Origin: Tritrichomonas musculus
Taxonomy: Eukaryota; Parabasalia; Tritrichomonadida; Tritrichomonadidae
DNA: 64,000 nucleotides
Assembly: GCA_039105265.1 (NCBI GenBank)
Contig: JAPFFF010000006.1
Coordinates: 2,046,001-2,110,000 of the forward strand
Reading direction: 5' to 3'
The notes beneath the pieces were generated by a model. It worked only from the letters and a program-made list of their open reading frames with translations. It did no database searches and had not been told where the DNA came from. A program made the position numbers and the translations under genes. Shown piece by piece: positions 1-64,000 of the stretch; within the stretch, counting starts at the first letter, position 1; each line of letters starts with the position of its first letter.

Positions 1-177
1 TATTACAGAAAAGAAAAAATACCATTATATAATTTTGAAATGAAAAAGCAAGTAATTCGTGACATGCTATTGACATTGTGCTCATTTATAGACATTTTTA
101 ATGGTGCATAAAGTTCAGAAATACATTTGAACAGAATTTGTACGAACCCGCTCGAGCATTCGTTAGGAGTTGTTCGA

Positions 178-597
178 ATGCTCAGCAAAGATCACCACAA
201 TGCTCAATGTTTTATCAAAGAAGTCAACTACATCAATTCGTTAAGGAAATTGAGAGAAGAAATGATTTTAGACGTAGTAAGACATAGAGAACTTCAATTT
301 GGACGTGTTATTATCAAAGAAAAAAGACAAATAAATGTGGCACATGTAACACAATATGTTGATGTTCTTGTTGATGAAGGAAACACAGGTTGTTATAGCC
401 ATATATGCAAGCAAATACATTCATATTTTAATGAGATTATCGAAGCAAACACAAAAACGAAAGAAAAATGCATCATTTGCAAAAATACTGGCGTGATGCT
501 GTCTCCAACTAACAATATTTTAATACAAAAACGACAATTTCAAAATGTTAATGCATGCAATTGCAAGTGGACAATAAGAAAGTTGAGCTATTATTAA
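178..597 (+). CDS. Hypothetical protein or transposon-gene remnant
   Basis: An open frame of 140 codons from the first in-frame ATG; the frame is open further upstream but has no earlier ATG. The C-terminal third has two cysteine pairs (CIIC and CNC spaced by about 30 residues) that could bind a metal ion, but I do not recognise a family. Downstream, two short in-frame stretches rich in Lys and Asn (to about 710) are separated by stops and look like decayed coding sequence in a shifted frame, so this may be the tail of a broken transposon gene. It ends about 235 bp before the first hAT-type element. The start and the reality of the gene are uncertain. Confidence 0.3.
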   Translation: MLSKDHHNAQCFIKEVNYINSLRKLREEMILDVVRHRELQFGRVIIKEKRQINVAHVTQYVDVLVDEGNTGCYSHICKQIHSYFNEIIEANTKTKEKCIICKNTGVMLSPTNNILIQKRQFQNVNACNCKWTIRKLSYY

Positions 598-1601
598 ATT
601 TAAATAAAGACATGAATGGAGATATTAATAAAATATCAAAATAGTTTGATAAAAGAACTCCTTTAGCAATACAACGAAAATTAGAAAAAATCAAAAAGAA
701 AGAAAACGGTTAAAGATCAAAAAATGTCCTAAACGATCAACTATTCAATACCTTACAAAAATAAAAAACACAAATATCTTACTAAAAAATAAATAATTTT
801 AATATTAAATTTTAATTTTAATTATAATTACCAGGGATGCATTACGAGCACGAGCCGAGCGGTTTGCCCAAAATGATTTTTGGGCAAGAGCATTGCCCGA
901 GCAAAAAGTTCTTGCTCGAGCATGCTCGAGAAATATCAAATTTTCCACTTTTATTACCATACGTGCTTATTTTTAGAACTTTTTCGAGCATTGCTCGAGC
1001 AATGCTCAAAAATTAAAAAAGCTAAGGTTCGAAATTTTCATATTCCTTTTTTTTTTTTTTTTTTTAAGGGTGAGAAAAAGTTTATGAATACTCATTTTTT
1101 GATATAAAATATTATCTTTTTAAAAAACATTAAGGAGTATTCATGAATAAATCATCGTAGTATTTGTTCCATTCGTATTTTTACAAATTTGATGAATTTT
1201 TAGAGAATTTAAAGAGAAAAAAAGGCTTAAATCTATTTGGTAGAAGAAATCGCCCTAAAATTCATTTTATATCATGAGACTAATTGTATTGTTTGGTTTT
1301 TAATACAAAATATTAAAATTAATAAAATCGATATCATCATATTATTCTCTTAAGCAGGGTTGGTCAATGTTGAAAAAATTGATCAACGGCGTCACTTTTT
1401 TGGGGGCTCGTTGTCAACGTTGATTTCGTTATTTCAACGTCAACGATCAACGAAAAATTCTTCGTTGAAATTGATCGTCCAAAAAAATGTCACTTTTTGA
1501 TTTTTATCGTCATTGATTCAACGTTAACTTAATATTATTAATTCAACATTTATATTCAATTTATATATATAAAAATAATCATTATCTTTTATTATTAATA
1601 T

Positions 1602-2330
1602 TTATTCATCATTTAAGAAATCAATTATAGAAATTGTATCAATGATATAGTCAAAATTGTTGGAAATCCATTCATCTTTATTTTCTTTGGTTTGTGTTAA
1701 AACTGCCCAAGTTAATATTATACCATTTAGTTTTGAAATATAAGAAGCATTATCCAAATAATCAAATTGGACTAATAAATTATCCAATTGGGATAAACAT
1801 GGTATATTGCCTAATTCAAATTGAGAAATACAAAATTTGAATAAATCATTATCTTCTTCTAAAAAAGATTTTAAAATGTATTCAAATATATCTATATCAT
1901 AAGCTTTGTTTATTTTTTTTGAAAATTTGATTAAAAATTCAATGATTGATTTGTATTTTGATCCATTTTTCATTAATAAATCCAAACAATTTTGAATAAT
2001 AGTATCATCAAAATCGTCTATATTAAAATTGAGATTTGTTATTAATGCAAGGGCAAGACTACAAGTTTGTGGATGTAAAAATAAATAATCCGAAGCTGAT
2101 TGAATAATAAACATTCTTATTTCTTTATCAAATTCTTCTGGATAATGCTGTGAAAGGACAAAATACTCTAACTTTTCTTTGACGCTTTCAAGAGAATTGA
2201 AAACATCAAAAAAAAATATTTCTTCTTCATATACTTCTTGATCTGGTGTTATTTCTGATGTTAAATCATTCTCATTATCAAGAATTAATTTTGATTGCCT
2301 TTCTTTGGACTCAATGAGTTTGAAATTCAT
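1602..2330 (-). CDS. Second gene of the hAT element: helical-repeat-like protein of unknown function
   Basis: A 242-codon frame with an ATG start and normal low-GC codon use, lying wholly inside the hAT element and transcribed away from the transposase. The product starts with an acidic, disordered stretch of about 40 residues. From there on it is a series of hydrophobic/acidic amphipathic helices (segments such as LALALITNLNFNIDDFDD and DLLMKNGSKYKSIIEFLIKF) resembling an Armadillo/HEAT-like fold. That is an inference from pattern, not a family match. There is no Cys/His metal motif, DDE motif or signal peptide. A good initiator-like sequence lies just upstream, so it is probably expressed. 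It could be a captured host gene or a transposition accessory protein. Confidence 0.65.
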   Translation of the reverse strand: MNFKLIESKERQSKLILDNENDLTSEITPDQEVYEEEIFFFDVFNSLESVKEKLEYFVLSQHYPEEFDKEIRMFIIQSASDYLFLHPQTCSLALALITNLNFNIDDFDDTIIQNCLDLLMKNGSKYKSIIEFLIKFSKKINKAYDIDIFEYILKSFLEEDNDLFKFCISQFELGNIPCLSQLDNLLVQFDYLDNASYISKLNGIILTWAVLTQTKENKDEWISNNFDYIIDTISIIDFLNDE

Positions 2331-2340
2331 GAACTATAAA

Positions 2341-2354
2341 TAAAAATGATGTGA
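2341..2354 (-). promoter_or_regulatory. Initiator-like core promoter of the hAT second gene
   Basis: Read on the minus strand this is TCACATCATTTTTA, holding a TCATTT match to the trichomonad initiator, and it ends 10 bases before the ATG. The same 14-mer occurs 3 bases before the ATG of valyl-tRNA synthetase at 30997-31010. Confidence 0.55.
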
Positions 2355-3015
2355 AATTTTCCCGATTTCAAATAATTAAAATGAATAATTAATTCATTAC
2401 TGTTGATAGATTAACTTAAGTTTTTAATTGAACTTGAACAATTATTGAATATTAAAGTTTGTACTAAAGATATAATTTGATAAAAAAAATATTTAATTAA
2501 TTTTGAAAATATATTTTAAATAAATATAAAAATCTGTATTGTAGATATATTAAAGTCTGTGCTAAAGATATATTAAAGTCTGTGCTAAAGATACATTTAA
2601 AACGAAATTTAATTGAATTTTTCTGAGACATTCAAAAATTGAATTCTTATTTGCTTTGTTAGAAGAATAATATTTAAATTTTTATAAAATTTTTGGTCTA
2701 AAAATAAACCGAAAAAAGGTATTATATATAAATATATAATAAATATTGTTTTTTAATATAAATATTTACAAAAAATTAAAAAACTCTTATATAAAATAAT
2801 TATTTTAAAATGAACTTGTTCAAAGATTTATATTGTAGAAGATCCAGTTATAGCATATGATTTAAATAAAAAATAATTTTTTATTTGTTTTTTTATTCAA
2901 ATATTCCAAAAACTTTACTGAGTTTTCTATGAAATATATTGAAAAGTTTATGTAAAAATGTTAATTGAAATTGATATCGCATTTCTAATGTAATTTGCTT
3001 GACTTCACTTTATTA
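2355..3015. other. Intergenic DNA between the two divergent hAT genes
   Basis: About 660 bp of A+T-rich DNA inside the hAT. It contains a short imperfect tandem repeat of TATTAAAGTCTGTGCTAAAG type near 2450-2600 and probably the promoter of the transposase. No other gene is seen. Confidence 0.5.
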
Positions 3016-4800
3016 ATGATTGTGGAATTAAACACTGACTCACCAAGAACTGGCATAGCTTCACATTTTCATCCAGCAAATGATACTCCAATATATGAAG
3101 AAGAATTGAAAAAGGTCTATCGTAAACCAATCTTTGGATATGAGCAATTTAACAAGTTCCCAAAGATCTATGTCATATGTCCAGAAGAAGATAAACTTGA
3201 TACAGAATATTATTTTTGTGATATTTGTAAGCACTGTAACAAAATTTCTTCAACGATTAGTAATGTGATCATTCATGCCTCAAAGCATGATAATGAACTG
3301 AAAAAAGAATTAATTAAAGAAAAAGATAGAAAAAGAACAGAAAAAATAGACGATGAATTAAAATTTTTATCTAGCAAAGAATCGAAAACAATTGCAAATT
3401 ATATTCATAAATTTTTTTTATTAAACGGAATTGCTTTTAATAAAATAGAATCAGATGAATTGAAATCATTAACTGCAGATTTAATGAATAGAAAAGAATT
3501 ATCAGATTATGCAGGGATAATTTCAAATAGAATTGAAGCAAAGATATTCTCAGATCTGAGAAATGCAAGCCATATTTCGGCAAGTTTCGATGGCTGGACT
3601 GGAATAGACACCCAACATTACCTGGGAGTAACAATTAGATGTATAATTAATAAATCTTTAAAATGGTTTACAATTGGATTTTCTCATATCGAAGAAATAC
3701 ATGCAACTTCGGTCGAAATTGGATATTTACTTACTAAATCATTTAGAGAATTCGGTATAATAGGCAGAGTTCGAAGCGTTGTGTCTGATTCGCATTCTGT
3801 AATGACATGCGCTGCCGTTAATATAGATGTTTGGGGATGTGAATGCATTTTGCATATGCTCCATACCTTATTAGGTTCTTTTGTTAATGCTGCAAAGCCT
3901 TTGTTGACTCCGATTTTCAATCTTGCTTCATATCTAGCCAATTCAACAAAATGGACCGCTTTTGCAAAAAAACGAAACATTTGTTCAATACCGTCATTTA
4001 CGGCGATAAGATGGTCATCTATGTATGCTACATTTAAAGCTATCAATTCAGCAAAACCTTACATAATTGAATTCTCAGCATCAGAAAAAAAAGATGAACA
4101 AGAAAAATTCCAAATTGATTATTCAGTTGTAACTGACTTGATAAAGCCTTTAAAGATATTTAAAAACTGGCTGGAAGGTTTCGAGTCAGATGATTTTGGA
4201 AGCCAATCGGATTTTCTAAATGGTTGGTACGCAATAAATAAATCTTTTCAGGATTTAACAGATCCTCGATGGAATGATGCTAAGAATTGCATGAAAGAAA
4301 AAAAAAATGAATTAGAAAAAAGGCATAAAGAAACATTTGAATATCTCACAATCTGTGCAATTCTTAATCCGAATACTTGTCTCAAGCGTATTCCTGAAAA
4401 ATCTAAAAGAAATGCTTTGAATAAAATAATAAAAGAAATGCAAATGGTACCAAAAAAAGAGGAAAACGAAGATGATCAAACAGATGAACCTTTAACTAGA
4501 GATGGATTCAAAGCATTAAATTTATCCGATCCTTTAGATCAGTTGTATACACGAGTTTGGGAATGTTCCGTCAATTTATTCGATTATTGGATTAGTAAAT
4601 TGAAAGGAAAAACATATTCTCTTGCAGATGTTGCACTTAATTATTTATCGCGATTGGCAACATCAGCCTCAACGGAAAGACTATTTTCTCGCTCTAGACG
4701 AATTCAAACTTTTGAGCGGGTTCGCTTATTGCCAGAAACATTACACAATTTAGTTATAATCGCTGGAAATTATGATATTGCAACGCAATGCTTTTATTAA
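3016..4800 (+). CDS. hAT-family transposase (intact)
   Basis: Cut-and-paste DNA transposase, acting in the nucleus on the ends of the surrounding element. The frame is open a little upstream from a TTG, but the first ATG gives 594 residues, normal for hAT. An N-terminal BED-like zinc-finger region has CDIC followed by two His (IIHASKH, about residues 71-95). The catalytic core follows: first acidic residue in FDGWT (D192), second in VVSDSHSV (D258), then the CECILH/HTL segment and an IRW motif. The C-terminal hAT dimerisation region has ATSASTERLFSRSRRI with the catalytic Glu at 554. All expected acidic residues are present and there is no stop or frameshift, so the protein may be active. The transposase sits on the strand opposite to the second gene of the element. 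Confidence 0.95.
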   Translation: MIVELNTDSPRTGIASHFHPANDTPIYEEELKKVYRKPIFGYEQFNKFPKIYVICPEEDKLDTEYYFCDICKHCNKISSTISNVIIHASKHDNELKKELIKEKDRKRTEKIDDELKFLSSKESKTIANYIHKFFLLNGIAFNKIESDELKSLTADLMNRKELSDYAGIISNRIEAKIFSDLRNASHISASFDGWTGIDTQHYLGVTIRCIINKSLKWFTIGFSHIEEIHATSVEIGYLLTKSFREFGIIGRVRSVVSDSHSVMTCAAVNIDVWGCECILHMLHTLLGSFVNAAKPLLTPIFNLASYLANSTKWTAFAKKRNICSIPSFTAIRWSSMYATFKAINSAKPYIIEFSASEKKDEQEKFQIDYSVVTDLIKPLKIFKNWLEGFESDDFGSQSDFLNGWYAINKSFQDLTDPRWNDAKNCMKEKKNELEKRHKETFEYLTICAILNPNTCLKRIPEKSKRNALNKIIKEMQMVPKKEENEDDQTDEPLTRDGFKALNLSDPLDQLYTRVWECSVNLFDYWISKLKGKTYSLADVALNYLSRLATSASTERLFSRSRRIQTFERVRLLPETLHNLVIIAGNYDIATQCFY

Positions 4801-4898
4801 TAACGCAATTTCAGTCTTAAACTAAAATTATTTAACATTTTAATTTAATAAAATATTTGATAATGTCAATAATATTTTGAAAGCAATTTATTAATATC

Positions 4899-5789
4899 TA
4901 TACTGATCGACATGATTGCAGCAATGTATCTTCCATACTGATCGACATGATTGCAGCAATGCATCTTCCATACTGATCGACATGATTGCAACAATGCATC
5001 TTCCATACTGATCGACATGATTGCAACAATGCATCTTCCATACTGATCGACATGATTGCAGCAATGCATCTTCCATACTGATCGACATGATTGCAGCAAT
5101 GCATCTTCCATACTGATCGACATGATTGCAGCAATGCATCTTCCATACTGATCGATATGATTGCAACAATGCATCTTCCATACTGATCGACATGATTGCA
5201 GCAATGCATCTTCCATACTGATCGACATGATTGCAGCAATGCATCTTCCATACTGATCGATATGATTGCAACAATGCATCTTCCATACTGATCGACATGA
5301 TTGCAGCAATGCATCTTCCATACTGATCGACATGATTGCAGCAATGCATCTTCCATACTGATCGACATGATTGCAGCAATGCATCTTCCATACTGATCGA
5401 CATGATTGCAGCAATGCATCTTCCATACTGATCGACATGATTGCAGCAATGCATCTTCCATACTGATCGACATGATTGCAGCAATGCATCTTCCATACTG
5501 ATCGATATGATTGCAACAATGCATCTTCCATACTGATCGATATGATTGCAACAATGCATCTTCCATACTGATCGATATGATTGCAGCAATGCATCTTCCA
5601 TACTGATCGACATGATTGCAACAATGCATCTTCCATACTGATCGACATGATTGCAACAATGCATCTTCCATACTGATCGACATGATTGCAACAATTCATC
5701 TTCCATACTGATCGACATGATTGCAGCAATGCATCTTCCATACTGATCGACATGATTGCAACAATGCATCTTCCATACTGATCGACATG
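4899..5789. repeat. 35-bp minisatellite, about 25 copies, inside the hAT
   Basis: A head-to-tail repeat whose unit contains TGATCGACATGATTGCAGCA and GCATCTTCCATAC. Copies differ mainly at two positions (GACATG/GATATG and GCAGCA/GCAACA), so the array is young or homogenised. Because 35 is not a multiple of three and the unit has no minus-strand stop in any frame, all three minus frames stay open for about 800-890 bp and encode the same 35-residue repeating peptide in rotated phase. It lies between the transposase stop and the 3' end of the element. I treat the long ORFs here as products of the repeat, not as genes. Confidence 0.95.
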
Positions 5790-6385
5790 GATTTTTTATT
5801 TTGATAATTATCTATCATTAGATTGATTAATTTTATTATTATTATTATTTTTTTTTTTTTTTTTTCAGAGAATAATAGAGAAATTTTTTTTATTATAAAA
5901 ATAAAATATTATAGAAAAAATGAAATTTTTTAAATGCTTTATAAGTTTTTAAAAAGATTCAAATTTTCAATAGGGATAACGTTAACTTAATTCATTGATT
6001 CAACATTATTTCAACGTTAACATGTCGTTATGACCAAATTGAAACGGTTTTAATCAACGGCCTCAACGTCGTTGTCGTTGACACTCAATTCAACGATATA
6101 ATATTTGGTTCAACGAATTTAACGTCAACGTTGGCCAACCCTGCTCTTAAGAGAATATTGAAAATCATTTCCACAAATTTAAGTTTGGAAAATATTGATC
6201 TTTAAAATATTTAAGGATCAATTAAAACCTCATTTATTGATATATATATGATAATAATTATTATTATTTAAATTTTTGGAAATAAATGAATTATTTATAA
6301 AAAATGATAAAAAATCTCTTTCTATTTTACAAAATTTCAAATAAATTTATTATATTCATATATGAATCATATGATACTAAATTTT

Positions 6386-6420
<35 letters not shown>

Positions 6421-6868
6421 GAATATGAAATTTCGAACCAGAGCTTTTTATTTTTTAGAGCGCTCGAAAAACTGCTCGAAAATAGAATTTTTATCATTAA
6501 AAATCAGTTCATTACGAGCAAACTCGAGCAATGTCAAATGCTTGAAAACCATTTTAATGAGCAAGAATCTGACATTGCTCGAGCACGCTCGAGCCGCTCT
6601 TGGTGCATCCCTGATAATTACAAAACTTCTTAAAAAATAAATAAAATAAATGTTTATGATTTTTTAATAATTATATCAGTAAAATCAGAATTTTGACACT
6701 TTTAATATAATTTTCTAAATGGATTTTATAATATTTTTAATTAGAGAAATCGTAATCGCCCGTGGCGGTTTAGGTCAATATTGACCTTGTATCGTACCAT
6801 AGAAAAAAAGTCTGGAACTTTTTTGCACTTTTGCAAAAAAAAGCATGAGTAGCTACTCAAAATAATAA

Positions 6869-7255
6869 GGACAATCGTTTTTTTCTACGCCACTTTTTGA
6901 ATGGTTTTTCTATCCATGAGTAGCTACTCATGGAAAGTAAAAAACCGCCATCTTAAGGTGAAATTTGAGTTACTATGTTAAGAAATTTAACCAAAAAAAT
7001 CGTAAAATTTTAATTTTACCTTAAAATTATAACAATTAAATTTTTTTGATATAAATTTGTTTATTTTTACATAATTTTTCGCGGATATACGCACCAGTGA
7101 TCACCACGGGGCTGCACGAAGCCGAATCTGGTTCCTTTAATTGCTGGATGAATCGGGAAGCTATTTGAACTATATAATTTTGCATTATTTAGTAAAAATT
7201 GAATTAAAAAAGTATAAAAAAGTATTCAAAAAGTGGCGTAGAAAAATACGATTCC
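6869..7255. mobile_element. 387-bp MITE, possibly MULE-related
   Basis: Inverted ends of about 32 bp share the block TTTTTCTACGCCACTTTTTG near both tips (GGACAATCG at the left, CGATTCC at the right). A 9-bp direct repeat AAATAATAA flanks it exactly (6860-6868 and 7256-7264). Nine-bp duplications are usual for Mutator-like elements. The target repeat is A+T-rich, so chance is not excluded. The interior is non-coding and includes a perfect 20-bp palindrome at 6914-6933. Confidence 0.6.
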
Positions 7256-7597
7256 AAATAATAAAATGATGGTGTTAAAAATATTTGCGCTTTCTTGTTT
7301 ATATGCGAATGCTCATAATAATATCGATTTTAGACAATAAAAAAAGATTCAGTTTATATCATTCAAAATTAAAAATTTCAAAAGAATTCAAATTAACTGA
7401 AAAAAAAATATCCATTCATTGAAATAATTTTTTTTGAATAATTTATATGATTTTTGATTTTATAAATATCTCTGATTTAAGCCTACAATAATTTAATATT
7501 TTATCATATATATAACTAATCATTTAAATATAAAAATATAAAATATGTATTATATTTCATAATTCGGTTATTCAAACCTGAATTTACATGTGAAATG

Positions 7598-8764
7598 TAG
7601 ACTTGTTATTTTGAGAATCGATATCAAAAACGTCACTTTTTTGCATATGATACTCGATTATCAGTTTAAAAATCTGATATCGAGATTATCGATTATCAAG
7701 ATATCAGATATGAAATGTGATATAAAATGAATTGTAAACTTGATGTCAATTACCGAGATCTCGAGATCTCAAACAGATTTATCTTCTTTTATAATTGGTA
7801 TTTGTGATTTTATAATATTTAAAAATAAATAATACAATGTATTGATGTTTATTTTAAGATTAAAATCAAAAAATACATTCTTTTATAGGGGGTTCAACCG
7901 CCAAAAAAATGTCAAATTTTTAAAGAGAGAGGAAAAATTAGAGTTTTGCTTTAAATAAATATGGGGATTTAAAGTGTAATAAAAATACATTTTATAAAAA
8001 ATATTTTTATCTGATTTCAACAGTACATTCATAAATAGCGGATGAATGTAGTTATCATGACATGTCATATGAAAACTATATATATATTTTAATAAATAAT
8101 GTGTTTTATTTTAATCCATATATTAAAAAAATAAAGATTAATATAGCCTTATTTTTTTAAAAATTGTTTTTATTTAATTTCATCAATTCATTCATAAATG
8201 GCGGACAATGAAAGTTATCATGACATGTTATGCGAAAAAAAATGCGACTTTAACTGTTATTCAAATAACTGGTCTATTGTCTTTTTTATAAGCTTAATAC
8301 ATTGTACATGATATATTTTCATGTCCTACGAATAATTTTTACCAAAATATCCAATCTATTGAAGATTTTTACTTTTGACGATTAAAAAAGGTCAAATTTT
8401 TATCTTCAAATTAAAAGTGTCCGCCATTTGTGAATGAGCAGATGAATTCCAAAATAAAATATTTCAAATCAAAGCTTATGAAATGAAGAACAAAACTATC
8501 CATTTATTTTTTTAAAAAATTAAAATATTATTTTTCTGACATTTTTTTGGCGGTTGATCCCCTATATTCTTTTTTATGAAATATTTGAGATTAAAATACG
8601 ATCATATATTTATCAAAAAGTTTAATTGAAAATTCTGATATCAAAAGCTGAGAAAAAAAATTCTCGATCTCTGAAATCGATCTCGAGAATCTGTGTATAT
8701 TTATGTATCGATATCAAAAAGTCAATCAATTATCGTTCTCGAGAATCGGAGAATAACAAGTCTA
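7598..8764. mobile_element. hAT-like MITE (copy A) interrupted by another element
   Basis: Ends are TAGACTTGTTATT and AATAACAAGTCTA, with a perfect 8-bp duplication GTGAAATG at 7590-7597 and 8765-8772. The body is full of palindromic words such as CTCGAGATC and GATATC. A second copy lies in the opposite orientation at 37263-37721; comparison shows that about 680 bp in the middle of copy A are a later insertion. No coding capacity is seen. Confidence 0.85.
7886..8564. mobile_element. TA-flanked Tc1/mariner-like non-autonomous element nested in copy A
   Basis: Inverted ends share GGGG(A/T)TCAACCGCCAAAAA-type sequence (left GGGGGTTCAACCGCC, right GGCGGTTGATCCCC), followed by AAATGTC in both arms. 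TATA at both tips makes the exact edge ambiguous by two bases; TA target duplication is the simplest reading. The interior is non-coding and carries a diverged direct repeat around 8027 and 8191 (TTCATAAAT.GCGGA then GTTATCATGACATGT) and an inverted trace near 8420. Confidence 0.75.
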
Positions 8765-8780
8765 GTGAAATGATAAGTTT

Positions 8781-8996
8781 TATCCTATATATAATAAGAG
8801 TTCATTTTGAACATAGGCTTAAAAAAATCAGAATAATATCAGTATATCAAATCTATCATTAAAAAAATCCTATCTCTAATATATAAAGAGTTTTTATTCA
8901 AAAATGATTAAAATATAATATTTTTTAACTTTTTGAGAGTGAAAAGGTGGATGAAAAAAAATCACTTCATATCTTTGATTTGATATTCTCTATTTA
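8781..8996. repeat. Left 216-bp direct repeat flanking the satellite
   Basis: Nearly identical to 12154-12369 in the same orientation, with only a few base differences. It ends at GATATTCTCTATTT, exactly where the 61-bp satellite begins. No LTR-retrotransposon features (reverse transcriptase, primer-binding site) lie between the two copies. Confidence 0.9.
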
Positions 8997-9007
8997 CCAA
9001 TTTAGCC

Positions 9008-12000
9008 TTCCACCTGCGGCTATCGCTTCTCAGCTGCAGGTGGAAGTAAAGAAATAAGGAAACCAATTTTCCACCTGCGGCTGAGCTGCGACAGCTGCAG
9101 GTGGAAAATTACTATTTACCAATTTAGCCTTCCACCTGCGGCTGAGCTGCGACAGCTGCAGGTGGAAAATTACTATTTACCAATTTAGCCTTCCACCTGC
9201 GGCTGAGCTGCGACAGCTGCAGGTGGAAAATTACTATTTACCAATTTAGCCTTCCACCTGCGGCTATCGCTTCTCAGCTGCAGGTGGAAGTAAAGAAATA
9301 AGGAAACCAATTTTCCACCTGCGGCTGAGCTGCGACAGCTGCAGGTGGAAAATCACTATTTACCAATTTAGCCTTCCACCTGCGGCTGAGCTGCGACAGC
9401 TGCAGGTGGAAAATCACTATTTACCAATTTAGCCTTCCACCTGCAGCTATCGCTTCTCAGCTGCAGGTGAAAGTAAAGAAATAAGGAAACCAATTTTCCA
9501 CCTGCGGCTGAGCTGCGACAGCTGCAGGTGGAAAATTACTATTTACCAATTTAGCCTTCCACCTGCGGCTGAGCTGCGACAGCTGCAGGTGGAAAATCAC
9601 TATTTACCAATTTAGCCTTCCACCTGCGGCTATCGCTTCTCAGCTGCAGGTGAAAGTAAAGAAATAAGGAAACCAATTTTCCACCTGCGGCTGAGCTGCG
9701 ACAGCTGCAGGTGGAAAATTACTATTTACCAATTTAGCCTTCCACCTGCAGCTGAGCTGCGACAGCTGCAGGTGGAAAATTACTATTTACCAATTTAGCC
9801 TTCCACCTGCGGCTATCGCTTCTCAGCTGCAGGTGAAAGTAAAGAAATAAGGAAACCAATTTTCCACCTGCGGCTGAGCTGCGACAGCTGCAGGTGGAAA
9901 ATTACTATTTACCAATTTAGCCTTCCACCTGCGGCTGAGCTGCGACAGCTGCAGGTGGAAAATTACTATTTACCAATTTAGCCTTCCACCTGCGGCTGAG
10001 CTGCGACAGCTGCAGGTGGAAAATCACTATTTACCAATTTAGCCTTCCACCTGCGGCTATCGCTTCTCAGCTGCAGGTGAAAGTAAAGAAATAAGGAAAC
10101 CAATTTTCCACCTGCGGCTGAGCTGCGACAGCTGCAGGTGGAAAATTACTATTTACCAATTTAGCCTTCCACCTGCGGCTATCGCTTCTCAGCTGCAGGT
10201 GGAAGTAAAGAAATAAGGAAACCAATTTTCCACCTGCGGCTGAGCTGCGACAGCTGCAGGTGGAAAATTACTATTTACCAATTTAGCCTTCCACCTGCAG
10301 CTGAGCTGCGACAGCTGCAGGTGGAAAATTACTATTTACCAATTTAGCCTTCCACCTGCGGCTATCGCTTCTCAGCTGCAGGTGAAAGTAAAGAAATAAG
10401 GAAACCAATTTTCCACCTGCGGCTGAGCTGCGACAGCTGCAGGTGGAAAATTACTATTTACCAATTTAGCCTTCCACCTGCGGCTGAGCTGCGACAGCTG
10501 CAGGTGGAAAATTACTATTTACCAATTTAGCCTTCCACCTGCGGCTGAGCTGCGACAGCTGCAGGTGGAAAATCACTATTTACCAATTTAGCCTTCCACC
10601 TGCGGCTATCGCTTCTCAGCTGCAGGTGAAAGTAAAGAAATAAGGAAACCAATTTTCCACCTGCGGCTGAGCTGCGACAGCTGCAGGTGGAAAATTACTA
10701 TTTACCAATTTAGCCTTCCACCTGCGGCTATCGCTTCTCAGCTGCAGGTGGAAGTAAAGAAATAAGGAAACCAATTTTCCACCTGCGGCTGAGCTGCGAC
10801 AGCTGCAGGTGGAAAATTACTATTTACCAATTTAGCCTTCCACCTGCGGCTGAGCTGCGACAGCTGCAGGTGGAAAATTACTATTTACCAATTTAGCCTT
10901 CCACCTGCGGCTGAGCTGCGACAGCTGCAGGTGGAAAATCACTATTTACCAATTTAGCCTTCCACCTGCGGCTATCGCTTCTCAGCTGCAGGTGGAAGTA
11001 AAGAAATAAGGAAACCAATTTTCCACCTGCGGCTGAGCTGCGACAGCTGCAGGTGGAAAATCACTATTTACCAATTTAGCCTTCCACCTGCGGCTGAGCT
11101 GCGACAGCTGCAGGTGGAAAATCACTATTTACCAATTTAGCCTTCCACCTGCAGCTATCGCTTCTCAGCTGCAGGTGAAAGTAAAGAAATAAGGAAACCA
11201 ATTTTCCACCTGCGGCTGAGCTGCGACAGCTGCAGGTGGAAAATTACTATTTACCAATTTAACCTTCCACCTGCGGCTGAGCTGCGACAGCTGCAGGTGG
11301 AAAATTACTATTTACCAATTTAGCCTTCCACCTGCGGCTATCGCTTCTCAGCTGCAGGTGAAAGTAAAGAAATAAGGAAACCAATTTTCCACCTGCGGCT
11401 GAGCTGCGACAGCTGCAGGTGGAAAATTACTATTTACCAATTTAGCCTTCCACCTGCGGCTGAGCTGCGACAGCTGCAGGTGGAAAATTACTATTTTCCA
11501 ATTTAGCCTTCCACCTGCGGCTGAGCTGCGACAGCTGCAGGTGGAAAATTACTATTTACCAATTTAGCCTTCCACCTGCGGCTGAGCTGCGACAGCTGCA
11601 GGTGGAAAATCACTATTTACCAATTTAACCTTCCACCTGCGGCTGAGCTGCGACAGCTGCAGGTGGAAAATTACTATTTACCAATTTAGCCTTCCACCTG
11701 CGGCTGAGCTGCGACAGCTGCAGGTGGAAAATTACTATTTACCAATTTAGCCTTCCACCTGCGGCTATCGCTTCTCAGCTGCAGGTGGAAGTAAAGAAAT
11801 AAGGAAACCAATTTTCCACCTGCGGCTGAGCTGCGATAGCTAAAGGTGGAAGTAATTACTTAAATGTACCATTTCAAACTTCCACCTGCAGCTATCGCAG
11901 TTTAGCTGCAGTTGGAACTAATTACGCGAATTAAACTTCCACCTGCAGCTAAACTGCGATAGCTTTAGGTGGAAGTAATTACTTAAATGTACCATTTCAA

Positions 12001-12075
12001 ACTTCCACCTGCAGCTATCGCAACTTAGTTGCAGTTGGAACTATTTACGCGAATTAAACTTCCACCTGCAACTAA
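9008..12075. repeat. 61-bp hairpin satellite, about 46 canonical units plus degenerate end units
   Basis: Each unit contains an inverted pair, TTCCACCTGCGGCT and AGCTGCAGGTGGAA, so it can form a 12-14 bp stem. Two unit types of the same length alternate irregularly. Type A has a GAGCTGCGAC loop and a tail ending ACCAATTTAGCC. Type B has an ATCGCTTCTC loop and a tail ending AGGAAACCAATT. The core of type B resembles the reverse complement of that of type A. Canonical units run to about 11853; from there to about 12075 are diverged units (tails AATTACTTAAATGTACCATT and AATTACGCGAATTAA). No gene is seen. The array is much more G+C-rich than its surroundings. Confidence 0.95.
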
Positions 12076-12153
12076 AAGTTTTAAATATTTTTTTATTTAT
12101 ATTATTTTTCTTTTAGTTTTTATTTGTTCAAAATGTTTTTTTTTTTTTTACAT

Positions 12154-12369
12154 TATCCTATATATATTTAAGAGTTCATTTTGAACATAGGCTTAAAAAA
12201 ATCAGAATAATATCAGTATATCAAATCTATCATTAAAAAAATCCTATCTCTAATATATAAAGAGTTTTTATTCAAAAATGATTAAAATCTAATATTTTTT
12301 AACTTTTTGAGAGCGAAAAGGTGGATGAAAAAAAATCACTTCATATCTTTGATTTGATATTCTCTATTT
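12154..12369. repeat. Right 216-bp direct repeat flanking the satellite
   Basis: Partner of 8781-8996. To its right the sequence continues into CTGCCCTGGCCAAG and then GAAGATCAA-rich DNA that resembles segments near 13770 and 19930, linking the repeat to the flanks of the Helitron-type gene. Confidence 0.9.
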
Positions 12370-12813
12370 TCTGCCCTGGCCAAGCGAAAAAAGAGCATTT
12401 CAAAAACATCATAGACAAAAAATGAAGTACCTGATAGTTTTAAAAGTTTATAAAACGCCACAATTTAACTGATGATCATAGTAAACCATAGAAGAAGATC
12501 AATGATCCAAACAGAAGAGGATCAAGATTCAACAGAAGAAGATCAAGATAACATATTTGTAATATTTTTACTTTCAATATTACTTTTATTTGCAATTTTA
12601 TAAAAAAAAGTTTATTGTTATTATAAATGATTTATATGTTAATAAAAAAAACACCTTTTAATTTTCTTTATTATTTTACTCTTTTTTAAAGATGATATTT
12701 ATGCATATATTTTTGTGAAAACTCATTGATTTTAATCTTTTAATTTTGAAAGGAGAACTTTCAAAAATTTAATTTTGTTAGAACTTATAGAAAAAGTTAA
12801 ACTTTTTTTTTAA

Positions 12814-13140
12814 ATGGATATTTTTGAAGAACAAATAAAAAAAGCTTCAGAAATTATTTACGAAGCATTAAAAGCAAATAATGGTAACTACTACAATGGT
12901 GTTTCTTTTGATGATGAAAAAAATATCTTAATCGATTTGAATATTTTTTTTTTAGAAACAGATTTGGATGTTTATCAATTATTTGCATTTGATATACGGT
13001 TTAAATTAACCACAATTTGTAGCCTGGCTCAAATAACAAAACATTTTCCAAATATGGATTCAAATCATAATTATATCACTATTTCGAAAATGGGATTTTT
13101 TGGTGATAAAATAAATGAATTAAAAAATGCAACTCAATAA
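12814..13140 (+). CDS. Small hypothetical protein upstream of the Helitron-type gene
   Basis: An ATG-started frame of 108 codons ending in TAA followed at once by AATAAAAT-type sequence. The product is mixed acidic/hydrophobic (EEQIKKASEIIYEALKANNG, then DLNIFFLETDLDVYQLFAF), with no transmembrane helix, signal peptide or recognised motif. Its upstream DNA (about 12300-12800) resembles the upstream DNA of the Helitron-type gene (about 13555-14260), sharing AAAACACCTTTTA and GAAGATCAAGA.AACATATT, so it may be a second gene of the same element. Codon use matches its neighbours. Confidence 0.5.
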   Translation: MDIFEEQIKKASEIIYEALKANNGNYYNGVSFDDEKNILIDLNIFFLETDLDVYQLFAFDIRFKLTTICSLAQITKHFPNMDSNHNYITISKMGFFGDKINELKNATQ

Positions 13141-14263
13141 AATAATATTTTATTTTATTTTATTTTCATTCTTTTAATATATATATATATATGTTTATTT
13201 ATTTTTATTTTTTAATTATTTTTTTATTTTAATTATAATATTTATTATATATATATATATATATATATTCTAATTTATTAAATAAATTTTCTAAAAAAAA
13301 GAAGATAATTTTATTTAAAAAGTTTAACCTTTTGTATTAAAACTGAAATTATTATTTCAAAAAGTGGCTACTCCTTATTCATTAAATATTTTGAATATTA
13401 ACTTAAATTGCTTTAATGTTATTTATTTTAAAAATGGATATTACATTTGATATCTATTAAATTTTTGCAAAGAAAAAAGTGGGTTAATTTTATATTATTC
13501 ATTACTAAACTTTTTGAATATAATTTGGTCAATACAATATTTACATAGTTTTATTATCAAAAAGTTTCATAAACCAAAATAACACTTCATATCTTTTTTG
13601 TTATATAATGCTCTTATGCCTCTTGACAAGGCAAAAAAAAAAAAAAAAATCATTTACTGGATAAAAAGATTCACGGCATGATATAATCCACTTACATCCT
13701 GTAAATGCAATTGCATATTATATAATAATATATAATGTGCAATTGGGAAATTTGAATTTCCAAACTTAGAGAGAAGATCAAGAAAACATATTTGATTCAA
13801 AGAAACATTACCCTCTAATAATTACTAAATATCGATCTAAAAGATTAGAAAGAAATAATGATAAGTTAGATCAAACTTTTGTTTTGATTGTATTAGTAAA
13901 AATTAAGATATTGATTCTTGATTATACAATGTAAAAGATTAATAAATAAGTTAATTGATCTCTAATGATTATTAGTTAATCACGAATATTGATAGAAATT
14001 GTATATTTTTGCTATTTTATTTTTCATTTTTAAATCTTTTTGAATTAAAATCTTATATAAACTTTTTGAATTAATCTGACACCGTAGCCACTTAATTGAG
14101 ATCGTGGCCACTTATAGACACTACTATAATTAAAAAACACCTTTTATTTTATTTAATTTTATTTTTTTTTTTTTTTTTTTTTTTTTTTTGAATTGATAAA
14201 TGGCCTTCGTATTTTGAATATTAAACGGTTATTGAAAAACATTTTTTTACATCACTTAAATAG
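13141..14263. other. Leader region of the Helitron-type gene, no gene
   Basis: A+T-rich DNA with TA microsatellites (about 13177-13192 and 13242-13268) and long T tracts at 14160-14190. It includes a diverged duplicate of 12300-12800 and the words TTCAAAAAGTGGC and ACTTTTTGAA. No supported ORF. Confidence 0.5.
14252..14257 (+). promoter_or_regulatory. Initiator TCACTT of the Helitron-type gene
   Basis: A perfect match to the trichomonad initiator consensus, six bases before the ATG. Very short leaders are usual in trichomonads. This supports the chosen start. Confidence 0.6.
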
Positions 14264-17200
14264 ATGTCTGGCATAGCAAATTTAGGACACTCGTGTGGCT
14301 ATTCAACAATTTTACAATTTATTGTTCGATTATCAAAATTCAAAGATTTTGTTCTCAAAAATGATTTTCAAACAGACGACAAATTTTTTTATATAAAAAA
14401 TTTTTTTATTCAATATTTTGAAAATTCAAGAAACAATGTCAATTTTTCTCAAATAATTGATCCTGCCGAATTGTACATAAATCTAAATGTTGATACAAAT
14501 AACGATAACATTATAGAAATATTAGATTTTTTTATTGATTTATTTAAAAAGAGAATTGGAAATTATGATCAAAATTATATCGATTTTAAAATTTTGAATG
14601 CAAATAATGAGGATTGTGTTTTCAAATCACATTACACCATTAAATACGATAAAGATAAAAATTTAAATCAAAATTTTATTGAAACATCAAGAATTTTTGC
14701 AGATTTTATATTTTCAATTCCAATTATTGCAGTTTTTGAAATTCAAAATCCAAAAAACTTTATTCCTGAGGATATGATAAATATATCTGACAGTGATGAC
14801 AATTTTTTTAATTATAAATTAAAAGGTTTTTTTTTATTTAAGAGAAATATATCACATTGGGTATTTGCTTTACGTTCAAAAAATTTTTGGCTCTTATTTA
14901 ATGATTCAAAGATAACTTTGTTTGATGATAATGATACATTTTTTAATTCAGTTGATAATTTTGAAAAAAATTGTGTGATTTACATCAAAGAAACTTTTTA
15001 TGACGATACATCAATTTTTGATAATATATTTCAATGTTCTATTGAAAATATATCTCAATCGTCAGATATTTATATTCAAAATACAGATGAAGAAATATCT
15101 GATTGTTCATTTGAATATGACAGTGATACTTTCATTTCATCTCCTTTAGAAAATATAAAAACGGACACAGATAGTATAAATTATTATGGTTTTATATGTC
15201 AAAAAAAAAATAAATTTATATTAGAGGATATAGATTTGCCTTTAATAGAAAATGAATTATCTTTACTATTTGTAAGTTATTTCTTACCTTTTCATCCAAT
15301 TTTATATAATTATGTCAAAAATACAAATGATTTCAGTTATGATCTGTTTTTACAATATTTTAAAATAAGCAACGATGATATTTATGAATTTAGTCAACTA
15401 CATAATTATTATGGAATTTTAAATCGTGAAAATTTCCCAACTTTTGTCAAAATAGCAAAAAAACTCCAAATAAATTTTCAAAAAAATAATGTTGTTAACA
15501 ATATTTTTAATTATCATATTCACAATTATGCTATTCCATTAGATGGAAGATTTATCGAATTATTGTACTATGGAAACATATCAATTTTTGAATTTAATTT
15601 CGCAAAAAGTTTATTTTACAACAATGACTTTATTCAAAATTTGCCTAAACCGATTTTATCGTTAGAACGTATTCCTCAAGAAAAATATGTTGAATATGAA
15701 GTTGATAATAATTTAAATATTTTAAAAGAGTATGTTCGTAAAATTCCAAATTTTATCAAAGAAATGGATTTCCATAAGACAGACTATATAAATCAAAACT
15801 TATCATTGATTTATCTTGGAGGTAATATCAAATACAAAAATATGGGTACATCCTCAGGAAAATTATATGGCACAACTTATTCAAAAATAAGGCGAATTGA
15901 TTCTGGATTTATTCTTTTATCAAATAATGTTGAAAAATTGCCAAATACATTAAATGATATTAAAGATGATGTCGCATTATTATTCGATTATTTAAAAGAA
16001 AACAATCCCTTATATGCCGATTTCATTCCTCCAAAAAGTCAAGAAAATTTAAATGATTGGATATTCACCGTAATAGATAATTTCAGATCAAAAAGTGGAA
16101 TTGTAATAACAGATCAATATGATAATAATAATTATATGTTTAAAAGAATTAACGGGGTTAAATTAATTAGAGTCGCGGTTGAATCACAAAAGGATGGAGT
16201 TAAAACCTTATATGTAACCTTTGAAGAAGCTCTAGCTTTAATGTTTCCTATATTATTTCCAAATGGACCTATTCCACCAATAGAGGGGAAAACATTCCGA
16301 GAGAAAGCTAAAAAACTATTATCAATTCAATATTTTAGAATTGGTTTAGTTGCATGTTCAATGATTCTCTATATTTTTGATATAATTGTTAGAGATGAAA
16401 GTTTAACCTATCAGCATTGTGTTCAAAAAGTTCGTGTTCAGAGGCCAAATGATGAAACAGGTATAGGAAATGATTTTAAAATCAACTCAAGAGATCCTTC
16501 CTTTCACTTATATTGGTTGCAAAAAAGCACTGAAGTAAGTGCAATGATAGAGCAATTTGGACCTCCAGATTTAATGCTAACATTGACATTTAACAATAAA
16601 TGGGAAGAAGTCAAGTCATTCATTGATAATAATTATATGAAATACACCAATGAAAAATATAAATTCCTGATTCAATTTGCTCCTGTGGAAGAAATGATGT
16701 TTTGGAAATATAGATTCAAGGAAGTATTTAAAAATGGATTTAATAATTTATTCAATTCTGCTGGATTGGGAAATTGCACCCATTTTTTTTGGAGGCTGGA
16801 ATTTCAAGGAAGAGGTGCACCACATGTTCATTCATTAATATGGCTTGAAAACATGCTGAATATTGAACAAATAGATAAGAATATTTTTGCTGAATTGCCT
16901 CAGGAATTTTGTACAGAATTACATTCAAAAATAAAAGGATATATGATACATAACTGCGTTGGTTGTTTCAAAAAAGGGAGAGTTTGTAGATTCAATTTCC
17001 CAAAAAAGCCAGTACTTTTCACACATTATAATGATGAAGGATTTCTTGAATTGAAAAGAGATGAAAAAAACGATAGAACAGTTGATTTTTGTCCTTTATT
17101 AATTGCACAAACAAATTCTCATACTCATGTTAATGTTCTGAGATCAGAAGAGTTGCCATTTGGCTCTACCAATGGAATTAATTACGTCTTAAAATACAAT

Positions 17201-19690
17201 TTCAAACCTGAGCCAAATATGATAATTGATGGCAAAAAAATTGACGATAAACTAAGATTTAGAGCAAGAGTTGTTTCAGTTGAAGAAGCAGTTGCAAGAA
17301 TATTTTCATTTACTTTTTCAGAAAAAGATATTGGTTCTATCTTTATAGACACAGTTCCGCCATCATTACGAACAGCAAAAGCTAACAAAAATGGAAAACA
17401 AAAACAGATCGACATAATTGAAAAATACTTTAATAGACCAAGTTATTTAGATAGATTAACAATTTTAGAGTATTTTTCATTATATGACATTAATTCAGCA
17501 GGAAATTTAAGAATAATTGAACCACCAGCTAAAAACACATTAGCTCGCCCCAAAAATTCTTTGGCCCCAGGATCAAAGTGGGAATTAGAGAATCTAAATT
17601 TGGATATGTCAATTGAATTAGGTTTTCTTTATAAAAGCGAAAGATTGCCCAATGCAACTCGCTTAAAAATAAAGAAGTTGGCAAATCCAAGAATAGTTAC
17701 TTTTAAGAACTTTGATTTCTTCCAGCAAGAGGTAAATTTTTATTATCATTATTTATTAATATCAGGTTGCTGGAGAAGTGAAGAGGATATGATGCTAAGC
17801 TTCTCCGATCCATTGGATGCAATTAAGTATCATGGATTATGTAAACCTTTCTTCCCAGAAATAAATCCTGGAATAGGATTATATTTAATATATCATATTC
17901 AATTGCTCAGATATACAGAAACGCATTTAAAGAAGATGATTTCAAATTTTATGAACCAAGGAGTAGATACATCTGATTTATTGAAAGTTTTAAACAATTA
18001 TCGACCTCCAATTCAAAGAATAAAAGATAGAGTTGAACTTTGCATGCAATATATTAATGACATTAAATCAGTTTTAATGGAAGAGAAACCTGTTTCAAGA
18101 AATTCTTTTGATGTTTCAAATGACATTTTAAAAAAATATATATGCATTGATTTCACAGAAAAGGAAAAAGAAGAGTCAAAGAATCTTTTTGAATCAAATT
18201 ATCCACTTTTAAACGAACAACAAAAAGCAATTGTCGATAAAATCATTACAGAAATTCATTTAATTACAAATTACTGCATTCTTGGAAAAGCAGGAACAGG
18301 AAAATCATTCTTGATTAAAACTTTAATGGCGTATTTTAGATTCAATAATATTCCTTATGGCGTTACTGCATCTACAGGAATTGCGGCAGCGTTAATCCAT
18401 GGACGTACTCTTCATTCTTTATTCTCTTTATTTTCAAAAGACGATGATTTGTGCTGTGGATTAACACTTTCAGATGTTCAGGGAAAAGCATTGACCAATA
18501 TGAAATTTTTATTTATTGATGAAATTACAATGTTAAGCAAAAAGGTTTTCGATGTTATTGATAAAAAACTTCGTTATCTAATGATTGAAAAATATGGAAA
18601 TTCAAAGGATGTTCCTTTTGGAGGCTTAAAATTAATTTTAACAGGTGATTTAGCTCAGGTACCAGCGGTATTAAAAACATGTTTATCAGATATTGATGAA
18701 GCAAAAAATATGTTCATGTCAATGGAAAATTTTGATTCTTTCCAATTTGCTACACTTGATATAAACCAACGGCAAAAAGATGCTGATGAAGATTTTATAT
18801 ATCTTTTAAATGAAGTAAGAGATCACCAAAATAATTGTAAATTATCTGATAAATCATTGCAATTACTTAAATCTATATTTATTGAAGGTGGAATGATAAA
18901 AAATACAATTGACCAAGTTGTTGATTTTGTTGGTGATGATGGATTAACCGTATTTTATACAAATGATATGCTAGATATTTATAATGATCTTTTATTGAAC
19001 AAATATCATTGCGATTCAATAAAAGTTTTCGACGGTTTGTTCATAAAGAAACCACAGATTTCTTATTTACACGGAAATAATAGGAGCAATTTAACCAAAT
19101 TTATTCATCCAAGTGATAAAGACATTTCTTATATGAAATATTATTTAAGGAAAAATTCTAATTTAGTTCCTGTTCACTTAAAAATAGCAATTGGATGTAA
19201 AGTCATGCTTTTGAAGAATATAGATAGTTCAGCAGGTTTAGTTAATGGCAGAATTGGGTTTGTTGAAAACATTATGGAACATGGCAAGAATGGCTCAGAT
19301 TCACCAATATTATTAATTAAATTTAAAAATTTAACTGATGATGGCAATGAAGATTCTGTGGAAATAATTAGACATTTGATCTGCGAAACCGATTTACCAT
19401 ATGGTGCAAAAATATCATTTTATCAATATCCAATTAAACTGTGTTATGGTGTTACTGCTCATAAGGTACAAGGACAAACTCTGAAAAAAGTAGCCATTAA
19501 TATATCTAAAGATGCTTTTGCTCATGGATCTTTTTATGTTGCTCTAAGTAGAGTTAAAAATTTAGCAGATGTCAGATTATTTGGCCCAGAAAAGTTTCCA
19601 GAAGAGGGACCATTATTCCATAACAATGGTGTTATTCAAGCTATTGGAAAAGAAATTCTAAATAATGAAGAGGATAACACGAATGATTAA
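14264..19690 (+). CDS. Helitron-type Rep/helicase with an N-terminal ubiquitin-specific-protease-like domain
   Basis: A 1808-residue protein. Residues 1-230 resemble a C19 (USP) deubiquitinase: Cys box GIANLGHSCGYSTILQ with C11, and His box SHWVFALRSKNFWLLFNDS with H198 and N213/D214. The domain is shorter than usual, and the oxyanion-side Asn of the GNTC motif is His. Residues 240-560 are unassigned. The Helitron N-terminal/Rep region follows, with the HUH pair in GAPHVHSLIW (H854, H856) and the tyrosines of NYVLKY (Y974, Y978). A PIF1/RecD-like superfamily-1 helicase occupies the C-terminus: Walker A GKAGTGKS (1341-1348), Walker B FLFIDE (D1419/E1420), GDLAQVP and a late motif TAHKVQGQT, ending with YVALSRVKN. 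The family nicks and unwinds DNA for rolling-circle transposition. The frame is uninterrupted and every catalytic residue I can check is present. The USP assignment rests on the two boxes being aligned and correctly ordered. Confidence 0.9.
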   Translation: MSGIANLGHSCGYSTILQFIVRLSKFKDFVLKNDFQTDDKFFYIKNFFIQYFENSRNNVNFSQIIDPAELYINLNVDTNNDNIIEILDFFIDLFKKRIGNYDQNYIDFKILNANNEDCVFKSHYTIKYDKDKNLNQNFIETSRIFADFIFSIPIIAVFEIQNPKNFIPEDMINISDSDDNFFNYKLKGFFLFKRNISHWVFALRSKNFWLLFNDSKITLFDDNDTFFNSVDNFEKNCVIYIKETFYDDTSIFDNIFQCSIENISQSSDIYIQNTDEEISDCSFEYDSDTFISSPLENIKTDTDSINYYGFICQKKNKFILEDIDLPLIENELSLLFVSYFLPFHPILYNYVKNTNDFSYDLFLQYFKISNDDIYEFSQLHNYYGILNRENFPTFVKIAKKLQINFQKNNVVNNIFNYHIHNYAIPLDGRFIELLYYGNISIFEFNFAKSLFYNNDFIQNLPKPILSLERIPQEKYVEYEVDNNLNILKEYVRKIPNFIKEMDFHKTDYINQNLSLIYLGGNIKYKNMGTSSGKLYGTTYSKIRRIDSGFILLSNNVEKLPNTLNDIKDDVALLFDYLKENNPLYADFIPPKSQENLNDWIFTVIDNFRSKSGIVITDQYDNNNYMFKRINGVKLIRVAVESQKDGVKTLYVTFEEALALMFPILFPNGPIPPIEGKTFREKAKKLLSIQYFRIGLVACSMILYIFDIIVRDESLTYQHCVQKVRVQRPNDETGIGNDFKINSRDPSFHLYWLQKSTEVSAMIEQFGPPDLMLTLTFNNKWEEVKSFIDNNYMKYTNEKYKFLIQFAPVEEMMFWKYRFKEVFKNGFNNLFNSAGLGNCTHFFWRLEFQGRGAPHVHSLIWLENMLNIEQIDKNIFAELPQEFCTELHSKIKGYMIHNCVGCFKKGRVCRFNFPKKPVLFTHYNDEGFLELKRDEKNDRTVDFCPLLIAQTNSHTHVNVLRSEELPFGSTNGINYVLKYNFKPEPNMIIDGKKIDDKLRFRARVVSVEEAVARIFSFTFSEKDIGSIFIDTVPPSLRTAKANKNGKQKQIDIIEKYFNRPSYLDRLTILEYFSLYDINSAGNLRIIEPPAKNTLARPKNSLAPGSKWELENLNLDMSIELGFLYKSERLPNATRLKIKKLANPRIVTFKNFDFFQQEVNFYYHYLLISGCWRSEEDMMLSFSDPLDAIKYHGLCKPFFPEINPGIGLYLIYHIQLLRYTETHLKKMISNFMNQGVDTSDLLKVLNNYRPPIQRIKDRVELCMQYINDIKSVLMEEKPVSRNSFDVSNDILKKYICIDFTEKEKEESKNLFESNYPLLNEQQKAIVDKIITEIHLITNYCILGKAGTGKSFLIKTLMAYFRFNNIPYGVTASTGIAAALIHGRTLHSLFSLFSKDDDLCCGLTLSDVQGKALTNMKFLFIDEITMLSKKVFDVIDKKLRYLMIEKYGNSKDVPFGGLKLILTGDLAQVPAVLKTCLSDIDEAKNMFMSMENFDSFQFATLDINQRQKDADEDFIYLLNEVRDHQNNCKLSDKSLQLLKSIFIEGGMIKNTIDQVVDFVGDDGLTVFYTNDMLDIYNDLLLNKYHCDSIKVFDGLFIKKPQISYLHGNNRSNLTKFIHPSDKDISYMKYYLRKNSNLVPVHLKIAIGCKVMLLKNIDSSAGLVNGRIGFVENIMEHGKNGSDSPILLIKFKNLTDDGNEDSVEIIRHLICETDLPYGAKISFYQYPIKLCYGVTAHKVQGQTLKKVAINISKDAFAHGSFYVALSRVKNLADVRLFGPEKFPEEGPLFHNNGVIQAIGKEILNNEEDNTND

Positions 19691-19750
19691 CTAATATACT
19701 AAAAATTTATTTATCATTATGCTATTATATGTTAACAATATATTGGAATA

Positions 19751-19847
19751 CAGTCAACACATTTCAAATCGGCCCTTTTTAACACTTTTAAAGGTCATTA
19801 TATGGCCAAATATCAGTTAAAATGGCCGATTTAAAATGTACAGACTG
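19751..19847. mobile_element. 97-bp TA-flanked mini-MITE
   Basis: Ends CAGTCAACACATTTCAAATC and its near inverse GATTTAAAATGTACAGACTG, bounded by TA on both sides (19749-19750 and 19848-19849), as for Tc1/mariner-type elements. Inner inverted words CGGCC/GGCCG continue the match. It lies 60 bp after the stop of the Helitron-type gene. Confidence 0.65.
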
Positions 19848-19929
19848 TATTTATAAAGGATAATTTTTTAGAATTTTTTTTAGAACTCATTTGATATAAT
19901 GAATAAGACACTTTTCGAGGGAAGCTCAA

Positions 19930-20250
19930 AGGTGGATGATCAAGAAGATCAAGAAGATTCATTACCGAAGAAAATTAAAATTCCTAACTGAAGAAGATCG
20001 AGAAGATTCATTACAAAAGACGATAAAGTAGATTTTCAGCAGGATACGATCATGAAGATTCCCAACAGAAGACAATCAAGAAGATTCATTACATAAAAAG
20101 ATTAAAATTCCTAACAGATGAGGATCAAATAGATTCCCAATAGAAGAAGATCATGAAGATTCTCTAAAGAAGAAGAAGATCAAGAAGATTCATTACAGAA
20201 GACGATTAAGATGATTCATTACCAAAGAATATTCTCAACTGAAAAATGAG
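19930..20250. repeat. Degenerate purine-rich repeat downstream of the Helitron-type gene
   Basis: At least seven imperfect copies of a word like GAAGATCAAGAAGATTCATT, alternating with CCCAACAGAAGA-type segments. Related words occur at 12490-12560 and near 13775. It is not a usable reading frame. Confidence 0.7.
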
Positions 20251-20376
20251 TTCATTAAAAAATTTGACATTAAAATAAATTTATTTTTTTATTTAACAAA
20301 TTTTTATCTTAGATTTAGATTAAGAATAACATAAAATTATATATTATAAAGGAAAATGAGTATAAATGCTTCTAGA

Positions 20377-20403
20377 CACTTTTTGAGCGAAGCTCAAAAA
20401 GTG
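20377..20403. other. Perfect 12-bp stem, 3-base loop hairpin
   Basis: CACTTTTTGAGC, loop GAA, then GCTCAAAAAGTG. A diverged version (CACTTTTCGAGGGAAGCTCAAAGGTG) lies at 19911-19936. It could be the 3'-terminal hairpin of the Helitron or a transcript-end structure. It is followed by GCGTCCCTTG, which is not a canonical CTRR end. Confidence 0.5.
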
Positions 20404-21142
20404 GCGTCCCTTGTAATAATATAAGAAATATATTTCTTTATTATTATTTAAAAATATATTTTAAATTAAGACATAAAGTATTATTATCAATAAATTATCA
20501 TATAATATTAAATATTGCATGAATCAAATAATTATACTTTATTCCAGAAATTAAATTTCATTATTTTATTATTTCGATAATTATATGTACAATTGTTTTT
20601 TCCATATATTTTTTTAAAAAAATGATTGCATATTGTTTTATTTGATTTTTTTAATTTAACGTCTTTTTTATTTTAATCTTCCCCCTTACTTATGAATTAT
20701 TTGAATTGATTCATAGAATATTTTATATTAACAATATAATATGAATTACCAATATATCTTGAAGATAATTAAAATATTTGGCTTTTTTGTTTATTATTAT
20801 GATTTAATTAGATATGTAATCAGTAAATAATTGTTGTATATTTCTATATGCAGATAAAAAAAGCTCCGGATTAATTATTATTTAAAAATCAGGAATTACT
20901 TGTCAATATATGCCGAAAAAAAGCATTTTTTGAATATTTATAGCAAGAAAATTTTCATAAATCGTCTGATTTTTGATACAAATACAACAATGATGATGTT
21001 ATCAATACAAAATCAAATCAAAATCAAACCATTGATGTTATTTTTCAACTCTTTATTGAATAATTCATAAATGATATTTTGCTGTTTTGATAATATCTTT
21101 ATTTATTGATAATAATATAATATTAATAAATAAAAAATCAAT
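20404..21142. other. Intergenic, nothing identified
   Basis: About 740 bp of A+T-rich DNA between the Helitron region and the 3' end of the transporter gene. No ORF, repeat or RNA gene is seen. Confidence 0.5.
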
Positions 21143-22261
21143 TTAATTTGATTGCTCAAGTAAAAGAGGTGCTGCATTCACTTTTTCGGTGGGTAAGCAT
21201 GGGAATTTTATTACACGGTTATAGATGAAAGATCCGAGAATTGAAATAGAAAATCCAAGAAGTTGAACAAGTGACATTAAATTTAATTGCTCACCAGCAC
21301 CGAGAGATGGGAAAGCATAGTAGAAAATCACAGATAAAAGCCAAACTGCGATGGATCTAAGAGCTTCATAAATGTTTCTATGAATAGCAGTTGAAAATTC
21401 TGTAATCATCATTCCTGATTGATTATATCCAACGATTACGACAATATAGCATATGGTTGCAATCATAACGCGCCATGAGTGAAATATCATATAAAATGAT
21501 TCTAGTGTGTTTTCATATAAGCCTTCACCTGCACTTTCTGGTGTAATATTAGCTATTGGCATGGCAATAAAAGTAGAAAAGAAAAGGCCCCAGATTCCTT
21601 CATATGAAACGATTTCACTTTCAGTTGCGTCAACATCGTGAAGAAGTTCTTCTTCCACAATTGTTTGAAAAGCTTGAAGTCCTTGAGCAATTACAATAAG
21701 AAACATTGAAAGTACTTGCATTCCGACTGAAACATTGGCGAGGTTAGCACTATCATCAGAACCACTGAAAATTGAACTGAGGCCAACTACTGTAATTCCA
21801 ACAATTGTTGTTATGACGCCAATCCAATCGACTAAAATTAATTTTTTGTGGCGATAAAAGATTGCAAAAAGAGCTGTAAACAATAATATTGATCCTCTCA
21901 TCATTTGCCAAATGCTAGGCTTTAAATATAAAAATGCAATGTTCTGAAGTAAAGTAGCTGAAAGATCACAAAGTGCAGGGATAGAAACATTTCTGAATAA
22001 TCCCCATCCACGAACTTTTCCACCAATTCTATATGTTGGGCATCTACAACGTTTTATAAAAGGAGTATCGAGTATTAGGAGGGACATACCAACAAACATG
22101 CCCCAACCTTGAAACCATGGTTTTTGAAAAGGTTTTACAACATTATGAAAACCTTTTGTAGTTAAATTATAAAGTATATTAGTTAATACAGCTGAAAAAG
22201 CTCCTGAAACGAAAAATATCGTTAGGATAATAGATTTCTTGAGGAATGATGCTTCACCCAT
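21143..22261 (-). CDS. Multi-pass membrane transporter, SLC35F6-like (drug/metabolite transporter superfamily)
   Basis: 372 residues with about ten hydrophobic segments and no cleavable signal peptide, a normal size for the SLC35F group. Diagnostic stretches are PALCDLSATLLQNIAFLYL followed by SIWQMMRGSILLFTALFAIF and the Lys/Asp-Trp loop KKLILVDWIG. These follow the SLC35F6/DMT pattern of paired helices with the conserved QM.RGS. A second half repeats the fold (MQVLSMFLIVIAQGLQAFQ and the segment ending in ILGSFIYNRVI). Family members sit in endomembranes or lysosomes; their substrate is not established and I do not assign one. The ATG start is supported by the immediate first helix (SIILTIFFVSGAF). 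The gene faces the tRNA gene divergently. Confidence 0.85.
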   Translation of the reverse strand: MGEASFLKKSIILTIFFVSGAFSAVLTNILYNLTTKGFHNVVKPFQKPWFQGWGMFVGMSLLILDTPFIKRCRCPTYRIGGKVRGWGLFRNVSIPALCDLSATLLQNIAFLYLKPSIWQMMRGSILLFTALFAIFYRHKKLILVDWIGVITTIVGITVVGLSSIFSGSDDSANLANVSVGMQVLSMFLIVIAQGLQAFQTIVEEELLHDVDATESEIVSYEGIWGLFFSTFIAMPIANITPESAGEGLYENTLESFYMIFHSWRVMIATICYIVVIVGYNQSGMMITEFSTAIHRNIYEALRSIAVWLLSVIFYYAFPSLGAGEQLNLMSLVQLLGFSISILGSFIYNRVIKFPCLPTEKVNAAPLLLEQSN

Positions 22262-22645
22262 TTAATGCTTCACTATTGAATTTAAGTTCATCGTTTTTCA
22301 TTTTTTAAATTATTGTAAGGTCATGTTTCAGAATTTAAACGATATGATTTCTTAAGGTTAACTTGATTAATATACTTTGCTTATTTAATTATTAACTAAA
22401 ATAAGGAAATATAATATAATGTAATCAAAGTTTTCTTACTTATTTTAAAATTGTCCTATCTAATTCAATTTGAATTTTTATATGTATAAATATTTTATAC
22501 AATGCATTTGAAAATATTAAATATTGTTTAAAAATAAATTCATCTGTTTCGGTTAACGCTAATAATATGAATAATGAGAGAATTTAAAGTAAAGATATTA
22601 GTTATTTAATTTTATCCTTAATTTGTTTTTTCTGATATTCGTAAA

Positions 22646-22717
22646 GCGTTGCTAGTGTAGTGGTTATCATGTGAGCCTTCCAAGCTTGAGATCCGGGTTC
22701 GATTCCCGGGCAACGCA
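22646..22717 (+). tRNA. tRNA-Gly (anticodon UCC)
   Basis: 72 bases fold as a cloverleaf. The acceptor is GCGTTGC paired with GCAACGC plus discriminator A. The D arm has the box-A-like TAGTGTAGTGG, and the T arm CCGGG TTCGATT CCCGG includes box B. The anticodon loop CTTCCAA gives UCC, reading GGA (and probably GGG). The anticodon stem has two G-T pairs. A T-run a few bases downstream (from 22721) is a normal RNA polymerase III terminator. CCA is not encoded. There is no intron. Confidence 0.95.
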
Positions 22718-24714
22718 AGTTTTTTTAAATTTTTTTTTATTTTTTTGATATTCTCAATTTCAATATTAAAGTACAATAATTCTAATTAATAGGGTACTGT
22801 GGAATAATTAAGATTTTCATAATTGAAATGTTTCAAAAAAATTTTGATTGATTCCTTTTTAACCAATTTACCATAAATATTTTTGATATATTAACAATTA
22901 TATAAATTATCTGATAGTACACATGAATTTTATTAATAGAATTTCAATCAATTCTGATAAATGCATCATTTTCTAAAAAAGTTAATGAATAATATAAGGC
23001 TATTTCCATTTGTACAGTACTAAATTATATACAAATTTTAATAATTATTTGTATAACTTTGTTTAAAATGGTAAATATATTTAAATTTCTCCTTTCATAT
23101 TACAATTGAATTTTTTGAAAAAATTATATATGCTTTCAGAAAATTGAAAGTTTTAAAATGCACAACCATAATCCTCTACTTATTCATTTTCTTGCATCTT
23201 ATAAAAAAAACTGATCTTTTTTATGGTTTTGTAATAATAAAAATAGGTTAAAAATTCTATTAAATTGGTCAATTGAATCTATCATATATTTGAATGAAAG
23301 AATGTATATTAAAAAAACAAATTCAAAAAGTTTTGAAATTAATTTCCGAATAAGTCTGTTTTTCCGAATAAGTATTTTTTATCATAAAACAAATTTTTAT
23401 TATAAAAAAGTCACTTTTTCTATAAAAAAATATTTATTCTAATATAAATGACGTTTATTGATATAAATATTTATTCATTATAACAAACTTTTTCGTAATA
23501 TAACAAACTTTTTCAATAATAAGTGGGTTGAATACGCACAGCTCTAATAATCAGAAAAAAAAAATAATTTTAGGATAAAATTCAATTAAAATTTGATAAT
23601 AAATTGTATAATTAAAAGGTTAGATTAATAGAAAAAAAACAATTCATAAATAGTCTTTTTTTTTTTTTCAAAATTAAAAATTACAATAAGACATTAAAAT
23701 AAAAAGGAAAAACGTTTCCAATAGAACAATAAAAAGCAGGCATAAACCTGATTTTTATATACCTTTTATGAATAAATATTATTGTGTTTTTGGTTTTCGA
23801 TATTAATAAAGAAATCAAATCAAAGTTGAGTTTTTCTAAAAAAAATGTCAAAAATGAATTGCTTATATCTTTACTGTAATATAGTATCTTTCCATGAAGT
23901 TTTGTTTTTTTTCCGAAAATCCAATATTGCTCTTTCAAAAAAAATGTGGTTTAGCTCAAAAAATTTAAATATATAACGAAATTTTTGTATTATTCTCAAA
24001 ACATTAATTTACAATTTTAATTTTAACATATTTTGCTGGGTTTTTTATACGATAAATATCATTTGAAATTCAATAATGTATTCAATATTTTATTTTTTTT
24101 CTTAAAAATTTATTATTCAATTGAAAATCATAAAATATAGAAATACTTAAAAAAGCATTCAATATTGTTTATTACGATAATATTCTAATTATTACTCTTA
24201 TAAATAATATTAATGAGTATATTATATTATAAAAATATTTATAAATATATAAATATGATAAATTTAATTTTAAAAAATGATATAAAATTGATTAAATGAA
24301 ATTTTATGATTTTTCAAAATAATTTTTGAATTACAAAATTATCATAAAAAATAAAAAATTCAATGCCAAATTGAATATTTAAATCACCATTTTTATTTTT
24401 CTAAATATTTCTATTTTTCTATATTAATAATAATATAGGAAATTTAAAATTAATTAGATATATAGGAAAGAAATGGTCCTCAAAAGATTAAATATATTTA
24501 TATCCTCTATGAATATGAATGTTAAATGATTTATGCTTAATTCTCAATTTCCAGATACAAATTTTATAATTTAAAAATTGAAATGTTTATTTTTATGAAA
24601 TTTATGAATTTTAAACTATTGAATATCTTTAAAAATTCAGAGAAATAAAAAAACTTTTTCTTATTTTTGTAAAATTATTGAAAAAAAAAACAAAAAAGAT
24701 TATACAAAGGTCGA
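22718..24714. other. 2-kb intergenic stretch without a supported gene
   Basis: Very A+T-rich. Short direct repeats are visible near 23347-23372 (TTTCCGAATAAGT twice) and 23481-23514 (ATAACAAACTTTTTC twice), possibly traces of an old insertion. An 85-codon minus frame at 23681-23938 has biased Lys/Phe/Ile content and no motif, and I do not support it. Confidence 0.5.
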
Positions 24715-27700
24715 ATGTCGCAAGAAAATGCTCAGCATATACTAGAACTGCTCAATATAATATTCCGTTCAAATGATAACGTCAAAATAAATGCAGCGAC
24801 AGCAGAAATAGATCAACTTCTCAAAAACGAAGGATCTATATTTGACCTTTTTTTGATTTTACAACAATGTCCAGATAATACCTTTCGTAGGGTTACCCTT
24901 ATATTGATTAGCCAATATATATGCAAACTTATTTTGGCTTATTCTTCAGAACAAATACAACAAATTAAAGAAATGCTAATATCCCTTCTACAAAACGAAG
25001 AAGATATTCAATGTAGAATTAGTTTGTGTGATTTAATAAATGTTTTGGTATCTGATAAAAAGTTATCTTTCCAATGGGCCGAAGTATACGAGTTTGCAAA
25101 TCAAATGCTACAAAATGAAAATCTTTTTACTACAGGATTATACTTATGGGGTCTTATTTTTAACACATTGACTGAGGAGATAAAAATTCGAGTATCGCCA
25201 TTTCTGATAGAGACTTGTCAGCAAGCCCTTGGCATAGATAATAAAGAATCGCGAGTTTATGGGACTTATTTACTTCAAACTGTTTTATGGGAGACGTGCT
25301 CTAAAATTGATTATACTCAAGTTGCTGAATCGTTTGTTCCTATATTAATACAAGTTCTCAAAAAAGTTTTTCTCGTAGACCAAGACATATGGGAAGCTAA
25401 TTCTCTTGTTAAAAATATTTCCGAAATTCTTTCGGTTCCAGAAGTATTTGAAGCATTTGTTATTAAATTTGCTCAACTTGGAATAGAAATCATGTCACAA
25501 GAAGATTTGCCGTTAGAATTACGAGTTAAAGCGTATGGATTAATAGAAAACGACAATTCAAGTGGGTTTGCTAAACTTTTAGATCAAGATTTCAAAATAG
25601 TTCAAAATAATTTGATACTTTTCATAAATATGATGGTTCAATTTTTACAAGTTCAACGTATTGAATCCACATTTGATTTTGCAGGAAAATTCTTTCAAAA
25701 TGCAGGAGCATCAATCGAAGGTAATGGAATTTTTATTTTTATGTACAAATCAGCGTGTCAACTAGCCGTAAACCTAGGCCCAATTGGGATTCAAGTTGGC
25801 CTTTTTCTTTTATATTCTATTGTTGAATCTCAACAAGAATATTTCAGCGAATATATCGATTTTATTATCAAATATATTTTAACTTACGCAGATTGTGATG
25901 ATGATTATATTTTACATTATTCTTTTTGTTTACTATCAGAATTGTCAGACTATGCTACTGCAGCTATTACTTCAAAAATTAACAGCATTGTAGCTTATTT
26001 AACAAAAAATATTGCGCATCCTGAAGCGCCTAATACTTTAGATTACGTTTTAGACAGATCATTGCATCCACCAGATAATTTACCAGAATTTTTACAAAAC
26101 TTGATTAACATTTGTCAACAAGCAAACTCAGAACAAATTGTTATTACATCAATAAGCTGCATAGCAAGCTCTATATCATCTTCTTTTCACCCATGTGAAG
26201 AAATATATGGAATGATATGCCCAATTTTGAATCAAGCGCTACAAGTAAATAACAATGAAATGCAAAAAGTTGCCATTAGATGTTTTGGAAATCTTTCACT
26301 AATAGCTCCTAGATCATCATCAACCGAAATCGAGAAATTATCTACGATACTCATGCAAATATTAACAGCACCAGCTGAAAACAGTGATTTGATGCTAGTA
26401 TCTGAAGCCGTCATTTGCTTGAGAAAAATATGTCAGAATTTACCTATCTCTTTTTTGCCTTTTTTTGATGGTTTTGTCCAAGTTTGTATGGCACTATTAA
26501 CTAATGTTTATCCGATCAAGCAAGGTGAAACTGAAGGTGAAAAAGAAAACGATTATTTTCAAGATGAATTTTATATTATAAATGAACAGTTATTACTTTG
26601 TGTTGCGACATTCATTAGTTCTTACCCTCAAAAAATGTTACAATTTGCAGAGCCTTTTTACCAGTTGCTCGTAACGGCTCAAAAGAATGATAATTTGACA
26701 ATACCTTTTTGTAAAAGTATCAAAATTGCCGCTAGGGGCTTCAAAGCAATTGGAACAAGTTGTTTTCCAATTTTTACTCCTATTTTAAATCAGTTAAGGA
26801 GTTCTGAAAATATTGATATGATGATTGAAATTCATAATACACTAACTTCTCTCATCATTTATTGTGGTGATCAAATTGATGCTAAAATTGCTTCAACAAT
26901 ATGTTTACACTTAACAAATGGGATAGGAGGACAGTATTTGCCTGGATACTTAATGTTTGAAATATCTCCAAGTATTCATATAAGACTCATTCCGCCAATT
27001 TTCAAATGTCTCATTCAATTTATCGATTTAATGGGCCCAAATATAAAGCCATTTTCAAAAGACATTATAAATGCTGTAGAACAATATCTCACTAATCCTT
27101 GCAAGTCAGTTTGTGGATTAGCAGCCGAAGTTTATGCAAAACTTGGATCTTCAGTAGATGATGGTGATAATTTGAACAAAATTGCTGGTCATTTTATATT
27201 TGAAAATATGAAATTGAAAAGAACTGAGATGCAAGAGAGCATTTCTCGATCTTTGAGATATCTTTTATTTTTCAATACAGAATTATTTGTATCTAACTCA
27301 CAACTTTTCATTAGTTACGCCGAAAATCTAATGAAAATAGTATTGACCAAGGAGATTGATTCTGAAATTTTAAAGCACTCAATTATCGCCTTTTGGTGTT
27401 CTTTAGTCATGCTGTTACAGCTTACCCCTGGTGAAGAAATCATTTCAATGGTAATTGAAGCATTGCCACCTCCACCATCTGATGAAAACATTCCAACAAT
27501 TGCTCTCTTTGCTTCATATGCAATGAAAAACTTCCCTTCTGTGGCGATTCAAGAGAAGTTGCCTTTCATTGCAGCAGCAACAATCGCATCTGAACAATCA
27601 ATTATTTTGAAAATTCGACAAAATGTCATTGGAGAAATGATACAGATTCTTTCAATGACTCCTCAAGATAATTTAGGCCAACTTGTATATTTTAACGAAG

Positions 27701-27795
27701 GCAAACTTTTAAGATTAATGGAAAATCTATCTAAATTAATTGAATCTGCTCCTACTGGAACAGACCCTAATGAAAATAGCGGAAATAGATCATGA
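24715..27795 (+). CDS. Importin-beta-family karyopherin (IPO4/IPO5/Kap123-like)
   Basis: A 1026-residue all-helical protein in the usual size range of importin-beta receptors. The start resembles an importin N-terminal region: helices counting units such as NAATAEIDQLLKN, then FRRVTLILISQYI. The whole length is HEAT-like helix pairs with acidic inner residues (for example AIRCFGNLSLIAPRSSSTEI-type and VAIQEKLPFIAAATIASEQ). The family carries cargo through nuclear pores under RanGTP control. Which subfamily is an inference from length and the conserved middle and end; cargo cannot be read. A near-coiled acidic loop (KQGETEGEKENDYFQDE) may be the acidic loop of IPO4/5-type members. It converges with valyl-tRNA synthetase, 171 bp between stops. 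Confidence 0.8.
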   Translation: MSQENAQHILELLNIIFRSNDNVKINAATAEIDQLLKNEGSIFDLFLILQQCPDNTFRRVTLILISQYICKLILAYSSEQIQQIKEMLISLLQNEEDIQCRISLCDLINVLVSDKKLSFQWAEVYEFANQMLQNENLFTTGLYLWGLIFNTLTEEIKIRVSPFLIETCQQALGIDNKESRVYGTYLLQTVLWETCSKIDYTQVAESFVPILIQVLKKVFLVDQDIWEANSLVKNISEILSVPEVFEAFVIKFAQLGIEIMSQEDLPLELRVKAYGLIENDNSSGFAKLLDQDFKIVQNNLILFINMMVQFLQVQRIESTFDFAGKFFQNAGASIEGNGIFIFMYKSACQLAVNLGPIGIQVGLFLLYSIVESQQEYFSEYIDFIIKYILTYADCDDDYILHYSFCLLSELSDYATAAITSKINSIVAYLTKNIAHPEAPNTLDYVLDRSLHPPDNLPEFLQNLINICQQANSEQIVITSISCIASSISSSFHPCEEIYGMICPILNQALQVNNNEMQKVAIRCFGNLSLIAPRSSSTEIEKLSTILMQILTAPAENSDLMLVSEAVICLRKICQNLPISFLPFFDGFVQVCMALLTNVYPIKQGETEGEKENDYFQDEFYIINEQLLLCVATFISSYPQKMLQFAEPFYQLLVTAQKNDNLTIPFCKSIKIAARGFKAIGTSCFPIFTPILNQLRSSENIDMMIEIHNTLTSLIIYCGDQIDAKIASTICLHLTNGIGGQYLPGYLMFEISPSIHIRLIPPIFKCLIQFIDLMGPNIKPFSKDIINAVEQYLTNPCKSVCGLAAEVYAKLGSSVDDGDNLNKIAGHFIFENMKLKRTEMQESISRSLRYLLFFNTELFVSNSQLFISYAENLMKIVLTKEIDSEILKHSIIAFWCSLVMLLQLTPGEEIISMVIEALPPPPSDENIPTIALFASYAMKNFPSVAIQEKLPFIAAATIASEQSIILKIRQNVIGEMIQILSMTPQDNLGQLVYFNEGKLLRLMENLSKLIESAPTGTDPNENSGNRS

Positions 27796-27966
27796 AGTAA
27801 CCGAATTTTGTTTTATTTTGTATTTTATTTATCAATTTAAATGTTTAGTTAAAGATTTTTTAAAATTTTTATTTTTTTTATTAAAATTGTGAGTATAAAT
27901 ATTCAAATGTTTTTAAAAAGTTCTTTTTATTTATAATTTATAAAAGTTGATTTTTTATTTTTCTCA

Positions 27967-30900
27967 TCAACTTCCCATAGCTGCTTTTAGATTTCGTTGT
28001 ATAGCTTCGAGTGCATTTATTTGTTCTATATACGAATCAAGTTTCTCTCTTTCTGCATCAATAATGTTTTGTGGAACCTTTTCTTCACGATTTGGATCTT
28101 TCATCTTATCTTCAAGCTTTTTAATCAATATCACTATTTTCTGCTTTTTAGATTCAGCATTTGAATATTCTTTCTCAAAATCAATCAGTCCTGTTAAGTC
28201 AATTCTTACTTCAAGCGATTCAGATAGTATTTCAATTGTAAATCCAGGGTTTGCTGGACTTCCACGTGGAATTTGTTCAATATTTTTAATACCTGTCATT
28301 GCGCAAATCGTCTCAAAAGTATCTGAAATATCTGAAATGTCAGTTGCAATTTGAGCACTTATTTTATTTATTCCAATGTTATATGTATGAGCCATTTTTC
28401 TGATTGAAGAAGTTATCTTAATTGCGTTTTCCATTTTTATTGTTGAATATGAATCCCATTTTATATTTTCGCGAGGATAAGGTGATATCATAATTGAAGG
28501 GCAGTCAAATCTTTTTGGAATTCGTTGCCAAAGATCTTCTGTAATAAACGGCATAAATGGATGAAATAGCCTTAAAGTTGTTTCAATGCATTCATAAAGT
28601 ATTATTGTTATTATTTTCTTTTTTCTTTCATCATCAGAGTTCATTATTGGTTTTATTGTTTCAAGGTAAATCGAGCAAAATTCATCATGAAAGAAATGAA
28701 TCAATGAAGATATTGCCTTTCCCATCAAATATTCTTCACAGCCCAAAATTGCAGCCTTAATAGCAATGTTTAATTTATTTAATATCCATTTATCAGCAAT
28801 TGACAATTCATCATCATCAATATTGTCCAATGTATCATGTGATGTATCTAAATTTATGAACTTTGGCATTGCGTATTTAGTAGCATTCCACATCTTGTTA
28901 CAGAAATTTCGATATGAAATAATTTGGTTCATATTTAAATTGACTTTTCTACCAGTACAAGCGAAAGAAATAAAGGCCATTCTCATTGCATCAGTTCCAA
29001 GTTGAAGGATTCCATTTGGAAAAGAGAATCTCATACCTTTTTCTGCAATTTTCATTTCTTTTTCATCAAGGTATGAATATTTCAAGTTATCAATTAATTC
29101 CTGAAGTGATATTCCGTCAATTATGTGGTTAAAGTTAACGACATTTCCGAGAGATTTGGACATTTTTCTTCCTTGAGCATCTCTAATTAGCGGATTCAAA
29201 AGAATTGTTTTGAAAGGAATTTGATCGGTCAACTCTAAAGAAAGCATTACCATTCTTGACAGCCAAAAAGTTAAAATGTCAAATCCTGTTTGGAGTGAAC
29301 TTCCCGGAAAATAACGATCAAATTTTATATTATCCTTAATATCAGGCCATCCTAAAGAAGAGAAAGGAAGAAGTGCTGCAGAGAACCAAGTGTCAAGGAC
29401 GTCTTCATCTTGGATTATCTTGATTCTATTTTTGTCAAAAATTCCAACTTTTTCAGATGCCAGTTTAAAAGCTTCTTCGTCATCATGAGCAGCAACCCAT
29501 CCATTAGTTTTATCTTGAGCTTTTCCGTCAATAAATATTTGATATGCAGGAATTCTATGTCCCCACCAAAGTTGTCTCGAAATACACCACGGTCTTATAT
29601 TTTCATGCCAAATTTTCCAATCTGTTTTGAATTCAGCTGGGAAAATTTCTAATTGACCATCATCGAGTACTTTTATTGCTCTTTCAGCCATCTCTTTAGT
29701 ATCAATAAACCATTGTTTTTTAATAATTTGTTCATTTATGTCATGACCTCTTTGAGTAATACCTAATCTCATTTCATGATCTTCTTCATGATCAAAAAGC
29801 TGTAATTTTTTCAATTGTTCTGCAATTTTTATTCTTGCATCGAATCTTGGCATCCCTTCAAATTCAGGAGAAATGTCATTGATTTTGCCATCTTCTGTAA
29901 AAATGTTTGTAAATGGAAGTTTATGTCGAAGACCTGTTTCAAAGTCATTTGGGTCATGTGCTGGAGTGACCTTAACTGCACCTGTTCCGAAATCCATATC
30001 TGCAAGTTCGTCATCAATGATTATTGGTAATGTTTTCTTTCTGAAATAATTATAAACACGTTTGCCATGCAAATGGAAATATCTTGGATCTTTGCTGTTA
30101 ATTGCAACTGCTTCATCACCAAGAATTGTTTCAAGACGCGTCGTTGCTATTGTTATTGTTTCTTTGGTCGGATTTCCTTCATCATCAGCAATTGGGTATT
30201 TGAAGTAAGTAATGATTCCGAATGGATATTCTTTATGTTGATGGTTAGGAACAGAAATCATTTCTCTATGTGTCAACGTTTTATATTCAACTTCTGCATC
30301 AGAAATGGCGGTTTGTAAAGCACAATCCCAATTAACTAATCTTTCACAACGATAAATTTTACCTTTATTAAAAAGTTTACAAAAAGCTTCTTTAACAGCT
30401 CTTGAACATTTTTCATCCAAAGTAAAATAATTTTCATTCCAATCACACGAACAACCTAACCGATAAATTTGTTTATGTATTTTAGCCATGTATTCTTCAG
30501 TCCATTCATTTGCATATGACAAAAATTCATCACGAGTGAGATCGTGTCTTGATAGATTCTTTTCCGCTTTTAGCATCTTCTCAACTTTAACTTGTGTCGA
30601 TATTCCGGCATGGTCAACGCCTGGGATCCATAATGTATCATCTCCAATCATTCGGTGATACCGTATTAATGCATCTGATATTGAACATGGTAATGCATGG
30701 CCAATATGAAGTTCACCTGTGATGTTTGGAGGAGGCATTATCATGACAAATTTCTTATCACCAGTACCTTTCGGTTTAAATAGGCCTTGTTTTAACCACC
30801 AACTGTACCATGCACAATCAACACGTGGAGGATTGTACTCATTTGGAAATTCATCAAGATTTGGTTTCTCTCCTTCTGGTGTCTGATTGTTGTATTCCAT

Positions 30901-30993
30901 CTTCTTGCCGGTTCCTTTTAGTTTGGTTGGATTTTTGGCAACTGGATCTAATAACTGTTTACTTTTTCGTTCACTTTTATGTGTTATTTTCAT
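27967..30993 (-). CDS. VARS: Valyl-tRNA synthetase
   Basis: 1008 residues. It attaches valine to tRNA-Val (class Ia, ATP-dependent) in the cytosol. The ATP site HIGH is at 96-99 in PPPNITGELHIGHA, GVDHAG at 125-130, and the second signature KMSKS at 610-614. The CP1 editing domain shows TTRLETILGDEAVAIN and AVKVTPAHDPNDFETG, and WWGHRIPAY lies near 474. The C-terminal anticodon-binding helices include HPFMPFITEDLWQRIP, and the protein ends in a short coiled coil. The N-terminus is a basic 30-residue tail without mitochondrial character, fitting an organism whose hydrogenosomes lack a genome. The start is supported by an initiator 3 bases upstream. Confidence 0.98.
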   Translation of the reverse strand: MKITHKSERKSKQLLDPVAKNPTKLKGTGKKMEYNNQTPEGEKPNLDEFPNEYNPPRVDCAWYSWWLKQGLFKPKGTGDKKFVMIMPPPNITGELHIGHALPCSISDALIRYHRMIGDDTLWIPGVDHAGISTQVKVEKMLKAEKNLSRHDLTRDEFLSYANEWTEEYMAKIHKQIYRLGCSCDWNENYFTLDEKCSRAVKEAFCKLFNKGKIYRCERLVNWDCALQTAISDAEVEYKTLTHREMISVPNHQHKEYPFGIITYFKYPIADDEGNPTKETITIATTRLETILGDEAVAINSKDPRYFHLHGKRVYNYFRKKTLPIIIDDELADMDFGTGAVKVTPAHDPNDFETGLRHKLPFTNIFTEDGKINDISPEFEGMPRFDARIKIAEQLKKLQLFDHEEDHEMRLGITQRGHDINEQIIKKQWFIDTKEMAERAIKVLDDGQLEIFPAEFKTDWKIWHENIRPWCISRQLWWGHRIPAYQIFIDGKAQDKTNGWVAAHDDEEAFKLASEKVGIFDKNRIKIIQDEDVLDTWFSAALLPFSSLGWPDIKDNIKFDRYFPGSSLQTGFDILTFWLSRMVMLSLELTDQIPFKTILLNPLIRDAQGRKMSKSLGNVVNFNHIIDGISLQELIDNLKYSYLDEKEMKIAEKGMRFSFPNGILQLGTDAMRMAFISFACTGRKVNLNMNQIISYRNFCNKMWNATKYAMPKFINLDTSHDTLDNIDDDELSIADKWILNKLNIAIKAAILGCEEYLMGKAISSLIHFFHDEFCSIYLETIKPIMNSDDERKKKIITIILYECIETTLRLFHPFMPFITEDLWQRIPKRFDCPSIMISPYPRENIKWDSYSTIKMENAIKITSSIRKMAHTYNIGINKISAQIATDISDISDTFETICAMTGIKNIEQIPRGSPANPGFTIEILSESLEVRIDLTGLIDFEKEYSNAESKKQKIVILIKKLEDKMKDPNREEKVPQNIIDAEREKLDSYIEQINALEAIQRNLKAAMGS

Positions 30994-30996
30994 AAT

Positions 30997-31010
30997 TAAA
31001 AATGATGTGA
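30997..31010 (-). promoter_or_regulatory. Initiator-like core promoter of valyl-tRNA synthetase
   Basis: Minus-strand TCACATCATTTTTA, identical to the 14-mer before the hAT second gene. TCATTT fits the trichomonad initiator. The distance to the ATG is 3 bases. Confidence 0.55.
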
Positions 31011-31838
31011 TTTATTTATTTGTTTATTTGGGTCTGAAAATTTAAAAAAAAAAAAATTGAATATTAATTGAAAAAAATTGAATGGAATTCAATTGAAATG
31101 GGATTATTTTGTATCAATTTCAATGTAAATGTTTTTTTTAAAGATTTATCAAATTAATTTCATGTCACTGTTTTACATTGATACTTTTGATGATTTTATG
31201 ATTAATTATATCAAAGTCTATAGGTTTATATTCATGAAGAATATAAAATAAATATATAATATTATTATAAAAAATATTTTTAATTATATATATTATTTTC
31301 AAGCTTACTGTTGGTGTAAATTCATTTTTAGTGGAGTTATTTTAAAATATTGGTTATAGAAATAATAAACAATATTTCATAAAAAATATTTTGGTAATAT
31401 CTTGAAAATACTATAATATTGCATGCATTGAATAATTTAACTAGTTATATATTGGAAATATATATTATTTTATATAAAACATATTTTTATATTTAATAAT
31501 TTAATAATAATATCATTAAAACGATAGTCTCCAAATAAATGCCCAAATGATTTGCATAAAACAGCATTACTTTATCTATAAATCCTAATAAAATAAGTCC
31601 CATTACAATTTTTTTTGCATTACTTTCAACTTCTTAAATTATTCAAAACTTAACAATTTTTCAAAAAAAAAAAAAAAAATCATTTGTTACACAAATAAAA
31701 ACTTAATATCATTTTGCATTACTAATAACAAATTGTTGCTGATCAGTTGTACAAAATAATAATGGTTTAAAACTCCAAAAATACAAATAAAATGATAACG
31801 AATTTTTAATAAAAAAAAAAAAAATAAAATAAAAAAAT
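31011..31838. other. Intergenic, nothing identified
   Basis: About 830 A+T-rich bases between valyl-tRNA synthetase and the upstream 1714-residue gene, both on the minus strand. It contains poly-A/T runs only. Confidence 0.5.
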
Positions 31839-34800
31839 TTATTGGAACACATCAAAAGCGTCTCTTGCCTGGTCTTGATTTCCATCAACTTCTTCATCGT
31901 CATTATTTCCAGCTCCTTCATCGATATCCACCTCATCCTGGGCATCTTCAGCGTCGACTGCATCTTCAGAAAATTGCTGGAGCAGCATTTCATCCTCCTG
32001 TTCGAAGTCGTCAGCATCCACTTCCTCAGTTTTTGCCGCCATTCCATTTGCCTTTCTCATCGGCATCACCATCTTATTGAGCATCAACTGCTGCTTCTGA
32101 AGGGGAGCTTCGCCGGATTCACGAAGAACTTCCTGTGTATCAACAGGATACGGCACGGCCTGATTATTTTTGCAGAAAATTCCGAGATTTGACAAAATTT
32201 CAACAAGTTGCTGATCATTAGACAAGTCCTTCTCTTCGGGCATGTGGCTCAGAACGTCGGGTGCCAGCAACTGTGCCAAATGGTATGCACGTTGTAAAGA
32301 CACATTCAATTTTGATTGTGATTCGAATAAACTTTTTGAAAGCTCAATTGTGTGCTTGACGGTGAATGATGACCTCAGCTTATAATAAATGTTCTCAATT
32401 GATGAAGGGACGTTAATTACAAGCTCGTCGTGATTTGTGACAATTTTTATAAAACATGATAAAGAACCTTCTTTTTTATCTTCTTTGTATAGATTGACCA
32501 TTTCTTCAATGTTTTCATCTCCGAAAATAGAACTGTAAGACACCAGCTTGAAGAAAATGTCACGGCCAACAGCTGGTCTGTTTATGTTCAAACTTTTAAC
32601 AAGCTTACGACAAAACTCGCTAACTTTTATCATTTCTTCTTGTTGCTTGAATTCGTTGAATGGTTTTTCAATGGTTTCGATGATTGTCAAATATGTCTCT
32701 TCCAACTTTTTGAATGCTTCTGGATATGGTGAATTTTGATTCATTTGTAAATTGGCCTTCAAAATTCTAAAGGAATGCTTCTTGATCTTCTCAAGTGTCT
32801 CGCAATAAATGTCGAAGATTCCTTCGATTTCGTTCGAGTTCTTCATCGTGAAGGATGTCGCATATCGAATGAGCGCAGAGTTGTCTTCGCTCGCCTCCAT
32901 GTCTTTGAGGCCCTTCTTGATGTAGGGCGATATTATGCGCTGTATCTCTGTGCTGACATCGAGCTCGTTCAAAACGGTGACCGTTAATTCGTAAATGTGC
33001 GACTTTTTCGATTTGAGACCAGATAGAATCACTTTTTCAATGACACCGTAATAGAGGTCGCCAATCTCTTTTGGTATCTGCAGCTTGGGGCCCTGCTTGA
33101 TGATGAAATGGGTGGGAAGGGCCTGGCTGTCCGCAAGGTCTCTTAGTGCCGGAAGCTGGTTCATTTTTTCAATGGATGTTTGTTCGCTGATCAGGAGGCA
33201 GAAAAAGGCGGTGATCTCATCGGGGCACTTCTCGTGGGCGCTCGTGATGACGTCCATTATTTCGGCGAGCGGAACGGGCTTGCCTGAGGTGAAGTTCATG
33301 ATGGCATAATAGACAGCATTGGCGCATGACGACCGTTTAACAGTCAAACTTTTTGAGGTGATCTTTTTCAGGTACTCCAGGTTGGTGCCCGGAATTGGAT
33401 AACCGACGAATAACGGGTGGATGGCCATCGATGACAGGGCGACGTGGAACTCATCCAAAATTGGGCGGTTATTGGTGGTCACTTCATTAATGAGACCGTT
33501 TATTAATGACTTGTTCTGGGAAAGGCTGGTCCTGCGAAGTAGGTACTCAGAAAAAGTTGCAGCGTTGATGCTGAATAAACTGCAGTTCATGCTGACTAAG
33601 ATTTGTTCGAGATTTCCACTTTTCAATATGTTCTCAAAAAGTTTCATTTCTCGATTATTGTTAACTTTTTCACTGACAACTTTTTCACTAAGTTTTGTCA
33701 ATTTTTCAAGGTTATTTAATTGACCTAAATTTGACCCTGCCAAATTGCTCACAATAAGCATGAATTTGTAAACGTCTTCAGTCGTTGCAAGACGGTTTTT
33801 ATACAATTTTTTATCGTCCATTTTATTTGACACAAAATCGTCAATTAAAAGGTCAAATAGTTTTGTTAACATTGAATAAGATTCTGAGCTACTTCCACTT
33901 TTTCTGATGGCATTGAAATTTTTGAGAAGAACCAAACTGTCAAATTCTTTACTGAAATCGTTTGCGTCACTTTTATTCAATGCGTCAATCAGTTGTGTGA
34001 AAGCCTTGTGAATATTCTTTCGATATTTGGCCGGACCTGCTGTTTCACTTTTTGAGTGGTTTCTATGAATTGTTTGATCAATTGTGAACTCATCATCTAT
34101 CGTCCGGTCGCCAAGCATCCGGCTGTTCGCGTAGAACTTCTCTATCTGCTCCTTCAGCTTGTCATTGATGCCGTTCGTGTCGCGGTAGATGTTGTACTTG
34201 TAGCTGTCGACTCGCTCCTTGTAGAGGAGGAGGTTGAAGATGCTCCGCGCGTCTCTGTGCTTCCTAAATTTGACAAAAATGTCAAAACCGTCAAATCTAG
34301 GAGCTGGCAAGTTTTGCTGCTTGAGGAAGTCTTCTTCATTCAGGAAGCGTGCAATGTAGGCCTTCTTGATTATTTCATAGCATTCATCGTTGTAGATTGA
34401 ATTTTCGCCTCGATTTATTTCATTCAAAAAGTGGAAAAATGAATGTGAGTAAAGTACGTTAATTTCATAGTGCGACTGTTCAGAATATTCTTTCTCATCG
34501 GTGTCAACAGTGGGCTGGTCAAGCGTGAAGTAGTACTGAAAAGTGTCACTTCCTTCACCTGGCAGTTTCTTCAGAAATTCTTGAATTTGAATCAACGTTT
34601 TTGTCAGATTTGTATTGAACATTTTCGGTGAATAATTCGAAAATTCTTCACCAACAAATCTGGCAAGCTCTAGAAAAACAAATTGGGAAACTTGAAATTT
34701 TGGAAAAGTTAGATCGGTATGGTCAATTTGAGGCGAATTCATTTCAATAGATAATGGATATTCAGTTAAGAGGGGATTGCAAACAGCCAATATAATTCTA

Positions 34801-36983
34801 TTCTGGTTTTCAAAACGATTCTTGATGTAATTGAAGTACTTTTTCTTACTGACGAAGAATTCATCTATAGTGTCTACATCAGTATATATTGAAAAATCTT
34901 TGACAGCATTGGATTTGATCAATTGAAGAATTAATCGGGTCGATATTGCATATTGTTGATCGATATTTATGCTATTTATGAAAGAACTATCAATGTCATC
35001 ATCATATTCTAATTCGACATGTGACCGTGAAATGGTCTCTGATAGGATATGGTGGTATGAATGGGAATTAAATGGTTCAATGAACTTTTTGATATAATTT
35101 TCAACAAATTTTGGATCAATTTCACTACCAACTATTACTGCAACTGGCATCAAAAAGGTTTTAGAAGCAATTTTGATACGAATATCAATGTATTTCGCAT
35201 TCTTTTTCAATGAAACTAGCTCAGAAAAACGATAATAAGCATCAATCGCGGCTTTTTTTAATTCAATGTCTTTTTTAACAATAGACTCAATCAAAATTTT
35301 ACGGACAAATTGATAATATGAAATATATCCTTGGGTGAAAATTGTTTTATCTTGGTTTTCCCAAAATTTTAGAGTGTGTAAAAATATTTCAACAAGATTC
35401 ATTTTACTGTTTTCATATTCACGAAATCCATACTTATCTACTGTGCTTCGTTTGTATCTTGGAAGTATTAATTTAGCATCTTCTACATTTTTCATATAAT
35501 ATATTAATTTTACAAGCGTAGTTGGATTATTAGATGTTATAATATGAGTGAATTTGGTATCATCAACTGGATGACGAATAATTCCTAAGATAAGTTTGTT
35601 CCTCATGTCATCATCCAGAAAATCAAGTGGAGTATGAACGCTTTCATTAGCTTTTTCAACTAAATATGAAACATTAGTGCTTTCTACCTGTTTCTTTGTT
35701 AAAGAATTCAATAAATAAAGACATATCTCTGGATAAGTTGTAACATCAACATTTAAAGTCGATTTTTTGGCAAATATCTTAGAAATAACTGTTTTGATAA
35801 ATAAAATGCATTCTTCATATCTTGGGAAAAAGCAATTGGAATCAGCAACTGCTGGTGATAGCAATCGACAGCAGTAAGAAAAGTTTTCTGATGATTTTTT
35901 TTCAATCAAATTACGAACAGTTACTTCAATTGTGGTTTTGAATAGTTTTTTGTAAACTTTATCATCAAGTTCTCGTATATATTTTAACATTGGAATATTA
36001 AGAAAGAAAAGTGATGCAATTTCATCATTAAAGTTATCCTTGTTATCTTCAACTGCTTTTTTAAAGACTTTATAGTAATAATTTCGTGTTATAACTTTTG
36101 TTTCTTCAAGAACTTTCGAATTACTTAATAGTGATTCATTTCCAGTTCCAAGTAATATAGGAAGTTTTGCTGTGGGTCTAAAATATTTGGAATAATAAAA
36201 TTCATCAAAAATGCTTTTTAATTGACTGATTATTTCTAAATCATTTTTGTAATCCCAGTATGGGTTTTCCAAACCACGAATAATTAAATTATAAATTGGA
36301 TTTATAATATGATTGATTAAACTTGAGTCAGGTTTGATATTATCATTATTTTCGATATACATAAATGATTCTCGAAAAGATTGTATAACTTCTTTAAAAA
36401 CTTCCCTTCTTCCTAAAGGAAAAGTATTGCTTTCAACAATAATGTATGTGAAAATCTGCTTTAATGTATCGTTCTCTTTTAAATTTTTATAATTATAGTT
36501 ATTTTTTGAATTTCCCGAAAGAGCTTGTAATATATATAAAAAGAATTCTTGTTTGTTTGGGCCAAAATGAAATTCATCAAAAGGAATTCGGCAATCTATG
36601 ATTATTTTTAATACGTTAATAGGTAAACATTTTACGATTGATGAACGACGTAAATGTCCTCCATGTCCATATACATCTTTCATTAAATTAAGCGCGATGT
36701 TGGTAAATTTTGTATCAGAATCGCATAAGGATTCCATTCGATCCAATATGTTATTAGCAAAATCTTCTGATGAATAATCAATAAGAGTGAGAATTTGATC
36801 TTCAGTCATAGATTTTAAAACTTCTTTTGATTCATCTGTTTGGAAATATCGGAAAAGCAAATCGTTTTTAGTAATATTAATTGATGCGAGTTCAATTAAA
36901 GCCTGCCAATCTTTTCTATATATAATTTTGTGTAAATAATCAGAATCTCTAGCGGTAAAATAAATTTTTTGGGTATTTGACAT
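31839..36983 (-). CDS. Large helical protein with acidic C-terminus, function unknown
   Basis: 1714 residues in one frame with an ATG start; candidate initiators TCACCT/TCATTG lie 25-35 bases upstream. The product is almost wholly predicted helix, without transmembrane segments, zinc motifs or an enzyme signature I recognise. Many hydrophobic-helix pairs suggest an alpha-solenoid. The last 70 residues are very acidic (EDEMLLQQFSEDAVDAEDAQ and onward) with a short end DAFDVFQ. Such tails are common in nuclear or chromatin-linked scaffold proteins, but that is only a suggestion. The C-terminal half is visibly richer in G+C at synonymous sites than the N-terminal half. Plus-strand frames inside it are shadows. 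Confidence 0.85.
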   Translation of the reverse strand: MSNTQKIYFTARDSDYLHKIIYRKDWQALIELASINITKNDLLFRYFQTDESKEVLKSMTEDQILTLIDYSSEDFANNILDRMESLCDSDTKFTNIALNLMKDVYGHGGHLRRSSIVKCLPINVLKIIIDCRIPFDEFHFGPNKQEFFLYILQALSGNSKNNYNYKNLKENDTLKQIFTYIIVESNTFPLGRREVFKEVIQSFRESFMYIENNDNIKPDSSLINHIINPIYNLIIRGLENPYWDYKNDLEIISQLKSIFDEFYYSKYFRPTAKLPILLGTGNESLLSNSKVLEETKVITRNYYYKVFKKAVEDNKDNFNDEIASLFFLNIPMLKYIRELDDKVYKKLFKTTIEVTVRNLIEKKSSENFSYCCRLLSPAVADSNCFFPRYEECILFIKTVISKIFAKKSTLNVDVTTYPEICLYLLNSLTKKQVESTNVSYLVEKANESVHTPLDFLDDDMRNKLILGIIRHPVDDTKFTHIITSNNPTTLVKLIYYMKNVEDAKLILPRYKRSTVDKYGFREYENSKMNLVEIFLHTLKFWENQDKTIFTQGYISYYQFVRKILIESIVKKDIELKKAAIDAYYRFSELVSLKKNAKYIDIRIKIASKTFLMPVAVIVGSEIDPKFVENYIKKFIEPFNSHSYHHILSETISRSHVELEYDDDIDSSFINSINIDQQYAISTRLILQLIKSNAVKDFSIYTDVDTIDEFFVSKKKYFNYIKNRFENQNRIILAVCNPLLTEYPLSIEMNSPQIDHTDLTFPKFQVSQFVFLELARFVGEEFSNYSPKMFNTNLTKTLIQIQEFLKKLPGEGSDTFQYYFTLDQPTVDTDEKEYSEQSHYEINVLYSHSFFHFLNEINRGENSIYNDECYEIIKKAYIARFLNEEDFLKQQNLPAPRFDGFDIFVKFRKHRDARSIFNLLLYKERVDSYKYNIYRDTNGINDKLKEQIEKFYANSRMLGDRTIDDEFTIDQTIHRNHSKSETAGPAKYRKNIHKAFTQLIDALNKSDANDFSKEFDSLVLLKNFNAIRKSGSSSESYSMLTKLFDLLIDDFVSNKMDDKKLYKNRLATTEDVYKFMLIVSNLAGSNLGQLNNLEKLTKLSEKVVSEKVNNNREMKLFENILKSGNLEQILVSMNCSLFSINAATFSEYLLRRTSLSQNKSLINGLINEVTTNNRPILDEFHVALSSMAIHPLFVGYPIPGTNLEYLKKITSKSLTVKRSSCANAVYYAIMNFTSGKPVPLAEIMDVITSAHEKCPDEITAFFCLLISEQTSIEKMNQLPALRDLADSQALPTHFIIKQGPKLQIPKEIGDLYYGVIEKVILSGLKSKKSHIYELTVTVLNELDVSTEIQRIISPYIKKGLKDMEASEDNSALIRYATSFTMKNSNEIEGIFDIYCETLEKIKKHSFRILKANLQMNQNSPYPEAFKKLEETYLTIIETIEKPFNEFKQQEEMIKVSEFCRKLVKSLNINRPAVGRDIFFKLVSYSSIFGDENIEEMVNLYKEDKKEGSLSCFIKIVTNHDELVINVPSSIENIYYKLRSSFTVKHTIELSKSLFESQSKLNVSLQRAYHLAQLLAPDVLSHMPEEKDLSNDQQLVEILSNLGIFCKNNQAVPYPVDTQEVLRESGEAPLQKQQLMLNKMVMPMRKANGMAAKTEEVDADDFEQEDEMLLQQFSEDAVDAEDAQDEVDIDEGAGNNDDEEVDGNQDQARDAFDVFQ

Positions 36984-37262
36984 GCCTTTTGTATTTCTTT
37001 TGATATCAATGAGGTGAATAATATTTTGAGAGGATGTTGTGGTATTTTAACGAACATTGAATTTATTCAATTATGATTGGAGAATTCTCAATTATCACAA
37101 AAAATTGAGAAGTTATGAATAAATAAACGTATTTTTTTATATAAAATAAATTTTGAAAAAAAAAAAGGCATATGCATTAGTAATCCAAAACAATCTAATA
37201 AAGTTCTTACAGTAATTATAAACATTGCCCAAAATTTTGTTTCAATTGAAGTTGATTTTGAA

Positions 37263-37721
37263 TAGGCTTGTTATTTTCAGATTCTCGAGATCAATTATTG
37301 ATTTACTTTCTGATATCGATAGATAAATATAAACTGATACTCGAGATCGATTTCTGATATCGAAAGTTTTAACTTAGCTTTTGATATCAGATATTTCAAA
37401 TTTATTTTATTAAAAATTTATGATCGCAATTTAGCCTCAAATATCTCATGAAAAAGAAAATTTTTTGCATTTTAATCTTAAAATAAACATTAATATATTC
37501 TGTTATTTATATTTTTATATTTTAAAATCCATAATACCAATTATATAAAAAGATAAATATGTTTGAGGTCTCGAGATCGTAGTAATTGATTGATATTTTA
37601 CATTTTTTTTATATAACATTTCCTATCTGATATTCTCAATATCAGATTTTTAAACTGATAATAGAGTATTGGATGTAAAAAAAGTGAGTTTTTGAGGTCG
37701 ATTTTCAAAATAAAAAACCTA
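37263..37721. mobile_element. hAT-like MITE (copy B), reverse orientation to copy A
   Basis: 459 bp. Its left end TAGGCTTGTTATTTTCAG matches the inverted right end of the element at 7598-8764. Its right end (ATTTTCAAAATAAAAAACCTA) matches the inverted left end. The same CTCGAGATC and GATATC words recur. No clear target duplication remains (ATTTTGAA versus ATACAGAA), so it is older. It is uninterrupted and shows the family's full length. Confidence 0.8.
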
Positions 37722-37760
37722 ATACAGAAGAGTTTTATTATTAGATTTCTTGTTGTTTTG

Positions 37761-38920
37761 ATGACCACCAAAAAGAATAAGAAATCAAGCAAGAACCAGA
37801 AATCATCGAGGTCAGAGTCCACCACAGAATCAGATGAGTCTTCTGAGTTCATTTCTGAATGCTTATTAGATTATCGGATTCAGCAATCTGATCCATATTA
37901 CTCAGATGATACAAGCCATATGGTGTCCAGGAATCAGGTTGAATCCAATCGTCAATGTTTCTCTCTTAACCGATTGGATTGGATTAAGAGCCCAGATTCT
38001 TCCTACTTCATTGCAAAAGCGATGTGGGAGGGGTGAATTGGACTGTACCATCAACTGGGTTTTGTCGAAAATCCACATTCTCGAAATAAACAATGAGGAA
38101 TTCGACCTATTTGAACCGTTATCCCCTCATGTTGACCTGTCCAGAAGTTCTCCAATTGGTTAACAAATTCTAAGAAAAGAAGAAATACTCATTATTAATA
38201 TATAATGATTTAAATATATGAGAAATTATCTAAAATAAAATAAGAAATGTGTGATTATAAGATGGAAGAGAAAAAAATTTAGATTTGATATTTGATATTC
38301 AAAAATTCGCAAAACATCTCAGAAAGGGGAAAGAATGGTGCAATGTGAAAGAAAGCAACGATTTTGAGTCGTGTCTTTTTTGTGGTCTTGTGGTGAATCC
38401 ACTTTCATCCATATTTACAACAAGAGAAAAACATTCAATTTTCCTTAAAGCTACAATGACGTGATTCTCTAGAATACACTTTCATCTCTTTCAAAACATC
38501 AGAATATCATTACTTAAATAAGTAAAACCAATTCCTATTCTGAATCACTATTTGGCCTTTCGTTATTTTGATCAAAGTTTCTAGCCTCTGTTTTGCATTT
38601 CGCGGCCTAATACAATTGTACGAAGAAAGAGACGCATCGAATATTTCAATCGTTGGGGCAGTTTCAATAGATGGAATAACTCTAAAACCAATGCTACTCT
38701 CAGTGAACAAAAGACTCCCAATTGATATTCAGGGAGATTTTTTAGACAATTTCGTTTGAATGGTTTCAGACACCAAAAGGATACATGACGTATGATTCTA
38801 TTATTTCGCGATTCCAAAACATATTAATTCCTTATGTTTCACAAAAATAAAATTGGAATTGTAAACTGAAGATCTTTATATTAATAATTATCAATGGCCT
38901 AAAAGGTCATTTAAAGATGA
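37761..38920 (+). pseudogene. Relic of a DDE (pogo/Tc1-like) transposase
   Basis: Open pieces in different frames: 37761-38036 (Lys/Ser-rich start MTTKKNKKSSKNQKSS), 37906-38163, then about 38568-38759 with SIVGAVSIDGITLKPMLLSV. That last piece resembles the DDE-core strand with its DG and KP of pogo/Tc1-type transposases. After the stop, an overlapping frame reads on as GYMTYDSIISRFQNILIPYV, also typical. Multiple stops and frameshifts make it non-functional. The family is inferred from these fragments only. Confidence 0.55.
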
Positions 38921-39154
38921 ACTCAATAGAAACCAAAATTTAATCTTTTACTTCTCCATTGAAGCGAGTCCTTGTTGCTATATCCCAACTTTTTATACGT
39001 TAATGAGTTAATCATTAACATAGGAAGAGATGCTGATATTAGAAAGAATTAACTTTGTATTAATTAAGTTGTGAATAGCTTCAATGTTTGAAGAATTGAT
39101 CCATATTTTGAATGACACGATGGACATCATCCTGACGAAATCACTAATGTTGAA

Positions 39155-41101
39155 TCACTTCATAGATTTCAAACATTTGGCGATAAATGTTCTTGGATCA
39201 TTGAAGACGAATTTTGAAGGTTCTGTTTCAAAAAGTAACCTTTTGTTTATATAATCAATGCAATCTTCTTTTTTACGATGCGTATATTTTTGGATCATTT
39301 TTGAGGCATATTTTCTAATTCGAGAATAATAATCATCATTAATTATTACTTTTTCAGATTTTACAAAATTATATTCAACGATCAGTTCACCATGATTTGC
39401 ATTACTGACCATTAAATTTGGTTCTTCGATGTCAGGAAATTGGACGCCCATATAATGCAAATGCGAGCATGGCAAAGGTTCTTGTATCATTGAAGATAAG
39501 AGAGTACATTCACCACAATTGCAAGTATGCGTTCTAATATCCGTTTTATATTATTGAATCATTCTTTCCATAATTTGATTTGGTGTATGTGAACAAATAT
39601 TTTTCGTTTTACTTTTGTATCTTAAGTAGTTATGTTTAAAGTGAGATTCAAACTTTTGTTTTTTTTTTTTTCATGATTGAGTGAATGATATGTTCAACCG
39701 ATGGCCACATTGAATTCCTACGTGGAATGTTAGAATTCATGTGGCCATTGGTTGATTCCAATTGGTTTGTGCAGGAAAGCATGCGAAACTTTGAGCGATG
39801 CAGCATTGATACTTGTTTCCATCGTTGTAAATCCTCAATTTCAATTTTTTCATTAAAACAAAGACCAATTTTATGAAGTATATTTTTTAATTGTTTTATT
39901 TTTTTTTCATCAGAAATCTCTTTCCACTTTTAGCTATAAAGTTCACATAATTCATTAAAATCATATTCATTCGTACATGAAACTAAATTTCTAATTTGCT
40001 GTGAAAACGGTGTTTTCTTTAAGCTAACAAGCAAAGGCCTTAAACAGAATATGTGTTCAAGACCAAGATCTTTTATTGCACTTTTTAATGGTGATCCTTG
40101 ATCTGACATTGCAACTGAAATAAAATTTTGAATTGGAAAGCCGAATGCATTTTGAAAAATATTAAAAAAGTCTTTATATATTGCAGAGTCCTCAACAAGA
40201 CTAAAAGTAAACCCAATGGGCAAACTAACGTTTTGAATAGCCAATGTAGGAATGATACAAACATAATGTTGAAGTAGATTCCAAGTCGTATCCAAAATAA
40301 TCCCAGAAGCAGCTCCTCTACGTAAAAGGGAGCTTGCCCAAGGAGTTATATAAGTACCTCCTGTAATGAAGTATTCTTTTCCTTCAACATTTAATTTATC
40401 TAAAATTTTATTTGTGTCATTAAAATCAGTTAAATTTAATAATAAGTATCCTTCATTTGTTTTACATAACCTTTCGAATGTAAATTGCATGTAGAATCTT
40501 TCTGATTTAAATGTTTCAATGTAGTCATAAATCTGCAATGTTTCTATATTTTTTTCTTCAATTTTCATGTTTACAAACGAAGAACAAAAAGAATTAAATA
40601 AAGTAGAAAAGTCTTTCTGTGGATAATAAATTAAAGGAGTATCTTTTAATAGTACAAGTGAACTATCAGTTAATTCTAACTTCAAACTTTTTTTCACCCA
40701 TTTTTCTTTATAATTTTCGTCTTCCCATTTATCAAATACTGCTTTACTTGCTCTGATTTAAATGTTTTTTTTTATATCAAATAGAAAGTATTTCTTTTTC
40801 TTTGTCAAAAATTCGTCATCTGAAGTATTTTTATTTGATTAAAATTTTAAAAAAAATAATGTTCATTATTTGTATTAAACTGACATCGGCATCCATTGCT
40901 CGGATCTAACTTATAATCTTGTAATTGGTTGACGAAAACCGAAAGCATACGGAAATCCAATTCAGAATTGTCTGGTTGAATTTCTACAATAATTGCTGCA
41001 TTAAATCTTGAGTTTAACATTGGAGTGGATACAATATTTATAAAACCATTTGCATCAACGATATTAAGAACTTTGTTTAAAGCATTTTCATCTTCATCCA
41101 T
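39155..41101 (-). pseudogene. Degenerate MULE (Mutator-like) transposase
   Basis: Read on the minus strand it starts at the ATG at 41101 (84 codons to a stop near 40850). Coding resumes in another frame just downstream (VFDKWEDENYKEKW leading into the 255-codon piece 40697-39930) and again at 39490-39155. The main piece carries a MULE-type core: GIILDTTW with the first Asp, IGFTFSLVEDSAIYKDFF, and AMSDQGSPLKSAI with the second Asp. The third piece has Tyr/Lys-rich C-terminal sequence. The 255-codon frame begins at GTG and has no ATG, and a hairpin insertion-like segment separates pieces two and three. The gene is broken. Confidence 0.7.
39694..39755. other. Inverted repeat (23-24-bp arms) inside the MULE relic
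   Basis: TCAACCGATGGCCACATTG and its near-perfect inverse CATGTGGCCATTGGTTGA, each with GAATTC at the inner end, around a 15-base loop. It may be a very small insertion or part of the gene's decay. Confidence 0.6.
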
Positions 41102-41155
41102 AATAAGAAGTGAAATGAAGAGGAAATGTTTTAATCAATTAAATACAAAGAAAAA

Positions 41156-41202
41156 AACGTATCAGATACGTTATGTAATAAGAAAAACGTATAGTATACG
41201 TT
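41156..41202. other. Two tandem 17-bp palindromes
   Basis: AACGTATCAGATACGTT (41156-41172) and AACGTATAGTATACGTT (41186-41202), spaced 30 bp start to start, about 55 bp upstream of the first MULE piece. They could be paired binding sites of a promoter or transposon end. Confidence 0.6.
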
Positions 41203-41240
41203 ATATAAAAAAGGAAATGTGATATGAGTTGTAAAGATCT

Positions 41241-41354
41241 TGTTAACTCGATGTTGTTTGCATCTGTTTTGATTCTCTTCATGAGTAAAATTTTTCCAAA
41301 TGAAATCAGCTTGATTCAAAAAGTTAATATAAAATGAACTTCAGAGCACTTATT
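41241..41354. repeat. 114-bp direct repeat, copy 1
   Basis: Identical, as far as I can see, to 49674-49787 in the same orientation. It begins TGTTAACTCGATG and ends GAGCACTTATT. The flanks differ at once outside it. Confidence 0.95.
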
Positions 41355-42320
41355 TTTGATACAAAGTATCTTGTTAACTAAGCATTTTCATTTGTCTCTA
41401 ACGTAGAATCATGAAATCAACTTTTGTCTCGAAATTTGTCTCATACTCAAAAAGCGGGAGTTAAAAATATGAAAGAAATTTGCTTAAGGGGGGAGTCTCA
41501 CATGTTTAAAGCTCACTATATAAACAAAATTAAAATGTAAGATTTTGAGATTGTTGTTATAATCGTGAATAGAACATGAAATGCTGACTTTTAATATTAT
41601 TTTAAAGCAGCTCTAACTAATAAATATGATAATATTTAATTTCATTATTTAATCTTAAATTTTACTTTTTGGTTATTCATTTAAACAATATATTTATATT
41701 TAATAATTAATATTATTAAAAATGATTTTTTTATTAAGATATTTCAATTTTATGTATATTCTGAAAAGTATTCAAATTTTTTCATATCCCTTAGTTAACC
41801 AGAAACCGAATACATTTGATAACTATATTAGCCTCATTATAACGAAATATTACATTGAAACCTAAAAGCTAAATTGATTCAAAAAACTGATAGATCTTAT
41901 TCAACACTTGCTTTCAACTATTAGTGAAACAATTACAATCAGTACTAATTATTTGCTTACATTTAAAAAGTAAATCGATAAATATTTTTTATATCATTTC
42001 TTTTTTGAAGAAGATATTTCTATCTCATTACGTAATTTTATATCAATTAGCATTTAGTAATTAATTTTCTAAAGTCGAAATTTAATTTTTTTAAAAAAAA
42101 CTATTTGAAAAATATGAAATTCTATCAAATAATAATATTAAAAATTATTAAATATTTTATATACCATCATGGTATAAAGATTACTCTAATTTTTTATTAT
42201 CAAAAAACTTATATGAAACACAAAAATATATATATATTTGATCATTTTTTCTGAAAATGCTGATTTGTTGAACTTTTTTTTTTCATTTTTTTGCTGTTAT
42301 GAGATAATGAAAAAAGAACT

Positions 42321-42500
42321 GGCATCTTTGATCGGTTTTACTTAAAATTATTTTTAGTTGTCTTGTTTTTTATTGAAAATATGGCATCTTTGATCGTTTG
42401 TTATTGAAAATTATTTTTAGTTGTCTTGTTTTTTATTGAAAATATGGCATCTTTGATCGTTTATTACTGAAAATTAATGCAATGATAATTTCTAGTCATT
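42321..42500. repeat. 63-bp tandem repeat, nearly three copies
   Basis: GGCATCTTTGATCG recurs at 42321, 42383 and 42446, each followed by a similar T-rich tail (TTAGTTGTCTTGTTTTTTAT). It lies downstream of the Kolobok-like transposase. Confidence 0.85.
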
Positions 42501-42735
42501 TCATAATTTTTATGGCTTACCAAACAAATTTGTTAAATAAAATCTTTTGTATTTCTTGTAATATTAAAATATAATGAAAAAATGAATTTTTTTTAATCTT
42601 ATATGTAAAAAATATTAGAATAAAAAAAGAAAAATATAAAAGAAAGATTATATAAAACCAAAATACCTTTTATTTAAAGGTGTAAAGTCTGAAGGTAGAG
42701 ATACTAATTAAGTTTTTGAGATTAAGATAATATTA

Positions 42736-44025
42736 TTATTCAAATGAAAAATCTTTTTTGTCTTCGTTGTAATCGCCAGGTGGATCTTTTTTAGAGTATT
42801 TCTTTTTTCTGTAATGCTTTTTTTTTTCTCGATATTGAGGTGTTCTTTTTCGGAATATTTCTTGTTCTCTATCATTTTCGAATGACAATATATCAGCTAA
42901 TGATTGTTTTGGTACAAACTTTATAAGATCTAGGTCAGTCAACAAACTTGAAAAAAAATGAGGATCGTTATATAGGCATCCTGCCAAAAGGGTTCTAACT
43001 TCATATGATCGCGCGAAATAAAGTCTCTTTGGGGCCAGCATCGATATGAGGTTATTGAGACTCTCGTTGCATTGAGTATTGTTTCGAAAGTCGCAATTTT
43101 TAATAAAATTTTCGGTTTTATTGAAAAAGTTTTGCATTTTTTTAAAAGCAGTTTCATCGTTTTTCCCTAGTTCCCAATCAGAATGTGATGGTGGTAATGG
43201 ACCATGCGAACAATTATCGTGGTTACCTATCATATGAAATGGAGAGTTCGTCCACATAAGTCCTCTCAATTCGACATCTTCAATATTTGTAACTAAATAT
43301 ACTCCCCACGAAACAATTTTCACTCTCTTAGTTTCTATTTCATCAGAAAATAAATAATCATACTCCAATTTGTCAGCTAGCTTTGCAAAATTTCTAGACA
43401 TGCATTGAAATCCATGCCTAGGATCGAAGGTTCGACTAAAATCCAGACCTGCTTTTTTCGCTTGATTTGGCGTTTTATTATCATTATCAGAAGTTATCGA
43501 GTTGCAACAATCAGGTCCCCATTTTCCAATAATTTGGTCAAAACTTAGTCTAGCTGCAGCAGATTCTAGCATATTGGACGCAACGTTGACATCTTTTTTG
43601 TTTGTTGTTTGCATGTCAACAACTTTGTTTCTCCTGCAATCCATTGTTGCTGTTGTGCAATACATTGCATCACGACAGGAGTCATATCTCCCATCTATTG
43701 AAATATTGGCATCATTCTGTTCAAATGTTTCCTTAGCAAACCTCTCAAAATGTTCAGAAGTACATTCTTTTATTTTCGGTATCAACTTTTGTTGGTGCCT
43801 ATAAAAGGTAGATTTGCTAGGAAAACAGTTTCCTTGGATAGCAGCGCCGATGCGAGCTCTTTGAAAACCAGAGCCTTGTACTAAAGTACTGATGACAGCC
43901 ATATCTGGTTGAACTTTTTTATAAGGAACATCTTCCTGAATCTCTTCTTTATCATCATCCTTTTTATTCCATCTAATATTTATTGCTTTTTGGTTTTTTA
44001 TTTGGATTTTCCTTTTTGGCGCCAT
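42736..44025 (-). CDS. Kolobok/IS4EU-like DDE transposase
   Basis: The frame is open from a TTG at 44082, but the first good ATG (MAPKRKIQ) is at 44025 and gives 429 residues. TCATTTTTTCATTTTTC directly before it holds repeated initiator matches. A basic start is followed by a helical DNA-binding-like region (FPSKSTFYRHQQK). The probable catalytic residues are D111 in ISIDGRYDS, D180 in SITSDND and E321 in TQCNESLNNLISMLAPKR. This set (DGRYDS, TSDND, NESLN) is shared by Kolobok/IS4EU-type transposases. The C-terminus is very basic and looks like a nuclear targeting tail. The gene is intact. The superfamily call is from memory of motifs and moderately sure; that it is a transposase is more secure. 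Confidence 0.75.
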   Translation of the reverse strand: MAPKRKIQIKNQKAINIRWNKKDDDKEEIQEDVPYKKVQPDMAVISTLVQGSGFQRARIGAAIQGNCFPSKSTFYRHQQKLIPKIKECTSEHFERFAKETFEQNDANISIDGRYDSCRDAMYCTTATMDCRRNKVVDMQTTNKKDVNVASNMLESAAARLSFDQIIGKWGPDCCNSITSDNDNKTPNQAKKAGLDFSRTFDPRHGFQCMSRNFAKLADKLEYDYLFSDEIETKRVKIVSWGVYLVTNIEDVELRGLMWTNSPFHMIGNHDNCSHGPLPPSHSDWELGKNDETAFKKMQNFFNKTENFIKNCDFRNNTQCNESLNNLISMLAPKRLYFARSYEVRTLLAGCLYNDPHFFSSLLTDLDLIKFVPKQSLADILSFENDREQEIFRKRTPQYREKKKHYRKKKYSKKDPPGDYNEDKKDFSFE

Positions 44026-44340
44026 GAAAAATGAAAAAATGAAATAAACGTTAAAAAATATATGGTTAACAAAATAAACCAACTTTTTATATATTAATAC
44101 GTTTTTTTTTTAATTATAAACCTTTCAAAAAAATGGGACTCTGAAGAAAAAAACGTACACATATTATTATATCATAATTAATGATTAAATATTTAAAATA
44201 GTATTTTATAATATTTATAATGGACATTTTCTTTTTGATTATAAATTTAAATTGTAGATTTTTCTAAAAAAAAAAATTAAGTTAAAAAAAGTGCAAAAAA
44301 GTTGAACAAAAATTTTCATATCTCCATTTTACCAGATGTA

Positions 44341-44590
44341 GTGATTCAAATCCTTAACGAATACATAATTTTTTATTCCTATTAATAAAAAATATTATAA
44401 CTTAGTTTGGTTGTAAAATCTTTAAAATTGAAAGACTACATACATTTTTAAATTTTGGTAAAATCTCTCTGTAATTCATGATTTTTCAAAATGTATGTAA
44501 TCATTCAATTTTAAAGATTTTACAGCCAAATTAAAAACTTATCATCAGTGAACCTAGGAATATAAAGTTATGTATTCGATCAAAATTTAG
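44341..44590. repeat. Imperfect 250-bp palindrome
   Basis: The arms share TGTAAAATCTTTAAAATTGA, ACATACATTTT and CGAATACATAA in inverted order around a short centre near 44460-44480. The inner 55 bp of each arm match best and the outer parts contain gaps. It lies upstream of the Kolobok-like transposase and could be a fold-back insertion or a subterminal structure of that element. Confidence 0.8.
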
Positions 44591-45519
44591 TTTAATATTT
44601 ATTGAAATATAATATAATTAATCTCCTTTCAATTAAAAAAAAAGTATTTCAAACATTTTTATGTATAAAAAAATAGAATTTGGCATGACTACTGAGCACT
44701 TCATAATTTACAAATGAAAGGTAAACTGATGAATGCGACAAAATTAAAAAATAAGGAAATGTTTTGCAAATGATTGAATATATAATTTCGTAAAAAAACA
44801 AAAATTTTTTATAAAAAAAATTTGAAAATATTAGTAATTATTAATTATTAGTATATTACTTAAGTAAAAAATATAAAATAAATTAAAGAAATTGATTTTT
44901 TTTTATTTGGTCCGTCCCCCTTAAAAGTATTAAAAAGTATTTTATATTACATTGATTTTGTAATTATTAAATAAAAGCAAGTGTTTTTATCAATATTACG
45001 ATTTTTAATTAAAAATTGAATGTAAAAATGGCCTAAGACATATTCACTTTTGTCTAGACAAGTTTAGACAAGACTTGTCTATGTAAACCATTCAAAATTG
45101 AATGATAAACTTTTGTCATGACAAGAGACAAAAGTTTCCACTTCAAAAAGTTTCATTAAAATTCAATTATATTTATATAAAAGTTTCAAAGAATTTTATG
45201 ATTTTCAAAGAAAACGATAAAAAAGCTTTGAATTTATGAATAAAATAAGAGAAAGTATAATTAGCACGCTGTGATGGTGAAGTGACCATCACGGTGTTCT
45301 CAAAAAGTGAAAATTCAATGGGAACTTTTTGAAACACAGCTTTTTGATAAACAACTTTTTGATAACTTATTATTCTGAAAATTTTTATTTCTTTGGCGCC
45401 ATTTTATAAAATTTTATAGAAACAGAAAGGCCTGTCATTGTAGTCGTTCTGAAATCATTATTCTAGTTGTTTTTTGTTATTCCTAATACCAGACTGCTTT
45501 TATCAAATAATTTCTCTCG

Positions 45520-45890
45520 GATTGCTATCCTCAGATAGATATATTCTGATGGTAACTCTCAGATTATAATTTTCAGCTTGGTTATTCGCAGATAGTCATT
45601 TCGCGGATGGCAATTTTCAGATAGTTATTCTCAGATAGTAATTATTAGTTTAGTTATTCTCAAATAATAAAAATCAGATAATAATTCTCAGATAGTTACT
45701 CCACAATCTACGATTCTCAGATAGTAATTCCACAGTTTGCTATTCTTGGATAGTAATTCCACAGTTTGCTATTCTCAGATAGTAATTCCACAGTTTGCTA
45801 ATTTCGGATAGTAATTCTCAGATATTTTCCCCTAGATAGTAATTCTCTTAGTTATTCTCAGATAATCTTTTTCAGATAGTAAATCTTTTC
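45520..45890. repeat. Degenerate short tandem repeat (about 28 bp)
   Basis: Repeats of ATTCTCAGATAGTAATTC and CCACAGTTTGCTATTC. The region around 45700-45810 is the most regular. It is in the left part of the hosting element. Confidence 0.75.
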
Positions 45891-47007
45891 TTAATAATGA
45901 ATAATAAGTTTGCATTTATATTTTAAAATTTTTATTAGATAATAATAATGTCTAATACTCTAATATTGTAATGAGAAAATGGAGATAAATTATTTTTTTA
46001 AATCTTAAAATTGAATAGTTTATTTTTCTATATTGAATTTTTTAAATGAGCTGTTTCAAATTTGAGTATTATATATCATTCATATTTATTTTCTCTAGAT
46101 TTAGTTTGAATTCTTATAAATCTTTGAGAGTTAGGTGATATTATTTCTAAATTAGTTCCTTTTGGTGATTTTATTGGAGATATTTGCATATAAGCATAAT
46201 ATTATATTAAAAATAATTATTTATTTCTTTTTTCTTTTATATATCAATGTTTTGATGCCATATTTAGTTTTTTCCTTTTTATATTGATTTTTTTCAATTA
46301 TTCTCTTTCATTTTTCCTTAATACTCCACTCTCCCTACAATTCAGCCATTTCTCGTTATTTTAAATACGTTTTTTCTCGTTATTTTTTATATTCAATTTT
46401 GAATTAAATTGAGAAGAAAATTTGATAGTAAAAATGAAAGTTAAAGTATTTTTTGAATATTTCAATGAATATCTAACAATAATAAATTTAAACCAAATAT
46501 ATAATATTTATATTTATTATTAATATTATATTTTAAATATAAGTAAAAAATAAGAAGGTAAAAAAATTATTATTTTAATATTCTGATAAAGTTTAAAAGA
46601 TTGTAGGATAATTCATACAAATTATTACTTTTATATATCATTACTTTTAATATTTATACTTAGAATTGGTTGAACTTGTAGTCCATTCAAAATTATTTGA
46701 TCATATCTTAATGCTTGCTGTTTTTTTTAGGAAAAAAATTACTGATTGGAAATATATGATTGATCATAATAACAAATAAAGAGGCGAAATAGGCAAGTTC
46801 AAAAAAATTTGTATAAAATATCATCTTATTTGGAAAAATTCAGGTAAACTAAAGAACATAGCAATTATCTTAAGGTAGTTTCATGTTAAGTATAAATGAG
46901 AGATTTGTTTCCAATATTTTTTAGATCTGGTATATTTTGAATTAGAAACAAATCGAGATTTCCCAAAAAAGACGATCGAATTGCATTGAAATTAAATTTT
47001 GATTTTG

Positions 47008-47690
47008 TTTGAAATATGAAGAGTAAATCTATATTTCAAAGCAACGTCCATTGAATAAAAATTCAATTGGATTGAAAAGAAATCTTTTCTTTTGTGAGAA
47101 AAATCATTACAAAAAAATTTGTTTTGTTTGAAATATGAAGAGTAAATCTATATTTCAAAGCAACGTCCATTGAGTAAAAATTCAATTGGATTGAAAAGAA
47201 ATCTTTTCTTTTGTGAGAAAAATCATTACAAAAGATTTTGTTTTGTTTGAAATATGAAGAGTAAATCTATATTTCAAAGCAACGTCCATTGAATAAAAAT
47301 TCAATTGGATTGAAAAGAAATCTTTTCTTTTGTGAGAAAAATCATTACAAAAAAATTTGTTTTGTTTGAAATATGAAGAGTAAATCTATATTTCAAAGCA
47401 ACGTCCATTGAGTAAAAATTCAATTGGATTGAAAAGAAATCTTTTCTTTTGTGAGAAAAATCATTACAAAAGATTTTGTTTTGTTTGAAATATGAAGAGT
47501 AAATCTATATTTCAAAGCAACGTCCATTGAATAAAAATTCAATTGGATTGAAAAGAAATCTTTTCTTTTGTGAGAAAAATCATTACAAAAAATTTTGTTT
47601 TGTTTGAAATATAAAGAGTAAATCTATATTTCAAAGCAACGTCCATTGAATAAAAATTCAATTGGATTGAAAAGAAACTTTATTTTTTTG
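47008..47690. repeat. 119-bp tandem repeat, six copies, in the pogo element
   Basis: GCAACGTCCATTGA recurs every 119 bases (47041, 47160, 47279, 47398, 47517, 47636). Copies 2 and 4 share one base change (GAGTAAAA for GAATAAAA), and linker variants alternate, indicating growth by doubling of a 238-bp unit. It is non-coding. Confidence 0.95.
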
Positions 47691-47804
47691 GAAAAAAATC
47701 GAAATTAAAACTTTCTTTTGTAATAAAAAACAACTGAAACCTCTAGTTTTTTAAAAATTTTCCGTAAAGAGTAAAAAAACAAAAAAACTTGTGAATGATA
47801 TAAA

Positions 47805-49006
47805 TTAATAATATTGCGACCATGCATATACGAGGTTATCTATAGATAATTCTTCAAAAGCTTTTTGAACAAATGTTACTGTTCTTTTCATTCCTACTTC
47901 TTTTTCTTGATTTCCAAAAAGATAATTTGATATTTTAGAATTAACCTTAGATTTCAAAGGTGCGAAAATGGACAAGTCTAAAGGCTGTAAAATGTCTGTT
48001 AAACCGCTTGGAATAAAATATAAATTAATATTTAATTGTTTAGCAACCATGATTGATTTGAGACTTTTGTGAGAAGCATATAAATTCCAATTGGAATTGG
48101 AATTTCTGAGTTAAATTGTTTTCTAATAAAATTTAAATATTCTATAAAATTTTCTGTTGTCATGTATGACTTTTTAGAGAAGGTTGAAATATTTGGCTCA
48201 ATTAATTGACCTAATAATTCATCTTTTTCCTCTTCAGAATTTGCACCTGCAATAATAAACAAAGGTAATTTGCAATTCGTGCTTGTAATGCTTGCCATAA
48301 CCGAAATTCTCTCCTTGGTGGAGTCTAAAACATTAATTGATACGTTGCTTGAATTCTTGTACGCCCAAGTTTTTACACAATTTGGTAGAATTTGAAATCC
48401 GGTTTCGTCACCGTTTACCACAGGTTCGCCTTTTAAGCGTGCGTTTTCTATCACTGATTGAATTGTTGCTTTGAATTCATCTATAACATATGTATTATCA
48501 CTTTTTGGATTGTTTTTAGATCTTTGTTTAAAATGTGCCATTTTTGAAGAAACATTATGTCTTGTTTTAAAATCATGAATAAAATGAGCGCTGCAATTGA
48601 AATTCGGAATTTCAAGATCATCTTCGTGAATCAAATTGAAAGCATCAAAAACGACGGTTTGAAATTGACTGTCACTAAAATAATTACCTTCTGAAATGTA
48701 ATTTGCGTCTATATATTCCATTATGTTATCTTCTTGTTGGTCATTGAATATTCGGTGGAAGGATCCATGGTTTTTCGTATAAAAAGGGTTCCATGATTTA
48801 TCTTCATCCCATTTTTTCATCCATCCTCTCAGAGTTTTTCTATTTATTCCATGTAATGCTGCAATTCGTGAAACGAAATGACAATCTTCATTTAAACTGT
48901 TTTTATGTTCCAAGTACTTCTGTTTGACTGTCATACATAGATCAGGATCCTTCCAATATTTTATGTATGGATGTGGAAACCGACTTTTGGTTTTTTTGCT
49001 TTTCAT
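47805..49006 (-). pseudogene. Pogo-type transposase, frameshifted
   Basis: Two overlapping frames: 49006-48032 (324 codons, ATG start) and 48050-47805 (81 codons). The first has a helix-turn-helix (SRIAALHGINRKTLRGWMKKW region, about 46-66), a CENP-B/Tigger-type second domain and the first catalytic Asp in VVNGDETGF (D200). The second piece has the characteristic LTDILQPLDLSIFAPLK. Near 48085 the frame is lost; the alternative frame reads YASHKSLKS, the sequence that normally follows the second catalytic Asp, but no Asp precedes it. The gene therefore lacks both frame and a key residue. Confidence 0.8.
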
Positions 49007-49673
49007 TTTTCTTTTGAAAAAAGTGACAAAAGCAATAGCATTTCTATTTTTTAATTTCTCATTATTGATATATTTATTTATTTGGAATATAAAATTATTT
49101 TTTATTATTTTTCATTTTTATCATAAATTATTAAAATAATAATAATTATTTTTTTTTTTTTTTTTTTTTTTTTTGTTAACTAGTTAAAAAAAAATATTGT
49201 TAACCATGTTAAAATTAAAAAATGGCTGAATTGTAGGGAGAGTGGAGTATTTGTAATTTTTATGCTATCAATACATACAATCATCATTATTCTTTCTTTC
49301 CTATTTTACTATTCATATTCTCCTGATTTTTTTTATTTGGATCTTTTGTTTACGTTATTATACTCTTTTTAATTTTGGTCAAAAAGTTAATAGTAATTAT
49401 AATAAAATTATCAAAAAGTTGCTTATCAAAAAGCCACGTATCAAAAAGCTTCCATTGAATTTTCACTTTTTGAGAACACCGTGATGGTCACTTCACCATC
49501 ACAGCGTGCTAACTTTTTGGTCCCATAAAATAATACAAAATATTACAAAATTTTAATATTATAAAAATCAGAAAATTCAGAAAAATAAAAAGCATTTGAC
49601 TTTTTGAATGAAATACTTGTTTTAGACGAGTTTGTCTATGAAATTGGAAATCTGTCTATTTTGCTAAAGCTTA

Positions 49674-49787
49674 TGTTAACTCGATGTTGTTTGCATCTGT
49701 TTTGATTCTCTTCATGAGTAAAATTTTTCCAAATGAAATCAGCTTGATTCAAAAAGTTAATATAAAATGAACTTCAGAGCACTTATT
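49674..49787. repeat. 114-bp direct repeat, copy 2
   Basis: Partner of 41241-41354, 8.4 kb away and in the same orientation. Confidence 0.95.
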
Positions 49788-50138
49788 ATTTCGATGAATG
49801 AAATTTTCTTTTTCAAATTTCAATTTGTATGGCTAAAATTTTTCATTTCATTTGATAAATAACAAATTTAAAAGTAATTTTTCATCTACCAAATAGTGAA
49901 TAAAGTAATATCCACTTTTTGTGTTAATTCAACCACATAACAATTGAAACCATAATATTAAACGCACACAATATTTTCATGAAAAAAAAAAAAAAAAATA
50001 TTAATATTGAATTTATTTTTAATAAAGCGAATAAAAAAAAAATAAAATAAAACAGTAAGATAACAATAAATGAAATAACAAACATTAAAGAAAACAAAAA
50101 AAAAAAAAAATAAGCTTGAAGTAGAAAAGCGATGAAAA
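49788..50138. other. Intergenic, nothing identified
   Basis: About 350 A+T-rich bases with poly-A runs, downstream of the Ser-rich gene. Confidence 0.5.
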
Positions 50139-53100
50139 TTAAGAATTCTCTTCTTCTTCCTCTAAATTATTAATCGCTTCAATAAGATCTGTTACATCAT
50201 CATCTTCCTCTTCCTTATTTTCAGTTAGAGTAGAAGTCATTTCATTCATTGTATCATTATCATTATAATCTTCTTCTGTGAATGTTGAAACTCCTTTCGA
50301 TGGATCTTCTAAATTCGCTTTTATTTTATCATCAATAATTTTTTCTGTTTCGTTAGTAGTTGAATCAGGCAAAGTTGACTCAGATTCTTGTTCATCTTCA
50401 ACATCTTTGGTGGATGCAATAATATCTGTCAAAAATTTATCCAAATCTTCATCTTTACATTCTTCCATATTATCAATGTTATCTAAATCAGTTGAATCTT
50501 GAGTTTCTTTGATTTGTTGAATGATTGCATCAATTTCACCATCTTCTTTATCATCTACATCAATATGAAGATCGGCTAAATCATCTTTTTGACTTTGTCC
50601 TTTATTCTTATTTTTTTCTAAATCGAATTGAATATCAACTTCAATCTCATTATTCTTATCTTCTTCTTCATCTTCTCCATTAATCTTTGGTGATTGAGGA
50701 ACTTCTGAGTTATCCTCTTCTTCATCTTTTGATTGAGAAAGAAGCGATTCTTCCTCGAGAAGGGAAGCTTGTCTCTTTGGTTGTCCAGAATTTTCGGTTT
50801 CTTCTTCATCTTCATCAAGTGGTTGGATAACAACCTCTGAATTATCAGCAGAAGAATGATTAGAAAGAATTTGGGCATGATCCAAATTATCATGAATATC
50901 AGAATTTTGGCTTAATTCTTCATGTTGTAATGAATTCATATCTTCTTCGGTTTGGCTACCTCCTTTTTCTTCTTCTTCTTCTTTATTTACATTTGATGCT
51001 TTTTTATTTTCTGTAGCTTCTTCTTCTTCATTGTTCTTACTTTGATTTTGATTTACTAATGAAGAATCGTCATTTTCTTCCTCTTCTTCTTCCAAAACTG
51101 CATTGTTGTCATTGTTTGTGTCAGAAACTCCGCTTGATTCTGCTGCTTTGACTTCTTCTTCATTTTTAACACTTGTTGTTTGCTTTGATGAACTTTGATC
51201 AGTTTGATATGAAATTAGTTCAATTGACTTTGTTGATGATCTAGAATCACCTTGTGTGAAATTCAATGGTGATGAAGAAGATGAGGATGAAGCAATTCCA
51301 GATTTGGTTGTGGATGCAGTTGGTGAAGCTACTTGAGAATCAGTAGTAGAGGCAGTATTATTTGTTGATGTTGAAGCAGTTGTTGAATTACTTGATGATT
51401 TAGATCCACTTGTCGTTGATCCAGATTTAGATTCGCTAGTTGTTGATCCAGATTTTGATTCGCTTGTTGATTCTGTTGTGGATCCAGATTTCGACTCGCT
51501 TGCAGATGATGAATTTGATGATGAAGATCCAGAAGATTTCTTTGATGAAGATGATGTTGAAGAATCTGAAGACTTGTCTGAAGACTTCTTTGATGAAGAC
51601 GACGTTGAGGAATCTGAAGATTTCTTTGATGAAGAAGTTGAAGAATCTGAAGATTTCTTTGAAGTAGAAGTTGAAGAAGACTTTGAATTTGATGAAGGTG
51701 AAGATGTTTGAGATGAGCTTGCTGGTTCTGATGAACCTGATGATGATGAGCTTTTATCTTTTGATGGCGATGATGATGAAGAAGAAGTATTCAATTTCAT
51801 TGGGGATGCGGCACCATTAATATTAGATGAAGTTGTTGAGGTAGTTGAAGTTGTTGATTTAGAACCAGCTGTTGCTGATGATGATTCTGATGAACCAGCT
51901 TGAAGATTGAATTTGACTTCTTTAACCTGAATCGATTCAGAAGATGAATCATCATCTTTACTTGATTTAGAATTCATTGAGACTTCAGATGATTCATTAT
52001 TTGTAGTCGTATTAGTTGTAGTTGCTGCACTTTCTGTTGTAGAAATGTCTGATTTGGCTGTTGATGTGGTTGATTTTGAAGTTGAAGCTGAGGTAGATGC
52101 AGAATCATTAGATGACTTGGTTGCTGTTGTTGATGTTGATCCAGAAACAGATTCAGCAGTTGTTGAAGCAGAGGCAGATTCAGCAGTAGTTGAAGCAGAA
52201 GCGGATTCTGCAGTTGTTGACTCTGTAGCGGAATTTGTAGTTCCTGATTCTGGAGATGCAATAACTGATGAAGAAGGTGTGGAAGGCGGTGAAGGTGAAG
52301 AATCTGAAGAGAAATCTATATTTCTTCCTTTAATAGCTTTTCCATTTGAAGTGCTCTTGGAGGAAATTGTCGAAGGGGATGCTGTCAATTCAAATGAACT
52401 AGACTTTGTATTGTCAGTTGTTGAAGTTGTATCTTTTGATTTTGTTGATGCTGTATTGGATGTTGAAATAGAAGATGTATTGGCTGTATTTGTTTGTGAT
52501 GATGAAGCTGTATCTGTACTTGGAGTTTCTGTTGTTTGTTCATTTTCTGAACCTGATGATGATTTACTCTGGCTAAGAAGATCACTTTTCTCCATATTAG
52601 AAACGTCTGATGTAGTATTTGTACTTAATAATAAGTCAGAGGCTGTTTGCTTCGTAGTTCCCGTTGTTGATAAATCGGTTAAGTCATCACTATTTGAACT
52701 TGCAGACTTCTTTCTCTTTTTCTTATCAGAAATAGAAGTACTGCTAGTTACTGATGTTGGAGAGCTAGATCCCTGGGTTGTAGTTGATGCTGTTGTCGAT
52801 GCTGTAACTGACTCAGAATCTTCTTTGGATTGGTCAGAGAACGAAACTTCAGTCGATGAGTTTGATCCTCCCATAGCAGATGCAGACTTGGCAGTTGAAG
52901 TTGTTGATAATGAAGTAGATGTAGCCTGAGAGATTGAATTTTGATTTGTTGAATCAGGAGATAAAGAAGTTGAATCAGCTGTCGTTTGAGCATTTGGAGA
53001 CGTTGTCGACGTGGACATAGATTGTGATTCTGGAGTTGCGGAGGTGTTCATTGAAGTTGATGAAATACTATCATTTTGAGGATATTTTGATTTTCTTTGT

Positions 53101-55313
53101 CGAGATTTCTTTTCGGATGTAGTTGTTGATGATGAAACAGATGTCGAGTTTTGCGCAGTATTGTCAGAAGAATCGCTTGAAGCAGAAGCAGATTCTATTG
53201 AAAGAGAAAGTTTACTGTTTTTAGATTCATTTGTCGTTGTAGACGATGAAACTGATAAAGCTTGATTTTTATGTAATTTTGATGCTTCAGAATCAGAAAG
53301 AGTTCCTTCACTTAAAGAAGAAAGCCTATCAACATCTTTTGATTTGATATTAATTTTAACGTCAGGTGATTGAGTAGTTGAAGTTGAAGTAGTGTTTGAA
53401 GAAGTTTGATTAGATGTGTTAGTGGCATTTGACTTAGACTCTGAAAGAGAAATAGATGGTTCTGAAGCTGATCCAGAGGCATCATTTGATGAAATATTGT
53501 CTTCATCAATAAGCTTGGAAGTTGAAACACTTTGATTTAAGTTTCCTGGTGACATGCTTGAATTTGGAGTTCCTGAAATTGAGGATGTTGTCATTGATTG
53601 CGATTGAGGTGATTGCGTTGAATCTGTTAAAGAAGATGTTGATGGACTATTTTTACTTTTCTTGCTTTTATGATGCTTCTTACTTTTGCTATTTGGTGTT
53701 GACATTGATTCCTGAGTTGTAGAGTCATTCAACTCTGAAGTGCTCTGTGAGTTGTTATTTGCATTTCCTGTATTTGTAGAAGAGAGTGAAAGATCAGTCA
53801 ATTCAGATGGCTCTGATTCAGCAACAGTTGTTCCTGTTGAGTCAAGCGATTCATTTGGATTTCCTTTAGCATTAATTTTAACCGTTTTACTCTGCTTATT
53901 TTTCTTTGGCTTTAATTGGGAATCATCATCATCTTCAGATAATAGAGACTCTTCTTCTGCCGATTCAGGCTGTGAAAATGAAAATGATGAAGAGTTAGCC
54001 ATTTGTGCTTGCCTTTCCATTTGGCTCTGAGGCTTGAAGTTACCAATTGGAGGTGTCGACGATGACATTTCCGAAAAAGAGGCTTCAGACAACTCTACCT
54101 TGTGGGGTGTAAAACCAGCATTTTCAAGAAGAGATGCAGATAAGCTAGACATAGTTGACGAGCTAGATTCTTCTTCTTGGGAATGTTGAGATGTAAAACT
54201 GGAATCAGAAAGGGATCCTGGTAGAGCAATTTTATTTAATGGACTTGATAACTGCTTTTTCTTTTTTGATTGAGATTTAAATCCCATTGTTGAAAATACT
54301 TCTTCTTCAGAAGAGGAGAAGGATAAACTGCTTTCAAGCATCGATGAATTAGCACCTGACTCATTTTCTTCATCATAATCTTCAAGATCTGCATCATAAA
54401 GAGCTTTACTGATCAAATGGTTAGGATTTGCTGACTTGGATTTGGTTTTAGATGCCACATTTTTATTTATTGCATAGATATCTTCAAAAGAACTTTCGTC
54501 AAGATCAGATTCAAATATTCCATCATCTTCATCTGGCGAATCGTTTGAAGATGTATAAGAATCTGATGATAATGATAAATTGCGGATTCGATCGCTCTTC
54601 TTCTTCTTTTTCTTTGTTTTCTCTGCAAATTCATATAAGTCATCACTTAATGATAATGTGGAAGAGGAGGAGGAAGAAGACGATAAAGCTGACTTACGCT
54701 TTTCTTTATGCTTATAAAAAATGTCGTCTGATGAACTGCTGCTATAAGCATCAATTAAAAATTTATCTGATTTATGCGAACCAGTAAATTCATCTGAAGA
54801 TGATGAAGATGAACTCATAAACAGGCGATTGGGTGAGCCTCCACGTTTTGAATGACCTGAATGCTTCCATTGGTTAGAAGACATGCCATATCCAATAGGT
54901 TTAATTGAAGATGAACTCGTTTCGGAAAAAGAAGATTCACAAAAGAGTTTGTTTGAATATTTTGGTGTCGACGAGAGGCCCATAATATTATATTGTTTTG
55001 CAGTTGGACAACCTTGCTGCCTGTACTGAGTGAACCGAACTTGGTTAGTTGAAGGTCTGTATTGAAGTGGCTGATATTGACCCCCTTGCATAAATGATGA
55101 ACTACTTGATGAAAATGACGAATTTGCTGAATAATCGTACTGACAAGGCTGATTATTAAGTGAACGTGTTTCGCGATTTATATAATCATAATACATGATT
55201 TGAGATGGTTGTGCGTTTTTCTCTTCAAGGTCACACAGAATCGAATGACATTTCTGAAGACTTTCTCTTACAGTGGAAACTTTCCCTGAAACAGATTTAG
55301 ATTCGCGTGACAT
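50139..55313 (-). CDS. Very large Ser/Thr-rich intrinsically disordered protein
   Basis: 1724 residues from an ATG with a TCACTAAA initiator-like word about 60 bases upstream. The N-terminal 50 residues could be helical (VRESLQKCHSILCDLEEK). A Tyr/Gln/Ser segment follows, then Ser runs with acidic or Lys/Arg clusters. Residues from about 480 to 1350 are Ser/Thr/Ala/Asn-rich with local repeats (SASTTAE three times, SDSSTSSSSKKS units). The last 350 residues are Glu/Asp-rich (EEEEEE and DEEEDN clusters). There is no signal peptide or transmembrane helix, so a secreted mucin is unlikely; an intracellular, heavily phosphorylated scaffold is more plausible. I do not recognise a family. The several plus-strand frames here are mirrors of the Ser codons. 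Confidence 0.85.
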   Translation of the reverse strand: MSRESKSVSGKVSTVRESLQKCHSILCDLEEKNAQPSQIMYYDYINRETRSLNNQPCQYDYSANSSFSSSSSSFMQGGQYQPLQYRPSTNQVRFTQYRQQGCPTAKQYNIMGLSSTPKYSNKLFCESSFSETSSSSIKPIGYGMSSNQWKHSGHSKRGGSPNRLFMSSSSSSSDEFTGSHKSDKFLIDAYSSSSSDDIFYKHKEKRKSALSSSSSSSSTLSLSDDLYEFAEKTKKKKKKSDRIRNLSLSSDSYTSSNDSPDEDDGIFESDLDESSFEDIYAINKNVASKTKSKSANPNHLISKALYDADLEDYDEENESGANSSMLESSLSFSSSEEEVFSTMGFKSQSKKKKQLSSPLNKIALPGSLSDSSFTSQHSQEEESSSSTMSSLSASLLENAGFTPHKVELSEASFSEMSSSTPPIGNFKPQSQMERQAQMANSSSFSFSQPESAEEESLLSEDDDDSQLKPKKNKQSKTVKINAKGNPNESLDSTGTTVAESEPSELTDLSLSSTNTGNANNNSQSTSELNDSTTQESMSTPNSKSKKHHKSKKSKNSPSTSSLTDSTQSPQSQSMTTSSISGTPNSSMSPGNLNQSVSTSKLIDEDNISSNDASGSASEPSISLSESKSNATNTSNQTSSNTTSTSTTQSPDVKINIKSKDVDRLSSLSEGTLSDSEASKLHKNQALSVSSSTTTNESKNSKLSLSIESASASSDSSDNTAQNSTSVSSSTTTSEKKSRQRKSKYPQNDSISSTSMNTSATPESQSMSTSTTSPNAQTTADSTSLSPDSTNQNSISQATSTSLSTTSTAKSASAMGGSNSSTEVSFSDQSKEDSESVTASTTASTTTQGSSSPTSVTSSTSISDKKKRKKSASSNSDDLTDLSTTGTTKQTASDLLLSTNTTSDVSNMEKSDLLSQSKSSSGSENEQTTETPSTDTASSSQTNTANTSSISTSNTASTKSKDTTSTTDNTKSSSFELTASPSTISSKSTSNGKAIKGRNIDFSSDSSPSPPSTPSSSVIASPESGTTNSATESTTAESASASTTAESASASTTAESVSGSTSTTATKSSNDSASTSASTSKSTTSTAKSDISTTESAATTTNTTTNNESSEVSMNSKSSKDDDSSSESIQVKEVKFNLQAGSSESSSATAGSKSTTSTTSTTSSNINGAASPMKLNTSSSSSSPSKDKSSSSSGSSEPASSSQTSSPSSNSKSSSTSTSKKSSDSSTSSSKKSSDSSTSSSSKKSSDKSSDSSTSSSSKKSSGSSSSNSSSASESKSGSTTESTSESKSGSTTSESKSGSTTSGSKSSSNSTTASTSTNNTASTTDSQVASPTASTTKSGIASSSSSSSPLNFTQGDSRSSTKSIELISYQTDQSSSKQTTSVKNEEEVKAAESSGVSDTNNDNNAVLEEEEEENDDSSLVNQNQSKNNEEEEATENKKASNVNKEEEEEKGGSQTEEDMNSLQHEELSQNSDIHDNLDHAQILSNHSSADNSEVVIQPLDEDEEETENSGQPKRQASLLEEESLLSQSKDEEEDNSEVPQSPKINGEDEEEDKNNEIEVDIQFDLEKNKNKGQSQKDDLADLHIDVDDKEDGEIDAIIQQIKETQDSTDLDNIDNMEECKDEDLDKFLTDIIASTKDVEDEQESESTLPDSTTNETEKIIDDKIKANLEDPSKGVSTFTEEDYNDNDTMNEMTSTLTENKEEEDDDVTDLIEAINNLEEEEENS

Positions 55314-55829
55314 GTTAGAATTTGAACAATTGTAAACGCTCTTTGTATAAAGTACTGAAATTTGATATTTAGTGAATGCCGTTTATTTTATTTTTCTTTT
55401 TCCTCATTATACAAAATACAAGAAAATTTACTATTTTTTTGGCAAAAACCTGGATAATAATATAATTTAAACCAAATATCTTTCATTTTGTTATTAATCA
55501 TTTAAAATTGTGATATTATTCAAATTCCCATGCTATTTCAATAGCAAAATATTAAACGAATTTATGATTGAATAATAATCTAAACCCCTATTTTGATTTC
55601 GAAAAAAAAAAAAAAAAAAAAAAAAAAACGAATGTATTCATCAATGAGTGGAAATTAATTCAATAAGCGAATGCATCGATATATAACAAAAACAGAATGT
55701 AATTGATGCTTTTATTAATTAATCATTGAATATTTTAAAGTTTTTTTTTTTTTTTTTTTTAAGAATTAGAATAACAAATCTTATACAATTGCCATTTAAT
55801 TTTTAATCTGTTTCAATATCATTAAGGCG

Positions 55830-56307
55830 CTAGGCTTTTGAGTCCAGTGAACTGAATGCCCTTTTTTGACTTTTTGATAAGAGTTGTCACTTTTTTATGG
55901 ACAAAAAACGAGTTTTTTTATCGTGTTTTTATTCAATTTTTTGAAAAAAAATAGCCAAATACTTTTTTTTTGGATAGTTTGATCTTTTTTAAGAAAATAA
56001 GTTAATGATACATAATGATTAGCTATTTTATAATAAAATGCTTTTTTCAATACTATTTTAAATAATAGCGAACAAATAATGATACAAAAAGTTTAAAATC
56101 ATATTTTATATTTAAAAAAAATTCTATATATATTTGGTATATTATATTCAAATTTACTATTGAAAATTTGAGAGCTGTCCAAAATTGAAACAAAGTATCC
56201 AAAATTGGATTTTTTGGATAGTATCAAGTTCTCAAAAATTTGTGGACACATTTATGTATCCATTCCAAACTTTTTGAATATAAATACGTTTGGACACATA
56301 AGCCTAG
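55830..56307. mobile_element. 478-bp hAT-like MITE
   Basis: Inverted ends CTAGGCTTTTGAGTCCA and (inverted) CTAGGCTTATGTGTCCA, with a perfect 8-bp flank TTAAGGCG at 55822-55829 and 56308-56315. The inside is non-coding and has several TTTTGGATA and AACTTTTTGAATA words. Confidence 0.8.
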
Positions 56308-57636
56308 TTAAGGCGGTAGTCTCCTATATTTTCGTAAACCATTCAATATTGATAAAACACATAGAATTGAAGTTTTAATTGTAATATACTATGAAAAAGT
56401 TAAATGACCTTGGTATTTGTCCTTAACGATCAAAATAAAAAATAAGTTTTTTCTTTTCTTTGTTTCTATGGTAAAATATTGCAATTTTATAAAAATAAGA
56501 TTATGAAAAATATCTACATAATTTATCCATTTTATTGAAATATTAATCAAACTAATTGAATGACCATTTTTTTCATATTGTTTGCTTTTTTTTGCGTTAT
56601 GTAATAAATATATTCAAACTTTTATTTTATATATAAATAATATAATAATAATTATATATAAATATTACTTTTATGATTTGATTAAGGACAATCGATGATA
56701 AATGGAGATTCTTAATTTCAAGTAATTCAAGATAGAACAAATGATGATTAAAAAGTATCTACTGATATAATTAGAATAAACCAATTGAGATTCAATATTT
56801 TTACAAAATGGATGAGATATAATCAGCTTTTTTAAATAATTACGGATGCTATAAAATCAAATATTGTCCCAAATTCAACACACCAAATCATTTGAAAACG
56901 ATATTTTAGATATATACTAGTATGATAAATCTATTTATCCACATAAATTTCAAATCCTAACTACCAATTTTATATTAGAGTCATGATAAATTACACTCTA
57001 TTATTAGTTTTATCATTCATGTTAGCAAATATATGGATTGATCTAAATTATAGTATATATAATTATTTTTTTAATCTATATAAATGATTAAATGTGCAAG
57101 AATATTTAAATAATATTAATATCCCATCAAGAAATATTTGTAAAAATATAAACATTAAATTGAAAAGAAATTGAGAGAAAAAATTTGAATACGCATTCAA
57201 ATCAGATCTATATCAAATAAAACATTTTTATCTCAATAATATTAATAAATATTAAATATATTATAGATAGAACAACTATAATGTATTATATTAAATATTA
57301 AATGCACTTTTAAAAAATACAAACCAATTATACTATGAGTTTTTGTGTTAAAAATAGGTTGACCTCCTCTTTATTTTATTGTTTTTTTTTTTCCAAATAA
57401 TGTGGAATGAATGAAATCAAAAAAAATAATTAATATCATAATTTCCTTACTTTAAATAAAAAATAAAATCGAACAATAAAATAATATGATAGTGGTCCCT
57501 AAAAAAAGAAATAAAAAAAACACTAGCTATTTAAAGAGTCGCGCTTTTAATTTTTCATTTTGATTAATTGATGGTGCAATTTTAAAGTAATGATAAATAA
57601 CTTAAACAAACAAACAAAAAAAAATCTTTCATCTTA

Positions 57637-57865
57637 CAGTACAGTAACAAAACTAAAAACGTATTTTTAATGGAAAATTCCACTTTTCTGGGAATATTAC
57701 CAATTATACATTCAAATTTTAATTGAATTTTTTTGAGAATAAAAAAAAGGAAAATCTAACTTTTTGAAATCTTCTTTTCAATTTTTATTTTTTGTTTTAT
57801 CTTTTTTTATCAAAAAGTCAGATTTTCCTTTTTTTGAATCATTTTCCATTTTTGTTACTGTACTG
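57637..57865. mobile_element. 229-bp palindromic TA-flanked MITE
   Basis: Ends CAGTACAGTAACAAAA and TTTTGTTACTGTACTG with TA on each side (57635-57636, 57866-57867). The interior keeps an inverted pair, GGAAAATCT...ACTTTTTGA and TCAAAAAGTCAGATTTTCC. It is non-coding. Confidence 0.75.
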
Positions 57866-58246
57866 TACATTATTTTAACTTTTTCAAGATAATTATATAG
57901 AATTAGAAATAATTTTTGACTTTATATTTAAAAAATATTTTGATATCTTTGAATTAATTCAATAGATAATTGATTTATATTTCAAATTAAGAAAAATAAT
58001 TATCTGAAAATTTATATACGTATCATTCAATTTCTTTGTTTCTTTGAATAACAGATATATTTTTATAAAGAAAAAGATATAAATTTAAAAAAAAATATTT
58101 ACATTTCATTAAATTTATAATGAAACAGAAAAAATTATGAAGAATAGGAAAAACTTATTTGAAAAAAAGATATGAAAAACACAGCCATATTTGCAACAAG
58201 TGATGCTTTTTATTTATAAAATTTGACAAAATGATGCTTTTTTAAT

Positions 58247-59014
58247 TTATTTTCTATGATGGTGGAACCTATGAATGACAATTTTGATTTCATCATCACC
58301 ACCTCCACAGCTGCGACCACCAAAATCGAAATCATCTTCAGAATCATAACTTGATTCAGAATCAACGTTTGGATTGACATCTGATTCAGTTTCTGATTCG
58401 GTTTCTGATTCACTTTCTGTACCAATAGCTGGGTGAACAGTAGATTCGGTTTCAGAATCTGAATCAGATTCAAGTGAGCGGCCAAGAATTCCATGTGCAT
58501 GGCTTTGTGACTCTTCTGAGTCTGAATCAGAATCAGAATCATCAACTCCAAAAGCATTAGCTTTGGCTAATGGAGCTTTAAAAAGTTCATCCTCCGATTC
58601 GCTATCTGATTCACTCTCACTGACACATGGTTTTTCACTTTCTGTAGTTTCGCTATCAGATTCGCTTTCTGTCTGATGGTGTATTGGTTCACTTTCAGTT
58701 TCACTATCTTCAGAATCGTAATCTGATTCATGCTCAGATGATTCATCATCATAGTCATCTGAATCAGAAGATAAACATCCTCGGAGTATATCTTGAATAC
58801 TACCTCCTACTCCGTGATGGTGAACACGTCTTAAAACTATTTGTTCGGAGGAATCACCTTCAGAACTCCTGCAATTTGGATCAATGTTCGTATCAAAAAT
58901 ACAGTTTTTAATTGAATTGGGCATTTGTCTTTCGGCTCCTTTAAGGAGATTGCTGAAACATTTTAATTCATGCTTTGCTGCGTTGACTGGACCTGTGACT
59001 GTGATTGTTGTCAT
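58247..59014 (-). CDS. Acidic Ser/Asp/Glu-rich protein with His-rich end, function unknown
   Basis: 255 residues. The first 100 are less biased and contain five Cys (CFSNLL, NCIFDTNIDPNC region) and HHHGVGGSIQDILRGC. From residue 100 the protein is built of SDSDSE and TESESE blocks, ideal casein-kinase-2 sites, interrupted by small hydrophobic islands (LAKANAFG, HAHGILGRS, VHPAIG). It ends with GGRSCGGGDDE and KIVIHRFHHHRK. No signal peptide or membrane helix. I recognise no family; acidic/His content might bind cations, which is only a guess. A TCATTTTTTT initiator lies 7-16 bases upstream of the ATG (59022-59029 on the minus strand). Confidence 0.75.
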   Translation of the reverse strand: MTTITVTGPVNAAKHELKCFSNLLKGAERQMPNSIKNCIFDTNIDPNCRSSEGDSSEQIVLRRVHHHGVGGSIQDILRGCLSSDSDDYDDESSEHESDYDSEDSETESEPIHHQTESESDSETTESEKPCVSESESDSESEDELFKAPLAKANAFGVDDSDSDSDSEESQSHAHGILGRSLESDSDSETESTVHPAIGTESESETESETESDVNPNVDSESSYDSEDDFDFGGRSCGGGDDEIKIVIHRFHHHRK

Positions 59015-59250
59015 GAATTCAAAAAAAATGATTGATTACGTACGTTTAAATTTTGTTTTTTTTTTTAATGCGTTTGAATAATTTTTTTCTATTCAATTTT
59101 TTTTCCCTTAACATCTTTTTTATAAAGAACGATTAACCAAATTATCAATCAATTCATAAAGATCTAGTTAACTTAAATAAAAATTAATGTTAATTTGTTT
59201 TTTTTTTATCTAGCATATAGCGAATTATTTGCATTTTGGGCTGAATGTAA

Positions 59251-60849
59251 AAGTATTGAATTTTCGTGCCTGCTTTTTGAAAGTGGGTGTGCAAATATCA
59301 TCAGAAAAAAAATTGAATAAGGACGACCAAAAGCGACCAAATAAATACACAAAACCAAAATTGAATTAAAAACGATACAATGATTCAAAAAGTAGAAACG
59401 ATAAGCATTTTTATTATTGTGGCGCCTTTTTTAACAAGAACTCTGGGACTTAGATTTTGAACTTCTTCTGCAGGGATGTTCTCAGTCTATATCTTGGAGG
59501 TTTAGCTTGTGAATTCCTACTGCAGGGGGATTTACCAGCTAAATTTCTGAGATTTAGAAATGTTGAACATTTTTTTGCGAGGAAGCTCATGTTTTAAGCT
59601 TCTGGAACGTAAATTATGAGATCTTCTGCAGAGATTTCACCATTTAAGCTTCAGATTGACAATTTCAATTTCATCATCGGGATTAAAGTTTTACGGAATA
59701 CAGCTTAGAGATGGAAAATAATAGCTGCTATAATCTATAAACCATTATTTGCTGTGTATTTATTTCTTTTCTTGATTTTGCTTTTAAATGTTTTTTATCA
59801 TTTTTGATTTTTGTCTAATTCATTTTAGTTCTTTTTATTCATTGCTTATACGACTATAAAAATCAAGTTAATAACATTCTTTAAGTTAACTTTTAATGAT
59901 AAAATTATGAGAATTCTCTTCTACTTAATAATGATTTAATATAATATTAATAAACATTATCATTTTGATTATTTTTTATAAAAATGGCTTAATGGTTAAA
60001 GAATAAAATACTTTGGTTCGATTGACTTCATGACGTTTTTTTTTTTGCCAATATTTATTTTAAAAATATGGATAATGGCTTAAAAGTTCAATAAATCAAA
60101 TACAACAAATGCTCAAAAAGATTTAATAATGAAGAATTAAACAAATAATAAAATGCAATTTTTATTTAAGTATCATCATTTAAAAAATATTAAAATTATT
60201 GTATAAATGAATGAGCTAGTGAAAGGAATAAGCATTTTTAGAACTTATCGAGAGCAAAATGGTCAATTTAGTTATTTATTTGGAGGATTATTAAAAAAAG
60301 ATATTAAATAATTATTAAATATACATAAGCATCTCATGATAAAAACAGCAAATTATAGTTCATGGACTAAAGCAACTATTATTTTCCATCTCTAAGCTGT
60401 ATTCCGTAAAACTTTAATCCCGATGATGAAATTGAAATTGTCAATCTGAAGCTTAAATGGTGAAATCTCTGCAGAAGATCTCATAATTTACGTTCCAGAA
60501 GCTTAAAACATGAGCTTCCTCGCAAAAAAATGTTCAACATTTCTAAATCTCAGAAATTTAGCTGGTAAATCCCCCTGCAGTAGGAATTCACAAGCTAAAC
60601 CTCCAAGATATAGACTGAGAACATCCCTGCAGAAGAAGTTCAAAATCTAAGTCCCAGAGTTCTTGTTAAAAAAGGCGCCACAATAATAAAAATGCTTATC
60701 GTTTCTACTTTTTGAATCATTGTATCGTTTTTAATTCAATTTTGGTTTTGTGTATTTATTTGGTCGCTTTTGGTCGTCCTTATTCAATTTTTTTTCTGAT
60801 GATATTTGCACACCCACTTTCAAAAAGCAGGCACGAAAATTCAATACTT
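59251..60849. mobile_element. 1.6-kb fold-back element with 479-bp inverted arms
   Basis: Positions 59251-59729 and 60371-60849 are inverted copies without any visible gap; only the innermost few bases differ. The arms contain CTGCAG words and the line-like series TTCTGCAGGGATGTTCTCAG, TCCTACTGCAGGGGGATTTA. About 640 bp of A+T-rich spacer contains no gene. Flanking bases just outside (59225-59250 and 60850-60875) are similar in inverted order but diverged, so the true ends may be slightly further out. A 60-codon frame at 59206-59388 is a chance product. No clear target duplication was found. Confidence 0.85.
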
Positions 60850-61265
60850 CTACATAGAGCCGCATTTTGAAAAATCTTCTCAATTTTTTACCTTAAATTC
60901 TCTTTTTATATCGATAAATTTTACATATTTATATATTATTTCCATTATTTATATTTTATTATTTATACATATAATTAAAAATATATTTAGTAATAAAATG
61001 CATTAATATATTTGTATAAATAATTTTTCATATATTAGTAATTTTATAATAATACTACATAAATTAATTTAAAATAGTATTAGATGCATAATATTGTAAT
61101 TCAGATTTATGAAATTTGTAAATAAATATTCAAAAAAATTATATTATTAAACTTAAAGGTATTTTAATGGTACTTTTATTAAATGATACATATTGACCAA
61201 ATAAACGATCTATGATTTGAAGATTAAATCGAACTCAAAAAATTTTTGATAATAAAAATATATCA

Positions 61266-62189
61266 TTAAAAAACATTTTTTATTAATTTAACAATAGAAA
61301 TACCATTCATATATAAAAAAGTTGAAAGTACATGGAAAAATAACACTAAAAATATAGAGATTGATAAACGACAACCATTTGACAATTCAGGGAATATCAT
61401 CAATTCTTTTGGAGCACAATAAAAGTAGTCAAATGCAATGTAAGCTGAATCAATAACAACCCAAATCTGTAAATTATTATAATCTCCAACATCAACTGTT
61501 TCAAACATTTTGTCAAAAAATATAATCAACGGAAGATATGAAGATAACCACCAGTTTAAACGAATGAATGTTAAATGAGGAATTAGATCTTTGGCAAAGC
61601 ATAAAAGGATTCCAGCTGAAACACCAACTAATACCTGAAGAATTGTATGATATCCAACGATAGTTCGAGAAAAACAAATACAAATAATAAGTAAAATTGA
61701 AAAGATTGGAGCTTTCTTAAATAATAGATGGCAAATAACACCTGCATAAAAGGCATCACCAGATGGCATTCCATAAATTGTTCCGAGGTTATAATAAACT
61801 CCATTTACATATTTTCGAGTGGGCCTCCTTTGCCGGAAAATTCCATATAGACCTACTATTTGAACCATTGGGGGAAGGATTAAGTGATGCAGTTCACACA
61901 AATATGAATGAATTTCTTCTGAATGTTTAAAATCGCAAAAGTAGAGTACTATAAATAAGGTCTCAAGAAATAGGCTCATTAAAATTGGATTAAAAAAAAA
62001 TTTTATTGCTTCCCCCAAACATATAAGATATTTTGGTGCACGAACAATTAAAGAGCAATTATACCATTTTGCATTAGGTATAGCATCCCTATATGGAGAA
62101 GGAGAAGAATTTGATGACATTAAAAAATCAACGAGAGTATTCAAAAATTGATTAAAATAATTCAAAAACAAACAAAAAATAAAACTCAT
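61266..62189 (-). CDS. PAP2-superfamily multi-pass membrane protein, altered active site
   Basis: 307 residues (an alternative ATG at 62120 removes 23). About six or seven hydrophobic segments. The PAP2 phosphatase triad is recognisable: RQRRP (119-123), YGMPSGDAF (PSGD 142-145, where most members have PSGH) and FSRTIVGYHTILQ (Ser174-Arg175 to His181, with Gln185 where an Asp is usual). Family members remove phosphate from lipid or isoprenoid phosphates at membranes. PSGD variants exist, but together with Gln185 they make activity doubtful. It stands alone, with no neighbour closer than the fold-back element. Confidence 0.8.
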   Translation of the reverse strand: MSFIFCLFLNYFNQFLNTLVDFLMSSNSSPSPYRDAIPNAKWYNCSLIVRAPKYLICLGEAIKFFFNPILMSLFLETLFIVLYFCDFKHSEEIHSYLCELHHLILPPMVQIVGLYGIFRQRRPTRKYVNGVYYNLGTIYGMPSGDAFYAGVICHLLFKKAPIFSILLIICICFSRTIVGYHTILQVLVGVSAGILLCFAKDLIPHLTFIRLNWWLSSYLPLIIFFDKMFETVDVGDYNNLQIWVVIDSAYIAFDYFYCAPKELMIFPELSNGCRLSISIFLVLFFHVLSTFLYMNGISIVKLIKNVF

Positions 62190-64000
62190 AAATCTAATTA
62201 ATAAAATAATAAAAATTCATTTAAATATATATTTAAGATATAATATTTAATTTTAATATTAAAATATGAAATATTATTTAAATAAAACCATATAATTAGT
62301 ATATATATTAGTTTTAATCTTTTTATTAATGCGATAAGAAATTGTGGTTGGCATCATCGAAAATCTAAAAGTATTTATCACAAAATGCTCTATAATCAAA
62401 ATCATTAATTGGATATCAACCAATGATTGATATACAAATTTGAGTATCAAATTTTTCATATTACAAAGAAAGTGTCCATACCATATTTCAATTTGCTTCT
62501 ACTATGTTTGAATCTATTCTATATCATCAAAATGTTTTAAACACAAAATTTAATGTATATGGTCATGAAAAAATACAGTTTTTCATATATTATTAGTATA
62601 CATAAATATATTAGCTTTTTTTTAACGTCAAAAAATTGAATTATTATTCAGTTATTTAATTTCAAAAATGATATAAAGCGAATGAAACAAATGATTTAGC
62701 AGTATATTTGAAATTGGAAGAGATGAACACGACTTTTAAAAGTATTGAAAAAGTTTAGAAAAGCATTGAAAAAAGCCGAGTTAATTCTACTTCATCTCTG
62801 CTAAAATGAAAATCTAGCATATGGTTTATAAGTGATTTAAGTTTTTTATTAATTGAATCTCTATGTAGTATATTTTTTTTATCATTTTGAAATAAAGATT
62901 TAAATTATATTTTTATTAATTTATCAATAATTGTTAATAAAAATCAACTGCCATTTTAATATCGGAATTGTTTACAATAAAAAGTATAATCAAATTATTT
63001 ATCAAAAAAATTTTAATAATGACTTGCACTGCAAAATAACAAGAATGGTGATAAATAGAGTACATATCAATACTTACATAGGAATTAAGTTTAAATCGCT
63101 ATTTTGACGATTATAATTAATATCTAAAATTTTTCAATACTTTTTAATGATTCATTTTTTTAGTTTCAGTTTTTTTAATTGGTAGAATTACTAATAATTC
63201 AAATAATATAGACATTTATGTAGGAATTAATTATATTTACGCTAGTTTGCTTTTAGAAAATATTTGGGAAAGGTAATTACACTCTTTTTCAATCAATTTT
63301 TTTTCAGAGAAAAGTTGATGAATATGCGATTTTTTAATTTTTAATTTAGTGGGTTTCTTTATATACCTAAATATAAGCAAGAATACCTAAGCTTGAAAGA
63401 TAATATTAATGAATTGTTGAATTTGAGGAATCAAAAAGAATACAGGAATCAACGATGCTTCATTATATAAGAGATCATATATTACTATATATTTCTTATA
63501 TTATATATTTTAATCTATTCAATAACCAAAATTAAGGAATGACTATTTATATAAATAGATATTTATATTTTATGAATTATAAAAGAAAAAAAACTCGTTT
63601 TTCTTAATAATTATATTGTAAATCATTTCAATAACAAATATTTAACAATAATATTTAGTTTAATATGCATATTAAATTTTATTTAAATATATGGCTAGGA
63701 ATTATTAATATAGGAAATAAATACAAATATATGGTGAAAGTAAAATGGTTACAGGTCAATAATAATATCTCTTTCAAAATTGAGAGATTGCAATTGAGAA
63801 TTAAATTTTGAATAAGAGGAAAATATATATTTAAAATCTTTTTCCAGATGAAAAAAATAATATTTTCCAATAAAAATTAAAATGATATAATTATATGAAC
63901 TGTGTTTATATATAAAAAGAATATTAATGAGAAATTTGTATTTAATCTCTAAAATCCGAAAGATCTACTTAAAAATGATATTAATTGATCTAGTTCATAC
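62190..64000. other. End of window, no supported gene
   Basis: 1.8 kb of very A+T-rich DNA. Minus frames of about 60 codons at 62274-62459 and 63679-63870 have only Ile/Phe/Leu/Asn-rich content and are not supported. No repeats or RNA genes are seen. Confidence 0.5.

Follow-up and report, generated by a model that had tools for sequence, protein, structure and literature searches.

Animal Helentrons and Helitrons carry deubiquitinase domains of the OTU or the VTD (herpesvirus-tegument-type) class, and ubiquitin cleavage by VTD has been shown in vitro (PMC9741609). The authors of that work suggest that the Helitron VTD protects proteins on which transposition depends from degradation by the proteasome. 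In Trichomonas vaginalis, an IS5-type transposase with a Peptidase C19 domain, XP_001314237.1, was noted in 2010 in a paper that proposes a part for the ubiquitin and SUMO pathways in transposition (PMC2836005). The first of these papers bears out the initial annotation of the locus studied here, which held that other Helitrons carry OTU or further peptidases. Its second statement, that no C19 fusion had been described, stands for Helitrons, as none of the titles listed in searches of the open literature, which takes in only a minority of subscription articles, preprint servers, and Repbase entries, concerned a USP- or C19-bearing Helitron, but it does not stand for transposons, given the T. 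vaginalis transposase. Since OTU and VTD Helitrons and a C19 transposase are already published, the novelty is narrower than that annotation thought. What is new is the USP on Helitrons, its occurrence at either terminus and on more than one branch, and a very diverged N-terminal form.

We analyzed a 64,000-nucleotide stretch of Tritrichomonas musculus DNA (the window), which holds a single uninterrupted Rep/helicase (RepHel) frame (Table 1). In what follows, C denotes contigs and L loci of its own genome, and P denotes protein-collection sequences from public assemblies. Pfam and the motif positions confirmed that the HUH Rep, YxxKY, and PIF1 helicase follow the N-terminus in one frame, as first read from the sequence. 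A Rep with HUH and tyrosine motifs and a helicase are therefore all found in one protein, as in a Helitron. The YVLKY tyrosines are presumably catalytic, as in the family. At E ≤ 1, Pfam gave the window protein no match to Exo_endo_phos, the Helentron-type C-terminal apurinic endonuclease, although a diverged form could escape this search. Like the VTD and OTU elements, the locus combines RepHel with a predicted cysteine deubiquitinase; unlike them, its deubiquitinase class is USP, its protein has no detected endonuclease domain, and its host is not an animal. XP_001314237.1 resembles it in joining a USP-class domain to a DNA-transposon enzyme, but that enzyme is a Transposase_11 rather than an HUH Rep/helicase and is not rolling-circle.

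Table 1. Features of the window, with positions counted from its first base
Feature	Position	Strand	Basis
hAT-type transposase	3016-4800		Dimer_Tnp_hAT, 30 bits
25-copy array of 35-bp repeats, after the hAT-type transposase	4900-5789		Tandem repeat search
Whole Helitron element, 11,636 bp	8779..20414	+	Comparison with second genomic copy; the final T is possibly part of the target site
Element 5' end (TTTATCC...)	8779..8995	+	Shared start of family matches
Array of ~61-bp palindromic repeats in element	8990..12076	+	Tandem repeat search
Second 5'-end copy, 97.7% identical to the first	12150..12369	+	Neighborhood comparison
108-aa ORF inside element, no family assigned	12814..13140	+	
RepHel gene, 1808 aa, with predicted N-terminal USP domain	14264..19690	+	Uninterrupted ORF (ATG at first base, stop ends at last base, 1808 codons); Pfam
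Predicted USP (C19-like) domain, residues 1-250	14264..15013	+	
Cys box, residues 3-18, with N6 and C11	14270..14317	+	Pfam, motif positions, matrix scan
His box, residues 197-214, with H198 and N213/D214	14852..14905	+	Motif positions, matrix scan
HUH Rep domain, residues 740-859	16481..16840	+	Pfam Helitron_like_N, 65.3 bits, above cut-off; HVH present; HUH stretch LEFQGRGAPHVHSL at residues 845-858
YVLKY, residues 974-978, candidate Rep catalytic tyrosines	17183..17197	+	Motif inspection
PIF1 helicase, residues 1316-1520	18209..18823	+	Pfam PIF1, 106.7 bits, above cut-off; Walker A at residues 1341-1348
3' terminal hairpin CACTTTTTGAGC-GAA-GCTCAAAAAGTG, then GCGTCCCTTG	20377..20403	+	Shared 3' ends

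The limits of the element were set by a second copy at C1:1486613-1498247 on the minus strand. The two are 99.98% identical, with one mismatch and one gap, and lie in unrelated flanks; by eye, neither copy shows a target duplication. Because they are nearly identical, the element looks young. The genome of 193 Mb contains residues 1-260 two times, on C6 (in the window) and at C1:1491984-1492763, in each case within a frame of 1808 codons. When the first 217 bases were searched, all 40 matches listed (40 scored of 93 candidates, the two known element copies included) were 99-100% identical and started at base 1 or 2, so the family of the element also appears young. With the last 155 bases, 35 of the 44 matches listed stopped at window base 20414 or 20413 (40 of 331 candidates scored). 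The 3' hairpin has a 12-bp stem about 10 bases ahead of the element end, and L029, L033, L035, and L039 end in a hairpin that is identical or almost identical to it. Canonical Helitrons have 5'-TC and CTRR-3' termini and insert between A and T. The ends found here are TTTATCC and CCCTTG (CCCTTA in L033), which differ from TC...CTRR, so by its termini the element is not a canonical Helitron-1. The base after the 3' end is T in the seven ends aligned in register (those of the window element, its C1 copy, L029, L033, L035, L039, and L055). Judged from these comparisons, the element is a recently copied Helitron.

The inner repeat array and the second 5' end make the element look composite. In L045, L047, and L048, too, a repeat of the 61-bp type comes after this 5' end, and the arrangement therefore looks like a non-autonomous and an autonomous Helitron fused together. 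L048 runs from this 5' end through the repeat array to a hairpin within 3.2 kb without a gene, so at least one copy sharing the 5' end is gene-less. The 108-aa ORF had no Pfam match near any cut-off and occurs in its own genome only in the two element copies (2 matches, 4 candidates).

Residues 1 to 250 are, as far as sequence can tell, a very diverged USP (C19) domain with full-domain homology and catalytic residues in register. GIANLGHSC occupies residues 3-11, SHWVFAL residues 197-203, and WLLFND residues 209-214; the Cys box and His box thus lie in the order and spacing first proposed, and N6, C11, H198, and N213/D214 align with other USPs. Pfam UCH matched residues 3-40 of the whole protein at 20.1 bits (E 5.5e-4). 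A profile search of residues 1-260 alone, suggested by the initial annotation, did find UCH at 23.1 bits (E 6.6e-5), but just below the cut-off of 23.9. Profile-profile comparison, run with shuffle and other-family controls, returned a full-domain match to USP at a probability of 96.6%. With gapless matrices made from Helitron C-terminal USPs, the Cys-box score was reached by 0 of 20,000 shuffles and the His-box score by 19 of 20,000, and both window boxes ranked first among the 112 proteins scanned (118 minus the 6 C-terminal-USP proteins). BLASTP of the window protein against L035 gave 54.3 bits over residues 3-250 without composition correction; with it, only the Cys half remained (33.9 bits).

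Several searches returned nothing. A seven-sequence profile of C-terminal Helitron USPs did not report the window protein in hmmsearch at E < 5, and NCBIfam assigned it no USP. A profile of the window protein and its relative P0019 matched no PDB chain at E ≤ 1, nor did the window-type domain and the diverged P0099 and P0100 USPs match each other. An OTU, VTD, or Ulp1-type identity of the N-terminus found no support in profile similarity: hhalign scores against these Helitron domains were 9.9, 13.3, and 17.0, within the shuffle range seen against the USP profile, for small reference sets of 3, 4, and 1 sequences.

Single-sequence folding of residues 1-260 gave a pLDDT of 41.9 and was discarded. 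Structure prediction and superposition, also suggested initially, succeeded with an alignment-guided model, which matched USP1, USP7, USP46, USP12, and USP21 and is predicted to have the USP fold; its input alignment already held recognized USPs, so the model is not independent of them. Residues 114-150 were poorly modeled. The cellular USPs share the model fold, Cys box, His box, and catalytic order, but they are longer, lie outside transposons, and are 12-16% identical to the window model in the structural rows. Profile-profile comparison, this model, and the relatives described below support the original proposal that a Helitron Rep/helicase carries a fused USP-like domain.

Over residues 480-1808, P0019 (1812 aa, from a public assembly contig of 5915 bp) and the window protein share 64% identity; their N-terminal regions also match, with 265.7 bits over residues 1-473. 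With residues 1-480 as the protein query, no homologue emerged from 5023 candidates; P0019 surfaced through residues 480-1808. The search of other Helitrons proposed at the outset thus found the same N-terminus in P0019 and, in the genome of the window, in the second element copy. In residues 1-250, 99 of 245 aligned positions are identical, compared to 61-67% for the blocks from residue 480 on. Pfam reported no UCH in P0019 at E ≤ 0.5. P0019 keeps N6, C11, H198, and D214, with Asp in place of N213, and an Asn/Asp exchange at the equivalent site is usual in USPs. Under random retention at 40%, all four sites would be kept about 1 in 40 times, which lends modest support to catalysis.

The fusion is not the sole case of its kind: other Helitrons have far stronger USP matches, mostly at the opposite end of the protein. 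In the genome of the window, 22 Helitron_like_N matches were listed and 13 regions retrieved. In L029 (504-6314, minus strand; identical with P0002), Rep, helicase, and a C-terminal UCH of 78.4 bits share one intact frame of 1937 codons, whose product is about 23% identical to the window protein. UCH also follows the helicase in L039 (97.1 bits), L035, and L033, where frames are broken or shorter. When 20 sources were scanned in all six frames, seven matched USP profiles at E ≤ 0.01 (window, L029, L033, L035, L038, L039, and part of L054), the window being matched only by the profile containing itself, and L039 and P0002 being members of the other profile. Among 17 L029 relatives in the protein collection, UCH is listed in six, P0002 and P0004-P0008, the last five with 90-125 bits at the C-terminus. 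This clade (L029, L033, L035, L038, and L039; P0002 and P0004-P0008) resembles the window protein in combining RepHel with a USP and, at four of its loci, in the 3' hairpin noted above. It differs in that its USP is C-terminal, its matches are far stronger (78-125 bits), and catalytic residues are lost in L029/P0002.

Two further proteins list UCH among the 100 window-protein relatives listed. P0099 has it ahead of Rep (77.8 bits) and P0100 at the C-terminus, after a Ulp1 domain (40.3 bits); by eye, both keep Cys and His. In P0100, residues 1780-2255 place a Ulp1-type protease and then directly a USP in one Helitron protein. P0025 (residues 226-560) and P0034 (residues 236-580) have motifs like a Cys box (DPFCAxTxxCSIL) and a His box (SHYISVIKK). 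Their two-sequence N-terminal profile scored 22.6 against USP, while 60 shuffles reached at most 21.6; not clearly apart from shuffles, they were not counted as USPs, and the domain may be a further papain-like protease.

USP-bearing rows sit in four places on a quick, unrooted tree of 35 Rep-helicase rows with SH-aLRT support only. The nearest rows to P0099 and P0100 carry OTU by the precomputed Pfam list. That list is also the source of the VTD label on P0066, where our own Pfam scan gave no VTD at E ≤ 0.01. P0003 and P0009 have no UCH match yet fall inside the C-terminal-USP clade. USP presence and absence require at least five changes, a count that, being unrooted, cannot separate gain from loss. 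Forcing the window pair together with the C-terminal-USP rows was rejected (p-AU 6e-67, on this quick tree), and with it a common origin of the N- and C-terminal USP clades by simple descent; the domain may still have passed from one Helitron to another. The occurrence of USPs on separate branches suggests that interference with ubiquitin helps these elements spread. A broader reading, to which we give an even chance, is that USPs are a recurrent, exchangeable Helitron part, gained on three to four branches at either protein end, where sisters carry OTU or nothing recognized; rolling-circle transposition in eukaryotes would then generally depend on deubiquitination, and unrelated proteases would have been recruited convergently to provide it.

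We consider it probable that the locus is an autonomous, recently copied Helitron whose RepHel starts with a diverged USP, active in cis and protecting the transposition complex. We infer that the domain is an active cysteine protease cutting ubiquitin. C11 would attack the ubiquitin C-terminal bond, aided by H198 and N213/D214. USP7 has an Asn in its oxyanion hole, and N6 may play this role by analogy. Since the USP is covalently part of RepHel, it would act in cis, most likely removing ubiquitin from RepHel or its partners. We can only guess at the substrate, the linkage type, and the action in cis: targets could be RepHel itself, host proteins at nicked or replicating transposon DNA, or the covalent Rep-DNA intermediate, which host repair might otherwise mark for removal. 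This would keep the transposition complex from being removed by the proteasome or in connection with repair. In other Helitrons, OTU, VTD, Ulp1-type, and other USP domains appear to serve this need.

It is unlikely, by our estimate, that the USP fold no longer cleaves ubiquitin and now acts as a module that binds ubiquitin or other proteins. In its favor, the domain of the window protein has diverged strongly and contains the poorly modeled stretch, and the intact L029/P0002 has Ser for the catalytic Cys and Asn for the His of its C-terminal USP, so catalysis is not retained in every copy. But the four catalytic positions are kept between the window protein and P0019 at 40% identity, and Cys and His are retained in P0004-P0008 and L039. 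The L029/P0002 domain is itself a probable pseudo-enzyme on a transposon.

Quite improbable is a self-processing protease that releases the Rep/helicase from its N-terminus, like viral papain-like proteases. The domain does lie terminally in a long protein of several domains, and this protein has one YLGG at residues 517-520, but the first 800 residues of P0019 have no GG, and self-cleavage at YLGG was therefore set aside. USPs occur at either end in different Helitrons, and USPs favor ubiquitin C-termini.

The genome is rich in USPs, with at least 138 UCH matches (138 scored of 271 candidates), a large set for one genome. Helitrons capture host gene fragments (PMC6431247), and the domain could be a captured host USP fragment of no benefit to the element. 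We think this very improbable, as the domain is intact and in the same frame in two near-identical copies, with catalytic residues in P0019, and USPs are present in separate Helitron clades. That the N-terminus has another papain-like fold, or resembles USPs in two motifs by chance, is hardly credible: the Pfam match is sub-threshold and plain profile searches missed the relation, but the controlled full-domain profile-profile match and the structural matches of the alignment-guided model speak against it.

Two unrelated deubiquitinase classes were known on Helitrons; USPs on several branches and at both ends turn an oddity into a pattern, and that host ubiquitination limits rolling-circle transposition becomes a testable claim. 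The domain is small enough for expression and assay.

Other Helitron Rep frames of this genome, L030:1884-5771 (plus strand) and L031:2366-7174 (minus strand), start with BspA-type leucine-rich repeats (PF13306, 147 and 157 bits), which are otherwise known from surface proteins. Such repeats, like the large number of USP genes, agree with a trichomonad host. Five equal-scoring decayed Helitron pieces lie less than 12 kb from contig coordinate 1 (C6:8199, C23:4459, C616:7897, C668:9154, and C706:11369), possibly as a subtelomeric repeat. In the C6:8199 piece (L040), the two longest stretches share 98-99% identity with the window RepHel and a third shares 84%.
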